Assembly: GCA_902806205.1 (NCBI GenBank) | Contig: CADCVR010000086.1 | Coordinates: 1 to 48,753 of the forward strand | Length of the DNA stretch: 48,753 nucleotides | DNA from: an uncultured Solirubrobacteraceae bacterium | Lineage (GTDB): Bacteria > Actinomycetota > Thermoleophilia > Solirubrobacterales > Solirubrobacteraceae | Reading direction: 5' to 3' | In this document: piece after piece, positions 1-48,753 of the stretch | Layout: every line of letters starts with the position of its first letter | Numbering within the stretch: position 1 is the stretch's first letter | The notes under the pieces: model-generated | Seen by the model: only the letters and a program-made list of their open reading frames with translations | Database searches by the model: none | Told to the model about the DNA's origin: nothing | Translations under genes and position numbers: made by a program

Positions 1-581
1 TCGCTCACGACAAGGCGAGGATCAAGGATGCGCCGGGTGTCGAGGCCGACGGTGAGCTCTCCGAGGCCGAGGAGGCCACCCTCTATGAGTACTACGGGAT
101 CGCGGGCTACTCGCAGTACGACGGCCCCGATCACGACACGCTGGCCGGGTATGAGCGCCCGCGTGAGCCCGTCGGGCGCGACACCTCCGGGCCGACGACC
201 GACGATGCGATGACGCGCTCTGAAGAGCAGCTGCACGTCGGCACGCGCTCGCAGGAGGTCGGCAAGGCGCGGCTGCGCAAGTACATCGTCACCGAGCACG
301 TGACCACCACGGTCCCGGTGCAGCGCGAGGAGGTCCGCATCGAGCGCGAGCCGATCACCGACGCCAACGTCGGCGACGCCCTCGACGGCCCGGCGCTGTC
401 AGAGGAAGAGCACGAGGTGACCCTGCGCGCCGAGACGCCGGTCGTCGAGAAGGACGTCGTGGCCAAGGAGCGCGTGCGCCTGGACAAGGACACCGTCACC
501 GAAGAAGTGCAAGTCGACGAGAGCGTCCGCAAGGAACAGATCGAGACCGACGCCGGCCCCGGGGCCGACCGCCGCCTCTGA
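1..581 (+). CDS. PRC-barrel/DUF2382 (YsnF/AvaK-like) stress protein, 5' truncated
   Basis: The reading frame is open from the window edge (codons from base 3) to TGA at 579-581, so the N-terminus is missing. The visible part starts with a charged linker containing LYEYYGI, typical of the segment after a PRC-barrel. About 110 residues of DUF2382 follow: repeated V(T/P)V-x-R-E-E-V/E-R-E strands rich in Glu, Arg and Val (EVRIEREPI, EVTLRAETPVVEKDVVAKERVRL, TVTEEVQVDESVRKEQIE in pieces). Proteins of this family are general stress proteins of unknown biochemical role, usually with an N-terminal PRC-barrel. The family assignment is firm; the function is not known. A strong hairpin follows 7 nt after the stop. 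Confidence 0.85.
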   Translation, partial: AHDKARIKDAPGVEADGELSEAEEATLYEYYGIAGYSQYDGPDHDTLAGYERPREPVGRDTSGPTTDDAMTRSEEQLHVGTRSQEVGKARLRKYIVTEHVTTTVPVQREEVRIEREPITDANVGDALDGPALSEEEHEVTLRAETPVVEKDVVAKERVRLDKDTVTEEVQVDESVRKEQIETDAGPGADRRL

Positions 582-588
582 GCAGTTC

Positions 589-619
589 GGCGGTCGCCGG
601 CCGCACGCCGGCGACCGCC
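589..619 (+). terminator. hairpin terminator after the DUF2382 gene
   Basis: A perfect 13-bp stem (GGCGGTCGCCGGC at 589-601 against 607-619) with a 5-nt loop CGCAC, starting 7 nt after the stop codon. There is no U-tract, as is common in very GC-rich actinobacteria. Confidence 0.7.
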
Positions 620-693
620 CGCAGTCCCCCAACCGGGCCAAGTGATGCCACCGGAGAGATCCGAACGGCCGTTGCCGCCGAAGTCCCGAGGGG

Positions 694-2400
694 ATGCTGC
701 TGCTCACGCTGTTCGCCTTCGTCGCCGGCGCCGGCACCGCCTTGAGTCCGTGCTCGCTGCCGGTGCTGCCCGCGCTGCTGAGCGCGAGCGCGGCGGGCGG
801 CCGGCGGCGGCCGTTCGGCATCGTGCTGGGCCTGGCGGTCACCTTCACGCTGACGATCGTCGGCCTCGCGCAAGTCGTCGACGGCGTGGGACTCGGGACG
901 TCGCTGACGCGCGACCTCGCGATCGTCGCGCTGCTGCTCTTCGGCCTCGCGCTGGTCATCCCGGCGGTCGGCGCGCGCTTGGAGGCGCCGCTGAGCCGGC
1001 TGAGCCGCCTCGGCCCCAAACGGGCCGGCGACGGCTTCGTCTCCGGCCTCGGAGTGGGCGCGGCGCTCGGCTTCGTCCACGCGCCGTGCGCCGGCCCCGT
1101 GCTCGCGGCGGTCATCGCGGTCAGCGCGGCCTCGGGCTCGACGGTCGCGCTCGGCGTCGCCTTCGCCGCCGGAACGGCCACCATGCTGCTGGCGATCGCG
1201 CTCACGGGACGCCGCCTCGTCGGGCGCTTCGCGGGGGCGGGCGGCGGCCGCCGCCTCCAGCGCGGGCTCGGCGTGGTGCTGGTGCTCACCGCGGTCGCGA
1301 TGCTGCTGAGCCTCGACGTGCGCTTCCAGCAGACGCTGGCCAGCTCGCTGCCGGCGTTCGTGATCAACCCGACCAGCGCGCTCGAGCGCTCCGCGGCGGT
1401 CGAGGGCCGGCTGGCCGACGTGCGCGGCGCGCCGAAGTTCGCTCCCGTGGACAGCGACGAGGAGACCCCTGCGACTCAAGGCAAGCCGCTGCCCGTGCTC
1501 GGACCGGCGCCCGAGTTCACCGGCGTGACCCGGTGGCTGAACGCGAAGCCGATCACCATCGCCGGCCAGGTCAGCGCCGGCAAGGTGACCCTGATCGACT
1601 TCTGGACCTACACGTGCATCAACTGCCTGCGCACGGTCCCGTACCTGCGGGCCTGGCACGAGCGCTACGCCGCCAAGGGCCTCACCCTCGTCGGCGTGCA
1701 CGCACCCGAGTTCTCCTTCGAGAAGAAGACGGCCAACGTCGAGGCCGCGATCGAGCGCCTGCGGCTGGAGTATCCCGTCGCCCAGGACAACGACATGGCG
1801 ACCTGGGGTGCCTGGGGCAACCAGTACTGGCCCGCGAAGTACCTCATCGACGCCAAGGGCAACGTCCGCTACGCCCACTTCGGGGAGGGCGACTATGCCG
1901 AGACGGAGAAGGCGATCCGCTCTGTGCTGGCCGAGGCGGGGCAGACGGGCCTGGCCACCGGCGAGGCCGAGCCCGCGGGGGTCGTCGTCGCGTCCGACGT
2001 CGCCACGCCCGAGACCTACCTCGGCACGGAGCGCGCGACGGGCTTCGCCGCGCCGCTCACCGCGGGCACCACGACCTACCGGCGACCCGACGCCCCGCTC
2101 GAGCTCAACGCGTTCGCCCTGAGCGGGCGCTGGACGGTCGGGCCGCAGTCGAGCACCGCGGTCCGCGACGCCCGCATCGACGCACACGTCGCCGCCAAGA
2201 CCGTCTATCTCGTGCTCGCACCGCCGGGGCGCGGACGGGCCGGCAGGGTCCGCGTGCTCCTCGACGGCAAGCCGGCGCGGACGGTCGAGGTGCGCTCGCA
2301 GCGGCTCTACACGCTCGTCGACCTGCCGAAAGCCGGCGAGCATCGTCTGCGCCTCGAGCTGTCGCCCGGCACCTCGGCCTACGCGTTCACCTTCGGTTGA
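694..2400 (+). CDS. dipZ: DipZ-type protein: CcdA membrane domain + thioredoxin + C-terminal beta domain
   Basis: 568 aa. Residues ~1-225 are a CcdA/DsbD-like membrane domain with six or so hydrophobic helices and the two family cysteines, C20 in ALSPCS and C132 in HAPCAGP. Residues ~265-420 are a TlpA-like thioredoxin domain with the active-site motif C308-I-N-C311 in DFWTYTCINC. Residues ~430-568 are a beta-rich domain with a Y-RRPD-LNAFAL-G-W motif, as in mycobacterial DipZ. The expected role is to carry reducing equivalents from cytoplasmic thioredoxin across the membrane to extracytoplasmic thiols (cytochrome c maturation or disulfide repair). The start ATG has CGAGGGG just upstream. It ends 1 nt before the convergent MobA-like gene. 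Confidence 0.88.
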   Translation: MLLLTLFAFVAGAGTALSPCSLPVLPALLSASAAGGRRRPFGIVLGLAVTFTLTIVGLAQVVDGVGLGTSLTRDLAIVALLLFGLALVIPAVGARLEAPLSRLSRLGPKRAGDGFVSGLGVGAALGFVHAPCAGPVLAAVIAVSAASGSTVALGVAFAAGTATMLLAIALTGRRLVGRFAGAGGGRRLQRGLGVVLVLTAVAMLLSLDVRFQQTLASSLPAFVINPTSALERSAAVEGRLADVRGAPKFAPVDSDEETPATQGKPLPVLGPAPEFTGVTRWLNAKPITIAGQVSAGKVTLIDFWTYTCINCLRTVPYLRAWHERYAAKGLTLVGVHAPEFSFEKKTANVEAAIERLRLEYPVAQDNDMATWGAWGNQYWPAKYLIDAKGNVRYAHFGEGDYAETEKAIRSVLAEAGQTGLATGEAEPAGVVVASDVATPETYLGTERATGFAAPLTAGTTTYRRPDAPLELNAFALSGRWTVGPQSSTAVRDARIDAHVAAKTVYLVLAPPGRGRAGRVRVLLDGKPARTVEVRSQRLYTLVDLPKAGEHRLRLELSPGTSAYAFTFG

Positions 2401-2401
2401 G

Positions 2402-2959
2402 TCACGAGTCGAGGGTCAGCAGGTCCGCCGGCGTGTTGACGTTCGCGAACGGCCGCGGGTCGGCGAAGGCGACCTCGAGGAGACCGAGCGCCGCGACGAC
2501 GTCGCGCATCGCCGGCGCAGCGGGCAGGCGGGTCAGCGCCGGCAGGGCCCGCGGGTGCCAGATCGCGCAGAGCGGCTCGAGATGGCCGCCGACCCGCGGC
2601 ACGACGCACGCGTGGTGGCCGTCGTCGGCTTCCAGCAGGCGAGCCAGGGTCCTCGCGTCGAGCCGTGGCAGGTCCACCGCGCAGCACAGGACGCGGCTCC
2701 GGCGCGCGGTGCGCAAGGCGTGCACCACGCCGGTGAGCGGGTGGCTCGGCGCGTCGGGCTCGCACCACAGCGCCACGCCGGGGGGCAGCTCCGGCAGCCG
2801 CGTGTCGCGCTTGGCCACGACGGCCTGCTCGTCGGTGACGGCCATCAGCGCCCTGAGTGGGTAGTGCAACAGCGCCACGCCGTCGAGCTCGACGGTCGCC
2901 TTGTCGGCGCCCATGCGGCGTCCGCGCCCCCCCGCCAGCACCACCCCGACCGCCGACAT
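2402..2959 (-). CDS. mobA: MobA-like molybdenum cofactor guanylyltransferase
   Basis: 185 aa, a normal length for MobA. The N-terminus has the nucleotidyltransferase signature LAGGRGRRMGADKA (residues ~8-21), which binds the nucleotide. A CCAVDLPRLD segment matches the CD(M/L)P metal-site region, and the C-terminus has FANVNTPADL, the usual end motif. MobA joins GMP from GTP to molybdopterin to form the guanine-dinucleotide cofactor. No molybdoenzyme is visible nearby, so a related sugar or cofactor nucleotidyltransferase cannot be excluded. The gene has a TAGTCT hexamer 6 nt before the start, divergent from the gene at 3019. Confidence 0.8.
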   Translation of the reverse strand: MSAVGVVLAGGRGRRMGADKATVELDGVALLHYPLRALMAVTDEQAVVAKRDTRLPELPPGVALWCEPDAPSHPLTGVVHALRTARRSRVLCCAVDLPRLDARTLARLLEADDGHHACVVPRVGGHLEPLCAIWHPRALPALTRLPAAPAMRDVVAALGLLEVAFADPRPFANVNTPADLLTLDS

Positions 2960-2965
2960 GCACCG

Positions 2966-2971
2966 AGACTA
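2966..2971 (-). promoter_or_regulatory. -10 hexamer TAGTCT of mobA-like gene (leaderless type)
   Basis: TAGTCT on the minus strand ends 6 nt before the ATG at 2959. No Shine-Dalgarno sequence lies in the gap. The spacing fits transcription starting at or next to the start codon. Confidence 0.5.
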
Positions 2972-3004
2972 CGAACTTCTCCAGAGCCTGTCGGCGTGGC
3001 TTCC

Positions 3005-3010
3005 TAGACT
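3005..3010 (+). promoter_or_regulatory. -10 hexamer TAGACT of the CxxC protein gene (leaderless type)
   Basis: TAGACT ends 8 nt before the ATG at 3019, with no Shine-Dalgarno sequence between. It lies back-to-back with the mobA hexamer in a 59-bp divergent gap. Confidence 0.5.
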
Positions 3011-3018
3011 GGCAGCCG

Positions 3019-3585
3019 ATGAACGATGCAGAACAGGAAAGGCCGTGGCTGCGCTGCTACCGCTGCTGGTCGGAGGACCTCGAGGTGCAAGTCCACTACG
3101 AGGGGATCCACAAGATCGACTCCGCGACGGGTGAGCGCGCCGAGGTCGTCGACGAGCTCCAGGAGGCCGTCGTGCAGTGCCTGGACTGCATGCACGACCA
3201 GCCGCACCTCCAGTTCTCGGGCGGCCGCGTCGAGCCCGTCGAGAACCGCTGGGAGCGCATGGTCGCCGGGGCACCCTGGGTCGCCTCGTGCACGGTCACC
3301 GTGGAGGCCGACGACGTCGAGAGCTGCTCGGGGCCCGAGGCCGGAGACGCGCTGAGCTTCGCGGCCTTCGGCGACCACGGCACCCGCGAGTTCTTCACCC
3401 ACGTCCGCTTCCACAAGCACGAGGACGAAGGCCGCATCGTCGTGCACCTCATCGTCGAGCTGTACGCGCGGGAGGTCGAGGAGGCCAAGGAGGTCCTCGA
3501 GGAGGCGGCCCGCGGGCATCTGACGATCAACTCCCTGGCCAAGGAGGAGGGGCCGCCGGCCGCCACGGGCGACGTCCGGCACTGA
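3019..3585 (+). CDS. unknown protein with two CxxC pairs (putative zinc-binding N-terminus)
   Basis: 188 aa. I do not recognise the family. The N-terminus has two cysteine pairs, C13-Y-R-C16 and C54-L-D-C57, a likely zinc-ribbon site. The middle is strand-rich (ASCTVTVEADDVES, TREFFTHVRFHKHEDEGRIVVHLIVELYA), suggesting a small beta domain. The C-terminus is helical and acidic, ending in a Gly/Pro-rich tail. No signal peptide or membrane segment is seen, so it is probably cytoplasmic. The start is chosen at the ATG of MNDAEQERPW because a TAGACT hexamer lies 8 nt upstream and homology-like composition begins there; an upstream start at 2857 would run through the divergent promoter. Confidence 0.7.
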   Translation: MNDAEQERPWLRCYRCWSEDLEVQVHYEGIHKIDSATGERAEVVDELQEAVVQCLDCMHDQPHLQFSGGRVEPVENRWERMVAGAPWVASCTVTVEADDVESCSGPEAGDALSFAAFGDHGTREFFTHVRFHKHEDEGRIVVHLIVELYAREVEEAKEVLEEAARGHLTINSLAKEEGPPAATGDVRH

Positions 3586-3644
3586 TCTGGTCGGCGGTTC
3601 GTCACGTGGGCGTGCGCGACCGTCGACGGCTCCGTCAACGTCCC

Positions 3645-4127
3645 CTAGGAGAGACCACCGATCAGCTTGGCGGCGCGGTCGCGCCGGACGTCCGCCGCCT
3701 TGATCTGCGCGGCGGCCCGCCTGAACAGCGGCTCCGCCGCGGCCGGCGCTTCGGGGTCGAAGGCCTCGAGCGCCCGGTCGAACGTCCTCAGCGCGGCAGA
3801 GAAGCTCGTGACGAATCTGAGGTACTGGGTCCGCCCCCGCTTGACGCGCGCGGTGGTCGCCTGCTCCTTGACCACCGCGGTCCGCAGACGCTTCACCGCC
3901 CGCTTCAGCTTGGTCACCGCGGTGCCCGCGCGCTCCCGGCCGACGGCGGACTCGACGTCCTCGCTGGCGTCCGCGAAGTCCTCGGCGACCGCGTCGACCT
4001 TCTTCTCCTGGGCCTTGATGGCCTTGCGCAGGGACGCGTCGCTCGCCTGGGCGGGGCTTGCCGTTCCCAGTCCGGCGGCCAGCGCCGCCATCACCATCAT
4101 CGCTCGCCGAATTGCTCGGATCTCCAT
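3645..4127 (-). CDS. small secreted, helical, charged protein of unknown function
   Basis: 160 aa. Residues 1-~29 form a signal peptide: positive MEIRAIRRAM, hydrophobic core MVMAALAAGLG, and an AQA-S cleavage-like site. The mature part is almost all helix and rich in Ala, Lys, Arg, Asp and Glu, with heptad-like segments (KKVDAVAEDFADASEDVESA, KLKRAVKRLRTAVVKEQ). It has no cysteine. I know of no family. It is the second gene after glutamate dehydrogenase on the same strand, with a 9-nt gap, so it may be read through from that gene; however, TAGGCT at 4134-4139 lies 6 nt before its start. Confidence 0.65.
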   Translation of the reverse strand: MEIRAIRRAMMVMAALAAGLGTASPAQASDASLRKAIKAQEKKVDAVAEDFADASEDVESAVGRERAGTAVTKLKRAVKRLRTAVVKEQATTARVKRGRTQYLRFVTSFSAALRTFDRALEAFDPEAPAAAEPLFRRAAAQIKAADVRRDRAAKLIGGLS

Positions 4128-4133
4128 GATCGC

Positions 4134-4139
4134 AGCCTA
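4134..4139 (-). promoter_or_regulatory. -10 hexamer TAGGCT before the secreted helical protein
   Basis: TAGGCT ends 6 nt before the ATG at 4127. Its first three bases are also the TAG stop codon of the upstream glutamate dehydrogenase, so chance cannot be excluded here. Confidence 0.35.
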
Positions 4140-5426
4140 CGGGTAGACGCCTCGCAGACGCGCCGCCTCGGCGACGCGCGTGACGGCCACCGAGAGCGCC
4201 GCGGTGCGCCACGAGACGTCGAGGCGCTCCGCGGTGTCCCACACCTTCGCGAGGGCGGCTCGCAGCTGGCGGCGCAAACGCTCCTGCAGCTCGATGTGGT
4301 CCCATGAGTAGCGCTGGATGTCCTGCACCCACTCGAAGTAGGAGACGCAGACGCCGCCCGCGTTGGCCAGCACGTCGGGAAGCACCCGGATCCCGCGCGC
4401 GGCCAGGAGCGCCTCGGCTTCCGGTGTCGTCGGGCCGTTGGCGGCCTCGACGACCAACCGGCAGCGCAGGCGATCCGCGTTGTCCGCGGTGATCTGCTGC
4501 TCGAGCGCCGCGGGGATCAGCACGTCGCACTCGACTTCGAGCACGTCGGAGCGCCCGAGCGGCTCACCACCGCCGAAACCCTCGATCCCGCCGTGCTCGT
4601 CGACCCACGCCTCCAGCGCGGGGACGTCGAGGCCGCCGGGGTCGCTGACGCCGCCGCTGGCGTCCGCGAGCGCCACGACGCGCGCGCCGATGTCGTACAG
4701 CTCACGCGCCGCGATGCGCCCCACGTTGCCGAAGCCCTGTACGGCGAAGCGCTGCTCGCGCACGGGCCAGCCCAGGCGCTCGAGCGCCCCCTCGATGACG
4801 TAGACCACACCGAGTCCCGTCGCCGGCCGCCGTGCCTCGGTGCCGCCGAGCACGGGCGGCTTGCCCGTGACGATCTCCGGGACGGCGTAGCCCACCTGCT
4901 GGGAGTAGGTGTCCATGAACCATGCCATCTCGCGCTCGCCCGTGGCCATGTCGGGGGCGGGGATGTCGCGCTCGGGCCCGATGATCGGGATGAGCTCGGC
5001 GGCGTAGCGGCGCGTCATCCGCTCGACCTCGTCGACGCTCATCTCCTTCGGGCTGCAGCGCACGCCGCCCTTCGCGCCACCGTAGGGCAGCTCGAGCAGC
5101 GCGCACTTCCACGTCATCCACATCGCCAGCGCGGCGCACTCCCCCATGGAGACGGCGGGCGCGTAGCGCATGCCGCCCTTCGTCGGTCCCATGTGCAGCG
5201 TGTGCTGGACGCGATAGCCCGTGAAGGAGCGCACGGAGCCGTCGTCCATGCGCACCGGGAAGTTCACGGTGAGCGTGCGGCGCGGCTCGAGCAGCCGCGC
5301 CCGCGTGTCGGGGTCGAGCGCGAGGACGTCGGCGGTGCGCTCGAACTGCTCGGCGGCGATGTGGTAGAGGCTGGTCGCCCACTCGGCGCCGGCCCGGACG
5401 GACTCGTCGTGCTCCACCAGGGTCAT
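4137..5426 (-). CDS. gdhA: Glu/Leu/Phe/Val dehydrogenase (glutamate dehydrogenase)
   Basis: 429 aa, standard for the hexameric short form. The N-terminal substrate domain has GPTKGGMRYAP and the catalytic-lysine signature LPYGGAKGGVRCSP (about residues 115-128). The C-terminal Rossmann domain has FAVQGFGNVG. The enzyme interconverts glutamate with 2-oxoglutarate + ammonia using NAD(P)H; the cofactor choice cannot be read from sequence here. Together with glutamine synthetase at 34-35 kb it covers ammonia assimilation. The start is the ATG of MTLVEHDES, with TAGGGT 6 nt upstream and no Shine-Dalgarno sequence. Confidence 0.9.
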   Translation of the reverse strand: MTLVEHDESVRAGAEWATSLYHIAAEQFERTADVLALDPDTRARLLEPRRTLTVNFPVRMDDGSVRSFTGYRVQHTLHMGPTKGGMRYAPAVSMGECAALAMWMTWKCALLELPYGGAKGGVRCSPKEMSVDEVERMTRRYAAELIPIIGPERDIPAPDMATGEREMAWFMDTYSQQVGYAVPEIVTGKPPVLGGTEARRPATGLGVVYVIEGALERLGWPVREQRFAVQGFGNVGRIAARELYDIGARVVALADASGGVSDPGGLDVPALEAWVDEHGGIEGFGGGEPLGRSDVLEVECDVLIPAALEQQITADNADRLRCRLVVEAANGPTTPEAEALLAARGIRVLPDVLANAGGVCVSYFEWVQDIQRYSWDHIELQERLRRQLRAALAKVWDTAERLDVSWRTAALSVAVTRVAEAARLRGVYP

Positions 5427-5432
5427 GGCGCG

Positions 5433-5438
5433 ACCCTA
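5433..5438 (-). promoter_or_regulatory. -10 hexamer TAGGGT of glutamate dehydrogenase
   Basis: TAGGGT ends 6 nt before the ATG at 5426, with only CGCGCC between. No Shine-Dalgarno sequence is seen. Confidence 0.5.
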
Positions 5439-5457
5439 CCCCGCGGCCGCCGGCCGC

Positions 5458-5606
5458 TCAGGCCGGTACGCGGTCGATGAGCCTGCAGGCCCGCGCCTCC
5501 CCGGGGGCGAAGAAGCGGTCGCGGTTCATCTTCTCGCACTGCACGGCGCGGTGCGGCCGGGTGTCGCGGGCCTGAGGCGGCAGCCCGTGCAGTTCTGAGA
5601 TGACTT
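5458..5606 (-). pseudogene. remnant of a ClpP-like protease C-terminus
   Basis: In the gap between the PEPCK stop and glutamate dehydrogenase, one minus-strand frame ends at TGA 5458-5460 and reads CEKMNRDRFFAPGEARACRL then IDRVPA. This fits the ClpP C-terminal signature (D-x-D/E-R-D-R-(F/W)-F-x-x-x-E-A-x-x-x-(G)-L-I-D-x-V). Only about 48 codons remain. The catalytic Ser, His and Asp regions are absent, because the frame upstream runs into the PEPCK gene in a different phase. No start codon with a ribosome site is seen. The most likely reading is a truncated, dead clpP paralogue. The match is from memory of the family, so a chance resemblance is possible. Confidence 0.5.
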
Positions 5607-7409
5607 CTAGGCCCCCAGGCGCTCCTTGAGCGCCTCGAACTGCTGACGGACCTCGGCGGGCAGGTCGTCGCCGAACCGTGCCAGGTGGGCCTCGATCTGC
5701 GGCAGCTCGCCCTCGACGGCTTCCTCGTCGACGCCGAGCAGCATCGTCAGCGCCGCCGGCGAGAGGTCGAGGCCGTCGAGGTTCAGGTCGCCCTCCGCGG
5801 GCAGGAGCCCGATCGGGGTCTCGACCGCCCCGGCCTTCCCCTCACAGCGGCGGAAGACCCACTCGAGCACCCGCGAGTTCTCCCCGAAGCCGGGCCAGAT
5901 GAACCTGCCCTCGTCGTCCTTGCGGAACCAGTTGACGACGAAGATCCGCGGCAGCTGGGAGCCCTCGATCCGGCCGATGTCCAGCCAGTGCTTGAAGTAG
6001 TCGGCCATGTTGTAGCCGCAGAACGGCAGCATCGCGAACGGGTCGAAGCGCAGCTGGCCGACCGTGCCGAACGCCGCGGCGGTCTGCTCGGAGCCCATCG
6101 TCGCGCCGAGGAACACGCCGTGCTCCCAGTCGAAGGCCTCGCGGGCCAGCGGCACCACGGAGGCGCGGCGGCCGCCGAACAGGAACGCGTCGATCGGCAC
6201 CCCCGCGGGATCCTCCCACTCCGGGGCGATCGTCGGCGCCTGCGCGGCCGGGACCGTGAAGCGCGAGTTCGGGTGCGCCGCGGGCTGCTCGCAGGCCGGC
6301 GTCCAGTCGTTGCCGTGCCAGTCGATCAGGTGCGTGGGGGGCTCCTCCGTGAGGCCCTCCCACCACACGTCGCCGTCGTCGGTGAGCGCGACGTTCGTGA
6401 AGAGCGTGTTCTGCCTGAGCGACGCGATGGCGTTGGGGTTGGTGTTCTCGCCCGTGCCCGGGGCCACGCCGAAGATCCCGTTCTCGGGGTTGATCGCGTA
6501 GAGGCGGCCGTCCGCGCCGAACTTCATCCAGGCGATGTCGTCACCGATGATCTCGACCGTCCAGCCCTCGATGGTGGGGATCATCATCGCGAGGTTCGTC
6601 TTGCCCGTCGCGCTCGGGAAGGCTCCGGTGATGAACTTCGTCGTGCCCTCGGGCGAGGTGAGCTTCAGGATGAGCATGTGCTCGGCCATCCAGTTCTCGT
6701 CGCGGGCCATGATCGAGGCGATCCGCAGAGCGAGACACTTCTTGCCCAGCAGTGCGTTGCCGCCGTACCCCGATCCGTAGGACCAGATCTCGCGCGTCTC
6801 GGGGTAGTGGACGATGTACTTGACCTCGGCGTTCGTCGGCCAGGGCACGTCGGAGTCACCCGCGGCCAGCGGCGCGCCGATGGAGTGCACGCAGGGGACG
6901 AAGTCGCCCTCCTCGCCGAGCGCGTCGAGCGCGCCGTTGCCCATCCGCGTCATGATCCGCATGTTGACCGCGACGTACAGCGAGTCGGTCAGCTGCACGC
7001 CGATGTGGCTCTTGTCCGACCCGAGCGGCCCCATCGAGAAGGGCACGACGTACATCGTGCGGCCCGCCATGGCGCCGGTGAACAGCTCGGTCATCTGCCG
7101 GCGCATCTCCGCGGGTGCCTTCCAGTTGTTCGTCGGACCGGCGTCCCGCTCGTCTTCGGAGCAGATGAAGGTCCGGTCCTCCACGCGCGCGACGTCGGAC
7201 GGATCCGACCAGGCGAGATAGGAGTTCGGGCGCTTGGCGTCAGAGAGGCGCATGAAGGTCCCGGCGTCGACCAACTCCTGGCAGAACCGGTCGTACTCCT
7301 CGGGCGAACCATCGCACCAGTGCACGGCGTCGGGCCCCGTGAGGGTGGCCACCTCCTCCACCCAGGCCAAGAGCTTCGCGTTTCGGGTCGGGACAGCTGT
7401 CTCAGGCAC
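5607..7409 (-). CDS. pckG: phosphoenolpyruvate carboxykinase (GTP)
   Basis: 600 aa from the GTG at 7409, the usual length for GTP-dependent PEPCK. Family landmarks: [11 protein letters not shown] (~119-129), the [15 protein letters not shown] segment (~211-225) and the P-loop [13 protein letters not shown] (264-276). In most GTP-PEPCKs this loop reads FPSACGKTN, with a hyper-reactive Cys; here it is Thr268. The enzyme converts oxaloacetate + GTP to PEP + CO2 + GDP at the entry of gluconeogenesis. The GTG is preferred because GAGG lies 12 nt upstream and protein similarity begins near it; the frame stays open to 8117 but overlaps the divergent Crp-type gene. Confidence 0.92.
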
Positions 7410-7511
7410 GGGGGCAGTCAACCTCGCAGGGTGGTCGGGATCCGATCGCGAGGATTCTGCCCGAAGGCGTGGTTCTGCGCGCCGAAGATCCGGACGGCGC
7501 GCCATCCTCGG

Positions 7512-7517
7512 TAGGCT
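7512..7517 (+). promoter_or_regulatory. -10 hexamer TAGGCT of the Crp-family gene
   Basis: TAGGCT ends 6 nt before the ATG at 7524. No Shine-Dalgarno sequence is present. Confidence 0.5.
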
Positions 7518-7523
7518 CGGGCG

Positions 7524-8528
7524 ATGCTTCCGCCCGCCACGTCCGCCGAAGCGACACGCGGCACCCCGAACCCGGAGGCCGCGTCGCTGCTGGATCTCGT
7601 CCCGGAGCTCGGAGACGGCTTCTCGGAGCACGAGCGCGGTGCGGTGCGCCGGGGCACTGCCGTCCGGACGGTCAAGGTCGCGCCCGGCCCCTGGTCGCCG
7701 TCGGACCTCGTGGAGGACAGCGGCGCGGTGGGCTTCGTCCTGGCCGAGGGCGCGATCGTGCGCGACGTCCTGATGGCCGGCAGCGTCGCCTCCGACCTGC
7801 TCGGTCCGGGCGACGTCGCGGGTCTCGGCGAGGACGACACCGCGCTCGTCCCCGTCGAGCTGCGCTGGACGGCGAGCGCCCCCTCGCGGGTCGCCGTGCT
7901 CGATCCCCGCCTGCTCGCGGCGCTCGAGGCGTGGCCGGCGGTCACCGCGCGGCTGCTCGCGCGCGCCACCCGCCAGACGTCCACCCTGGGGGTGCTGCGC
8001 GCCATCTCCCAGCTGCCCCGGGTCGATCAGCGACTGCTCGCGCTCTTCTGGCATCTCGCCGAGCACTGGGGCCGCGTCGGCCGCGACGGGATCGTCGTGC
8101 GCCTCGCGCTCACCCACGAGACGCTCGGGCGGATGGTCGGCGCGCGCCGCCCCACCGTGTCGCTCGCGTTGAAGGAGCTCGCCACGGCCGGCACCGTCGT
8201 CCGCCGGCTCGACGGCGCCTGGGTCCTGCGGCGGGAGGGCCTCGAGCGCCTCGCGCCCGAGCCGGCGCGCTGGCAGCCACCGGACGCGACCGTCCTGCCC
8301 GATCTGGACGCCGGCGTGCGCACTGCAGCGGGTCCCGGCTTGACGGACGGGGCCCGGCGCGACGAGATGCGGTTACGCCTGCGTCTGCTCGACGGCTTTC
8401 ACGCCGAGCAGGAACGCCGGGTGCGCGAGGTGCTCGAGCGCTGCGCCGCGACCCGCGAGGAGCTCATCCGGACGCGTCAGCGACGCGACGCGACGAACCT
8501 TCAGCGGTCGCGTGAGCCGCCTCGATGA
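7524..8528 (+). CDS. Crp/Fnr-family transcriptional regulator
   Basis: 334 aa. Residues ~15-145 are a cyclic-nucleotide-binding-like beta-roll with weak conservation ([39 protein letters not shown]). A connecting helix is followed by a winged helix-turn-helix at ~165-250 ([23 protein letters not shown]), the Crp_2 type. A C-terminal extension of ~80 residues is charged and helical. The effector is unknown: no Fnr-like cysteine cluster is seen. It is divergent from pckG and could regulate it, an inference from position only. Its 3' end overlaps the convergent cheR gene by 65 nt. Confidence 0.8.
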
Positions 8529-10341
8529 GCAGCACCGCGCCGTAGGCGCTCTCCGGACCGGCCTCGAGCGGGAGCACGGTCACCCGTGAACGGAACACCC
8601 GGCCCCGCCGGTTGGTCGCGTCGAGCTCGACCACCTCGCGCTCGACCGCACCGCGCAGCACCTCGCGCAGCGGCTCGGTCAGGTCGCCCACCGGGAGGCC
8701 GATGTCGAGGCCGAGCAGCGCCTGGTCCTGCACCTCGGCGAGGCGCAGGCCGAAGAGCTCCTCGGCCTGTCCGTTCCACATCTGCACGATCAGCTGACCG
8801 TCCACGACGACCACGGCGGTCTCCATCGTCGTGAGGATCGTCTCGAGGAAGCGGTTGACCTCGTCGAGCTCACGCGTGCGCTTGCGGATCTCGTCGTTGA
8901 TCGTCTCGAGCTCCTCGTTGGTCGACTGCAGTTCCTCGTTGGTCGTCTCGAGCTCCTCGTTGGTCGACTGCAGCTCCTCGTTGGTCGTCTCGAGCTCCTC
9001 GTTGGTCGACTGCAGCTCCTCGTTGGTCGTCTCGAGCTCCTCGACGATCGACTGCAGCTCCTCGTAGGCGTTCTCGAGCTCGGCGTTGGACGTCTCGAGC
9101 TCCGCGCGGAGATGCTGTTCGAGCGTCACGTCGGCGAAGGCGACCGTGGCTCCGACGGCCTTGTCCTCGTCGAGGATCGGCGTGATGTGGACGTCGAACG
9201 TCCGTCGGTCTCCGGACGGGACGGTGTGCTCGATGCCGCCGAGCACGATCGTGCGACGCTCGAGCGTCGCGAGCTCCAGGTTCGAGCGCAGGTCGACAGG
9301 ACGGTAGGAGAGCTCGATGTCGCGCAGCGGGCGACCCAGGTCGGCGTGGGCGAGTCCGAACAGCGACCGCGCCTGGCGGTTTATCGCGACGATGATACCC
9401 GTGGCGCCGACGACCACCTGCGCCGCGGGAGCCGAGTCGAAGGCGAGGTCCCGGACGACCGCGCTCACGGGCGGGTCCGGCGTCGTGGCGGGCGGCGGGG
9501 ACGACCGCTCGGGCGTCTTCGTGCGCGGGACCCGGACGAACAGGCGACGCTTGACGTCCTCGAGGGCGAACAGCTCGGAGTGCGTGATCAGCATCTCCGA
9601 CTTGCCGAGCAGCAGGGTGCCCCACTCGTTCAGAGCGAAGTTCAGGCGCCTGAGGATCCGCGCCTGCGTCTCGGCGTTGAAGTACATGAGCGTGTTGCGG
9701 CACGTCAGCAGGTCGATGCGCGAGATCGGTGCGTCCTGCACGAGGTCGTTGCGACCGAAGATCACCGCGCGGCGCAGGTCCTTGCGGAACGCGTGGCTGC
9801 GCTCGCTGCGCTCGAAGTACTTCTCGAGCAGGGCCGGGGGGATCGTCTCGACCGCCTTGTCGGAGTACACGGCGGCACGGGCCTCGTTGAGCGCCTCGTC
9901 GTCGATGTCGGTCGCGTAGATCTTCACCCGCTCGAGGTACTCGCGCTCGCCGAGCGTCTCGGCGAGCAGCATCGCGACCGTATACGCCTCCTCCCCCGAC
10001 GAGCAGCCGGCGCACCAGACGCGGATCGGGCCGTCGCCGCCGACCGCGGTCAGCAGCTTGGGAATGGTGTGCTCCGCGACGTGCTCCCAGACCAGCGCGT
10101 CACGGAAGAAGCTCGTGACGTTGATGAGGATCGTGTTGAAGAGGTGCGCGAACTCCTCGGGATGGACCTCGAGGTAGTCGCGGTAGGCGACGTAGTCCTC
10201 GATGCCGACGGCCTCGATGCGCTTCGCGATGCGGCGCTCCAGGCTCGAGCGCTTGTACCCGGTGAAGTCGAAGCCCCGGGAGAGCTTCAAGTACTCGAGC
10301 AGCAGATCGAGCGGGGACGGCGAGACGGCGGTCGGCGGCAT
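8464..10341 (-). CDS. cheR: CheR-type methyltransferase with two PAS domains and a coiled-coil hinge
   Basis: 625 aa. Residues ~10-275 are CheR: N-terminal helical domain, then the SAM-binding VWCAGCSSGEEAY (~108-120) and a ATDID motif. A PAS domain sits at ~300-400, a coiled coil at ~405-490 made of ELETTNEELQSTNE repeats, and a second PAS at ~495-620 (VVVDGQLIVQMWNGQAEELFG). CheR proteins methylate glutamates of chemoreceptors with SAM; versions with PAS and this hinge are usually part of non-chemotactic signalling. No receptor or flagellar gene is nearby. The start is the ATG at 10341, 14 nt after the cheB stop, so the two genes are probably one operon. Confidence 0.85.
   Translation of the reverse strand: MPPTAVSPSPLDLLLEYLKLSRGFDFTGYKRSSLERRIAKRIEAVGIEDYVAYRDYLEVHPEEFAHLFNTILINVTSFFRDALVWEHVAEHTIPKLLTAVGGDGPIRVWCAGCSSGEEAYTVAMLLAETLGEREYLERVKIYATDIDDEALNEARAAVYSDKAVETIPPALLEKYFERSERSHAFRKDLRRAVIFGRNDLVQDAPISRIDLLTCRNTLMYFNAETQARILRRLNFALNEWGTLLLGKSEMLITHSELFALEDVKRRLFVRVPRTKTPERSSPPPATTPDPPVSAVVRDLAFDSAPAAQVVVGATGIIVAINRQARSLFGLAHADLGRPLRDIELSYRPVDLRSNLELATLERRTIVLGGIEHTVPSGDRRTFDVHITPILDEDKAVGATVAFADVTLEQHLRAELETSNAELENAYEELQSIVEELETTNEELQSTNEELETTNEELQSTNEELETTNEELQSTNEELETINDEIRKRTRELDEVNRFLETILTTMETAVVVVDGQLIVQMWNGQAEELFGLRLAEVQDQALLGLDIGLPVGDLTEPLREVLRGAVEREVVELDATNRRGRVFRSRVTVLPLEAGPESAYGAVLLIEAAHATAEGSSRRVADASG
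8899..9062 (-). repeat. 42-bp tandem repeat coding the CheR coiled coil
   Basis: A 42-bp unit alternating CTCGAGCTCCTCGTTGGT and GACTGCAGCTCCTCGTTG (plus-strand reading) runs for about 3.5 copies. It encodes the 14-residue unit ELETTNEELQSTNE on the minus strand, in frame with cheR. Confidence 0.85.
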
Positions 10342-10355
10342 CTGGTGAGCAGACG

Positions 10356-11441
10356 TTACCGCGCTGCTGCGCCGGTCATCGGCCCTGCGCCGATCATCAC
10401 GGTGTCGTCGAAGCGCTGCATGGACTCCCGGATGACCACGGCGTGCTCCCGGGCGGCGTGCGCCTGACGCTCGAAGCCGGCGGCCGAGCGCGGCTGGCCG
10501 TTGCCCTTGGCGCGGAGGGCCATGCGCTCGAGCAGCACCGCGCGGTCGTCGAGCGCGCGGGTGGCCGTCGACAGCGCCCGCTCGAGCTCGCGCCCGTGTT
10601 CCGCGGTGAAGCTCTCGGGCGAGTAGGCGTGGCCGACGGAGCACTGCAGGCGCGTGACGCCGTTCTCGACGGCCTCGTAGATGCCGCCGCCGCAGTCCGG
10701 GCAGGTGAAGCGCGTGCCCGCGCCAGACGCGGTCTCACCCGTGAAGAGCGTGCCGTCGAGCGCGGCCGGCGGCGACGACGGCTCCTCAGCCGGGCCGCCG
10801 GCGGCCGCCCGGGCGAGCCACCGTGCGAGGTCCGCGACGGGCAGGACGCCGTCCACGGGCAGGTTGGTGATCGCGCTCTGCGGCATGCCGGAGTACAGGG
10901 CCTCCGCGGGATCCTGCACGAGGACGCGGCCCCGCTTGGCCTTGATGGCCGCGAGCCCGGCGGTGCCGTCGTCCCGCGTGCCGCTGAGCACGATCCCGAC
11001 CGTGCGGCCGTCGAAGGTCTCGGCGGCGGAGCGCATCGTGGGATCGACCGCGGGCCGGTGGCCGTTCTCCCGCGGGCCGTGGAAGAGGTGCAGTCCGTCC
11101 GGGGTGACCAGGACGTGGCAATCGGGCGGGGCGACGTAGACGTTCCCCGGGCGCAGCTCAGCGCCGTCGCCGGCGGCCACGGCCGGCAGGGCGCCGGCGC
11201 GACCGAGGATCGCCGGAAGGGCGCTTGTGCCCGTCGCGGAGACGTGCATGACTACGACGACCGGGCACTCCAAGTCGGCGGGCAGCGCCCTGGCGAAGGC
11301 CGTCAGCGCCTCGACGCCGCCGGCGGAGGCGCCGACCACGGCGACCCCGACCGGCCGGCTGTCAGAGGCCGCTTCAGAACCAGAGCGTCCCGGTGAGCCA
11401 CCGGCACTCTCCGTCCGCTTCTCTGCTTGGTCCCCGTCCAC
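10356..11441 (-). CDS. cheB: CheB-type methylesterase without receiver domain, with C-terminal zinc-type module
   Basis: 361 aa from GTG. Residues ~30-215 are the CheB catalytic domain with the triad S39 (GASAGG), H66 (VVVVMHVSATG) and D158 (SGTRDDG). There is no N-terminal receiver domain, so activity is not controlled by CheA phosphorylation in the classical way. Residues ~250-290 carry CPDCGGGIYEAV and LQCSVGHAYSPESF, a cysteine/histidine module found in such stand-alone CheB proteins, followed by a helical tail. The catalysed reaction would be hydrolysis of glutamyl methyl esters, opposing the adjacent CheR. TAGACC lies 6 nt before the GTG. Confidence 0.83.
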   Translation of the reverse strand: MDGDQAEKRTESAGGSPGRSGSEAASDSRPVGVAVVGASAGGVEALTAFARALPADLECPVVVVMHVSATGTSALPAILGRAGALPAVAAGDGAELRPGNVYVAPPDCHVLVTPDGLHLFHGPRENGHRPAVDPTMRSAAETFDGRTVGIVLSGTRDDGTAGLAAIKAKRGRVLVQDPAEALYSGMPQSAITNLPVDGVLPVADLARWLARAAAGGPAEEPSSPPAALDGTLFTGETASGAGTRFTCPDCGGGIYEAVENGVTRLQCSVGHAYSPESFTAEHGRELERALSTATRALDDRAVLLERMALRAKGNGQPRSAAGFERQAHAAREHAVVIRESMQRFDDTVMIGAGPMTGAAAR

Positions 11442-11516
11442 ACGACGGGTCTACCCGCCCCCGGGGGTTCGGAAGCGGCCCGCCGCCGCGGCGGGGCACC
11501 ACGGCGACCGGTCGGG

Positions 11517-12032
11517 CTACGCGGCGGTGCCCGGATCGCGGCGGGGGACGAGGACCAGGCGCCGGAACTCGGCGACAAGCGTGCCGTCCTGGTTGAAGAC
11601 GCGCGTGTGGACCTTCACGGTCCCGCGATCGGGCTTGGTCTGAGATTCGCGCTTCTCGAGAACCTCGGTCTCGACGAACAGCGTGTCGCCGTGAAAGACC
11701 GGCGCGGGGTGGCTGAGCGCCTCGGTGGAGAGGTTTGCGATGGCCTTGCCGCTCACGTCGGAGACGCTCATCCCCAGCGCGAGGGAGTACACGAGCGGGC
11801 CCACGACGACGTTGCGACGCTGCTGGCTGGCGGCTGCATAGACGTCGTTGAGGTGCAGCGGGTGGTGGTTCATGGTGATCAGGCAGAAGAGGTGGTCGTC
11901 GGACTCGGTCACCGTCTTGGCCGGCCAGTGCTTGTACACGGCGCCCACCTCGAACTCCTCGAGGTAGCGGCCGTAGGGATGGCTGCCGCTCGCCTCCCGC
12001 TCGCGTTGGTCCGTGGTGAATTCAGAGCTCAT
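11517..12032 (-). CDS. MaoC-like hot-dog dehydratase/hydratase
   Basis: 171 aa, single hot-dog domain. After a short tail, residues ~20-165 follow the MaoC pattern: [23 protein letters not shown], then [12 protein letters not shown] with the hydratase Asp/His site, then [15 protein letters not shown] and [16 protein letters not shown]. MaoC enzymes add or remove water on enoyl-CoA. It is divergent from the malyl-CoA lyase operon, which makes a methylmalyl-CoA/mesaconyl-CoA or related hydroxyacyl-CoA plausible as substrate (inference). The ATG at 12032 (MSSEFTTDQ) is preferred to a GTG at 12074, because the extra residues do not look like the family. Confidence 0.8.
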
Positions 12033-12202
12033 GGGGGCCAAGAATGCCGCCTGGGCGCCATCGGAGGCATGCACGTCATCCCGTCCCGCCGCGTCGTCGT
12101 CTCCGCCACGGCAGCCCCGGACCCCGGCGAGTCGCCGATCTGCCCGGTGAGCGGGCGGACGCGACCACTCGACGCATCGCGCGAGTCGCAGATTCGGCAG
12201 GG

Positions 12203-12245
12203 AGGTGGCGGCGAGCAGCCGCGGGGAGCGGAGGCCACCTAGGAT
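12203..12245 (+). promoter_or_regulatory. mcl promoter: TAGGAT hexamer with an overlapping inverted repeat
   Basis: TAGGAT at 12240-12245 ends 8 nt before the mcl ATG. An inverted repeat AGGTGGC (12203-12209) / GCCACCT (12234-12240) overlaps its first base and could be an operator. The rest of the 221-bp divergent gap shows no further clear signal. Confidence 0.4.
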
Positions 12246-12253
12246 CCGGGCCC

Positions 12254-13315
12254 ATGCGCAGCCCCAAGGACTTCTTCAAGCCGCTCTGCGTCGGAGCGCC
12301 CGACCCCGTGCGGGAGATCCCGTTCCCGCCCTCGCGGATGATCCACTTCTTCGACGGCTCCAACGAGAAGATGGTCGGCAAGCTTCCGAGCATCGCCGCC
12401 AAGGCGGACATCGTCCTCGGCAACCTCGAGGACGCGGTGGCCGTGGACCGCAAGGAGGCGGCACGTGCCGGGCTCGTGAAGGCCGGCAAGGAGCTCGATC
12501 TCGGCGCGACGCAGCTGTGGAGCCGCGTCAACGCGCTCGACTCCCCGTGGATCCTCGACGACCTGACGACGCTGGTCACCGAGATCGGGGACAAGCTCGA
12601 CGTCATCATGGTCCCGAAGGTGGAGGGGCCGTGGGACATCCACTACGTCGACCGGTTGCTGGCCCAGCTCGAGGCCAAGGCGAACGTCCAGAAGCCGATC
12701 CTCGTCCACGCGCTCCTCGAGACGGCCCAGGGCGTGGCGCACGTCGACGAGATCGCGGCGGCGTCGCCGCGCATGCAGGGAATGAGCATGGGCCCCGCGG
12801 ACCTGGCGGCCTCCCGGCGCATGAAGACCACGCGGGTCGGCGGCGGCCACCCGGGCTACGTCTCGATCAGCGACCCGACGCTCAACGAGGACGGGTCGAT
12901 CTCCGACGCGCAGCGCATCACCGCCCAGCAGGACCCGTGGCATTACTCCATCGCCCGCATGGTCGACGCGTGCACGACCAACGGCCTGCTGCCGTTCTAC
13001 GGCCCGTTCGGCGACATCAAGGACGTCGCGGCCTGCGAGGCCCAGTTCCGCGCCGCCTTCCTGCTCGGTTGCGTCGGCGCCTGGTCGCTGCACCCCGTGC
13101 AGATCGACATCGCCAAGAAGGTCTTCTCGCCCGACCCGGAAGAGGTGAAGTTCGCCAAGAAGGTCATCGACGCGATCCCCGACGGCCGCGGCGTCCACAT
13201 GATCGACGGCAAGATGCAGGACGACGCGACCTGGAAGCAGTGCCAGGTCATGGTTCAGCTGGCGACGATGCTCGCGGAGAAGGATCCGGAGCTCAAGGAG
13301 GTGTACGGGCTCTAG
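12254..13315 (+). CDS. mcl: malyl-CoA lyase of the Chloroflexus type (HpcH/HpaI, CitE superfamily)
   Basis: 353 aa. The sequence follows the L-malyl-CoA/beta-methylmalyl-CoA lyase of Chloroflexus almost throughout: [17 protein letters not shown] at the start, [89 protein letters not shown], and the end [12 protein letters not shown]. Family members split malyl-CoA into acetyl-CoA and glyoxylate, condense glyoxylate with propionyl-CoA, and split citramalyl-CoA. The family match rests on memory, not on an alignment. It heads an operon with two acid-CoA ligase subunits and a ferredoxin-like gene. The start is the ATG of MRSPKDFF, with TAGGAT 8 nt upstream. Confidence 0.87.
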
Positions 13316-13337
13316 GACGCGGGCGCCCGTGGTGATC

Positions 13338-13343
13338 TAGGGT
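13338..13343 (+). promoter_or_regulatory. possible internal -10 hexamer TAGGGT before the ligase beta gene
   Basis: TAGGGT ends 9 nt before the ATG at 13353 in the 37-nt gap after mcl. No Shine-Dalgarno sequence is visible, so an extra leaderless promoter inside the operon is possible. Confidence 0.35.
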
Positions 13344-13352
13344 CCCTCGCCC

Positions 13353-14564
13353 ATGCGATTCTTCGAGTACGAGGCGCGAGAGATCGTCAAGCGCGCGGGC
13401 ATCCCGGTCACGACGTTCGGCTTTGCCACCACTCCCGAGGAGGCCCGCAGGGCGGCCGAGGAGATCGGTGGCCCGGTGGTCATCAAGTCGCAGGTCCTGA
13501 CGGGCGGGCGCATGAAGGCGGGCGGCGTCCAGTTCGCCGACACGCCCGAGGAAGCCGCCGAGAAGGCGGGGCCGGTCCTCGAGCTCGTCATCAACGGCCA
13601 GGAGCCCCGCGGCGTCCTGGTCGACACGAAGGCCGAGGTCGAGCAGGAGTACTACGCGGGCGTGGTCTGGGACGGCATCCGCAAACAGCCCGTGATCCTC
13701 TTCTCCGACATGGGCGGCATCGACATCGAGGAAGTCGCCGAGCAGCACCCCGACCACGTCGGCCGCCAGCACTTCTCGAACATCCTGCCCCTCTCGGAGT
13801 TCCAGGCCAAGCAGGTCGTCGCCGCGGTCGGCGTGACGGGCCCCGCCTTGAACAAGCTCGTGCCGATCATCAAGCGCCTGGCGCAGATGTTCGTCGACAA
13901 CGACCTGACCCTGTGCGAGATCAATCCGCTCGGGCGCATGGCCGACGGCTCCTTCGTCGCCCTCGATGCGCACATGGACATGGAGAACGAGGCCCGCGCC
14001 CGTCACAAGGCCCTGCTCGAGGAGCTCGGAGTCGGCGACGACGAGACCCGCGAAGCGCGCGAGCCCACCGCGTTCGAGCTCGCGGGCGAGGCCGTCGACA
14101 ACGCCTCGCACCGCGGGGTGGCCGGCAACGTGACGGAGTTCGACGGCAACATCGGCCTGGTCATCGGCGCGGGCGGCGGGTCGCTGACGCTCTTCGACGC
14201 GGTGCGCAAGTACGGCGGCAAGCCCGCGAACTACTGCGAGATCGGCGGTAACCCGTCCGTCGAGAAGGCCTGCGGCCTGGCCAAGCTCGTGCTGCAGAAG
14301 CCCGGGGTCGAGAAGATCGCCGTGATGATGTCGATCGTCTCCAACACGCGCGTGGACATCGTCGCGCGCGGTGTCATCAAGGCCTGCCTCGAGCTCGACA
14401 TGGACCCGGCGGAGAAGATCGCGATCTTCCGCATCCCCGGCGCGTGGGAGGACGAGGGCTTCAAGATCCTCAAGAAGTACGGGGTCGAGTACGCCGACCG
14501 CAGCGTGTCGATGCACGAGGCCGCCGAGCGGGCCGTCGAGAAGATCGGAGGGAGAGCCGCCTGA
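13353..14564 (+). CDS. acid-CoA ligase beta subunit (succinyl-CoA synthetase/malate thiokinase-like, ATP-grasp)
   Basis: 403 aa. Residues ~1-225 are an ATP-grasp fold (FFEYEAREIVKRAGIPV, GGPVVIKSQVLTGGRMKAGGVQ, LCEINPLGRMADGSFVALDAHM). Residues ~250-400 are a CoA-ligase domain with NYCEIGGNPSVEKACGLAKL and MSIVSNTRVDIVARGVIKAC. These differ from ordinary SucC, which has a GGGA motif and FGGI-RCD at the same places, so a different acid is likely. With the alpha subunit it should form an acyl-phosphate and then acyl-CoA. Next to mcl, malate (or citramalate, methylmalate) is the most attractive substrate; succinate remains possible. Confidence 0.82.
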   Translation: MRFFEYEAREIVKRAGIPVTTFGFATTPEEARRAAEEIGGPVVIKSQVLTGGRMKAGGVQFADTPEEAAEKAGPVLELVINGQEPRGVLVDTKAEVEQEYYAGVVWDGIRKQPVILFSDMGGIDIEEVAEQHPDHVGRQHFSNILPLSEFQAKQVVAAVGVTGPALNKLVPIIKRLAQMFVDNDLTLCEINPLGRMADGSFVALDAHMDMENEARARHKALLEELGVGDDETREAREPTAFELAGEAVDNASHRGVAGNVTEFDGNIGLVIGAGGGSLTLFDAVRKYGGKPANYCEIGGNPSVEKACGLAKLVLQKPGVEKIAVMMSIVSNTRVDIVARGVIKACLELDMDPAEKIAIFRIPGAWEDEGFKILKKYGVEYADRSVSMHEAAERAVEKIGGRAA

Positions 14565-15487
14565 TGTCCATCCTCGTCGACAGCGACACGACGTTCATCG
14601 TCCAGGGCATCACGGGCCGCGAGGCCGTCAACCTCACGCGCGAGTGCCTCGACTACGGCACGGGCGCGAAGGTGGTCGGCGGCGTGACGCCGGGCCGCAA
14701 GGGCCGCGAGGTGCACGGCGTCCCCGTCTTCGACACGGTCGCCCAGGCCGTCGAGCATCACGGTCGGCCCATCGACGGCTCCGTCGTCACGGTGCCGCCC
14801 GCCTTCACCAAGGACGCGGTCTTCGAGGCCATCGAGAACGCCATCAAGCTGATCGTCATCGTCACGGAGCGCATCCCGCGCCGCGACGTCGCCCAGATGG
14901 TCGAGCTCGCCGGCCTGCGCGGCGCGCGGATCATCGGCCCGAACTGCCTCGGGATCATCGTCCCCGACGTCATCAAGATGGGCGGCATCGGCGGCCCGGC
15001 CAAGGACGCGGCCAAGGCCTACTCCCCCGGACCGGTCGGCGTGATCTCCCGTTCCGGCGGCATGACGACGGAGATGTCGAGCACGCTGACCGCGACGGGC
15101 CTCGGCCAGTCGACGGCGGTCTCGATCGGGGGCGACGCGATCATCGGCCAGACCTACGCCGAGCTGATGCCCCTCTTCGAGGCCGACGAGGCCACGCAGG
15201 CCATCGTGATCTACACCGAACCCGGTGGTCGCATGGAGGCCGAGCTCGCGCGCTGGACGACCGAGAACCAGTCGCGCCTGCCGATCGTCGCCTTCATGGC
15301 CGGCAAGTTCATGGACGAGATGCCGGGCATGTCCTTCGGCCACGCGGGCACGATCGTCGAGGGCATCCAGGACACGGCCGCCGAGAAGATCGCGCGACTG
15401 GCCGAGGCCGGGATCGTCGTGGCCGAGGAGATCTCCGAGATCCCCGGCCTGGTCAAGCAGGCCGTCAGCGAGAGGACCCCAGTATGA
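14564..15487 (+). CDS. acid-CoA ligase alpha subunit (SucD-like)
   Basis: 307 aa. Residues ~5-125 are a CoA-binding Rossmann domain (TTFIVQGITGREAVN, GGVTPGRKGREVHGVPVFDTV), followed by IGPNCLGII and the ligase domain. The phosphohistidine is H260 in MSFGHAGTI. The length and order match SucD/MtkB. The ATG overlaps the beta subunit stop (TGATG) and GGAGGGA lies about 8 nt upstream, so it is translationally coupled. It ends in an ATGA overlap with the ferredoxin-like gene. The two subunits act together as the ATP-dependent CoA ligase of this operon; the acid is not known. Confidence 0.83.
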   Translation: MSILVDSDTTFIVQGITGREAVNLTRECLDYGTGAKVVGGVTPGRKGREVHGVPVFDTVAQAVEHHGRPIDGSVVTVPPAFTKDAVFEAIENAIKLIVIVTERIPRRDVAQMVELAGLRGARIIGPNCLGIIVPDVIKMGGIGGPAKDAAKAYSPGPVGVISRSGGMTTEMSSTLTATGLGQSTAVSIGGDAIIGQTYAELMPLFEADEATQAIVIYTEPGGRMEAELARWTTENQSRLPIVAFMAGKFMDEMPGMSFGHAGTIVEGIQDTAAEKIARLAEAGIVVAEEISEIPGLVKQAVSERTPV

Positions 15488-15726
15488 GGACCGACGCGAT
15501 CTTCATCGGCATCCAGGTCGACGACGCGGTCGCCGGCGACGCGGAACTGGCAAAGCGCCTCGACGAGGCCTGCCCGGTCGACATCTACGACGGCTCCGAA
15601 GGCGTCGTTCGGATCCGTCGGGAGAACGTCGACGAGTGCGTGCTCTGCCGCCTGTGCCTCGACGCCTCGCCCGCGGAGACCGTGAAGGTCATCAAGCTCT
15701 ACGACGGCGACGCGGTACTCACCTAG
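15484..15726 (+). CDS. small ferredoxin-like protein, probable single [4Fe-4S] cluster
   Basis: 80 aa. Four cysteines are arranged as C30-P31 and, later, C52-V-L-C55-R-L-C58. Three Cys in CxxCxxC plus a Cys-Pro from another loop is the ligand set of one [4Fe-4S] cluster, here in reversed order as in FixX-type ferredoxins (CP first, cysteine triplet second). The flanks are beta-strand-like (AIFIGIQVD, GVVRIRREN, TVKVIKLYDGDAVL). It is not a standard 2[4Fe-4S] ferredoxin. It is translationally coupled to the ligase alpha gene (ATGA), so it may be an accessory subunit or electron carrier for the pathway. The stop codon lies in the CTAG target site of the MITE-like element. Confidence 0.7.
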   Translation: MRTDAIFIGIQVDDAVAGDAELAKRLDEACPVDIYDGSEGVVRIRRENVDECVLCRLCLDASPAETVKVIKLYDGDAVLT

Positions 15727-15888
15727 GAGGCTGTCGATGTATCGCCGTGTGCTCGCTCAGAGCCGCGTCGCCCGTGCCGGGCGTCGCGCGATGACGCGGC
15801 AGATCCCGGTTGGATCTCCGAGTCGCCGGGTGACGGACGGTGCGCGCGAGGTGGTTTCGAGCGGGCGCGCGAATATTCCAACAGGCTC
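15727..15888. mobile_element. MITE-like element, 162 bp, with IS5-type CTAG target duplication
   Basis: The element begins GAGGCTGTCGATGTAT and its other end, read inward on the opposite strand, is GAGCCTGTTGGAATAT, imperfect terminal inverted repeats (8/10 identical over the outer ten). It is flanked on both sides by CTAG (15723-15726 and 15889-15892). A 4-bp CTAG/YTAR duplication is typical of the IS5 family. The interior has no ORF that looks real. CTAG is itself palindromic, so the flank alone is weak evidence; the combination with the terminal repeats is what supports the call. Confidence 0.5.
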
Positions 15889-15911
15889 CTAGCCCCGGCG
15901 TCCGGCACCGC

Positions 15912-16778
15912 ATGCCCGAGCTGCCCGAAGTCGAGCGCGCCCGAGCGTTGATCGAGCGCCTGGCCCTCGATCGCGAGATCGTCTCGGTCGACGACGCCGA
16001 CACCTACGTCTGCCGCCCCCACGCGCCCGGGGACATCGCCGGCGCGATCACGGGCCGCCGGCTCACCCGGGCGCTGCGCCGCGGCAAGGCGATGTGGGTG
16101 GAGACCGACGGCGGCGAGGGACCCGACCTCGGCCTGCACCTCGGGATGGCCGGGCGCATCGTGATCGGCGACGAATCCGGCGGCGACCCGATCGACGGCG
16201 GCTCGGGCGGTCCCGCCGAAGCGCACGTCTCGGGCAACCCGGCCTGGCGGCGCTTCACCCTGGAGTTCGCCGACGGCGGCACGCTCGTGCTCTTCGACAA
16301 GCGCCGCCTGGGGCGCGCCGTGCTCAACCCGGACCTCGGCGGGGTCGGCCCCGACGCGATGGAGATCACCCAGAAGGACTTCCGGGGGCGCGTCGGCCGG
16401 GGCGCGGCGCCGCTCAAGGCGCGGATCATGGATCAGGCCGTCCTGGCCGGCGTCGGGAACCTCCTGGCCGACGAGACGCTCTGGCAGGCCGGCCTGCCGC
16501 CCCTGCGCCCGGCGGGCTCCTTGTCGGGCGCAGAGCTCGACCACCTGCGCAGGGCGCTGCGCAAGGCGACGAAGGCCGCGATCGTCAACGGCGGCGTGCA
16601 CACGGGCGAGGTCATCGCGTTCCGCAGGCGGGGAGAGCGCTGCCCACGCTGCGGCAGCGAGATGATGCGCGCCGCCGTCGGTGGGCGCACGACGTGGTGG
16701 TGCTCTGCCGAGCAGTCCTGGGACGACGCGGCCGACCGGTCAGCCGCCCGCGGTAGAGGCGCATCTCCGCCCGGGTGA
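15912..16778 (+). CDS. mutM: formamidopyrimidine-DNA glycosylase / endonuclease VIII family (MutM/Nei-like)
   Basis: 288 aa from MPELPEVE. The N-terminal catalytic Pro2-Glu3 and the Lys59 equivalent (RRGKAMW) are present, as is the helix-two-turn-helix motif (LLADETLWQAGL). The C-terminal zinc finger is C244-P-R-C247, then GGRTTWWC264-S-A-E; the fourth ligand, normally Cys at 267, is Glu. The enzyme removes oxidised bases (8-oxoG, FapyG or oxidised pyrimidines) and nicks the backbone; which substrates cannot be decided here. A frame extension to 15840 would run into the MITE-like element, so the internal ATG is chosen. Confidence 0.88.
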   Translation: MPELPEVERARALIERLALDREIVSVDDADTYVCRPHAPGDIAGAITGRRLTRALRRGKAMWVETDGGEGPDLGLHLGMAGRIVIGDESGGDPIDGGSGGPAEAHVSGNPAWRRFTLEFADGGTLVLFDKRRLGRAVLNPDLGGVGPDAMEITQKDFRGRVGRGAAPLKARIMDQAVLAGVGNLLADETLWQAGLPPLRPAGSLSGAELDHLRRALRKATKAAIVNGGVHTGEVIAFRRRGERCPRCGSEMMRAAVGGRTTWWCSAEQSWDDAADRSAARGRGASPPG

Positions 16779-16858
16779 AGTCCTCGAGGGTCTGGCGGCG
16801 CACACGCGCTTGCGGTGATGCGAGCAGGCCCCTGGGTGAACGCTATCCTGCTGGTCAC

Positions 16859-16886
16859 CGCGCGCCACCGCGAAGGTGGCTGCGCG
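16859..16886 (+). promoter_or_regulatory. structured 5' leader hairpin before the 35-aa zinc-ribbon gene
   Basis: An 11-bp stem with one bulged T (CGCGCGCCACC at 16859-16869 against 16875-16886) and loop GCGAA. It sits 8 nt before a strong AAGGAGGG ribosome site. A TATCCT hexamer at 16844-16849 would place transcription start just before the hairpin. Confidence 0.5.
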
Positions 16887-16905
16887 CGAGAACGAAGGAG
16901 GGACC

Positions 16906-17013
16906 ATGCGAGTCCTCTGCCTCCGCTGCCTCAAGCTCTGGGCCCCAGAGCGCGTCACGCACCGGGCCAGCTGCCCGAACTGCGGCGGCGCGCTTCAGGC
17001 GCGACCGAGCTAG
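16906..17013 (+). CDS. 35-aa zinc-ribbon microprotein
   Basis: A tiny gene, ATG to TAG, with an excellent Shine-Dalgarno sequence (AAGGAGGG at 16895-16902). The protein has two cysteine pairs, C5-L-R-C8 and C23-P-N-C26, followed by GGAL: a minimal zinc ribbon. The residues between them (LKLWAPERVTHRAS) form a basic linker. There is no membrane segment. I do not know a named family. Such ribbons bind nucleic acid or act as adaptors, but nothing here decides that. Coding potential is supported by the ribosome site, the cysteine spacing and the structured leader. Confidence 0.65.
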   Translation: MRVLCLRCLKLWAPERVTHRASCPNCGGALQARPS

Positions 17014-17220
17014 CAGCCCCAGGCCCCCGACGCCCCGCACCGGCAATACCGCCGCGGCGGGGCGAACCGGCCCGTCCTACGCCGGCGGGGCGCTACCCTG
17101 TCGTCGTCGTCCTTCTTTGCGTGGGGAGGGCGGCACGGAAGGCACGCAACGGCCGTGAGCTCCCCGAGGGGCGCCCGGTGCGGCGGAACGTCACAACGAC
17201 CTCTGGCCGATGGAGCCGCC

Positions 17221-17547
17221 GTGCCGCATGCTCGCCTCAGCATCGATGTCCGCCCCGACCGGGAGCGCGTGATCCTGGTTCCCCGTGGGGACCTCGACCA
17301 CTTCACCGCCCCGCTGCTGCGCGAGGCCGTCGCCGAGGTCGTCGCCGTGGGCTGGCGCGACGTCGTACTCGACCTCCGCGGCCTCGAGTTCATGGATTCG
17401 GGTGGCATCCATCTGCTCGAGGATCTCCGCGACGGCGCCCTCGGGGACGCGGACTACCGCATGGTCGACGGCGTCGGCCCAGTCGCGCTCCCGCTCAGCC
17501 TGACCGGCTCCCCGCGGCTGCTTCCGGCCGCCGACGTTGATAACTGA
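17221..17547 (+). CDS. STAS-domain anti-sigma-factor antagonist-like protein
   Basis: 108 aa from the GTG at 17221, which has GGAG 6 nt upstream; a GTG at 17155 would add 22 residues without STAS character. The domain reads LSIDVRPDRERVILVPRGDLD, then VVLDLRGLEFMDSGGIHLLEDL. Ser60 in MDSGG is the position phosphorylated in SpoIIAA/RsbV proteins. Such proteins bind anti-sigma kinases and release stress sigma factors. No anti-sigma kinase or sigma factor is adjacent. The next gene begins 1 nt after the stop. Confidence 0.78.
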   Translation: MPHARLSIDVRPDRERVILVPRGDLDHFTAPLLREAVAEVVAVGWRDVVLDLRGLEFMDSGGIHLLEDLRDGALGDADYRMVDGVGPVALPLSLTGSPRLLPAADVDN

Positions 17548-17548
17548 C

Positions 17549-17740
17549 GTGCAGTGCTGCGAGCGGTGCGGCCGCATCTACGCTCCTTCGAAGGCGCCTG
17601 ACGCGTGCGGTGGATGCGGCGGCAAGCTCGAGAAACGCCTCGCGCAACAGGCCGGAGCGCTCGCCGAAGCTCGTTGCCGGCGCCTGCAGCACGACCGACG
17701 CACACAGTGGCGCCAACGCGCCGGGCCCTGGGCACCCTGA
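17549..17740 (+). CDS. small zinc-ribbon protein
   Basis: 63 aa from GTG, 1 nt after the STAS stop. C4-E-R-C7 and C20-G-G-C23 form a zinc ribbon at the N-terminus (CCERCGRIYAPSKAPDACGG then C). The remainder is a basic, Gln/Arg-rich helix. Function unknown. A TTG at 17537 in the same frame is an alternative start. The link to the STAS gene suggests co-expression, but a fortuitous ORF is possible because codon constraints are weak in the second half. Confidence 0.5.
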   Translation: MQCCERCGRIYAPSKAPDACGGCGGKLEKRLAQQAGALAEARCRRLQHDRRTQWRQRAGPWAP

Positions 17741-17770
17741 CGGCCTACCCCGAGCCGGATGAGGAGACCG

Positions 17771-18163
17771 ATGGCCCAGGACACTGCGGAACCCCAGATC
17801 GGCGTTCTGCTCCAGATCTCCAACGAGATGGGACGCGTGTACAAGGAGCAGTTCGGTCGCGGGCCGACCCGCGTGCGCACCGAGTTCGCTTCGCCCGACA
17901 CGATCCTCGTCATCCTGGAGAACTCGCTGACGGCGGCCGAGCGGGCCCTCGTGACCCTGGGCGAGCACGAGCGCCTGCGCAACAACCGCATCTTCCTCCA
18001 GTACGCGAGCGTGGCCGAGTTCTGCGCGCCCGTGGAGCGCATCACCGGCCGCACCGTACGAGCTTTCGTCAGCGGCATCGACACCGTCGAAGACGTCTCC
18101 GTCGAGACGTTCTCGCTGCATCCCGAGGGGTCGGCCGCGGTCTCCCGCGCGTCGCGAAGCTAG
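17771..18163 (+). CDS. DUF2294-like protein
   Basis: 130 aa. The pattern LLQISNEMGRVYKEQFGRGPTRVRTEFASPDTILVILE is characteristic of DUF2294 (N-terminal helix, then a GP-x-x-V-x-T strand), followed by LTAAERAL and a helical region, then ITGRTVRAFVSGIDTVEDVSVETF. The biochemical role of the family is unknown; it is found in stress and gas-vesicle-type contexts. No signal peptide or membrane segment. GAGGAG lies 5-10 nt before the ATG. It is 30 nt after the small zinc-ribbon gene and probably belongs to the same transcript as the STAS gene. Confidence 0.75.
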   Translation: MAQDTAEPQIGVLLQISNEMGRVYKEQFGRGPTRVRTEFASPDTILVILENSLTAAERALVTLGEHERLRNNRIFLQYASVAEFCAPVERITGRTVRAFVSGIDTVEDVSVETFSLHPEGSAAVSRASRS

Positions 18164-18251
18164 CGTCGCGGTACCCGCTGGGTCATCGAACCACTCGGCG
18201 CCGACCGCTGCACGCGGCCACCGCGTCTACTTCGGCGAAGCCGGCCTCACG

Positions 18252-18629
18252 CTACTTCGAGGGGTGCTTGGCGCGGCGCAGGCGGACGCGCTCCTCCTGC
18301 TTCTCGACGACCTGGCCGATGAGCCGCAGGTACTGCATGACTCCCGTGACCTTCACGCGCCCCTCGTCGAGGGCCTGGTGCCAGTCGGCGAGCCTGGCGC
18401 CGTGCTCGACCATGAGGTTGAAGAAGTCGCGGCGCATCTCGACGCGGACCTTGGCCTCCAAGGCCGGGTCCTTGGTGACCTCGAGACCAGGCATCACGAG
18501 CCGGAACTGCTGCAGGTCTGAGCGCCCGAGGAGGTCGACGCCGACCACGAGCTTGAGCGGCTTGAGCTGCGGCACCTCCTCGAGGAGGGCGCTCACCACC
18601 GCCTGGATCATCGGCTTCGCGTCGGCCAT
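18252..18629 (-). CDS. SCP2-like small protein downstream of acyl-CoA dehydrogenase
   Basis: 125 aa. The sequence has VVGVDLLGRSDLQQFRLVMPGLEV, then VRVEMRRDFFNLMVEHGARLADWHQALDEGRVKVTG and a helical tail. The end resembles sterol-carrier-protein-2 domains (dW-x-x-AL-x-x-G-x-(v/l)-x-v-x-G), which bind acyl chains or sterols. The ATG is 5 nt after the acyl-CoA dehydrogenase stop, so the two are one operon. A lipid-carrier role is an inference from this resemblance and the neighbour. No signal peptide. Confidence 0.6.
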   Translation of the reverse strand: MADAKPMIQAVVSALLEEVPQLKPLKLVVGVDLLGRSDLQQFRLVMPGLEVTKDPALEAKVRVEMRRDFFNLMVEHGARLADWHQALDEGRVKVTGVMQYLRLIGQVVEKQEERVRLRRAKHPSK

Positions 18630-18634
18630 CGAAG

Positions 18635-19852
18635 TTAGATCTTGTGGCGCTGCAGAAGCTTCTTGCCGATGACCATCCGCTGGATCTCCGAGGTGCCCTC
18701 GCCGATCAGCAGCAGGGGCGCATCGCGGTAGAGGCGCTCGATCTCGTACTCCTTGGAGTAGCCGTAGCCCCCGTGGATGCGGAAGGACTCCTCGACGCAG
18801 AAGCGGCCGGCCTCGGAGGCGAAGAGCTTGGCCATGCCCGCCTCGAGGTCGGAGCGCTCGCCGTTGTCCTTCATGCGGGCGGCGCGCAGCGTCAGCAGGC
18901 GGGCGGCGTCGACCTGGGTGGCCATGTCGGCGAGCTTGAACTGGATGGCCTGGTGCTCGGCGATCGGCTTGCCGAAGGCCCTGCGCTCCTGGGAGTAGCG
19001 CAGGGCGAGCTCGAGCGCGCGCTGGGCGATCCCGACGCCGCGCGCGGCGACGTTGACCCGGCCGACCTCGAGGGCGTCCATCATCTGCCCGAATCCCTTG
19101 TTCAGACCGGCCTCCTCCCCCCCGAGGACGTTCTCGGCCGGGCAGCGGTAGCCGTCGAAGACCAGCTCGGTCGACTCCACGCCCTTGTAGCCCATCTTCT
19201 TGAGCTTCGGCGGGACGTTCAGGCCCTGGTAGGCCCCGGTGTTCTCGCCGACGTCGGGCTCCTTCTCGGCGATGAAGCACGTCATGCCGTTGTGGCGCTT
19301 CGCGGCCTCGGGGTCGGTCTTGACCAGCACGAAGACCAGCGCGCTCGTCAGGCCGTTGGTGACCCACATCTTCTGGCCGTTGATCTCGTAGGAGCCGTCG
19401 TCCTGCTTGGTGGCGCTCGTCTTGATCGCCTGGACGTCGGAGCCGAGTTCCGGCTCGGACATCGAGAACGCCGCCCGCTGCTCGCCCGTGGCCATCCTCG
19501 GAAGGTACTTCTGCTTCTGTTCGTCGGTGCCGAACTTCAGCAGGAGATAGATGCCGATGAAATGGGTGTTGATGACGCCGGAGATCGAGACCCAGCCCCG
19601 GGCGAGCTCCTCCACGATCATCGTGTAGGTCGTGAGGTCGAGCCCGAGACCGCCGTACTCCTCGGGAATCGTGATCCCGAAGAGTCCGAGCTCCATCATC
19701 TGCTCGACGATGTCCTCGGGGTAGGAGTCCTCGTGATCGTGACGCTCGGCGTTCGGCAGGATCTGCTCGTCGGTGAACTGCCGCACCATCGCGATGATCT
19801 CGCGCTGGTCCTCGGTCATGTCGCTGGATTGCGAGGCGGGGCTCACGGCCAT
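18635..19852 (-). CDS. acyl-CoA dehydrogenase
   Basis: 405 aa. Three-domain ACAD fold: N-terminal helices (IIAMVRQFTDEQILPNAERHD, GLFGITIPEEYGGLGLDLTTY), central beta domain with the FAD/substrate signature FSMSEPELGSDVQAIKT and WVTNG, and C-terminal helices with the catalytic-region motif IHGGYGYSKEYEIERLYRD and GEGTSEIQRMVIGK. The enzyme is an FAD-dependent alpha,beta-dehydrogenase of acyl-CoA. Chain length cannot be read. AGGAG lies about 9 nt before the ATG at 19852. It is divergent from the acyl-CoA ligase gene, consistent with one lipid or carboxylic-acid catabolic locus. Confidence 0.92.
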   Translation of the reverse strand: MAVSPASQSSDMTEDQREIIAMVRQFTDEQILPNAERHDHEDSYPEDIVEQMMELGLFGITIPEEYGGLGLDLTTYTMIVEELARGWVSISGVINTHFIGIYLLLKFGTDEQKQKYLPRMATGEQRAAFSMSEPELGSDVQAIKTSATKQDDGSYEINGQKMWVTNGLTSALVFVLVKTDPEAAKRHNGMTCFIAEKEPDVGENTGAYQGLNVPPKLKKMGYKGVESTELVFDGYRCPAENVLGGEEAGLNKGFGQMMDALEVGRVNVAARGVGIAQRALELALRYSQERRAFGKPIAEHQAIQFKLADMATQVDAARLLTLRAARMKDNGERSDLEAGMAKLFASEAGRFCVEESFRIHGGYGYSKEYEIERLYRDAPLLLIGEGTSEIQRMVIGKKLLQRHKI

Positions 19853-19964
19853 GTCGCTGGTCTCCTGCTGTCGGTCTAAGTGAAGGCTGATGCTGGCTCG
19901 TGCGGGGGCACGGAGCGTACCCGGGCACACCTGGGGGGAGACCTCGGCCTGCTTGGATGGCGGG

Positions 19965-21413
19965 ATGAACTTCGCGCGCGACGTCGTCGATGCCGCGGAC
20001 CCCTCCGCGCTCGCGCTCGTCGAGCGGGCACGCGACGGCCGGCGGCGGGAGTGGCGCTTCGCGGAGGTCGCAGAGGGTGCGGCGCGGCTGGCCGGCTGGA
20101 TGCGGGCCCGCGGGGTCGGGCGCGGGGACGTCGTGATGACGCTGGTCGGCAACCGGCCCGAATGGGTGATGGCGATGGTGGCCTGCTTCCGGCTGGGCGC
20201 GGTGGTCCTGCCGTGCCCCGAGCAGCTGCGGCCGACGGACCTCGCCCGGAGCGTCGGCGTGGTCTCCCCCACGCTGGTGCTCGCCGATCCGCGCAACCGG
20301 GCGACACTGGAGGCTGCCGCGCTCGGCTGCCCGGTGGCCTATGTCGACGAGTCCGGGCTCTTCGACGGGCCGGACGTCGCGGAGGCCGTCACGCTCCGCC
20401 CGCTCGACCCGTGCCTGCTGACGTTCACCAGCGGGACCGCCGGGGAGCCGAAGGCGGTGCTCCACGGGCAGCGCTACCTCGCCGGTCAGGCCGTCCAGGC
20501 GGAGCACTGGCTCGCCCCCGCCCGCGGGGATCTCGTGTGGTGCACCGCGGCGAGCGGGTGGTCGAAGAGCGCGCGCAACGTCTTCATCGCGCCGTGGCTG
20601 CGGGGCGCCGCGGCGCTCCTGCACGACGCGCGCTTCGATCCGGCCGCGCGGCTGGAGCTCGTCGAGCGCGAGCGCGTGGCCGTGCTGTGCATGGCTCCGA
20701 CGGAGTACCGGGTGATCGCGGCGCGGGTGCCTCTGCGCGCTGCTCCCGCTCTGCGCGGCCTGGTCTCCGCGGGTGAGGCGCTCAACCCGGAGGTGCTCCG
20801 GATCTGGCAGCAGGCGACGGGCCTGCCGATCCGCGACGGCTACGGGCAGACGGAGACCGGGCAGCTCACGGGGATGCCCGCGGGCGGCGAGATCCGGCCG
20901 GGCTCGATGGGGCGCGCACTGCCCGGGACGCGGCTGTGGATCGAGGACGGCGAGCTGGTCGCCGACCCCGCGACGGTCCCCACCTTCTTCCTGGGCTACC
21001 TGGGCGCGGACGGTGGCGGCGAGGCGCCGGGCGGCCCGTGGCGCACGGGTGACCGCGTGCGCGAGGACGCCGACGGCTTCCTCTTCTTCGAGGGGCGCAC
21101 GGACGACGTGATCATCTCGGCGGGCTACCGGATCGGCCCGTTCGAGGTCGAGAGCGCGCTCGTCGAGCACCCGGCCGTCGCGGAGGCCGCTGTCGTGGCC
21201 GCGCCCGACGCGGAACGAGGCAGCGTGGTGCGCGCGGTGGTCGTGCTGCGTTCCGGGTTCACCGGCACGCCGGAGCTGGCGCGCGAGCTGCAGGAGCACA
21301 CCAAGGCCGCGACCGCCCCCTACAAGTACCCGCGGGTCGTCGAGTGGGCCGACGAGCTCCCGAAGACCGCGAGCGGGAAGGTGCGCCGCGCGGTGCTGCG
21401 CGATTCCGGCTGA
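19965..21413 (+). CDS. AMP-forming acyl-CoA synthetase (acetyl/medium-chain type)
   Basis: 482 aa. ANL-superfamily motifs in order: A3 LTFTSGTAGEPKAVLHG (~146-162), A5 RDGYGQTETG, A7 WRTGDRVREDADGFLFFEGRTDD, A8 IISAGYRIGPFEVES, A10 PKTASGKVRRAVLR with the catalytic lysine. It activates a carboxylic acid with ATP and CoA through an acyl-AMP. The short N-terminus and PFEVES segment are like the medium-chain (MACS) branch. The start is the ATG of MNFARDVV; a TTGGAT hexamer ends 6 nt upstream, a weaker form of the leaderless pattern. It is divergent from the acyl-CoA dehydrogenase. Confidence 0.9.
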   Translation: MNFARDVVDAADPSALALVERARDGRRREWRFAEVAEGAARLAGWMRARGVGRGDVVMTLVGNRPEWVMAMVACFRLGAVVLPCPEQLRPTDLARSVGVVSPTLVLADPRNRATLEAAALGCPVAYVDESGLFDGPDVAEAVTLRPLDPCLLTFTSGTAGEPKAVLHGQRYLAGQAVQAEHWLAPARGDLVWCTAASGWSKSARNVFIAPWLRGAAALLHDARFDPAARLELVERERVAVLCMAPTEYRVIAARVPLRAAPALRGLVSAGEALNPEVLRIWQQATGLPIRDGYGQTETGQLTGMPAGGEIRPGSMGRALPGTRLWIEDGELVADPATVPTFFLGYLGADGGGEAPGGPWRTGDRVREDADGFLFFEGRTDDVIISAGYRIGPFEVESALVEHPAVAEAAVVAAPDAERGSVVRAVVVLRSGFTGTPELARELQEHTKAATAPYKYPRVVEWADELPKTASGKVRRAVLRDSG

Positions 21414-21453
21414 GTGGCCGTCGCGTGGTCAGGCGGACACCCGGACCAGCTTC

Positions 21454-22788
21454 TCAGACGAGCTTCGCCGTCGCGCGCGCCGCGACGAGCACCGGGTCCA
21501 GCGTGCCGCTGACCGGCGGGGCGTAGGAGAGGTCGACCCACTGCAGCTCTTCGACGTCCATCCCGGTCCACAGCGCCATCGCGAGCGGGTCGATGCGCTT
21601 GCCGGCCGTCTCGCCGCCGGTGATCTGCGCCCCGAGGAGCTTGCCGGTCCCCCGCTCGGCGACGAGCTTGACCCACAGGCGCTCGGCGCCCGGCATGTAC
21701 CGCGCCCGCGTGTCGGTCTCGACGGTCTCGGCGACGAAGTCGAGCCCCTCCGCCTGCGCCTCGCGCTCGCTCAGGCCCGTCCGCGCGATCTCCAGCGCGC
21801 AGATGCGCGTGATCGCCGTGCCGACGACGCCGGGGAAGACGAGGTCGCCACCCGTGAGGTTCGTCCCGACGACGCGGCCCTGCTTGTTCGCGTGCGTTCC
21901 GAGCTGGACGTTCACCGCCCGGCCGAGCAGGCGATGATGGGATTCGGAGCAGTCGCCGGCGACCCAGACGCCGTCCTGACCGGCGGCGCGCTGGTGGTCG
22001 TCGACGGCCAGCGCGCCCGACTTGCCCACCGTCAGCCCGGCCGCCTCCGCGACAGTGATCTCGGGCTTGACGCCCGTGGCGACGACGACGTGGCGCGCCG
22101 GAACCTCGCCGCGGTCCGTGCGCACCGCGCGCGGCCGGTCGTCGCCGTCGAGCAGCACCTCCTCGACCCGCGTCTGGAGCTGCACGACGATCCCGAGCCC
22201 CTCGGCTGCCTGCTGCACCCGTTCGGCCATGTCGCTGTCGAGGCTCCCGAACACCTGGTCGGCGACGTCGATCAGCGTCGTGTGCAGGCCCTGGCGCACG
22301 AACGCCTCGGCCAGCTCGAGTCCGATGTAGCCCGCGCCGATGACGACGGCGCTGCCGTCCGGGTCCGCGTCGACGGCCGAGCGCAGCCGGCCGGCGCTCT
22401 CCAGCGTCCGGGCGGCCTGGGCGGCCTCGATGCCCGCGATCGGCGGCGGTGTCTCGCGCGCCCCGGTGGCGATCAGCAGTTCGTCGAAGCGCTCCTCGCT
22501 CCCGTGGGCGCACGTGAGCCGCCGGGCGTCGAGGTCGACGGCGACGACCTCGGTGCCCATGCGGACGTCGAGGCCGTTGACGCGGTGCTTCTCGGGGGAG
22601 CGCGCGACGAGCGTCTCGAGCGGGTCGACCTCCCCGCCGACGTGGAAGGGGATGCCGCAGGCCGAGTAGCTCGTGTACGCGCCGCGCTCGAAGACGACGA
22701 TGTCGAGCTCCGGCTCGCGTCGCTTGGCCACCGCGGCCGCGCTCATCCCGCCGGCGTCGCCGCCGATCACCGCTAGTCGTCTGGGCAT
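21454..22788 (-). CDS. FAD/NAD(P) oxidoreductase of the CoA-disulfide reductase / NADH oxidase family
   Basis: 444 aa, the length of CoADR. The N-terminal FAD site is VIGGDAGGMSAAA; the redox-active cysteine is C44 in SYSACGIPFHVGG, typical of single-Cys enzymes that form Cys-SH, Cys-SOH or Cys-S-S-CoA. The NAD(P) site is VVIGAGYIGLELAE (~165-178), then WVAGDCSE, and the dimerisation domain ends the protein (DPLAMALWTGMDVEELQWVDLSYAPP). Reaction: reduction of CoA disulfide, or NADH oxidation. It lies convergent with the acyl-CoA ligase gene. TAGGCT ends 7 nt before the ATG. Confidence 0.88.
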   Translation of the reverse strand: MPRRLAVIGGDAGGMSAAAVAKRREPELDIVVFERGAYTSYSACGIPFHVGGEVDPLETLVARSPEKHRVNGLDVRMGTEVVAVDLDARRLTCAHGSEERFDELLIATGARETPPPIAGIEAAQAARTLESAGRLRSAVDADPDGSAVVIGAGYIGLELAEAFVRQGLHTTLIDVADQVFGSLDSDMAERVQQAAEGLGIVVQLQTRVEEVLLDGDDRPRAVRTDRGEVPARHVVVATGVKPEITVAEAAGLTVGKSGALAVDDHQRAAGQDGVWVAGDCSESHHRLLGRAVNVQLGTHANKQGRVVGTNLTGGDLVFPGVVGTAITRICALEIARTGLSEREAQAEGLDFVAETVETDTRARYMPGAERLWVKLVAERGTGKLLGAQITGGETAGKRIDPLAMALWTGMDVEELQWVDLSYAPPVSGTLDPVLVAARATAKLV

Positions 22789-22795
22789 CTGCGCA

Positions 22796-22801
22796 AGCCT
22801 A
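22796..22801 (-). promoter_or_regulatory. -10 hexamer TAGGCT of the CoA-disulfide reductase gene
   Basis: TAGGCT ends 7 nt before the ATG at 22788, with TGCGCAG between and no Shine-Dalgarno sequence. Confidence 0.5.
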
Positions 22802-23052
22802 CGTGCGGCGCCGAGCAGGACGTCCGGATGTTCGAGCATCAGGCTCCCGGCCTCGAGCGCTCAACCGCTCAGGGACCCCGGACGGCGAAGACACACCTTG
22901 GTCACAGAGCAGTCGGCGTGCGCGCCTACGGTCGGCTGACAGGTCCACCGGTCCATGGACATCCGAGGTCGCGGGGCGAGCGTCTGGCGACCCGCCTCCG
23001 GCCACGCCTGTGCTGCGCCCCAGCCAGATACCCGCGACAGAAGAGAGGGAGC

Positions 23053-24603
23053 ATGCTCCGAGCACGACTGACAGTACCCGCGGCGCTCGCCGCGCTCGCG
23101 CTGACCGCGCCGGCCGCGCACGCCGGTCCGCCGCCCAAGGCCGAACCGCAGTCGCAGCGGACCGTGGAGGTGCAGATCCTCGGGCTCAACGAGACGCACG
23201 GGCAGCTCGTGCCGCTGAGGCGCGAGGGACGCCTCGCGGGCGGCGCGGCGACGCTCGCGGCCTACCTCGAGCGTGAGGAGGCCGAGAATCGCAAGCGCAC
23301 GCTGATCCTGGACTCGGGGGACTTCATGCAGGGCCCGCCGATCTCGAGCTTCTTCGAGGGCGCCTCGACCGTCGAGGCGTTCAACGCGATCGGCGTCGAC
23401 GGGGTCGCGGTGGGCAACCACGAGTTCGACTACGGCCAAGCCGCTCTGCAGGCGCGAATCCGCGAGGCGCAGTTCCCGTTCCTGGCGGTCAACATCCGCG
23501 ACAGGAGGACCGGCGGGCAGCCAGAGGGCATCGAGCCGTACGTGATCGAGAAGCTGAGCGGCGTGAAGGTGGGAGTGATCGGCGTGGGCAACCCCGACAC
23601 GAAGAACGTCACGCTGCCGGCGGCGACCGAGGGGCTCGAGTTCCTGAACATCGCGGATTCCGCCGAAGCGGTCAACGACGCGGTCGCCCACCTGCGCCGG
23701 CGCAAGGTCGAGACCATCGTCGTGATGGCCCACCAGGGACTCACCGCTCCGGGTGAGGGAGCGCTCGCCGAGCTCGTCGACGGCTTCTCGCGCGAGGTGG
23801 ACCTGGTCCTCGGCGGGCACATCCCGCTGGAGTTCAACACCGTGATCAACGGCATCCCCGTGGTCCAGCCGTTCGGCAACACGCGCGGCTACGCCGACGC
23901 GGTGCTGACCGTCGACCGCAAGACCAAGGACGTCGTCGCCACCGACGTGGAGACCGACCCGACCTTCGTCGACGAGATCACTCCCGACCCCGAGGTCGCA
24001 GCGATCGTCAAGCGTTACCAGGATGAGCTCAGCGAGGCCCTCAGCAAGGTCGTCGGGGAGACCCGCACGGCGATCACCCGTGCCCGCGACGCCGAGTCGG
24101 AGATGGGCAACTTCTTGACCGACGCCATGCGAACCCACGTCGCGGGCGTGGACTTCGCGTTCGCCAACGCCGGCGGCCTGCGCGCCGACATCGACGCCGG
24201 ACCGATCACCCTGGAGGAGGTCTTCACCGTCCTGCCGTTCAACAACACGCTCGTGCTGCTGGACCTCACCGGCGCGCAGGTCCGCCAGGTCCTCGAGGAG
24301 GGCGCGGGGAGCCGCTTCGGCGTCGTGCAGGTCTCGGGGCTCAGATGGGCGTACAACCCGGCCGCGCCGTTCGGCAGCCGCTTCAGCGTCACGCTGCCCG
24401 GTGGAGCGCCGCTCGACCCGAACGCCACCTACCGGATCGCCACGAACAACTTCATGGCGGCCGGCGGTGACCAGTTCACCACCCTCACCCGGGGTAGCAG
24501 GGTCACCGACACCGGTGTGAGCCTCGTCGACACGGTCGTGGGGCTGCTCGCCCGCAGCTCGCCGGTCGACCCGCAGGTCGAGGGCCGCCTGACGACCGGG
24601 TAG
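23053..24603 (+). CDS. secreted 5'-nucleotidase / cyclic phosphodiesterase family metallophosphatase
   Basis: 516 aa. A signal peptide covers residues 1-~25 (MLRARLTVPAALAALALT, then AHA-G). The metallophosphatase domain has LGLNETHGQL, DSGDFMQGPP, VGNHEFDYG, MAHQGLT and LGGHIP; the first Asp of the canonical D-x-H site is replaced by N-E-T-H (Asn at the D-F/L-H position), as seen in some members. The C-terminal 5_nucleotid_C domain follows (ANAGGLRADIDAGPITLEEVFTVLPF). The enzyme would dephosphorylate extracellular nucleotides to nucleosides and phosphate. No sorting signal is present, so it is likely released. GAGAGGGA precedes the ATG. Confidence 0.88.
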   Translation: MLRARLTVPAALAALALTAPAAHAGPPPKAEPQSQRTVEVQILGLNETHGQLVPLRREGRLAGGAATLAAYLEREEAENRKRTLILDSGDFMQGPPISSFFEGASTVEAFNAIGVDGVAVGNHEFDYGQAALQARIREAQFPFLAVNIRDRRTGGQPEGIEPYVIEKLSGVKVGVIGVGNPDTKNVTLPAATEGLEFLNIADSAEAVNDAVAHLRRRKVETIVVMAHQGLTAPGEGALAELVDGFSREVDLVLGGHIPLEFNTVINGIPVVQPFGNTRGYADAVLTVDRKTKDVVATDVETDPTFVDEITPDPEVAAIVKRYQDELSEALSKVVGETRTAITRARDAESEMGNFLTDAMRTHVAGVDFAFANAGGLRADIDAGPITLEEVFTVLPFNNTLVLLDLTGAQVRQVLEEGAGSRFGVVQVSGLRWAYNPAAPFGSRFSVTLPGGAPLDPNATYRIATNNFMAAGGDQFTTLTRGSRVTDTGVSLVDTVVGLLARSSPVDPQVEGRLTTG

Positions 24604-24610
24604 GCAACGT

Positions 24611-24641
24611 CCGGCCGGGGGCGGCTGCAGCCCCCGGCCGG
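24611..24641 (+). terminator. hairpin terminator after the 5'-nucleotidase
   Basis: A perfect 12-bp stem (CCGGCCGGGGGC at 24611-24622 against 24630-24641) with a 7-nt loop, 7 nt after the stop. No U-tract follows. Confidence 0.7.
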
Positions 24642-24751
24642 CGCTCCGAGGGGCTCGACCGGCCTGCGCCCCGACGCGCCCCCGACGTTCCGGCAGGTCG
24701 TGAAGATGCGGGCCGAGCGGCCGTAGAAGCCCGGCGACGTCCTCCGGCGCA

Positions 24752-24757
24752 TACGCT
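24752..24757 (+). promoter_or_regulatory. -10 hexamer TACGCT of the HipA-like gene
   Basis: TACGCT ends 8 nt before the ATG at 24766. No Shine-Dalgarno sequence is seen. Confidence 0.4.
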
Positions 24758-24765
24758 CCGCGCGG

Positions 24766-25524
24766 ATGCCCGCCGCGCTGCGCACCGTCACCGCCACGCG
24801 CTACGTCACGCCGCTGCGCGAGGGCGGCTCCATGCCGGGGCTCGTCGAAGCCGACGACGAGGGCCTGTACGTCTTGAAGTTCCGCGGCGCCGGACAGGGG
24901 CCCAAGGCCCTCGTCGCCGAGCTGGTCGCCGGCGAGCTTGCCCGCGCCTACGGGCTGCCCGTCCCCGAGCTCGTGCTCGCAGAGCTCGATCCCGCGCTCG
25001 CCCCCGCCGAGCCCGATCAGGAGATCCAGGGTCTCCTCAAGGCCAGCGCCGGGACGAACCTCGCCCTGGACTTCCTCCCGGGCTCCGTGACGTTCAACCC
25101 GGCCGCCCGGTTCGCGCCGACCCCGGAGCTCGCGGCGGAGATCGTCTGGTTCGACGCGCTCGTGGAGAACGTCGACCGCACCCCGCAGAACCCGAACCTC
25201 CTCGTCTGGCACGACGCCCTGTGGTGCATCGACCACGGCGCCGCGCTGTACCGCCACCACGGCGGGTCGGACCCGGTCGCCGCGGCCCGCGCGCCGTTCG
25301 GGCTCATCGCCGGTCACGTACTGATGCCGTACGCAGGCGACCTCGCGGAGACCGACGCGCGCCTCGGCGAGCGCGTCGATCCCCCGACGCTTCAGGCGAT
25401 CCTCGACATGGTGCCGAGCGCGTGGCTCGGCCCGGACGGCGACCGGCCCTACGTCAAAGCCCTCTCCGCCCGCCTGGAGGCGCCGCGAACGTGGGCGCAG
25501 GAGGCGCACGATGCCCGCGCCTGA
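24766..25524 (+). CDS. HipA-like kinase-fold protein
   Basis: 252 aa. It has a HipA-family kinase-like core: GLYVLKFRGAGQGPKALVAELVAGELARAYGLPVPELVLAEL (Lys for ATP, then helix C), and IVWFDALVENVDRTPQNPNLLVWHDALWCIDHGAAL with the N-x-D-R-x-x-x-N catalytic loop and the D-H-G metal site. It is much shorter than HipA (~440 aa) and lacks the N-terminal HipA domain. Substrate unknown. It overlaps the DUF3037 gene by 14 nt, a pairing seen in many bacteria. A toxin role is not supported by anything in the sequence. Confidence 0.8.
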   Translation: MPAALRTVTATRYVTPLREGGSMPGLVEADDEGLYVLKFRGAGQGPKALVAELVAGELARAYGLPVPELVLAELDPALAPAEPDQEIQGLLKASAGTNLALDFLPGSVTFNPAARFAPTPELAAEIVWFDALVENVDRTPQNPNLLVWHDALWCIDHGAALYRHHGGSDPVAAARAPFGLIAGHVLMPYAGDLAETDARLGERVDPPTLQAILDMVPSAWLGPDGDRPYVKALSARLEAPRTWAQEAHDARA

Positions 25525-25894
25525 GGCCTACCAGTACGCGCTGTGGCGCCTCGTCCCCGACCTGGAGCGCGGCGAGACGCTCAACGCCGGCGTTCTGCTC
25601 TACAGCCGGCGGCACGGGTTCCTCGAGGCTCGCGTGAGCGTCGACGCCGCGCGGCTCGCCGCGCTGGCGCCCGAGCTCGACCCGCGGGCGGTCACCGACC
25701 ATCTCGAGGGCCTGGCCCGCATCGCCGGGGGCAGCTCGACGACCGCGGAGCTCGCACGGGCTTCCCAGTCGGAGCGCTTCCACTGGCTCGTCGCTCCGGC
25801 GAGCACCCTCGTGCAGCCCGGCCCGGTCCACACCGGCCTCTGCTCTGACCCGGCGGCGCTGCTCGACCGGCTCTTCGCCCGGCTGGTGCTCTGA
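25511..25894 (+). CDS. DUF3037 protein
   Basis: 127 aa. The N-terminal YQYALWRLVPDLERGETLNAGVLLYSRRHGFLEARV is the hallmark of DUF3037 (Y-x-(V/L)-(L/W)-R-x-V-P, then N-(V/A)-G-V-(V/L)-L). The rest is helical. The family has no known activity and usually sits next to a HipA-like kinase gene, as here. The ATG lies inside the last five codons of the HipA-like gene with GGAGG just upstream, so translation is coupled and the proteins probably act together. Confidence 0.82.
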   Translation: MPAPEAYQYALWRLVPDLERGETLNAGVLLYSRRHGFLEARVSVDAARLAALAPELDPRAVTDHLEGLARIAGGSSTTAELARASQSERFHWLVAPASTLVQPGPVHTGLCSDPAALLDRLFARLVL

Positions 25895-25937
25895 AAAGCC
25901 CGCCAGGGAGTTCTTGACCACTTCGACGGGAGCAGAG

Positions 25938-25953
25938 CACCGGCCGGCCGGTG
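25938..25953. terminator. palindromic hairpin between convergent genes
   Basis: CACCGGCC-GGCCGGTG is a perfect 16-nt palindrome (6-bp stem, 4-nt loop) in the 87-bp gap between the convergent DUF3037 and 25982 genes. Confidence 0.35.
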
Positions 25954-25981
25954 GCGGTGGCGCTGGCGCCGGCGGGCGCGA

Positions 25982-26347
25982 CTACTCCACGCCCGCGTCG
26001 GCCAGCCAGCTCTTCATGGGCTCGGGCGGGGTGCCGTCGTACTCGGCGCGGACGGCGAGGCGGAGCAGGGCGTTGCCGTCCTGAGTCGCCTCGTCGCGGC
26101 GGTAGCAGAGGTAGGTCGCGACCGCGCCAGCGAGCTGGATGACCGGGTCCTCGGCCTGGGGATCGAGCGCGCCGACCCCCTCGGCGATGCGCTGGGCGGC
26201 CTCGGCGGCCACGCCGATGGGCTGGTCGTCGTCTTCGAAGCGCTCGAGCAGCTCCCCGAGGTTCTGGTCGGTGCCCGACGGGTCGAGGACGCGGACCGCG
26301 TGATGCACGGCGTCTGAGATGGTCACGGGAGCGGGTTCGGTCGCCAT
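25982..26347 (-). CDS. unknown 121-aa acidic protein
   Basis: 121 aa; no family recognised. It is acidic and helical with the segments ISDAVHHAVRVLDPSG, NLGELLERFEDDDQPI and VIQLAGAVATYLCYRRDEA, and ends in a Pro-rich WLADAGVE tail. No signal peptide or membrane segment. It could be a small cytoplasmic adaptor. It lies 195 bp downstream of the RidA gene on the same strand; that gap contains nothing I can interpret. A TACGGC sequence about 9 nt upstream of the ATG is only a weak promoter candidate. Confidence 0.65.
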   Translation of the reverse strand: MATEPAPVTISDAVHHAVRVLDPSGTDQNLGELLERFEDDDQPIGVAAEAAQRIAEGVGALDPQAEDPVIQLAGAVATYLCYRRDEATQDGNALLRLAVRAEYDGTPPEPMKSWLADAGVE

Positions 26348-26542
26348 GCGGGGAGCCGTACCCGGAAATCGGTCAGGTGAAGTAGATGGGGGGCCCCGAG
26401 CGGCCGGCGCCCCTCAAAGAGCGGGAAGACGCTGCGGCCCCCGCGTCGCGGCACCTCCGCGCCCCGATCCAAGCCGGCTACGCCCGGCGGACCGCGACGC
26501 CGCCGAGCTCCGCGAGCACATGAGATCGCGGTCGACGTCACC

Positions 26543-26935
26543 TCACGCCGGCAGCGCGACGATCGCGTCGATCTCGACCGCCGCGCCGAGCGGCAGCGCG
26601 GCGACGCCGATGGTCGTGCGCGCCGGCGGCTCGGACGAGAAGAACGTCGCATAGGCCTCGTTGACCTCCGCGAAGGTGGTCATGTCCGTGACGTAGACCG
26701 CGCAGCGCACCGCGGCCTCGAGCCGCGCGCCGCCGGCCGCGCAGACGATCTGGAGGTTCTCGAGGCACCGTGCGGTCTGCGCGCCCACGTCGCCCTCGAC
26801 CAACTTGCCCGTGGCAGGATCCAGCGGCGTCTGCCCGGAGCAGTAGAGCACCGAGCCGTGCGCGACGGCGTGCGAGTAGGGCCCGGCGGCGGGCGGGGCC
26901 CCGTGGGCGGTGAGGACGCGGCGAGGTTCGGGCAT
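26543..26935 (-). CDS. RidA family (enamine/imine deaminase-like)
   Basis: 130 aa, the RidA length. It has GPYSHAVAHGSVLYCSGQTPLDPATG, then QTARCLENLQIVCAAGGA, VRCAVYVTDMTTFAEVNEAYATFF, and the end PPARTTIGVAALPLGAAVEIDAIVAL. The active-site arginine of RidA proper is in the R-(T/S)-x-(V/I) region, here ARTTIGV, so deaminase activity is plausible. RidA hydrolyses reactive 2-aminoacrylate-type enamines to keto acids and ammonia. It is divergent from the secreted hydrolase gene across a 40-bp gap. Confidence 0.88.
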   Translation of the reverse strand: MPEPRRVLTAHGAPPAAGPYSHAVAHGSVLYCSGQTPLDPATGKLVEGDVGAQTARCLENLQIVCAAGGARLEAAVRCAVYVTDMTTFAEVNEAYATFFSSEPPARTTIGVAALPLGAAVEIDAIVALPA

Positions 26936-26941
26936 ACGGCG

Positions 26942-26947
26942 AGGCTA
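26942..26947 (-). promoter_or_regulatory. -10 hexamer TAGCCT of the RidA gene
   Basis: TAGCCT ends 6 nt before the ATG at 26935, in a 40-bp divergent gap. Confidence 0.5.
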
Positions 26948-26962
26948 CTCCGCGTTGTCGGC

Positions 26963-26968
26963 TACCGT
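26963..26968 (+). promoter_or_regulatory. -10 hexamer TACCGT of the secreted hydrolase gene
   Basis: TACCGT ends 7 nt before the ATG at 26976, back-to-back with the RidA hexamer. Confidence 0.45.
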
Positions 26969-26975
26969 GCGGCGC

Positions 26976-28898
26976 ATGCCCGGTCGCCGCCTGCTCTTGT
27001 CCGTGCTCGCAGCACTGATGGGCGGTGCGCTTGTCCCCGCCGGCGCGGCGGCCGCCCTGCCGTGGACGCCGTGTCAGCCGGCCGGGTTCGAGTGCGCGTC
27101 CCTCGGCGTCCCGCTCGACCGCTCGGGCCGGACTCCGGGCATCGTCACCTTGAACGCCAAGCGGGTGCCTGCCGCCGCGAACCCCGGCAGGATCGCCGTC
27201 GTGGCTCTGGCGGGTGGTCCGGGCCAGGCGGCGGTCCCCATCGCCTCGGACTTCGCGTCGATCCTCGGCCCGGCGATCGCGTCCCGCGATCTGCTCGTCT
27301 ACGACCAGCGCGGCACGGGTGCCTCCAACCCACTCGACTGCGCCGCGCTGAACCGCAGCTCGGGCTCCATCACCTTCGTCGCCCGGAGCTGCTCGGAGCA
27401 ACTCGGCCCCGCCCGCGGGTTCTTCCGCACGGTCGACTCGGTACAGGACATCGAGGCGCTCCGGGTCGCGGGGGGCTATGAGAGGCTCGTCCTCTTCGGC
27501 GTCTCCTACGGCACGAAGGTCGCGCTGGCCTACGCCTCCGCGTTCCCGGACCGCGTGGAGTCGCTCGTCCTCGACTCCGTGGTGACGCCCGAAGGGCCCG
27601 ACGCCTTCCGCCGCTCGACGCTCGGCGCCGTGACGCGCGTGGTCGCCGACATCTGCGCCGACGGACGCTGCAAGGCGATCACCTCCAGCGCCTCGCGTGA
27701 CGTCTCGACCCTCGCGCGACGGCTGCGCAGGAAGAGCCTCAAGGGCGCCGTGTACTCCCCCACCGGCCGCCGCTTCACCGCGCGCCTGAGCGAGGCTGGC
27801 CTCTTCGGCATTCTGCTGGCCGGCGACCTCAATCCGACGCTGCGGGCCGAGTTGCCCGGCTCCATGCGCGCCGCGCTGGCCGGGGACGTCAAGCCGCTGC
27901 TGCGCTTGAGCGCGCGGTCGGCCGGGCTGGAGAACGCCGCGGGCCTACAGAGCTCCCGAGCGGATTCCGACGCGCTCCTGCTGGCCACGACATGCGAGGA
28001 GAACCCCACGTTCCCCTGGACACGTGGCGCGTCGATCCGCCAGAAGGCCATCGAGGCGGCACGCGCTGCGCGCAGCCTTCCCGCGGGCTCGACGGGCCCC
28101 TTCTCGAGTGACGTCCCACTGCAGCAGAGCATCCTGCCGCTCTGCCTGGGCTGGCTGACCGCGTCGCCGGCCCCCGTCGCGCCCGGGCCACTGCCGGCCG
28201 TCCCGCTGCTGGCCATCAACGGCCGCAGCGACCTGCGCACCCCCTTCGAGGACGCCATCGCCGTGGCCGGCCGCGTGCCCGGCGCCCAGCTGCTGCCGGT
28301 GCCGAACGTGGGGCACTCCGCCGTGGGCTCCGATCCCACCGACTGCACGAAGAACGCGATCGCCACGTTCTTCGCCGGCCAGGTCCAGGTCGGCCAGTGC
28401 GCGGCCACGCCACCGCGCTTCGTGCCCACGCCACGTCCACCGACGCGCGCCTCGCGCCTGGAGCCCTACGCCAACATCGAGGGCAAGGTGGGCCGCACCG
28501 TGGAGGCGCTGCGTCTGACCGTCAACGACGCGCGGTCCCAGGTGCTCGGCCAGGCCCTCGCGCTGGGCCGGACGCCCTTCGGAGCAGGCGGCCTGCGCTC
28601 TGGCCACGTGAAGGTCTTCCGCGACGGGCTCAGCCTGCGCAACTACGAGTACGTGCCGGGCATCCGCGTCTCGGGCACGCTGCCGAACCGGGGGACGTCG
28701 AGGTTCCGCGTCTCGGGCAAGCAGGCCAGCCGGGGGACCGTGCGGGTCTCGGACACCCTGCAGGTCTCCGGCCGCCTCGGTGGCCGGGCGGTGTCCACGC
28801 GCTTCGGCCAGGCCGCCGGACGGTCGACGCGACCCTACGGCGGGCTGACGCTGCGTCAGGCCGTCGCCCGCGGGAAGAAGATCCGCGCGTTCGGGTAA
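26976..28898 (+). CDS. secreted alpha/beta hydrolase, tripeptidyl-aminopeptidase-like, with C-terminal extension
   Basis: 640 aa. The signal peptide is residues 1-~27 ([18 protein letters not shown], then AAA). The hydrolase core has [21 protein letters not shown], the nucleophile S177 in FGVSYGTK, then D419 (NGRSDLRTP) and H447 (PNVGHS). The C-terminal part of the core is the TAP-like domain. Residues ~490-640 are an extra beta-rich region ([40 protein letters not shown] in pieces) that may bind a polymer or the surface. Likely a secreted peptidase or esterase; substrate unknown. Its start is set by the hexamer TACCGT 7 nt upstream. Confidence 0.82.
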
Positions 28899-28908
28899 GG
28901 GGTCGGGC

Positions 28909-30933
<2,025 letters not shown>

Positions 30934-30946
30934 CCGGAGCGCCCCC

Positions 30947-30961
30947 CGGGGTGCGACCCCG
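30947..30961 (+). terminator. short hairpin after the YyaL-type gene
   Basis: CGGGGT-GCG-ACCCCG, a 6-bp stem with a 3-nt loop, 13 nt after the stop. No U-tract. Confidence 0.35.
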
Positions 30962-31051
30962 CCGCCTGCCACAGATTCACGTTCTGCGACCCGGCGGCGC
31001 AGACGCCGCGTATAGCCTGCGGCCCTTCGCGATCTGTTCGAACCGCCAGCC

Positions 31052-33169
31052 GTGACCCGTCTTTTCACCTTTCCCGCCGGCCGTCGCGCCAAGTGGATCG
31101 TCCTCGTCGTCTGGACCGTGGCGGTCGCGGCCATGCTCGCCGCGAACCTGCCGGGCAAGTACTCCGAAGCTGAGAGGAACGAGTCGACCTCCTTCCTGCC
31201 GGGCGACGCGGAATCGACGAGGGCGCTGGCGATCACCGAAGCACTCCAGGACGGTGAGCGCGCACCGACGGTGATCGTCTACCAGCGCGACGGCGGGCTG
31301 ACCGCGGCCGACGAGCAGCGCATCACGAGCGACGTCGCGAAGCTCAACACCCAGGCGGTCTTCCCGAACGCCACGCCGTTCGGCGACCCGGCGGGCGAGC
31401 GGGGCGGCGGGCGACCGTTCCAGCTCTCCTCGGACGGTTCGACGGCGCTCATCGTCAACTCGCTGCGGGCCACGGGCGAGTCGGAGGACATCCTTCGCCC
31501 GATCGACAGGTATCGCGAGCTGGTGTCGGGGGAGGGGCAGGGGCTGAGCGTCGCGGTCGGCGGCCCGGGCGGCGTCTCGGCCGACGCGATCAAGGTCTTC
31601 GAGTCGATCAACGGGACGCTGCTGCTCGCCGCCGCCTCGCTGGTGTTCGTGCTGCTGATCCTCATCTACCGCAGTCCGATCTTCTGGTTCTTCCCCCTGT
31701 TCGCGGTGGCGCTCGCGGAGATCACCTCGCGCGCCCTGGGCTACGGGCTGACCGAGCTCGGCGTCACCGTCAACGGGCAGGCCTCCGCGATCGGCTCGAT
31801 CCTCGTGCTCGGGGCGGGCACCGACTACGCGCTCCTGCTCGTCTCGCGCTACCGGGAGGAGCTGCGCCTGCACGAGGACAAGCATGAGGCGATGGCGCGC
31901 GCACTCCGTGCGGCGGGGCCGGCGATCCTCGCCTCGGGCCTGACCGTCGCGATCACGCTGATGTCGTTGAGCTTCGCGAAGGTCAACGGCACCTCCGGGC
32001 TCGGGCCGACGGGCGCCGCGGGCATCCTCGTAGCGCTGCTGGCGATGCTCACCTTCCTGCCGGCGGTCCTGACCATCGTGGGGCGCAAGCCCTTCTGGCC
32101 GTTCGTCCCCCGTCTCGGCGGAGCCGGCGCCGACCAGACCCAGGGTGCCTTCCGCCGGCTCGGCGAGCGTGTCCAGCGCTCGCCGCGGCGGGCGTGGCTC
32201 GCGACGACGGCCGTTCTGGCCGTCTTCTGCCTCGGGCTGCTGAACCTCTCCGACGGCCTGACGCAGGGCAACTCGTTCAGCGACTCGGTCGAGTCGATCG
32301 CCGCACAGGAAACGATCGCGACCGCCTTCCCCGCGGGCCAGAGCGCTCCGACCGACATCATCGTCCGCGACCCGTCGAGGGTGAAGGACGTCGCGGCGGC
32401 GGTCGCAGACGTCGAGGGCGTCGCGCAAGTGGTGCCCACACCGAGCCGCGGACCGCAGGGGACGCTGCTGGCGGCGTTCCTGCGCGACGCCCCGTACTCC
32501 ACCGCCGCCTTCGCCGTCATTCCCGAGATTCGCGCCGCCGCCCGCAGGGCCGACCCGGAGGCGCTGGTCGGCGGCGCGACCGCGGTCGAAGCCGATCTGC
32601 GCGAGGCGTCGGCGGACGACACGCGCCTGCTGGTGCCCGTCGCGACCGCGATCGTCCTCGTGATCCTCGTGGGGCTGCTGCGCTCGCTGCTGGCCCCCGT
32701 GCTGCTGATCGCGACGGTCATCCTCAGCTTCGGCGCGTCGCTCGGCGTGGCCGCGGTCGTCTACGACGTGATCTTCGGCTTCCCGGGCTCGGACCCGTCG
32801 CTGCCTCTCTTCGCCTTCATCTTCCTCGTGGCCCTCGGCGTGGATTACAACATCTTCCTCATGGCGCGCGTGCGCGAGGAGGTGGCCAAGCACGGAACCC
32901 GCGCGGGCATGCTGCGCGGCCTGGCGGTCACGGGAGGGGTCATCACGAGCGCCGGGGTCGTCCTGGCCGGGACGTTCGGCGTGCTCGCCGTGCTGCCGCT
33001 CGTCTTCTTGACCGAGATCGGCTTCGTGATCGCGTTCGGCGTGCTGCTCGACACGTTCGTCGTCCGCTCGGTCCTCGTGCCGGCGCTCGTGTTCGACATC
33101 GGGCCCAAGGTGTGGTGGCCCTCGGCGCTCGCGCGTGAGACCGACCGCTCCGGCGACGAAGAACAATAA
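31052..33169 (+). CDS. MMPL-family RND transporter
   Basis: 705 aa from GTG. Residue 14-34 is the first membrane helix, followed by an extracytoplasmic domain to ~175. A block of membrane helices then contains GTDYALLLVSRYREELR, the MMPL signature of RND lipid exporters, and the second half repeats the pattern with a second large extracytoplasmic loop and GVDYNIFLMARVREEV. The protein probably exports a lipid or siderophore-like molecule by proton motive force; the substrate is unknown. It has the compact two-repeat size of the smaller actinobacterial MMPLs. The next gene is 77 bp downstream. Confidence 0.9.
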   Translation: MTRLFTFPAGRRAKWIVLVVWTVAVAAMLAANLPGKYSEAERNESTSFLPGDAESTRALAITEALQDGERAPTVIVYQRDGGLTAADEQRITSDVAKLNTQAVFPNATPFGDPAGERGGGRPFQLSSDGSTALIVNSLRATGESEDILRPIDRYRELVSGEGQGLSVAVGGPGGVSADAIKVFESINGTLLLAAASLVFVLLILIYRSPIFWFFPLFAVALAEITSRALGYGLTELGVTVNGQASAIGSILVLGAGTDYALLLVSRYREELRLHEDKHEAMARALRAAGPAILASGLTVAITLMSLSFAKVNGTSGLGPTGAAGILVALLAMLTFLPAVLTIVGRKPFWPFVPRLGGAGADQTQGAFRRLGERVQRSPRRAWLATTAVLAVFCLGLLNLSDGLTQGNSFSDSVESIAAQETIATAFPAGQSAPTDIIVRDPSRVKDVAAAVADVEGVAQVVPTPSRGPQGTLLAAFLRDAPYSTAAFAVIPEIRAAARRADPEALVGGATAVEADLREASADDTRLLVPVATAIVLVILVGLLRSLLAPVLLIATVILSFGASLGVAAVVYDVIFGFPGSDPSLPLFAFIFLVALGVDYNIFLMARVREEVAKHGTRAGMLRGLAVTGGVITSAGVVLAGTFGVLAVLPLVFLTEIGFVIAFGVLLDTFVVRSVLVPALVFDIGPKVWWPSALARETDRSGDEEQ

Positions 33170-33198
33170 TGATTTCCTCACGATTGCCGGCGCGCCAG

Positions 33199-33226
33199 GT
33201 GACATGCTCTGAGCCCACAGCATTAT
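33199..33226 (+). promoter_or_regulatory. sigma-70-like promoter of the secreted 244-aa protein
   Basis: GTGACA (33199-33204) and CATTAT (33221-33226) are separated by 16 nt. Transcription would start near 33233, just upstream of the AAGGAG ribosome site. Confidence 0.45.
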
Positions 33227-33246
33227 CCGAACTTTAAGGAGAACAC

Positions 33247-33981
33247 GTGCCGCGCATCTGCGTCCTCGCCCTGGCGGGCGTCGGGGCCCTGGCCTTCCCG
33301 GCCGGCGCCTCGGCGGCCGCGGCGACGCTCGATCGTCCGTGCTACGTCTCCGGACAACCCGGAACCCTCTCGTTGTCCGGCTTTGCGCCCAACGCCGTTG
33401 TGTCACTCGCCAACGCCGATCTCGGCGCGAGGAAGGTCATGACAGATGCCACGGGCTCCTTCTCGATCCCGTTCACCCCCCCGTCGGGCAGAGATCTCCC
33501 ACGTCCTGGCTCACGCGCGTTCGTCATCACCGCGACCGAGGACGCGAACCCGGCCAACACGGCGACGGCCGCGTCCCGGATCGCGCCGCTCGCGTTCGCG
33601 ACCAGCAAGGGAGAGAAGTCGCCGAAGGCCAAGCGCTCCTGGTACTTCTCGGGCTTCATCACCGGGAAGACCCTCTACGGGCACTTCCGCTACAAGGGTC
33701 AGACCAAGGGCAACTTCCGCTTCGGTCGCGCTACGGGCCCGTGCGGCGAGTACAAGCGCCGCGCGCCCGGCATCCCGGTCAAGGGCAGGGTGTCCGCGGG
33801 TTCCTGGAGGGTGCAGGTCGACCACAAGCGGATCTACTCGGCCAAGACCCAGCCGTCCGTGGCGGGCTCGACGGTCGTCTACACCACCTTCCGCCCGCGC
33901 GCGGCGGTCGGCGCCGCGGCGCTGAGCAGCGCGGCCCTGACCGGCTTCTACCGCTTCGGGACCGCGTACGCCGGGATCTAG
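33247..33981 (+). CDS. secreted beta-rich protein of unknown function
   Basis: 244 aa from GTG, with AAGGAG at 33236-33241. The signal peptide is residues 1-~24 (ICVLALAGVGALAFPAG, then ASA). The mature part has a possible Ig-like or carbohydrate-binding strand set (TLSLSGFAPNAVVSL, GSFSIPFTPPSG), then a basic region rich in Lys, Arg, Tyr and Phe (SWYFSGFITGKTLYGHFRYKG). Two cysteines are present. The C-terminus has a hydrophobic strand region. No family is recognised. It may be a cell-surface or cell-wall protein. It is one of few genes here with a full promoter plus Shine-Dalgarno layout. Confidence 0.7.
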   Translation: MPRICVLALAGVGALAFPAGASAAAATLDRPCYVSGQPGTLSLSGFAPNAVVSLANADLGARKVMTDATGSFSIPFTPPSGRDLPRPGSRAFVITATEDANPANTATAASRIAPLAFATSKGEKSPKAKRSWYFSGFITGKTLYGHFRYKGQTKGNFRFGRATGPCGEYKRRAPGIPVKGRVSAGSWRVQVDHKRIYSAKTQPSVAGSTVVYTTFRPRAAVGAAALSSAALTGFYRFGTAYAGI

Positions 33982-34010
33982 GGACGGGGCCGAGCCCTGA
34001 CTGAGGTTCT

Positions 34011-34039
34011 CGCCGCCGTCGAGCTCGCGCTCGGCGGCG
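34011..34039. terminator. hairpin between convergent genes
   Basis: CGCCGCCG (34011-34018) pairs with CGGCGGCG (34032-34039) around a 13-nt loop. It lies between the convergent secreted-protein and glutamine synthetase genes, so it may serve both. Confidence 0.4.
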
Positions 34040-34065
34040 GCGACGGCCGGGGTGACCGGCGCTCG

Positions 34066-35403
34066 TCAGAGCACGGGCAGGTACCTCGTGAGCTCCCACG
34101 GAGTCACCTGCACGCGGTAGTCCTCCCATTCCTGACGCTTGATCTCGACGTAGCGGTTGAACATGTGCTCGCCGAAGGTACGCAGGACCAACTCGGACTC
34201 CGCGGTCAGCTCGATGGCCTCCCCGAGCGTTTCGGGCAGCTGTTCGATGCCGAGGCGCCGCCGGTCGTCCGGAGCCAGGTGGTACAGGTTCTTCTCCATC
34301 GGCTCCGGCAGCTCATAGCCCTTCTCGATTCCCTCCAGGCCGGCCTGCAACAGTGCCGCGAACGTCAGGTACGGGTTGCAGGCGGGGTCCGGGCAGCGCA
34401 ACTCGATCCGGGTCGACTGCTCCTTGCCGGCGTGGTGCAGCGGAACGCGCACGAGCGCTGAACGGTTGCGGCGGCTCCAGGCGACGTAGACCGGAGCCTC
34501 GTAGCCCGGCACCAGGCGCTTGTAGGAGTTCACCCACTGGGCGAAGATCGACGCGAGCTCGCGCGCGTGACGCAGCTGGCCGGCGATGAACGCCTTGCCC
34601 GTGTCAGAGAGGTAGTACGGGTCATCCTCGTCGAAGAACGCGTTCTGGCCCTCGCGGGTCAGGCTCATGTGCGTGTGCATCCCCGAGCCGTTCTCGCCGA
34701 AAAGCGGCTTGGGCATGAACGTCGCGTGCCACCCGTACTTCATGGCGAGCTCCTTGACCGTGATGCGGTAGGTCATCACGTCGTCGGCGGCCTTCAGCGC
34801 GGGGGCATGACGCATGTCGATCTCGTGCTGCGACGGGCCTGACTCGTGATGGGAGTACTCCACGTCGATGCCGAGCTGCTCGAGGGCGAGGACGGTCTCG
34901 CGGCGCACGTCGGAGCCCGCATCGAGCGTCGTCAGGTCGAAGTAGCCTCCCTTGTCGAGGACTTCGGTGCCCGCGCTGTCCTTGAAGAGGAAGTACTCGA
35001 GCTCGGGACCGACGTTGAACGCGTCGAAACCCATCGCGCCGGCGCGGGAGAGCGCGATACGCAGGACGTGGCGCGGATCGCCCTCGTACGGCGTGCCCTC
35101 CGGGGTGCGGATATCGCAGAACATGCGCGCCACCCCCTGCTCCTCCGGGCGCCAGGGAAGCACCGCGAACGTGCTCGGATCCGGCATGGCGACCATGTCG
35201 GACTCCTCGATGGCGTTGAAGCCCGTGATCGACGAGCCGTCGAAGCTCATACCGTGATGGAAGGCATCGTCGAGTTCCTCGGCGTTGATCGAGAAGGACT
35301 TCAGCTGACCCAGGATGTCGGTGAACCAGAAGCGCAGGAACCTGATGTCCCGCTCCGCGACGAGCGCCTTGACGTCTTCGGGGGTTTGCGGCTGCTCGTT
35401 CAT
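34066..35403 (-). CDS. glnA: glutamine synthetase, type I
   Basis: 445 aa, the size of the GSI-alpha group. N-terminal beta-grasp: FLRFWFTDILGQLKSFSI and GMSFDGSSITGF. Catalytic motifs: VGPELEYFLF, the ATP region KPLFGENGSGMHTHMSL, VPGYEAPVYVAWSRRNRSALVRVP, and the end NLYHLAPDDRRRLGIEQLPETL. It makes glutamine from glutamate, ammonia and ATP. The length and the absence of the GSI-beta insertion suggest feedback control rather than adenylylation; the tyrosine in NLYHL is not by itself proof of adenylylation. The start is the ATG at 35403 with TAGGGT 7 nt upstream. Confidence 0.92.
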   Translation of the reverse strand: MNEQPQTPEDVKALVAERDIRFLRFWFTDILGQLKSFSINAEELDDAFHHGMSFDGSSITGFNAIEESDMVAMPDPSTFAVLPWRPEEQGVARMFCDIRTPEGTPYEGDPRHVLRIALSRAGAMGFDAFNVGPELEYFLFKDSAGTEVLDKGGYFDLTTLDAGSDVRRETVLALEQLGIDVEYSHHESGPSQHEIDMRHAPALKAADDVMTYRITVKELAMKYGWHATFMPKPLFGENGSGMHTHMSLTREGQNAFFDEDDPYYLSDTGKAFIAGQLRHARELASIFAQWVNSYKRLVPGYEAPVYVAWSRRNRSALVRVPLHHAGKEQSTRIELRCPDPACNPYLTFAALLQAGLEGIEKGYELPEPMEKNLYHLAPDDRRRLGIEQLPETLGEAIELTAESELVLRTFGEHMFNRYVEIKRQEWEDYRVQVTPWELTRYLPVL

Positions 35404-35410
35404 CCGCGGC

Positions 35411-35416
35411 ACCCTA
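35411..35416 (-). promoter_or_regulatory. -10 hexamer TAGGGT of glnA
   Basis: TAGGGT ends 7 nt before the ATG at 35403 and no Shine-Dalgarno sequence is present. Confidence 0.5.
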
Positions 35417-35486
35417 GTGGAAGCAGGGAGGACCGCCGGTCGGGCCGGGGTGGCCTGTTCGGTGGTGCCGGGAAGTCGTTTCAGCG

Positions 35487-36377
35487 CTACAGCACGGACA
35501 GCAGCGGCATCGCAACCGCGCGGGCCGAACCGCTCGTGAACGCGATGAGCACGAGCAGGATCCCGAGCAGCACCGCCCACATGGCGATGCGATCCGGATT
35601 TGCGCCGAAGCGGTCTGCGGCGGCGCGGGGGGCGCGCTGACGTCGCTCGACTTCGCGCAGGCGCGGGACGGCCGCCAGCGCGCCCGGGCGGCCGGTGATC
35701 TCGACCGTTCGACGGGCGTCGGAACCGGCGAGAAACGCGTCCGACGGGCGCAGCGAGGCGGGAAGCGCCTGGGCGGCCTCGAGACGGGAGGCGCCCGTGT
35801 CGTCAGGCGCGAAGCGGCGGGGGCCGGCCGGATCGGCGAGGCGCTCGGCCGCCGATGCGGCGGCGTCGCCCATCGCGGCGCGCGCGCCGGGCGATGGGTG
35901 CGCTTCCGTCGTGAGGCGGCCGGCAACCGGGGTGTCCTGCGCCTGACGGGCGTCGGGACGGCGCAACCGCGCGCTTGTCGTCGTCGGGCCCGACATGCGG
36001 CGGCGGGCGGACGGTGAGGCCTCCAGGCGGGCTGCTGTCCGCCGGCGCGCACGCTCGTGGGCACTCGTCCCGAAGTCGAAGTCCGGGACGTCCTCGCGCA
36101 CGGGACCGACGAGTGCATCGCTGAGCTCGTCGAGCGTGAGGAGCTCGTCGTCGTCGGGGGCGGCGGCACGGCGGGCGGCGGGGGGTGCCGCGGGCCGCGG
36201 GGCGGGAGACGCGCCGGGCCGGTCGAGCGCGATGGCGTCACCGAGCTCGTCGAGGGTCAGCGTGCGGCTCTCTCCCACGTCTGGGCCGAAGGTGAAGGCG
36301 TCGTCGGCGGCGGCGAAGGCGTCCGCGAACGCACGAGCATCGTGGCGGGTGCTGGTGGCCTGGGTGGCGTCGCTCAT
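35487..36377 (-). CDS. tail-anchored low-complexity protein with a duplicated TLDEL motif
   Basis: 296 aa; no family recognised. The N-terminal third holds two copies of a short acidic motif, TLDELGDA (41-48) and TLDELSDA (81-88), separated by an Ala/Pro/Arg linker. The middle is disordered and rich in Ala, Arg, Asp and Pro. A single hydrophobic helix (IAMWAVLLGILLVLIAFTSG) lies about 20 residues from the C-terminus, so the protein is likely anchored by its tail with the N-terminus in the cytoplasm. The ATG at 36377 is preferred because GAGGAAG lies 8 nt upstream; an ATG at 36392 adds five residues. Confidence 0.65.
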   Translation of the reverse strand: MSDATQATSTRHDARAFADAFAAADDAFTFGPDVGESRTLTLDELGDAIALDRPGASPAPRPAAPPAARRAAAPDDDELLTLDELSDALVGPVREDVPDFDFGTSAHERARRRTAARLEASPSARRRMSGPTTTSARLRRPDARQAQDTPVAGRLTTEAHPSPGARAAMGDAAASAAERLADPAGPRRFAPDDTGASRLEAAQALPASLRPSDAFLAGSDARRTVEITGRPGALAAVPRLREVERRQRAPRAAADRFGANPDRIAMWAVLLGILLVLIAFTSGSARAVAMPLLSVL

Positions 36378-36392
36378 CGTCGGCTTCCTCAT

Positions 36393-36727
36393 TCGAACAC
36401 CCCCGAGAACGGTGCGCGCGACGGCACGACCGATGCGGGGCCCCACCCCGGGCCGCCCACGCTCGGCAGGAGACGACGGGGCGCAACGGCTGGACGGCGT
36501 GATCGTAGCAGTGGACTTCTTCCTGCATTTGCGTCGGATGCTCGGGCGCGTCGAACCGATCCGGTAGATCAGCAGACGAGCGCGACTGTAGGGACCCCGC
36601 CGGACGACATCACGGGCCGGTCGAGAAAGAACGCGCTTTCACCGAAGATCGACGAGCTACGGGGCGTCAGGAGCTGCCGTATCGCGGCGGCGGGACTGCC
36701 GCGTCGCGGGCAGGAACGCCGCACTGC
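36393..36727. other. 335-bp region with no gene seen
   Basis: Lies between the TLDEL protein and the cytochrome c gene, both on the minus strand. I see no convincing ORF with a ribosome site, no tRNA and no clear repeat. It presumably carries the promoter of the TLDEL gene. Confidence 0.5.
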
Positions 36728-36748
36728 GGGGCGGGGCAGCCCCTCCCC
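36728..36748 (-). terminator. hairpin after the cytochrome c gene
   Basis: GGGG-C-GGGG pairs with CCCC-T-CCCC around a CAG loop (one mismatch), 6 nt beyond the cytochrome c stop on the minus strand. Confidence 0.45.
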
Positions 36749-36754
36749 CAGGGT

Positions 36755-37258
36755 TCAGCGGCCGGCGGCCGTTGCGACGAAGTCCGAGACCTTCGCCTGA
36801 TCGGTGCCGTCGATCAACGCCTTGGGCATCTGGCCCATGCCCCGAGCGCGACCGTTGGTGACGGCGTCGTCGATGAAGCGGATCCGGGCCTTCTTGTCGG
36901 GAATCGGCGGAATGATCGCGTCGAGGCTCGGACCGACCCGGCCGACGGCGTTCGCGGCCGAGAGGACGTGGCAGGTCGAGCAGTTCTTCGCGAAGATCTC
37001 ACGCCCTTCCTGCTGGGCTGCGGTGAGCTCGACGCCCCCGGGCGCGCCCTTGGACTGGTTGCCGGCGTTGTAGGCCAGCACGAGGGCCGGAATGCCGAGG
37101 CCGAACGCGAGCGTCACGATGCCCGTGCCGACCATCGCGAGACGGTGGCGTCGCTTAGGACTGCTGGGGGTGGCCTGGTGTCCGCTGCGCATCGCCAGGC
37201 CGACGACGGTGAGGCCCATGATCACGAAGACGAGGACGATGAAGATGAGTCCGAGCAC
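36755..37258 (-). CDS. membrane-anchored cytochrome c
   Basis: 167 aa from GTG. Two hydrophobic segments (residues 2-22 and ~42-62) precede the heme domain, so the heme faces outward. The heme motif is C-S-T-C-H (FAKNCSTCHVL, ~residues 93-97) and the distal methionine is probably in GMGQMPKAL near the C-terminus. It is a single-heme class I cytochrome, acting in electron transfer at the membrane; its oxidase or reductase partners are not in the window. DipZ at the start of the window could support its maturation. TAGGCT ends 6 nt before the GTG. Confidence 0.8.
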   Translation of the reverse strand: MLGLIFIVLVFVIMGLTVVGLAMRSGHQATPSSPKRRHRLAMVGTGIVTLAFGLGIPALVLAYNAGNQSKGAPGGVELTAAQQEGREIFAKNCSTCHVLSAANAVGRVGPSLDAIIPPIPDKKARIRFIDDAVTNGRARGMGQMPKALIDGTDQAKVSDFVATAAGR

Positions 37259-37264
37259 GGATCG

Positions 37265-37270
37265 AGCCTA
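37265..37270 (-). promoter_or_regulatory. -10 hexamer TAGGCT of the cytochrome c gene
   Basis: TAGGCT ends 6 nt before the GTG at 37258; this supports the GTG as the real start. Confidence 0.5.
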
Positions 37271-37296
37271 CCGGCACGCCGCGGCGGAGTGGCCAC

Positions 37297-40200
37297 TCAC
37301 CGGCGGCGCCCCTGGGCGAAGCTCATGACGGGTGGCGCTACGGCCCGGAAGTCGCCGCCGTCGGTGCCCGTCGCCGCCGGCTCCTCCGTTTCCTGCAGCC
37401 CGCCGAACCTCGCGCGCCGCGGCGCCCCGCGATCGCGGTCTGCTCCCATGTTCCGCTCGAGCTCGACGAGGTCCAGTGGACTGAAGTCCTTGATCGCCGC
37501 GAGCGGCCGGTCGGGCGCCTCGAGCGGCCGGATCTGCTTGACGACGACGTTGACCTGCCCGCCCGCGGCGGGATGGCGCTCGAAGACGCCGTCGGCGATG
37601 ACGAGCGGCTCGGTCCGCACGGCCAACCGCTCGCGATCGTAGAGCTCGGGGGAGACGATGAGGTTGATCGTCCCCGCCTCGTCCTCGAGCAGCATGAAGA
37701 CGATCCCCTTCGCGGTGCCGGGGCGCTGGCGGGCCACCACCAGGCCACCGACCCGCACGCGCTGGCCGTGGCGCAGTTCCGCGAAGCCCGCCGTGCCCAC
37801 CGCGCCCTGCGCTTCGAGCTCGTCGCGCAGCAGCGCGACGGGGTGCGTGGTGGTCGTCACGCCCGTGGTGCGGTAGTCGGCGATCATCGCTTCCCACGCC
37901 CCGAGCGCCGGCAGCGCCGGCGCCTCGGGCAGAGGCAGCGGCAGCGCGAGCTGCACACCCGCCTCTACCGTCCGGCCGGGGCCTGACCCGCGCACCCGCA
38001 CCCGGACGCCGGGCGCCGCGGCCCCGAGGCGCCAAAGCGCCGCCCGCCGCCGATGACCGGCCAGCGGCACCTCAGCGGACACGAGCGCATCGCAGGCACC
38101 CGACCACGCGAGCTTGCCCAGCGACGGGCGCCCCGCTCCCGCGCGCGCAGCGAGGTCCTCCACCGAGGTGAACGGCCCGCCCTCCTCCCGCGCGGCCACC
38201 AGCGCCTCCACCTCGTCGGCGCGCACACCCACGACATAGCCGAGCCCCACCCGCACCGCGCCCTCGGCGGTCACGTCGCAGCCGACCCCGCTTGAGTTGA
38301 CGTCGGGCGCCACCACCGCGATCCCCCGCCGCTGGGCCTCGTGGATGAGCGCGTCGGGTGGGTAGAAGCCCATGGGCTGCTCGTCGAGCAGCGCGGAGAG
38401 GAACTCGGGCCCGTAATGCACTCGCAGCCAGGTCGACTGGTAGGCCAGCAGTCCGAACGCCGCGCCGTGCGCCTTGGGAAACCCGAAGCCCGAGAACCCG
38501 ACGATCATCTCGTAGACCCGCTGGGCCACCTCCGCCGACGCGCCGTGGGTGCGCATCGCCCCTTCGACGAAACGCTCGTGGTAGGCCCGGATCGCGGCCT
38601 CCGAGCGCTTGCGGCTCATCGCGCGCCGCAGCCCCTCGGCCTCCCCGGGCGAGAAGCCCGCGAAGGCCATGGCCACTTCGATGACCTGGTCCTGGAAGAT
38701 GATCGTCCCGAGCGTGTCCTCGAGCACAGCACGCAAGGTCGGATGGTCGTAGGGGACCTCGAAGTCCGGGTTCTCCCGCAGCGCCTGCCTGCGGGCGATG
38801 TACGGGTTGACCGCCCCACCCTGGATCGGCCCGGGCCGCACGATCGCCACCTGGATCGTCAGGTCGTCGAGCGTCTCGGGCTTCGTGCGCAGCAGGGAGG
38901 CCATCTGCGCGCGGCTCTCGATCTGAAAGACCCCGGTCGTCTCCCCCCGCTGGATCGTCTCGTAGACCTCCGGGTCGTCGTAGGGGATCCGCGAGAGGTC
39001 GACGAACTCACCGCGGCGCTTGCCGATCAGCTCGACGCAGCGCTCGGCCGCCGAGAGCATTCCCAGCCCGAGCAGGTCGATCTTCAAGAAGCCTGCGTCC
39101 GCGCAGGAGTCCTTGTCCCACATGACCATCTGGCGCCCCTCCATCGCAGCCGGCACCACGGCGCAGCAGTCCACGAGCGGGCGGGTCGCGACGATCATCC
39201 CGCCCGAGTGCTGCGACAGATGGCGCGGCAGCCCGTGTGACTCCTCGGCGAGCTTGACGAGCCACTCCCAGCGACCCAGCTTCTCGCGCCCATCCCCCAG
39301 CGCCCGCTGGATGTCTTCCTCCACCTTGAAGGCCGCGAAGCCCTCCGACGCGCGCGCGACGCGCTCGATCTCTCCCGGCGGCAGTCCGAGCGCCTTGCCG
39401 ATCTCCCGGATGGCGCCCCTCGCGCGGAAGGTCGGAAACGCGGCCACCAGCGCGGAGTGGTCGGGACCGAACTGCCGGTGGATGCGCGGGATGAGCTCCG
39501 CGCGGATGTCGCGGGGGAAGTCGAGGTCGATGTCCGGCAGCGCCGTGATCTCCTCGTTGAGAAAGCGCCCGAGGAACAGAGCGTTCTTTATCGGGTCGAT
39601 GTGCGAGAGGCCCGTGAGGTAGCAGACGATCGAGGACACGCTCGACCCGCGCCCGCGCCCCGGGGGCAGCAACGACCGCGCCGTCCCCACCCCGCGGACC
39701 TCCACGGCGATCTCCCGCGCGAGCTCGAGGATCTCGTGGTGCAGTGTGAAGAATCCCGACAGGCCGAGCCCGTCGATCAGCCGCAGCTCCTCGTCGAGGC
39801 GCGCTACGGCCTCCTCGCGTCGCTTGTGCCCTGGCGGGTAGCGCGAGTCGAACGCCGCGTGGCAGATCCCCTGCAGCGTGCGCGCCGCACCGGCGTCGTC
39901 GGCGTAGGGGTAGCGGTAGCCCAGATCCGCGGTGAGGTCGAAGCGCAGCTCGGCGGCCAGGCGCGCCGTCTCGGCGACCGCCTCAGGGTGGTCGGCGAAG
40001 CGCGAGGTCATCGCCTCGGGCGTGGTGAGCACGTGCGCGTGGTTGCCTCTGCGGACGGGCTCTGAGGCGTCGAGGGTCGAGTGCTCGCGGATCGCCACGA
40101 ACGCGTCTTGCAGCCGCGCCCGCTCCCAGGTGTGGGCGTGGACGTTGCCCGTGGCCACACAGGCCACGCCGAGCCGCCGGGCCAGCCCTTCCAGGCCGCG

Positions 40201-40788
40201 GTTCAGCGCCCGGTCGTGCCGAGCGAAGGGCCGCTGCAGCTCCACCCGCAGTCCTTCTGGCCCAAAGGCTGCGAGCAGCCGGCGGATCGACGGCTCGTCC
40301 CGGAGGCCCTGCTGTGCGCAACCCGTCAAGCAGACGAGGCCCTCCGCGTGCTCGGCGAGGTCGGTGAGGGTCACCGACGGCGCGATCGCCCGCCGTCGTG
40401 TCGCGTCGCGCGTGTGGGCGTGCGCCCGCGTGAGCAGCCGGCAGAGGTTGCGCCACCCCAGCTCGCTGCGGACGAGCAGCGTGACGTGGCGCAGCGCCGG
40501 CGGCTCCCAGACCGCGCCGCGGAGCACGGCGCGTCCGGGCACCACGTGGTCCGGTGAAGCGGGATCACGCTCGTCGCGCACGGAGACCTCCGCTCCGTGG
40601 ATTGCCCGCAGTCCGAGCGCCCCGGCGGCCTGCGCGAACTCCATCGATCCCGAGATCGTGTCGTGGTCGGTCAAGGCCATCGCGGTGTGCCCGCGCTCGA
40701 GTGCTGCGACTACGAGCTCTTCGGGCTGCGCGGTCCCGTCGAGGAAGGAGAAGGCCGAATGCGCGTGGAGCTCGACGTACGACGACAC
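37297..40788 (-). CDS. dnaE2: error-prone DNA polymerase III alpha subunit
   Basis: 1163 aa from the GTG at 40788. The N-terminal PHP domain begins ELHAHSAFSFLDG. The polymerase core has PGRGRGSSVSSIVCYLTGLSHIDP and the catalytic aspartates in PDIDLDFPRDIRAELI, then VNPYIARRQALRENPDF. A C-terminal OB-fold (VRVGGLVVARQRPGTAKGIVFMLLEDE) and the short tail are typical of DnaE2, which lacks the tau-binding end of DnaE1. DnaE2 works with ImuB in translesion synthesis during SOS. The start is set by similarity at VSSYVELHAH; a longer frame to 40941 adds residues without homology and would cross the LexA box. Confidence 0.9.
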   Translation of the reverse strand: MSSYVELHAHSAFSFLDGTAQPEELVVAALERGHTAMALTDHDTISGSMEFAQAAGALGLRAIHGAEVSVRDERDPASPDHVVPGRAVLRGAVWEPPALRHVTLLVRSELGWRNLCRLLTRAHAHTRDATRRRAIAPSVTLTDLAEHAEGLVCLTGCAQQGLRDEPSIRRLLAAFGPEGLRVELQRPFARHDRALNRGLEGLARRLGVACVATGNVHAHTWERARLQDAFVAIREHSTLDASEPVRRGNHAHVLTTPEAMTSRFADHPEAVAETARLAAELRFDLTADLGYRYPYADDAGAARTLQGICHAAFDSRYPPGHKRREEAVARLDEELRLIDGLGLSGFFTLHHEILELAREIAVEVRGVGTARSLLPPGRGRGSSVSSIVCYLTGLSHIDPIKNALFLGRFLNEEITALPDIDLDFPRDIRAELIPRIHRQFGPDHSALVAAFPTFRARGAIREIGKALGLPPGEIERVARASEGFAAFKVEEDIQRALGDGREKLGRWEWLVKLAEESHGLPRHLSQHSGGMIVATRPLVDCCAVVPAAMEGRQMVMWDKDSCADAGFLKIDLLGLGMLSAAERCVELIGKRRGEFVDLSRIPYDDPEVYETIQRGETTGVFQIESRAQMASLLRTKPETLDDLTIQVAIVRPGPIQGGAVNPYIARRQALRENPDFEVPYDHPTLRAVLEDTLGTIIFQDQVIEVAMAFAGFSPGEAEGLRRAMSRKRSEAAIRAYHERFVEGAMRTHGASAEVAQRVYEMIVGFSGFGFPKAHGAAFGLLAYQSTWLRVHYGPEFLSALLDEQPMGFYPPDALIHEAQRRGIAVVAPDVNSSGVGCDVTAEGAVRVGLGYVVGVRADEVEALVAAREEGGPFTSVEDLAARAGAGRPSLGKLAWSGACDALVSAEVPLAGHRRRAALWRLGAAAPGVRVRVRGSGPGRTVEAGVQLALPLPLPEAPALPALGAWEAMIADYRTTGVTTTTHPVALLRDELEAQGAVGTAGFAELRHGQRVRVGGLVVARQRPGTAKGIVFMLLEDEAGTINLIVSPELYDRERLAVRTEPLVIADGVFERHPAAGGQVNVVVKQIRPLEAPDRPLAAIKDFSPLDLVELERNMGADRDRGAPRRARFGGLQETEEPAATGTDGGDFRAVAPPVMSFAQGRRR

Positions 40789-40801
40789 GAACGCATGTTC
40801 C
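40788..40801. promoter_or_regulatory. LexA box of dnaE2, one mismatch
   Basis: CGAACGCATGTTCC (consensus CGAAC-N4-GTTCG). On the coding strand GGAACATGCGTTCG ends on the G of the GTG start codon. Confidence 0.7.
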
Positions 40802-40873
40802 CACAGCGAGCGGACGCTTTCCCTCGGCGCGGCCTCTACCAGTCTGCCCGCCCACTGAGCGCCGGGTGTGTCG

Positions 40874-41311
40874 CTACGAGTTCTCCTGCCAGCGGAAGAA
40901 TGCGAGCAGGTTGCCGTCAAGGTCGACCGTCGCGAACTCACGCGTGCCGAAGTCCGTCGCTTTCACCCCGGAGCGCGAGACCTTGTGGAGCACTCCTTCC
41001 CCCTGCAGCTCGAGGAACAGGGCATCGACGTCGGCGACCTCGATCCGGCAGCTCGCCGTGCCGGCCAGGAACGACTCGGCGCCCGAGCAGATCGGCCGGG
41101 TGACCAGGCCCTCCCGCGTCCGCCAGTCCTCATCCGTCGCGCCCCACAGATGCAACACCGCGTCGTCGCGCACCAAGACAGCGAAGTCGCCCTCGTGGTG
41201 CCGTGCGGCGAATCCGAAGTGCTCGTGATAATGCGCCACCGCCGCGCCCACGTCGCAGACGGGCAAGGCGGGAATCGTCTTGTGAAGGCCAGCTGAGGCG
41301 CGGGGAGACAT
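40874..41311 (-). CDS. VOC/glyoxalase-bleomycin-resistance-type protein
   Basis: 145 aa from MSPRASAG. It is a beta-alpha-beta-beta-beta vicinal-oxygen-chelate fold: LPVCDVGAAVAHYHEHFGFAARHHEGDFAVLVRDDAVLHLWGA, then ASCRIEVADVDALFLELQ and GTREFATVDLDGNLLAFFRW. The final E-F-A-T-V-D-x-D-G-N-L motif is the metal-region signature of bleomycin-resistance-like proteins. A dimer would bind a ligand or a metal; which one is unknown. It lies immediately upstream of dnaE2 on the same strand, 85 bp apart, but has no LexA box and is probably unrelated to SOS. Confidence 0.82.
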   Translation of the reverse strand: MSPRASAGLHKTIPALPVCDVGAAVAHYHEHFGFAARHHEGDFAVLVRDDAVLHLWGATDEDWRTREGLVTRPICSGAESFLAGTASCRIEVADVDALFLELQGEGVLHKVSRSGVKATDFGTREFATVDLDGNLLAFFRWQENS

Positions 41312-41355
41312 GTGCGCAGTGTCGCGAGGACAGCGCGCTCGAGGACAACAGACGA

Positions 41356-42687
41356 TCACGCCCGGGATTGCGGCGCCAAGCACTCGGTCCGCTGCTCCCA
41401 CACGCCACCGGCGGGGCGCGTCCACGCGTCGAGCAGCTTCGAGGTGGTGCGCGACACCTCCACCGCGCCTCCGAGGCGCGGGCCCAGCGCGGCCTCGGCG
41501 TCGGCGGCGTAGCTCGTGGCGTCCTCGGCGTAGCGCACGACGTCACGGCGCGACGCGGTCTCCACCCGACGGGCCAGTGCCACCGCCGCAGCCGGAAGCG
41601 CCCCGGAGCCCGCGGGCGCCAGCGCGTCGAGGAACCGCTCGTAGACCGCGCGGTTGGACTCGCGACGGAGGTCGAGGCGCGAGCTGACCTCGACGTGGCC
41701 GGCATCGCCGCCCTTCGCCTCCTGCCGCGGGAGGTCGAGCCCGAAGTCCCGGCGTCCGTCGCCCGCCACGACGACCGCAAGCTCGATCGGGCTGCCCCGA
41801 CGGTCGTAGGTCAGGGTGATCGTCGGGGCGCTCGAGCGGCTGAGCCCCGCGCCACCCGCCGCCTTGCTCAGCGTCGCCGCCACGTCGCCCTCGAGGGCGA
41901 GCACCAGCGTCCGCCGGCCGGACTTGCGGTCACGCGTGCCGCCGAGCGAGGCTTTCAACCCCGTTCTGAGCGTGGCCACCTGGCCGAGCTCGGCCTCGAT
42001 CGTCCCCTCCAGGCCGGCCGATACGCCGATGACGTCCGGGACGGGGAGCGCGTCGCCGTCGACGCCGACGGCGTGCACCATGTCGCGGATCTGCTTGCCG
42101 GCGACCGGCACGACACGCTCGGCGAGGCTCGCGGCCAGATACTCGCGGATGTCCTCGACCAGGCGGTCGGCCGACGCCGCGCCGGGGCGGTTCCAGACCC
42201 GCTGACGCCCGAGGCGCACGAGCAGCTCCGCCTGGGTGATCGCTCCGCCGCCCTGGCGTTTCCCACCGAGGCGCACGCCGCCCGAGGCGCCGAGGGCGGC
42301 CGTCGGCGCGGCGTCGGTTCCGTCGATGAGCGTGACGTCGACGGTGCCGTCGGAGAGTTCCTCGCGCAGGAGTGAGAGCGAGCCGCCGAGCTTGACGAAG
42401 GTCAGCTTGATCCCGAGCTTGCCCCCGGTACCGCGCGAGCGCACGACGCAGGCCTTGAGCTCCGTGGCCAGGCAGTCGCCGCCGGTGACCCGGCAGAGCG
42501 CCCGCTCGAGGCCGCGGACGACGCCGTTGAGGATGGCGCTCCCACCCGCGACGTTCGCGGTGAGGACGAGCACCGCCGCCACGACGGCCAGCAGGCCGGC
42601 GTACTCGAGCGACGCCTGTCCGAACTGAGCATCACGCGCCGGCCGGGCCACAGAGGACGCAGCGCGGGGTGAGACACCGGATGGCAT
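41356..42687 (-). CDS. protein with an Flp-pilin/TadE-type class III signal and large secreted domain
   Basis: 443 aa. Residues 21-45 read QFGQASLEYAGLLAVVAAVLVL, which fits a type IVb (Flp/TadE) prepilin signal: cleavage after G23, E28 at position +5, then a hydrophobic helix. The rest, ~390 residues, is Ala/Arg/Val-rich with four cysteines near the N-terminus of the mature part. It is far larger than Flp pilins (~60 aa) or TadE (~150 aa) and resembles no domain I know. It would be a membrane-anchored, possibly pilus-like component. No tad assembly genes or prepilin peptidase lie in the window. Confidence 0.6.
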   Translation of the reverse strand: MPSGVSPRAASSVARPARDAQFGQASLEYAGLLAVVAAVLVLTANVAGGSAILNGVVRGLERALCRVTGGDCLATELKACVVRSRGTGGKLGIKLTFVKLGGSLSLLREELSDGTVDVTLIDGTDAAPTAALGASGGVRLGGKRQGGGAITQAELLVRLGRQRVWNRPGAASADRLVEDIREYLAASLAERVVPVAGKQIRDMVHAVGVDGDALPVPDVIGVSAGLEGTIEAELGQVATLRTGLKASLGGTRDRKSGRRTLVLALEGDVAATLSKAAGGAGLSRSSAPTITLTYDRRGSPIELAVVVAGDGRRDFGLDLPRQEAKGGDAGHVEVSSRLDLRRESNRAVYERFLDALAPAGSGALPAAAVALARRVETASRRDVVRYAEDATSYAADAEAALGPRLGGAVEVSRTTSKLLDAWTRPAGGVWEQRTECLAPQSRA

Positions 42688-42751
42688 CTGGCAACCGTCC
42701 CGCCCTGTCGCGTGACCGATCTACACCGAGGTGTCACCAGAGTGCGCAGCC

Positions 42752-43246
42752 CTACGCGCGGGACTGCACGTGGGCCAGCCTGGTCCCTCGCAGGATCCGT
42801 GAGCCGGAGGCACGGACGTACGTGCGGCCCGTCGCGCGCTCGTCTGCGTACACCACACGGACGAGCAGAAGCGCCTGGGCGAGCCCGACCAGCGTGCAGC
42901 CGCCCGTGACGCGCAATCCGGCGTCCCAGGCGCCGAGGGCGACCAGGGGCAGGGTGAGCGCCGCTACGACGAGCGGCAGGTGCCACAGCGGCGTGGGCTC
43001 ACCCGTGGCCGCCACCGGCCCCGCCCCCGCGGGCTTCGAGCGGGCGATCGCCCGGCGGACCGAGAGCGGCCCGAGGACTGCGAGCAGAACGAGCACCACG
43101 ACGAGCTGCCCGACGGTCGAACCGGCGTTCTGCGTCGCGCGGGAGTCTGCGAGCAACAGCACGACGGAGCCCGTCACCCCACAGGTGGCGAGCGCGAGAC
43201 CCTCCGTGCGCAGCCGCGCGCGGTAGGTCAGCGCTGGCGGTACCAC
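42752..43246 (-). CDS. four-helix membrane protein of unknown function
   Basis: 164 aa from GTG, overlapping the DUF6504-like gene by 19 nt. Four hydrophobic segments are seen (residues ~15-34, 45-64, 88-107, 112-132), with basic loops. The C-terminus is a short charged cytoplasmic tail (DERATGRTYVRASGSRILRG). No family recognised. Position in the imuB operon may be incidental; the GTG overlap suggests it is co-transcribed with the gene before it. Confidence 0.55.
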   Translation of the reverse strand: MVPPALTYRARLRTEGLALATCGVTGSVVLLLADSRATQNAGSTVGQLVVVLVLLAVLGPLSVRRAIARSKPAGAGPVAATGEPTPLWHLPLVVAALTLPLVALGAWDAGLRVTGGCTLVGLAQALLLVRVVYADERATGRTYVRASGSRILRGTRLAHVQSRA

Positions 43247-44049
43247 CGGCCGTCGACGAGGTCACGGAACACGATGGAGTCTCGGCCTGCGGTCGTCACC
43301 ACCTCCCAGTATCGGCGACGCAGCGGCCGGTCGGTCCACCAGCGGTCCTCGATGAGCCACGACTCGCGCACCGCGTCGACCGTGTCGCCCTCGATCCGCA
43401 TGGGCCGCCCGCCCGCGCCTGCCTGCACCCGCACCGGAACGGGGACGCCGAGCCGCCGGGGCGCTCCGGGGGCGCGCGTCTCGCGGGAAGCCGCGCTGCG
43501 CTGCACCGGTCCCCCCGCGCCGCCGCCGCCCGCAGCGGGCCGCCCCGCGCGCCCCTTGAGCCCGACGGTCCGCGCGGGCGTCGCAGTTTCCCCGGGCGCG
43601 GACGCGAATGGCGGTGGCGCGGGCGCGGGTACAGGCGCCGCGGATGGCGACGACGCGGGCGGCGGTGAGCTCCGCGGAGGCGGCAGTACGCGCGCCACGG
43701 GCGCTCCGGCGGCTTGCGCCTCCGGCGGGCGCTCCTTGCCCGTGGCGAAGTCGAAGGACGGCGGTGCCCCGGCAGCGTGGCGGCTGGCCGCGTCGCGCGC
43801 CGGCGCGCGGCGGCCGGGCGGAGCGTTGTAGATCTCCGCCGGCCGCAGCCGGCGGACGTTCTCCGGCACGGGTGGATCGTGCGGGTCTGAGCGTTCGCGC
43901 CGGTCGCGGGTGACCGTCGGACGATCGCTGACGGCCGGGCGGGAACCTCCATCGAGAACTGCGCGACGGTCTTCCCGCTCAGCGGGAAGGATGTCGCACA
44001 GTTCCTTGCCTTCCCCCGGCGCCCCGGGCTCCTCCCCCTGCGCGCTCAT
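43228..44049 (-). CDS. DUF6504-like protein, imuB partner, with disordered N-terminus
   Basis: 273 aa. The N-terminal ~200 residues are low complexity (Ala, Pro, Gly, Arg), with scattered IYNAPPGRR-type segments. The C-terminal ~70 residues (PVPVRVQAGAGGRPMRIEGD, then VRESWLIEDRWWTDRPLRRRYWEVV and FRDLVDGRWYRQR) match DUF6504, a small domain found next to imuB in many actinobacteria. The ATG overlaps the imuB stop (ATGA), so translation is coupled. A mutasome accessory role is an inference from the conserved pairing. DUF6504 members are usually ~100 aa, so the long N-terminus is unusual. Confidence 0.68.
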   Translation of the reverse strand: MSAQGEEPGAPGEGKELCDILPAEREDRRAVLDGGSRPAVSDRPTVTRDRRERSDPHDPPVPENVRRLRPAEIYNAPPGRRAPARDAASRHAAGAPPSFDFATGKERPPEAQAAGAPVARVLPPPRSSPPPASSPSAAPVPAPAPPPFASAPGETATPARTVGLKGRAGRPAAGGGGAGGPVQRSAASRETRAPGAPRRLGVPVPVRVQAGAGGRPMRIEGDTVDAVRESWLIEDRWWTDRPLRRRYWEVVTTAGRDSIVFRDLVDGRWYRQR

Positions 44050-45218
44050 TCGAACGGGGTGAGCACCGCGCGGCGCTCGGGGACGCGGGAGTCCGGGTCG
44101 ACGGCAAGCACGCGCAGGGCGGCATCGGGACCCGCCGCCGCGCGGGCCTGCTTGACCGCCTCGCGCAGGCGGCCGCGACGCTCGGCCGCAGAATCCTCGA
44201 AGAGCGCGCGGCCGGCCTGGTGCGGCGGGCCGAAGCGCTCCACCGACAGCCGCAGCGCCTCCGCCGGCGCGGGCAGCATCGCGAGGCGCTGGGCGAGCAC
44301 GAGGCGCATGCGGCCCGCGTCGGCCAGCGGCTCGCGGAAGACCATCCGCTCCCGCCACGTGCCGCCCTCCACCAGGCGCGTGGAGAGCACGACGACCCGA
44401 AGGGTCCGCCCGTCGCGCTCGCGCCGCGCCACGAGCCGGTCGACGAGCAACTCCAGCGCCCGGCCGAGTTGCTCGCCCGACGCGGACTCCTCGAGCTCGA
44501 GCTCCTCCTGCAGCACCTCACCGGGAACCCGCGGGCGCAGCGGCGCGTCGCGCCCGCGCGCAAGATCCCACGCACGCTCCCCCGCTCGGCCGAAGCGGTC
44601 GGCCAGCACGGCGCGCTCCAGCCGGGCCAGCGTCCCGAGGGTTCCGAGGCCGAGCTGCTCGAGCGGCGCGACGAGCGCCGCCGTCTCGGGGACCGCGCGC
44701 AGCATGGAGACCGGCGCCACGCGCAGGTCCTCCTCGCCGCGCACGATCTCCGCCCGCCGCGAGCGCGCCCGTGCGGCGCCCGTGCGGGCGCAGAAGCGCG
44801 AGGGCCCGGCACCGATGCGCGCGGGCACCGCGATCGCCCGGCGGACCGCCGCCACCACGCCGTCGAGCGAACCGCCGTGCAGACGGCGCAGTCCGTCGGC
44901 CTCGAAGCACGCGACACCCGGCACGAAGGCCTCCACCTGCGCCCCGACGGACTCGAGGCGAGTGACGATCTCTTCCCAGCTGTCGGCTACTCCCACGGGA
45001 TCGGGCGGGATCAGCGCGAGGCGCGGGCAGCGCGCGAGTGCTTCACCCAGCCGCATCCCAGAGTGCACGCCGTGGCCTTCTGCCGCGGCGTTGACCTCGC
45101 CCACGAGCTGCTCGCGCCCGGGCTCGGGCGCGAGGGCGGCGGGGCCGGCGGCCAGCGTCTCGCGGCCACCGGCGGCGGTGGCGAGGGAGAAACGGGGAAG
45201 GAGGACGCAGACGACCAT
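44046..45218 (-). CDS. imuB: ImuB-like Y-family polymerase without catalytic residues
   Basis: 390 aa from MVVCVLLPRFSL. Y-family fold: N-terminal ALAPEPGREQL and GMRLGEALARCPRLALIPPDP, a helix-hairpin-helix (LEQLGLGTLGTLARLERAVLADRFG, ~residues 195-220), then a little-finger-like domain. The first catalytic Asp (normally in a VDxDxF motif) is absent at CVLLPRFSL, and the S-I-D-E motif is replaced by ACFEADG, so it should be catalytically inactive like other ImuB proteins, serving as a scaffold for DnaE2. The LexA box begins 3 bp upstream of the ATG. ImuA is not found in the window. Confidence 0.85.
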   Translation of the reverse strand: MVVCVLLPRFSLATAAGGRETLAAGPAALAPEPGREQLVGEVNAAAEGHGVHSGMRLGEALARCPRLALIPPDPVGVADSWEEIVTRLESVGAQVEAFVPGVACFEADGLRRLHGGSLDGVVAAVRRAIAVPARIGAGPSRFCARTGAARARSRRAEIVRGEEDLRVAPVSMLRAVPETAALVAPLEQLGLGTLGTLARLERAVLADRFGRAGERAWDLARGRDAPLRPRVPGEVLQEELELEESASGEQLGRALELLVDRLVARRERDGRTLRVVVLSTRLVEGGTWRERMVFREPLADAGRMRLVLAQRLAMLPAPAEALRLSVERFGPPHQAGRALFEDSAAERRGRLREAVKQARAAAGPDAALRVLAVDPDSRVPERRAVLTPFE

Positions 45219-45221
45219 TGA

Positions 45222-45235
45222 CGAACGTATGTTCG
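45222..45235. promoter_or_regulatory. LexA box of imuB, perfect consensus
   Basis: CGAACGTATGTTCG matches CGAAC-N4-GTTCG. It lies 3 bp before the imuB ATG and contains TACGTT, a candidate -10 hexamer, on the coding strand. Confidence 0.88.
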
Positions 45236-45258
45236 CATACACTCCGGCGGCACGAAAC

Positions 45259-47013
45259 CTAGCGCTGCCCGAACATCTCCCCGAGCCGCGCCGCGAGTGA
45301 GAAGTCGCCCTCGAGGTCCATGCGCCCCGTGAGCAGCGCCTTGCCCGCGTCCAGGTCGCCTCCGGCGATGCGAACGAAGTCGGCAACAGTCAGCTTCACT
45401 CTCAGCCGCGGGTTGACGCCCACACCGGGTCGCGCCTCGGCGCGGTCCGGTGTGATCGCAAGCGTCCACGGTCGCACCTCTCCTCCCGTGGTGCGCAGCT
45501 CGTAGCAGAGCTCACCCGTGAAGCCGGCCGCTCGATCGGAGGCGAACGACGACTGCATCACGCCGAACAACAGCCTCAATCCCTGGTTCGTCCCCACCGT
45601 CCGCTCCAGGCGCCGGTCATCGGAGCGCTTGACGAACGCCCGGAACGCCGCTTCGCCGCGCACCTCCGCGACGCGGCGCAGGCCGGGGCGCCCTGCACGC
45701 ACGGCGGGCGTCACCGGGCCGTGACCGTTCATCGCACCTGCGGGCAATGCCTCCTGCGCCGACGGGCCGGCGTCACGCGGACCGAACGCGTACCCCGGAT
45801 CGCCCGTGCGCGGCGGGGAGCGCCGGGCGAGCGCCCGGGTCACCGCCGGGGCGAGCTCGGCCGCGCGGCGTGCTTCCTCGGTGTCGGCTTGGACCCGGAA
45901 CGGCGGAAGCACCTCCGCGGCGAACAGCTCGAGCGTCTCGCGCGCGTGCGCGAGAGATGTGCGACCGGCCTGCACGACCCAGACGACCTCGTCGACGCCC
46001 GCCGCCGCGTAGGCCGCCACAAGCGCGCGCACCTGCTCGGGAGTGCCGACCGCACCGCGCAACGAGCTCGAGCCGCCGCGCAGCACCCGCACCCCGAGGG
46101 GCTCCCCGTCCGGGGTGATCGGCTCACGCGCGAAGCCCACCTCTGCACGCCGCGCGGTGAACTTCTCCCAGAGGTCGGTCCGGCCGGGGCGGTGGTCGCC
46201 GAAGGTCTCGTAATGCGCTAGGGCGTAGTGCCAGAAGTGCGCCCCGTCGATGCCGCGCTCGATCGCCTCGGCTTCGTCGGCGTGCAGGCTCAGGGGAAGC
46301 GTCACGGCAACCCGCGCCTCGACGGCGAAGCCCACGGGGACGCAGCGCGGCGACGCGATCGTCTCGCGGTACTCGGCAACCCAATCGGCGGCCTCGCCCG
46401 GCTCGAGCGGCGCGAGGCTGAGCGCGCCGAGGCCCTTCTCGGCGGCGGCGCGGATCGCGTCGCGGCGCGAGCAGGCGAGCCACAACGGTGGGTGCGGCTG
46501 CTGCAGCGCGCGCGGGACGACGGTCCGCGGCGGCATGCGCGCCCAGCGGCCGTCGGCGCCCGCGAACGGCAGCTCGGTGAGCATCCGCGCGACGACCCCG
46601 AGCACCTCCTCCCACTGCGCGTGCTTCGTGCTCCGGTCGACGCCGAAGGCTTCGAGCTCGGCGCCCGTCACCCCCTCCGCCGTACCGAGGTCGACGCGGC
46701 CGCCGGAGAGCTGATCGAGCGTCGCGACCTGCTCGGCCACCCGGGCGGCCGAGCCGAAGCCGGGCGGCAACAGCATGTTGGCCAAGGCGAGGCGGATACG
46801 CGGCGCACGCTGGGAAGCGGCCGCGAGGAAGACGGCGGGAGCACTGGAATGCGAGAACTCCTCGAGGAAGTGGTGTTCGAGGACCCAGGCCCGGTCGAGC
46901 CCGAGCCGGTCGGCCAGCGCGACGAGCTCGAGGCCTTCTTCGAGGAGCTTGCCGTCGGCGCCCGCGGCCCACGGCCGGGGGAGCTGGTGGCCGAGCAACA
47001 GGCCGAAGCGCAT
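45259..47013 (-). CDS. luciferase-like (LLM) flavin monooxygenase fused to an SCP2-like domain
   Basis: 584 aa. Residues ~1-335 are a bacterial luciferase-like TIM barrel (RFGLLLGHQ, LGLDRAWVLEHHF, LSGGRVDLGTAEGVTGAELEAFGVD, WLACSRRDAIRAAAEKGLGAL). Residues ~440-584 are SCP2-like, with LAITPDRAEARPGVGVNPRLRVKLTVADF and AGKALLTGRMDLEGDFSL. Luciferase-like enzymes use FMNH2 or F420 to oxidise substrates; SCP2 domains bind hydrophobic molecules. The fusion suggests a lipophilic substrate handed to the flavin enzyme. TACCCT ends 8 nt before the ATG. The gene lies between rnpB and imuB on the same strand. Confidence 0.82.
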   Translation of the reverse strand: MRFGLLLGHQLPRPWAAGADGKLLEEGLELVALADRLGLDRAWVLEHHFLEEFSHSSAPAVFLAAASQRAPRIRLALANMLLPPGFGSAARVAEQVATLDQLSGGRVDLGTAEGVTGAELEAFGVDRSTKHAQWEEVLGVVARMLTELPFAGADGRWARMPPRTVVPRALQQPHPPLWLACSRRDAIRAAAEKGLGALSLAPLEPGEAADWVAEYRETIASPRCVPVGFAVEARVAVTLPLSLHADEAEAIERGIDGAHFWHYALAHYETFGDHRPGRTDLWEKFTARRAEVGFAREPITPDGEPLGVRVLRGGSSSLRGAVGTPEQVRALVAAYAAAGVDEVVWVVQAGRTSLAHARETLELFAAEVLPPFRVQADTEEARRAAELAPAVTRALARRSPPRTGDPGYAFGPRDAGPSAQEALPAGAMNGHGPVTPAVRAGRPGLRRVAEVRGEAAFRAFVKRSDDRRLERTVGTNQGLRLLFGVMQSSFASDRAAGFTGELCYELRTTGGEVRPWTLAITPDRAEARPGVGVNPRLRVKLTVADFVRIAGGDLDAGKALLTGRMDLEGDFSLAARLGEMFGQR

Positions 47014-47021
47014 CGCGCCGG

Positions 47022-47027
47022 AGGGTA
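47022..47027 (-). promoter_or_regulatory. -10 hexamer TACCCT of the luciferase-SCP2 gene
   Basis: TACCCT ends 8 nt before the ATG at 47013; no Shine-Dalgarno sequence. Confidence 0.4.
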
Positions 47028-47055
47028 CCCCGATCGGCTCGGCCGGCTCGAAATG

Positions 47056-47086
47056 GGATGGGCCCCGGCCTCGCCGGGGCCCATCC
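47056..47086 (-). terminator. rnpB terminator hairpin
   Basis: A perfect 14-bp stem (47056-47069 against 47073-47086) with a 3-nt loop, followed on the minus strand by CATTTCG. It starts about 5 nt beyond the RNase P RNA 3' end. Confidence 0.85.
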
Positions 47087-47090
47087 GACA

Positions 47091-47406
47091 GCAGATCGGT
47101 AAGCCGGATCCTGTCGTTGAGCAGTCATCCATCTCTGCGGCCTACCTGGACCTCGGCGGGCAGCCTGCAAGCGGTCCTACTTGGCCTAGCACCAGGTGGG
47201 GTTTGCCTGGCCGCCGTGTCGCCACGACGCCGGTGCGCTCTTACCGCACCCTTTCAACCTTGCCTGTGCGCGCTGACGCGCCATCGGCGGTGTGTTTCTG
47301 TGGCACTTTCCCGCGGGTTTCCCCGGGTCGGTTCCCCGACCACCTCGCCCTGTGGTGTCCGGACTTTCCTCGAGGGCCTCACGACCCCCGCGACTGCCTG
47401 ACCTGC
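47091..47406 (-). ncRNA. rnpB: RNase P RNA, bacterial type A
   Basis: The minus strand carries the type A signature GAGGAAAGTCCGGACACC followed by ACAGGGC (plus-strand 47347-47371) and the 3' conserved element GGATCCGGCTTAC (47099-47111). The ends are set by helix P1: GCAGGTC at the 5' end (47400-47406) pairs with GATCTGC at the 3' end (47091-47097). The catalytic RNA of RNase P matures tRNA 5' ends. Its -10 hexamer is 6 nt upstream. Apparent ORFs over this stretch are spurious. Confidence 0.95.
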
Positions 47407-47412
47407 GGGGCA

Positions 47413-47418
47413 ACGGTA
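47413..47418 (-). promoter_or_regulatory. -10 hexamer TACCGT of rnpB
   Basis: TACCGT ends 6 nt before the RNA 5' end predicted independently from helix P1. This confirms the spacing used for the leaderless genes. Confidence 0.6.
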
Positions 47419-47524
47419 GCGCGCAGGGCCGATCGCGCCCAGCGCGGGCTTCGAGGACGAGGGTCGCCGGGCAGGTCGGGTCAGGAGACGGCGGCAACGC
47501 TCACCGCGCATGGACGCCGCCGGC

Positions 47525-47899
47525 TCAGCGCAACCGTGAACCACATCCCCCGCAGGCCCCGCCGGCCGCTCCCGCGTGTGGGTGCATCCTCGCCCCGCAG
47601 ACCGGGCAGTCCACGGGGCGGCGGGCGGACAGGCCCTCCCAGGCGCCGACGAGCAGTTCGTCGAGCGTCGCCTCACCACCCCGTGGTACCGCGATCTGCA
47701 CGACGGCGGTGCCGGCCGCTGCGGCCTCGGCGAGGCGCTCGGCGCCCAACCGCTCCGACAGCGACTCGCGCCCCGGCTCCTGGTCCCGAGCGAGCTCGCA
47801 TCCGCCGGCCGGAGCACCGACCTCGCCGAGCGAAAGCTGGCCCTCGGGCGGTGGCTCGAGGAACGACGGCCGCTCGACGTCCCGCAGAAGCGTCGCCAT
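47525..47899 (-). CDS. zinc-ribbon protein coupled to lexA
   Basis: 124 aa. The C-terminal zinc ribbon is C98-P-V-C101 and C116-G-G-C119. The N-terminal part is acidic and Gly/Ala/Glu-rich with EPPPEGQLSLGEVGAPAG and RESLSERLGAERLAEAAAAGTAVVQIAVPRGGEATLDELLVGAWEGLSA; no known domain. The ATG overlaps the lexA TGA by 1 nt (TGATG), so it is translated with lexA and should be SOS-inducible. Function unknown: a nucleic-acid or protein adaptor in the SOS response is plausible but unproven. Confidence 0.7.
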   Translation of the reverse strand: MATLLRDVERPSFLEPPPEGQLSLGEVGAPAGGCELARDQEPGRESLSERLGAERLAEAAAAGTAVVQIAVPRGGEATLDELLVGAWEGLSARRPVDCPVCGARMHPHAGAAGGACGGCGSRLR

Positions 47900-48531
47900 C
47901 AGGACACGCTCCGAAAGAGTCCCACGACGCGACCCATGATGCGCACGTCTCTGGAGCGAATGGGCTCCATCGTCTTGTTCTCGGGCTGCAGGCGCACGTG
48001 GTCGCTCTCGCGGAAGAAGCGCTTGACGGTCGCCTCCTCCCCCACCAGGGCGACGATGATCTCACCGTCCGACGCCGTCTCCTGCGGGCGCACGACAACG
48101 TAATCTCCCTCGAGGATCCCGGCGTCGATCATCGATTCGCCGCGAACCCGCAGCACGTACTCGCCCGTGCCCCCGCCACCGCCGGCGACCTCGGGCACCT
48201 GCATGTACTCCTCGATGTTCTCCTCCGCGAGCAGCGGCTGGCCCGCCGCGACGTTTCCCACCACGGGCAGCCCCGGGCCCGAGACGAGCGAGCGCACGTT
48301 CTCCACGACGCTCTCGGAGACGCGATCGAGCATCTCGATCGCTCGCGGCTTGGACGGATCACGGCGCAGGAGCCCGAGCTTCTCGAGGTTGGCCAGGTGC
48401 GCGTGCACCGTCGACGACGATGCGAGGCCCACTGCCTTGCCGATGTCGCGGACGGTCGGCGGGTAGCCGTACTTCGCGCTGTAGCGCTTGATGAAGTCGA
48501 AGATCTCCTGCTGGCGCTTGGTCAGGTCCAT
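47899..48531 (-). CDS. lexA: LexA repressor
   Basis: 210 aa. The winged-helix DNA-binding domain is residues ~1-66 (TKRQQEIFDFIKRY, PPTVRDIGKAVGLASSSTVHAHL). The self-cleavage site is A96-G97 in VGNVAAGQP. The catalytic dyad is S133 (RGESMIDAG) and K170 (EATVKRFF) in the peptidase S24 domain. LexA represses SOS genes until RecA filaments stimulate its cleavage. ATG at 48531 is used; GAGG lies 10 nt upstream. An ATG-less extension to 48591 crosses the LexA box, so it is rejected. The box and promoter lie just upstream, giving autorepression. Confidence 0.95.
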   Translation of the reverse strand: MDLTKRQQEIFDFIKRYSAKYGYPPTVRDIGKAVGLASSSTVHAHLANLEKLGLLRRDPSKPRAIEMLDRVSESVVENVRSLVSGPGLPVVGNVAAGQPLLAEENIEEYMQVPEVAGGGGGTGEYVLRVRGESMIDAGILEGDYVVVRPQETASDGEIIVALVGEEATVKRFFRESDHVRLQPENKTMEPIRSRDVRIMGRVVGLFRSVS

Positions 48532-48574
48532 CAGGGCAACGCCTCCGGGCGTCGGATGTTGCTGGGCAGGTAGA

Positions 48575-48588
48575 CGAACATGTGTTCG
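48575..48588. promoter_or_regulatory. LexA box of lexA, perfect consensus
   Basis: CGAACATGTGTTCG matches CGAAC-N4-GTTCG and begins 3 nt downstream of the lexA -10 hexamer, at the transcription start. Confidence 0.92.
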
Positions 48589-48591
48589 CAC

Positions 48592-48620
48592 AAGCTAGCG
48601 CGGCGCCCGGACGGAATCAA
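48592..48620 (-). promoter_or_regulatory. lexA promoter
   Basis: On the minus strand, TTGATT (48615-48620) and TAGCTT (48592-48597) are 17 nt apart, ideal sigma-70 spacing. The LexA box lies over the start site. Confidence 0.72.
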
Positions 48621-48650
48621 GCGGGGGACGCGGCGTGCCCGTCTCCGCGC

Positions 48651-48656
48651 TACCAT
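48651..48656 (+). promoter_or_regulatory. -10 hexamer TACCAT of tRNA-Leu
   Basis: TACCAT ends 10 nt before the mature tRNA 5' end. Confidence 0.4.
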
Positions 48657-48666
48657 CGCCCACCCG

Positions 48667-48750
<84 letters not shown>

Positions 48751-48753
48751 TGG

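What the first reader, a model, noticed from the sequence alone, without database searches (positions are those of the whole stretch)
16844..17013. 35-aa zinc-ribbon microprotein with a structured leader
Seen: TATCCT hexamer, an 11-bp hairpin with loop GCGAA, an 8-nt purine ribosome site, then a 36-codon ORF with two CxxC pairs. Such a strong ribosome site is uncommon in this window. Inference: a real microprotein, perhaps controlled by its leader RNA (zinc, temperature or translation). Below the usual annotation length, so easily missed.
Basis: partly seen in the sequence, partly recalled or inferred. Interest (0 to 1): 0.52.

Follow-up and report, generated by a model that had tools for sequence, protein, structure and literature searches.

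The report
Zinc-ribbon microprotein with start-codon hairpin
A real, conserved 35-amino-acid zinc-ribbon protein, far below usual annotation size, is made from its own small gene in soil bacteria of one family; its messenger RNA appears to fold over its own start signal, and in swimming relatives the gene is often preceded by flagellum-type promoters.

Summary
The ORF at 16906-17013 is a real gene. Intact homologs, all keeping the four cysteines, occur at 34 places in 29 of 146 Solirubrobacteraceae genomes, including all 8 of the window's genus. Outside the family no convincing copy was found. Close pairs show dN/dS 0.08-0.43. No Pfam or NCBIfam model reaches its cut-off.

The better-supported RNA element lies elsewhere: the ribosome-site/spacer region pairs with the first codons, leaving the AUG in or near the loop. 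The partners change together across lineages: own-pairing beats cross-pairing (p about 2e-5 over 13 classes), while 29 control genes show no such effect. The window's own copy of this hairpin is weak taken alone. Predicted folding barely changes with temperature, so a thermometer is not supported.

Unexpectedly, 15 of 34 copies carry a promoter-like site matching that of flagellins, and 7 of 34 lie directly downstream of a cold-shock-protein gene. The window's genome has no FlhA hit, and its copy has a sigma70-like box. Function is inferred: a small regulator.

The parts
16842..16849 (+). GCTATCCT, sigma70-like -10 box (TATCCT 16844-16849)
   Evidence: GCTANNNT stands 42-103 nt before the first aligned codon in 9 of 34 homologs, 0.37 expected (pattern chosen after inspection); at -62 to -66 in the two nearest relatives although flanks diverge. 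No E. coli-type promoter found.
16859..16886 (+).
   Evidence: similar layout in G002 and G005, not in G003, G004, G007, G033a; marginal against shuffles
16895..16902 (+). ribosome-binding site AAGGAGGG
   Evidence: 7/7 site in 1 of 269 called genes versus 9 of 14 microprotein representatives
16893..16925 (+). start-codon hairpin: SD/spacer pairs with codons 2-7, loop AUGC 16906-16909
   Evidence: own z -0.06, not unusual alone; comparative support
16906..17013 (+). ORF of the 35-aa zinc-ribbon microprotein, stop TAG
   Evidence: 34 intact homologs with four Cys; dN/dS 0.24 and 0.35 with G005 and G002
17031..17064 (+). 3' stem-loop just after the ORF, probable terminator without a T run
   Evidence: z -4.35, 0 of 200 shuffles as good; strong stem within 80 nt of the stop in 31 of 33 homologs, against 23% of random windows; nearly identical in G002 and G005

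Best explanation
This is a self-contained gene (promoter, leader, one short ORF, 3' stem-loop) for a 35-aa protein that most likely folds round one zinc ion held by CxxC...CPxC (fold and zinc inferred). Its mRNA carries an unusually strong ribosome site that is partly buried in a hairpin with the first codons, the start codon lying in or near the loop. In the family the pairing has been kept by coordinated change on both sides (shown by comparison), so translation initiation is probably held low or made conditional on something that opens the hairpin, such as an RNA chaperone, the protein itself or another factor (inferred). In flagellated relatives many copies have a flagellin-type (sigma28-like) promoter site or lie behind a cold-shock-protein gene (sequence shown; expression inferred). 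The likely role is a small basic nucleic-acid-, ribosome- or polymerase-binding regulator tied to motility or growth state. In the window's apparently non-flagellated genome it is driven by a sigma70-like promoter.
For: Conservation and intact frames; dN/dS well below 1; own versus crossed pairing of the start hairpin, p 5e-5 with 14 SD-bearing representatives and 2e-5 with 13 classes, no such effect in 29 and 17 control genes, helix scores above controls; 3' stem-loop; flagellin-type promoter sites in 15 of 34 upstreams versus 7 of 220 controls, sole TTCAG-type site of two whole genomes; cold-shock gene directly upstream in 7 of 34; zinc-ribbon-like model.
Against: In the window the start hairpin is bulged and no better than shuffles (z -0.06) and its contiguous score of 12 is reached by 6 of 29 controls. 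Gene by gene, synonymous shuffles usually pair as well. G074 and G075a lack the hairpin. The helix measure and promoter pattern were chosen after seeing the sequences, and related loci are not independent. The window has no sigma28-like site (6.5 bits). Model confidence is moderate (pTM 0.42) and fold matches have E 0.28 or worse. No expression or binding data exist here.
Confidence: 0.6

Rival explanations
1. The microprotein is real and functional, but the start hairpin is a by-product: a strong SD followed by high-GC Leu/Cys/Val codons pairs easily, and there is no regulation.
For: Single-gene synonymous and upstream shuffles are mostly not significant; the window's own start hairpin is ordinary.
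Against: Own pairs beat crossed pairs, which composition alone cannot give; control genes with strong SDs show neither the scores nor the own-pair effect.
Confidence: 0.25
2. One reading: the 5' hairpin of the leader is a sensor (zinc, temperature) that controls translation.
For: Hairpin present in the window and at the same place in G002 and G005 despite diverged leaders; marginal stability excess.
Against: Absent from congeners G003, G004, G007 and from G033a; no Rfam match; predicted ribosome-site opening hardly changes from 10 to 55 C.
Confidence: 0.08
3. The inverted repeats at the start codon are operators for a DNA-binding regulator, not RNA hairpins.
For: Some arms are perfect DNA inverted repeats (GGATCA...TGATCC; AGATCTTC...GAAGATCT; AGGACCA...TGGTCCT).
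Against: Arm sequences differ between lineages, and several helices need G-U pairs (window, G003, G007, G001, G018, G063), which only RNA tolerates; the arms track the ribosome site and AUG.
Confidence: 0.07

Closest known systems
C(P)XCG zinc-finger micro-proteins of Haloferax volcanii (HVO_0758, HVO_2753; PMC10716476, abstract and passages read)
   Same: Under 70 aa, two CxxC-type pairs, basic; there, deletion reduces motility and chemotaxis gene expression and swarming, and here many relatives carry a flagellin-type promoter site.
   Different: Archaeal; no sequence homology shown (Pfam HVO_2753_ZBP 14.7 bits, cut-off 33.2); first pair here is CxxCL, not CXCG; motility role here only inferred, and the window's genome lacks a FlhA hit.
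Small zinc-ribbon families: DUF1272, DUF5817, DUF7129, rubrerythrin-like NF033497, FmdB-type TIGR02605, RNA polymerase subunit P NF001608
   Same: Similar spacing of Cys pairs; weak matches (best E 0.0003-0.006).
   Different: None reaches its curated cut-off for the window protein.
Start-codon hairpins that tune translation, such as the MS2 coat-gene initiator hairpin (recalled, no paper read)
   Same: AUG in or near the loop, SD in or beside the stem, strong SD offsetting the structure.
   Different: Chromosomal microprotein gene; effect on translation untested; arms drift between lineages.
RNA thermometers that hide the SD (recalled; only search listing seen)
   Same: SD paired near the start codon.
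   Different: Predicted SD opening from 10 to 55 C is small (0.17 to 0.29).

Membership tests
C(P)XCG zinc-finger micro-proteins | Protein under 70 aa with two C(P)XCG motifs | tested here: inconclusive
   35 aa; second pair CPNCG fits, first pair CLRCL lacks the glycine
C(P)XCG zinc-finger micro-proteins | Sequence membership of the HVO_2753-like Pfam family PF07754 | tested here: not met
   14.7 bits against a cut-off of 33.2
C(P)XCG zinc-finger micro-proteins | Zinc binding | not testable with these tools
   four Cys kept in 34 of 34 homologs; no assay possible
Any curated small zinc-ribbon family (Pfam, NCBIfam) | Score above the curated cut-off | tested here: not met
   window protein below every cut-off
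RNA thermometer | Ribosome site opens on warming | tested here: not met
   computed SD unpaired probability 0.17, 0.23, 0.29 at 10, 37, 55 C; prediction only
Flagellar (sigma28-type) regulon gene | Flagellin-type promoter upstream, in the window | tested here: not met
   best site 6.5 bits, matched or beaten by 17% of control upstreams
Flagellar (sigma28-type) regulon gene | Flagellin-type promoter upstream, in relatives | tested here: met
   15 of 34 upstreams at 12 bits or more versus 7 of 220 controls; sole TTCAG-type site in G035 and G062
Known riboswitch or Rfam leader | Match at gathering score in 16844-17013 | tested here: not met
   only RNase P and a tRNA elsewhere in the window

The most novel reading that the evidence does not exclude
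A previously undescribed family of zinc-ribbon microproteins acts as a motility/growth-state regulator in Solirubrobacteraceae. Its gene has been moved between two modes of control: copies under a flagellin-type promoter with little or no leader, a poor ribosome site or none, and no hairpin; and SD-bearing copies, some behind a cold-shock gene, whose translation is gated by a start-codon hairpin kept by compensatory change, possibly opened by the neighbouring cold-shock RNA chaperone or closed by the microprotein itself. Some copies combine a flagellin-type promoter with the hairpin. Lineages without flagella, such as the window's, keep the hairpin-gated form under a sigma70-like promoter.
Probability: 0.25. 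Interest if true: 0.75.

Novelty: new variant of a known kind. Interest (0 to 1): 0.52.

Why it matters
It gives a testable case in which a gene below annotation size has a full comparative dossier: conserved protein, coordinated change of RNA pairing over the start codon, and swaps of promoter type between lineages. If right, bacteria of a poorly studied soil lineage use a zinc microprotein in or near the flagellar regulon, paralleling the Haloferax micro-proteins that swarming needs there, and a start hairpin reaching into the coding region would be a control element that ordinary 5'-UTR searches overlook.

Tried and rejected
Whole-region folding (z -1.28) gave nothing. The Rfam scan gave no leader RNA. 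The PDB profile search gave only E 0.023 or worse. Foldseek gave no match at E 0.001. The E. coli-type promoter and T-run terminator scans found nothing. A thermometer was tested by folding at six temperatures and not supported. A first duplex-energy measure gave a weaker result (p 2e-4 for 18 representatives with SD score 5 or more), and its single-gene shuffles were mostly not significant; I then used a helix score with a bounded loop, chosen after seeing the pairing by eye, so the p-values are not from a pre-set test. Flagellin co-occurrence (25 of 29 genomes with the gene, 39 of 117 without) was not pressed, because it follows genera. The Methanomicrobiales locus L052 (15 residues matched) and G532 (E 4.6e-5, 214-aa open frame) were set aside as chance or another zinc ribbon. 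The sigma28 pattern was built from 7 of 20 stretches fetched upstream of flagellin-domain genes; the other 13 gave no site that I judged clear and were not used. In one search only 20 candidates per genome were scored at most, at most 54, so distant small copies may have been missed.

Full report
What is there. The ORF 16906-17013 encodes MRVLCLRCLKLWAPERVTHRASCPNCGGALQARPS. It lies between a MutM/Fpg-type glycosylase gene and a STAS-domain gene (Pfam matches). Around it, in order, are GCTATCCT (16842-16849), an 11-bp hairpin (16859-16886), AAGGAGGG (16895-16902), the ORF, and a stem-loop (17031-17064; z -4.35, 0 of 200 shuffles as good). This looks like a one-gene transcription unit.

Is it real? 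A protein search of 61 genomes gave 18 places in 16 genomes at E 2.3e-7 or better, with the next hit at E 0.0014; all 8 genomes of the window's genus have it, and none of the 24 genomes from other families of the order has a hit at that level. A profile search of all 146 family genomes held gave 34 places in 29 genomes, 7 of 25 genera. Of 396 phylum genomes, 4 had a match at E 1e-4: 3 in the family, plus G532, a 214-aa frame at E 4.6e-5 that I discount. The GTDB contigs gave 17 loci, 16 from actinobacteria (15 titled as Solirubrobacterales, Solirubrobacteraceae or genera that I place in that order, one only as Actinobacteria) and one archaeal chance match. G007's contig has the length and the match position of Paraconexibacter antarcticus NZ_CP098502, which suggests the window's genus. 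All 34 frames are intact with four Cys. dN/dS was 0.24 and 0.35 for the window against G005 and G002, and 0.08-0.43 over the 16 pairs printed; over all 558 pairs with synonymous differences, many saturated, median pN/pS was 0.53. No Pfam or NCBIfam model reaches its cut-off for the window protein.

It is real but modest: 11 of 200 dinucleotide shuffles fold as well, as do 5.8% of random 42-nt windows. The nearest relatives G005 and G002 have a hairpin of similar layout at the same place although their leaders share little sequence (ungapped identity 18% and 33% in the 20-60 nt before ATG), which is suggestive. But G003, G004, G007 and G033a have short leaders without a comparable hairpin upstream of the ribosome site, so it is not a feature of the family.

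The start-codon hairpin. Reading 34 upstream regions I saw that the SD and spacer are complementary to the first codons: GGAGGAC/GTCCTCT in G003, G004, G006 and G033a; AGGATCT/GGATCCT and GGAGGATC/GATCCTTT in the g12 copies; GAACCG/CGGTTC in G017; AGATCTTC/GAAGATCT in G033b; GGATCA/TGATCC in G021, G064b and G164; AGGACCA/TGGTCCT in G014b. I scored the best helix joining the last 18 upstream bases to the first 21 coding bases with a loop of 3-14. For 14 representatives with an SD of 6/7 or better, own pairs average 14.75 and crossed pairs 10.88; none of 20000 permutations reached the observed value; over all 23 representatives the figures are 13.48 and 10.67 with the same p. With one locus per helix class (13) p is 2e-5; with coarser representative sets (8-12 loci) p is 0.0003-0.006; sliding the upstream window by 10-30 bases brings the score to 9.7-11.3. 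Representatives with a poor SD show nothing (p 0.85, n 5). Among 269 genes called in 400 kb of these genomes, 29 have a comparable SD: mean score 10.0, 3 of 29 at 14 or more, against 10 of 14 microprotein representatives (MWU p 1.9e-4), and their own and crossed scores are equal (p 0.36; second control set of 17 genes p 0.76). G-U pairs in several helices favour RNA over a DNA operator. Against: in the window itself the element is a bulged, mediocre hairpin (z -0.06; contiguous score 12, reached by 6 of 29 controls); natural codons seldom beat synonymous shuffles gene by gene; G074 and G075a lack it; related loci are not fully independent; the measure was chosen after seeing the pairs. Between the window and G005 or G002, the first 12 codons have no differing codon while 10 and 9 of the other 23 differ, in line with a constraint there, though these residues are also conserved in the protein.

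Temperature. Predicted SD accessibility in the window goes from 0.17 (10 C) to 0.23 (37 C) to 0.29 (55 C). A plain thermometer is therefore unlikely; opening would need a factor.

Promoters and neighbours in relatives. From 20 stretches upstream of flagellin-domain genes, 7 gave a clear TCAAG/TTCAG-N14/15-GCCGATCA-like site. A matrix built from these scored 12 bits or more in 15 of 34 microprotein upstreams, 7 of 220 upstreams of other genes and 71 of 3701 random windows; several of the 15 are close relatives. The exact TTCAG form occurs 9 times in 7 genomes (reversed control 0); in G035 and G062 the only site stands before this gene. The TCAAG form occurs 25 times in 7 genomes (reversed control 1); in G035, 4 of its 6 sites lie at 31.9-76.5 kb, among flagellin and FlhA hits. 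All 15 sigma28-like loci are in flagellin-bearing genomes. FlhA is missing in 5 of 12 genomes tested (G000, G002, G005, G015, G021); four of these have GCTANNNT instead, and G021 is cut by its contig end. Flagellin-bearing exceptions with GCTANNNT and no sigma28-like site of 12 bits are G001, G017 and G074. Which of two FliA/WhiG-type sigma factors would be used is unknown. In 7 of 34 loci a cold-shock-domain gene ends shortly upstream on the same strand, 48-125 nt in the six measured (the seventh, G075a, read from a translation); Pfam CSD matches the six distinct proteins at E 8.5e-27 or better. Copies with the flagellin-type site just before ATG (G035, G066, G062a, G064a, G163) have a poor SD or none and no start hairpin of 14 or more.

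Structure. AlphaFold2 gave mean pLDDT 77, pTM 0.42, strand-helix-strand. Foldseek's best matches are EndoQ, sirtuins and PolD (TM by query about 0.6-0.7) with E 0.28 or worse; that the matched stretches are their zinc modules is my reading.

Reading. Shown: a conserved microprotein gene with strong SD, a 3' stem-loop and lineage-wise compensated pairing over the start codon; flagellin-type promoter sites and cold-shock-gene linkage in many relatives. Inferred: zinc ribbon fold, translational gating, regulatory role. The nearest functional parallel is the Haloferax zinc-finger micro-proteins required for swarming (PMC10716476, abstract and passages read); homology is not shown. PMC10746217 (passages read) reports flagellar gene clusters in 41-91% of species in basal actinobacterial classes including Thermoleophilia. 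Searches for print on this combination returned 0, 0, 0 and 1 unrelated paper (listing seen only); the library holds open-licence papers only.

Noticed in passing
17155-18163 (+): STAS-domain gene, then a second small CxxC protein (17537-17740 frame, CCERCGRIYAPSKAP...CGGCGGKLEKR) overlapping the STAS stop, then an MpsC (PF10057) gene; the same order stands in G005 downstream of its microprotein gene.
   Followed up: partly
L157:4149-4979 (window's genome, contig 21): A lone complete flagellin gene (Flagellin_N and _C) among unrelated genes in a genome without a FlhA hit.
   Followed up: partly
12 family genomes, e.g. G035:C1:2489413 and G035:C1:33759: Two FliA/WhiG-type sigma factors above the family cut-off: one of about 280 bits also in genomes without FlhA, one of about 210 bits, in G035, G018, G007 and G003 near flagellin genes.
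   Followed up: no
17029-17064 (+): The 3' stem-loop is nearly identical in G002 and G005 while the leaders have diverged, and its 24-nt core is found once in each of the three genomes.
   Followed up: partly
L083/L104, L086/L111, L100/L108, L103/L109, L101/L102: Five genomes (G033, G014, G064, G062, G075) carry two copies: one behind a cold-shock gene and one elsewhere, in four of the five with a flagellin-type site of 12 bits or more (not G014).
   Followed up: partly
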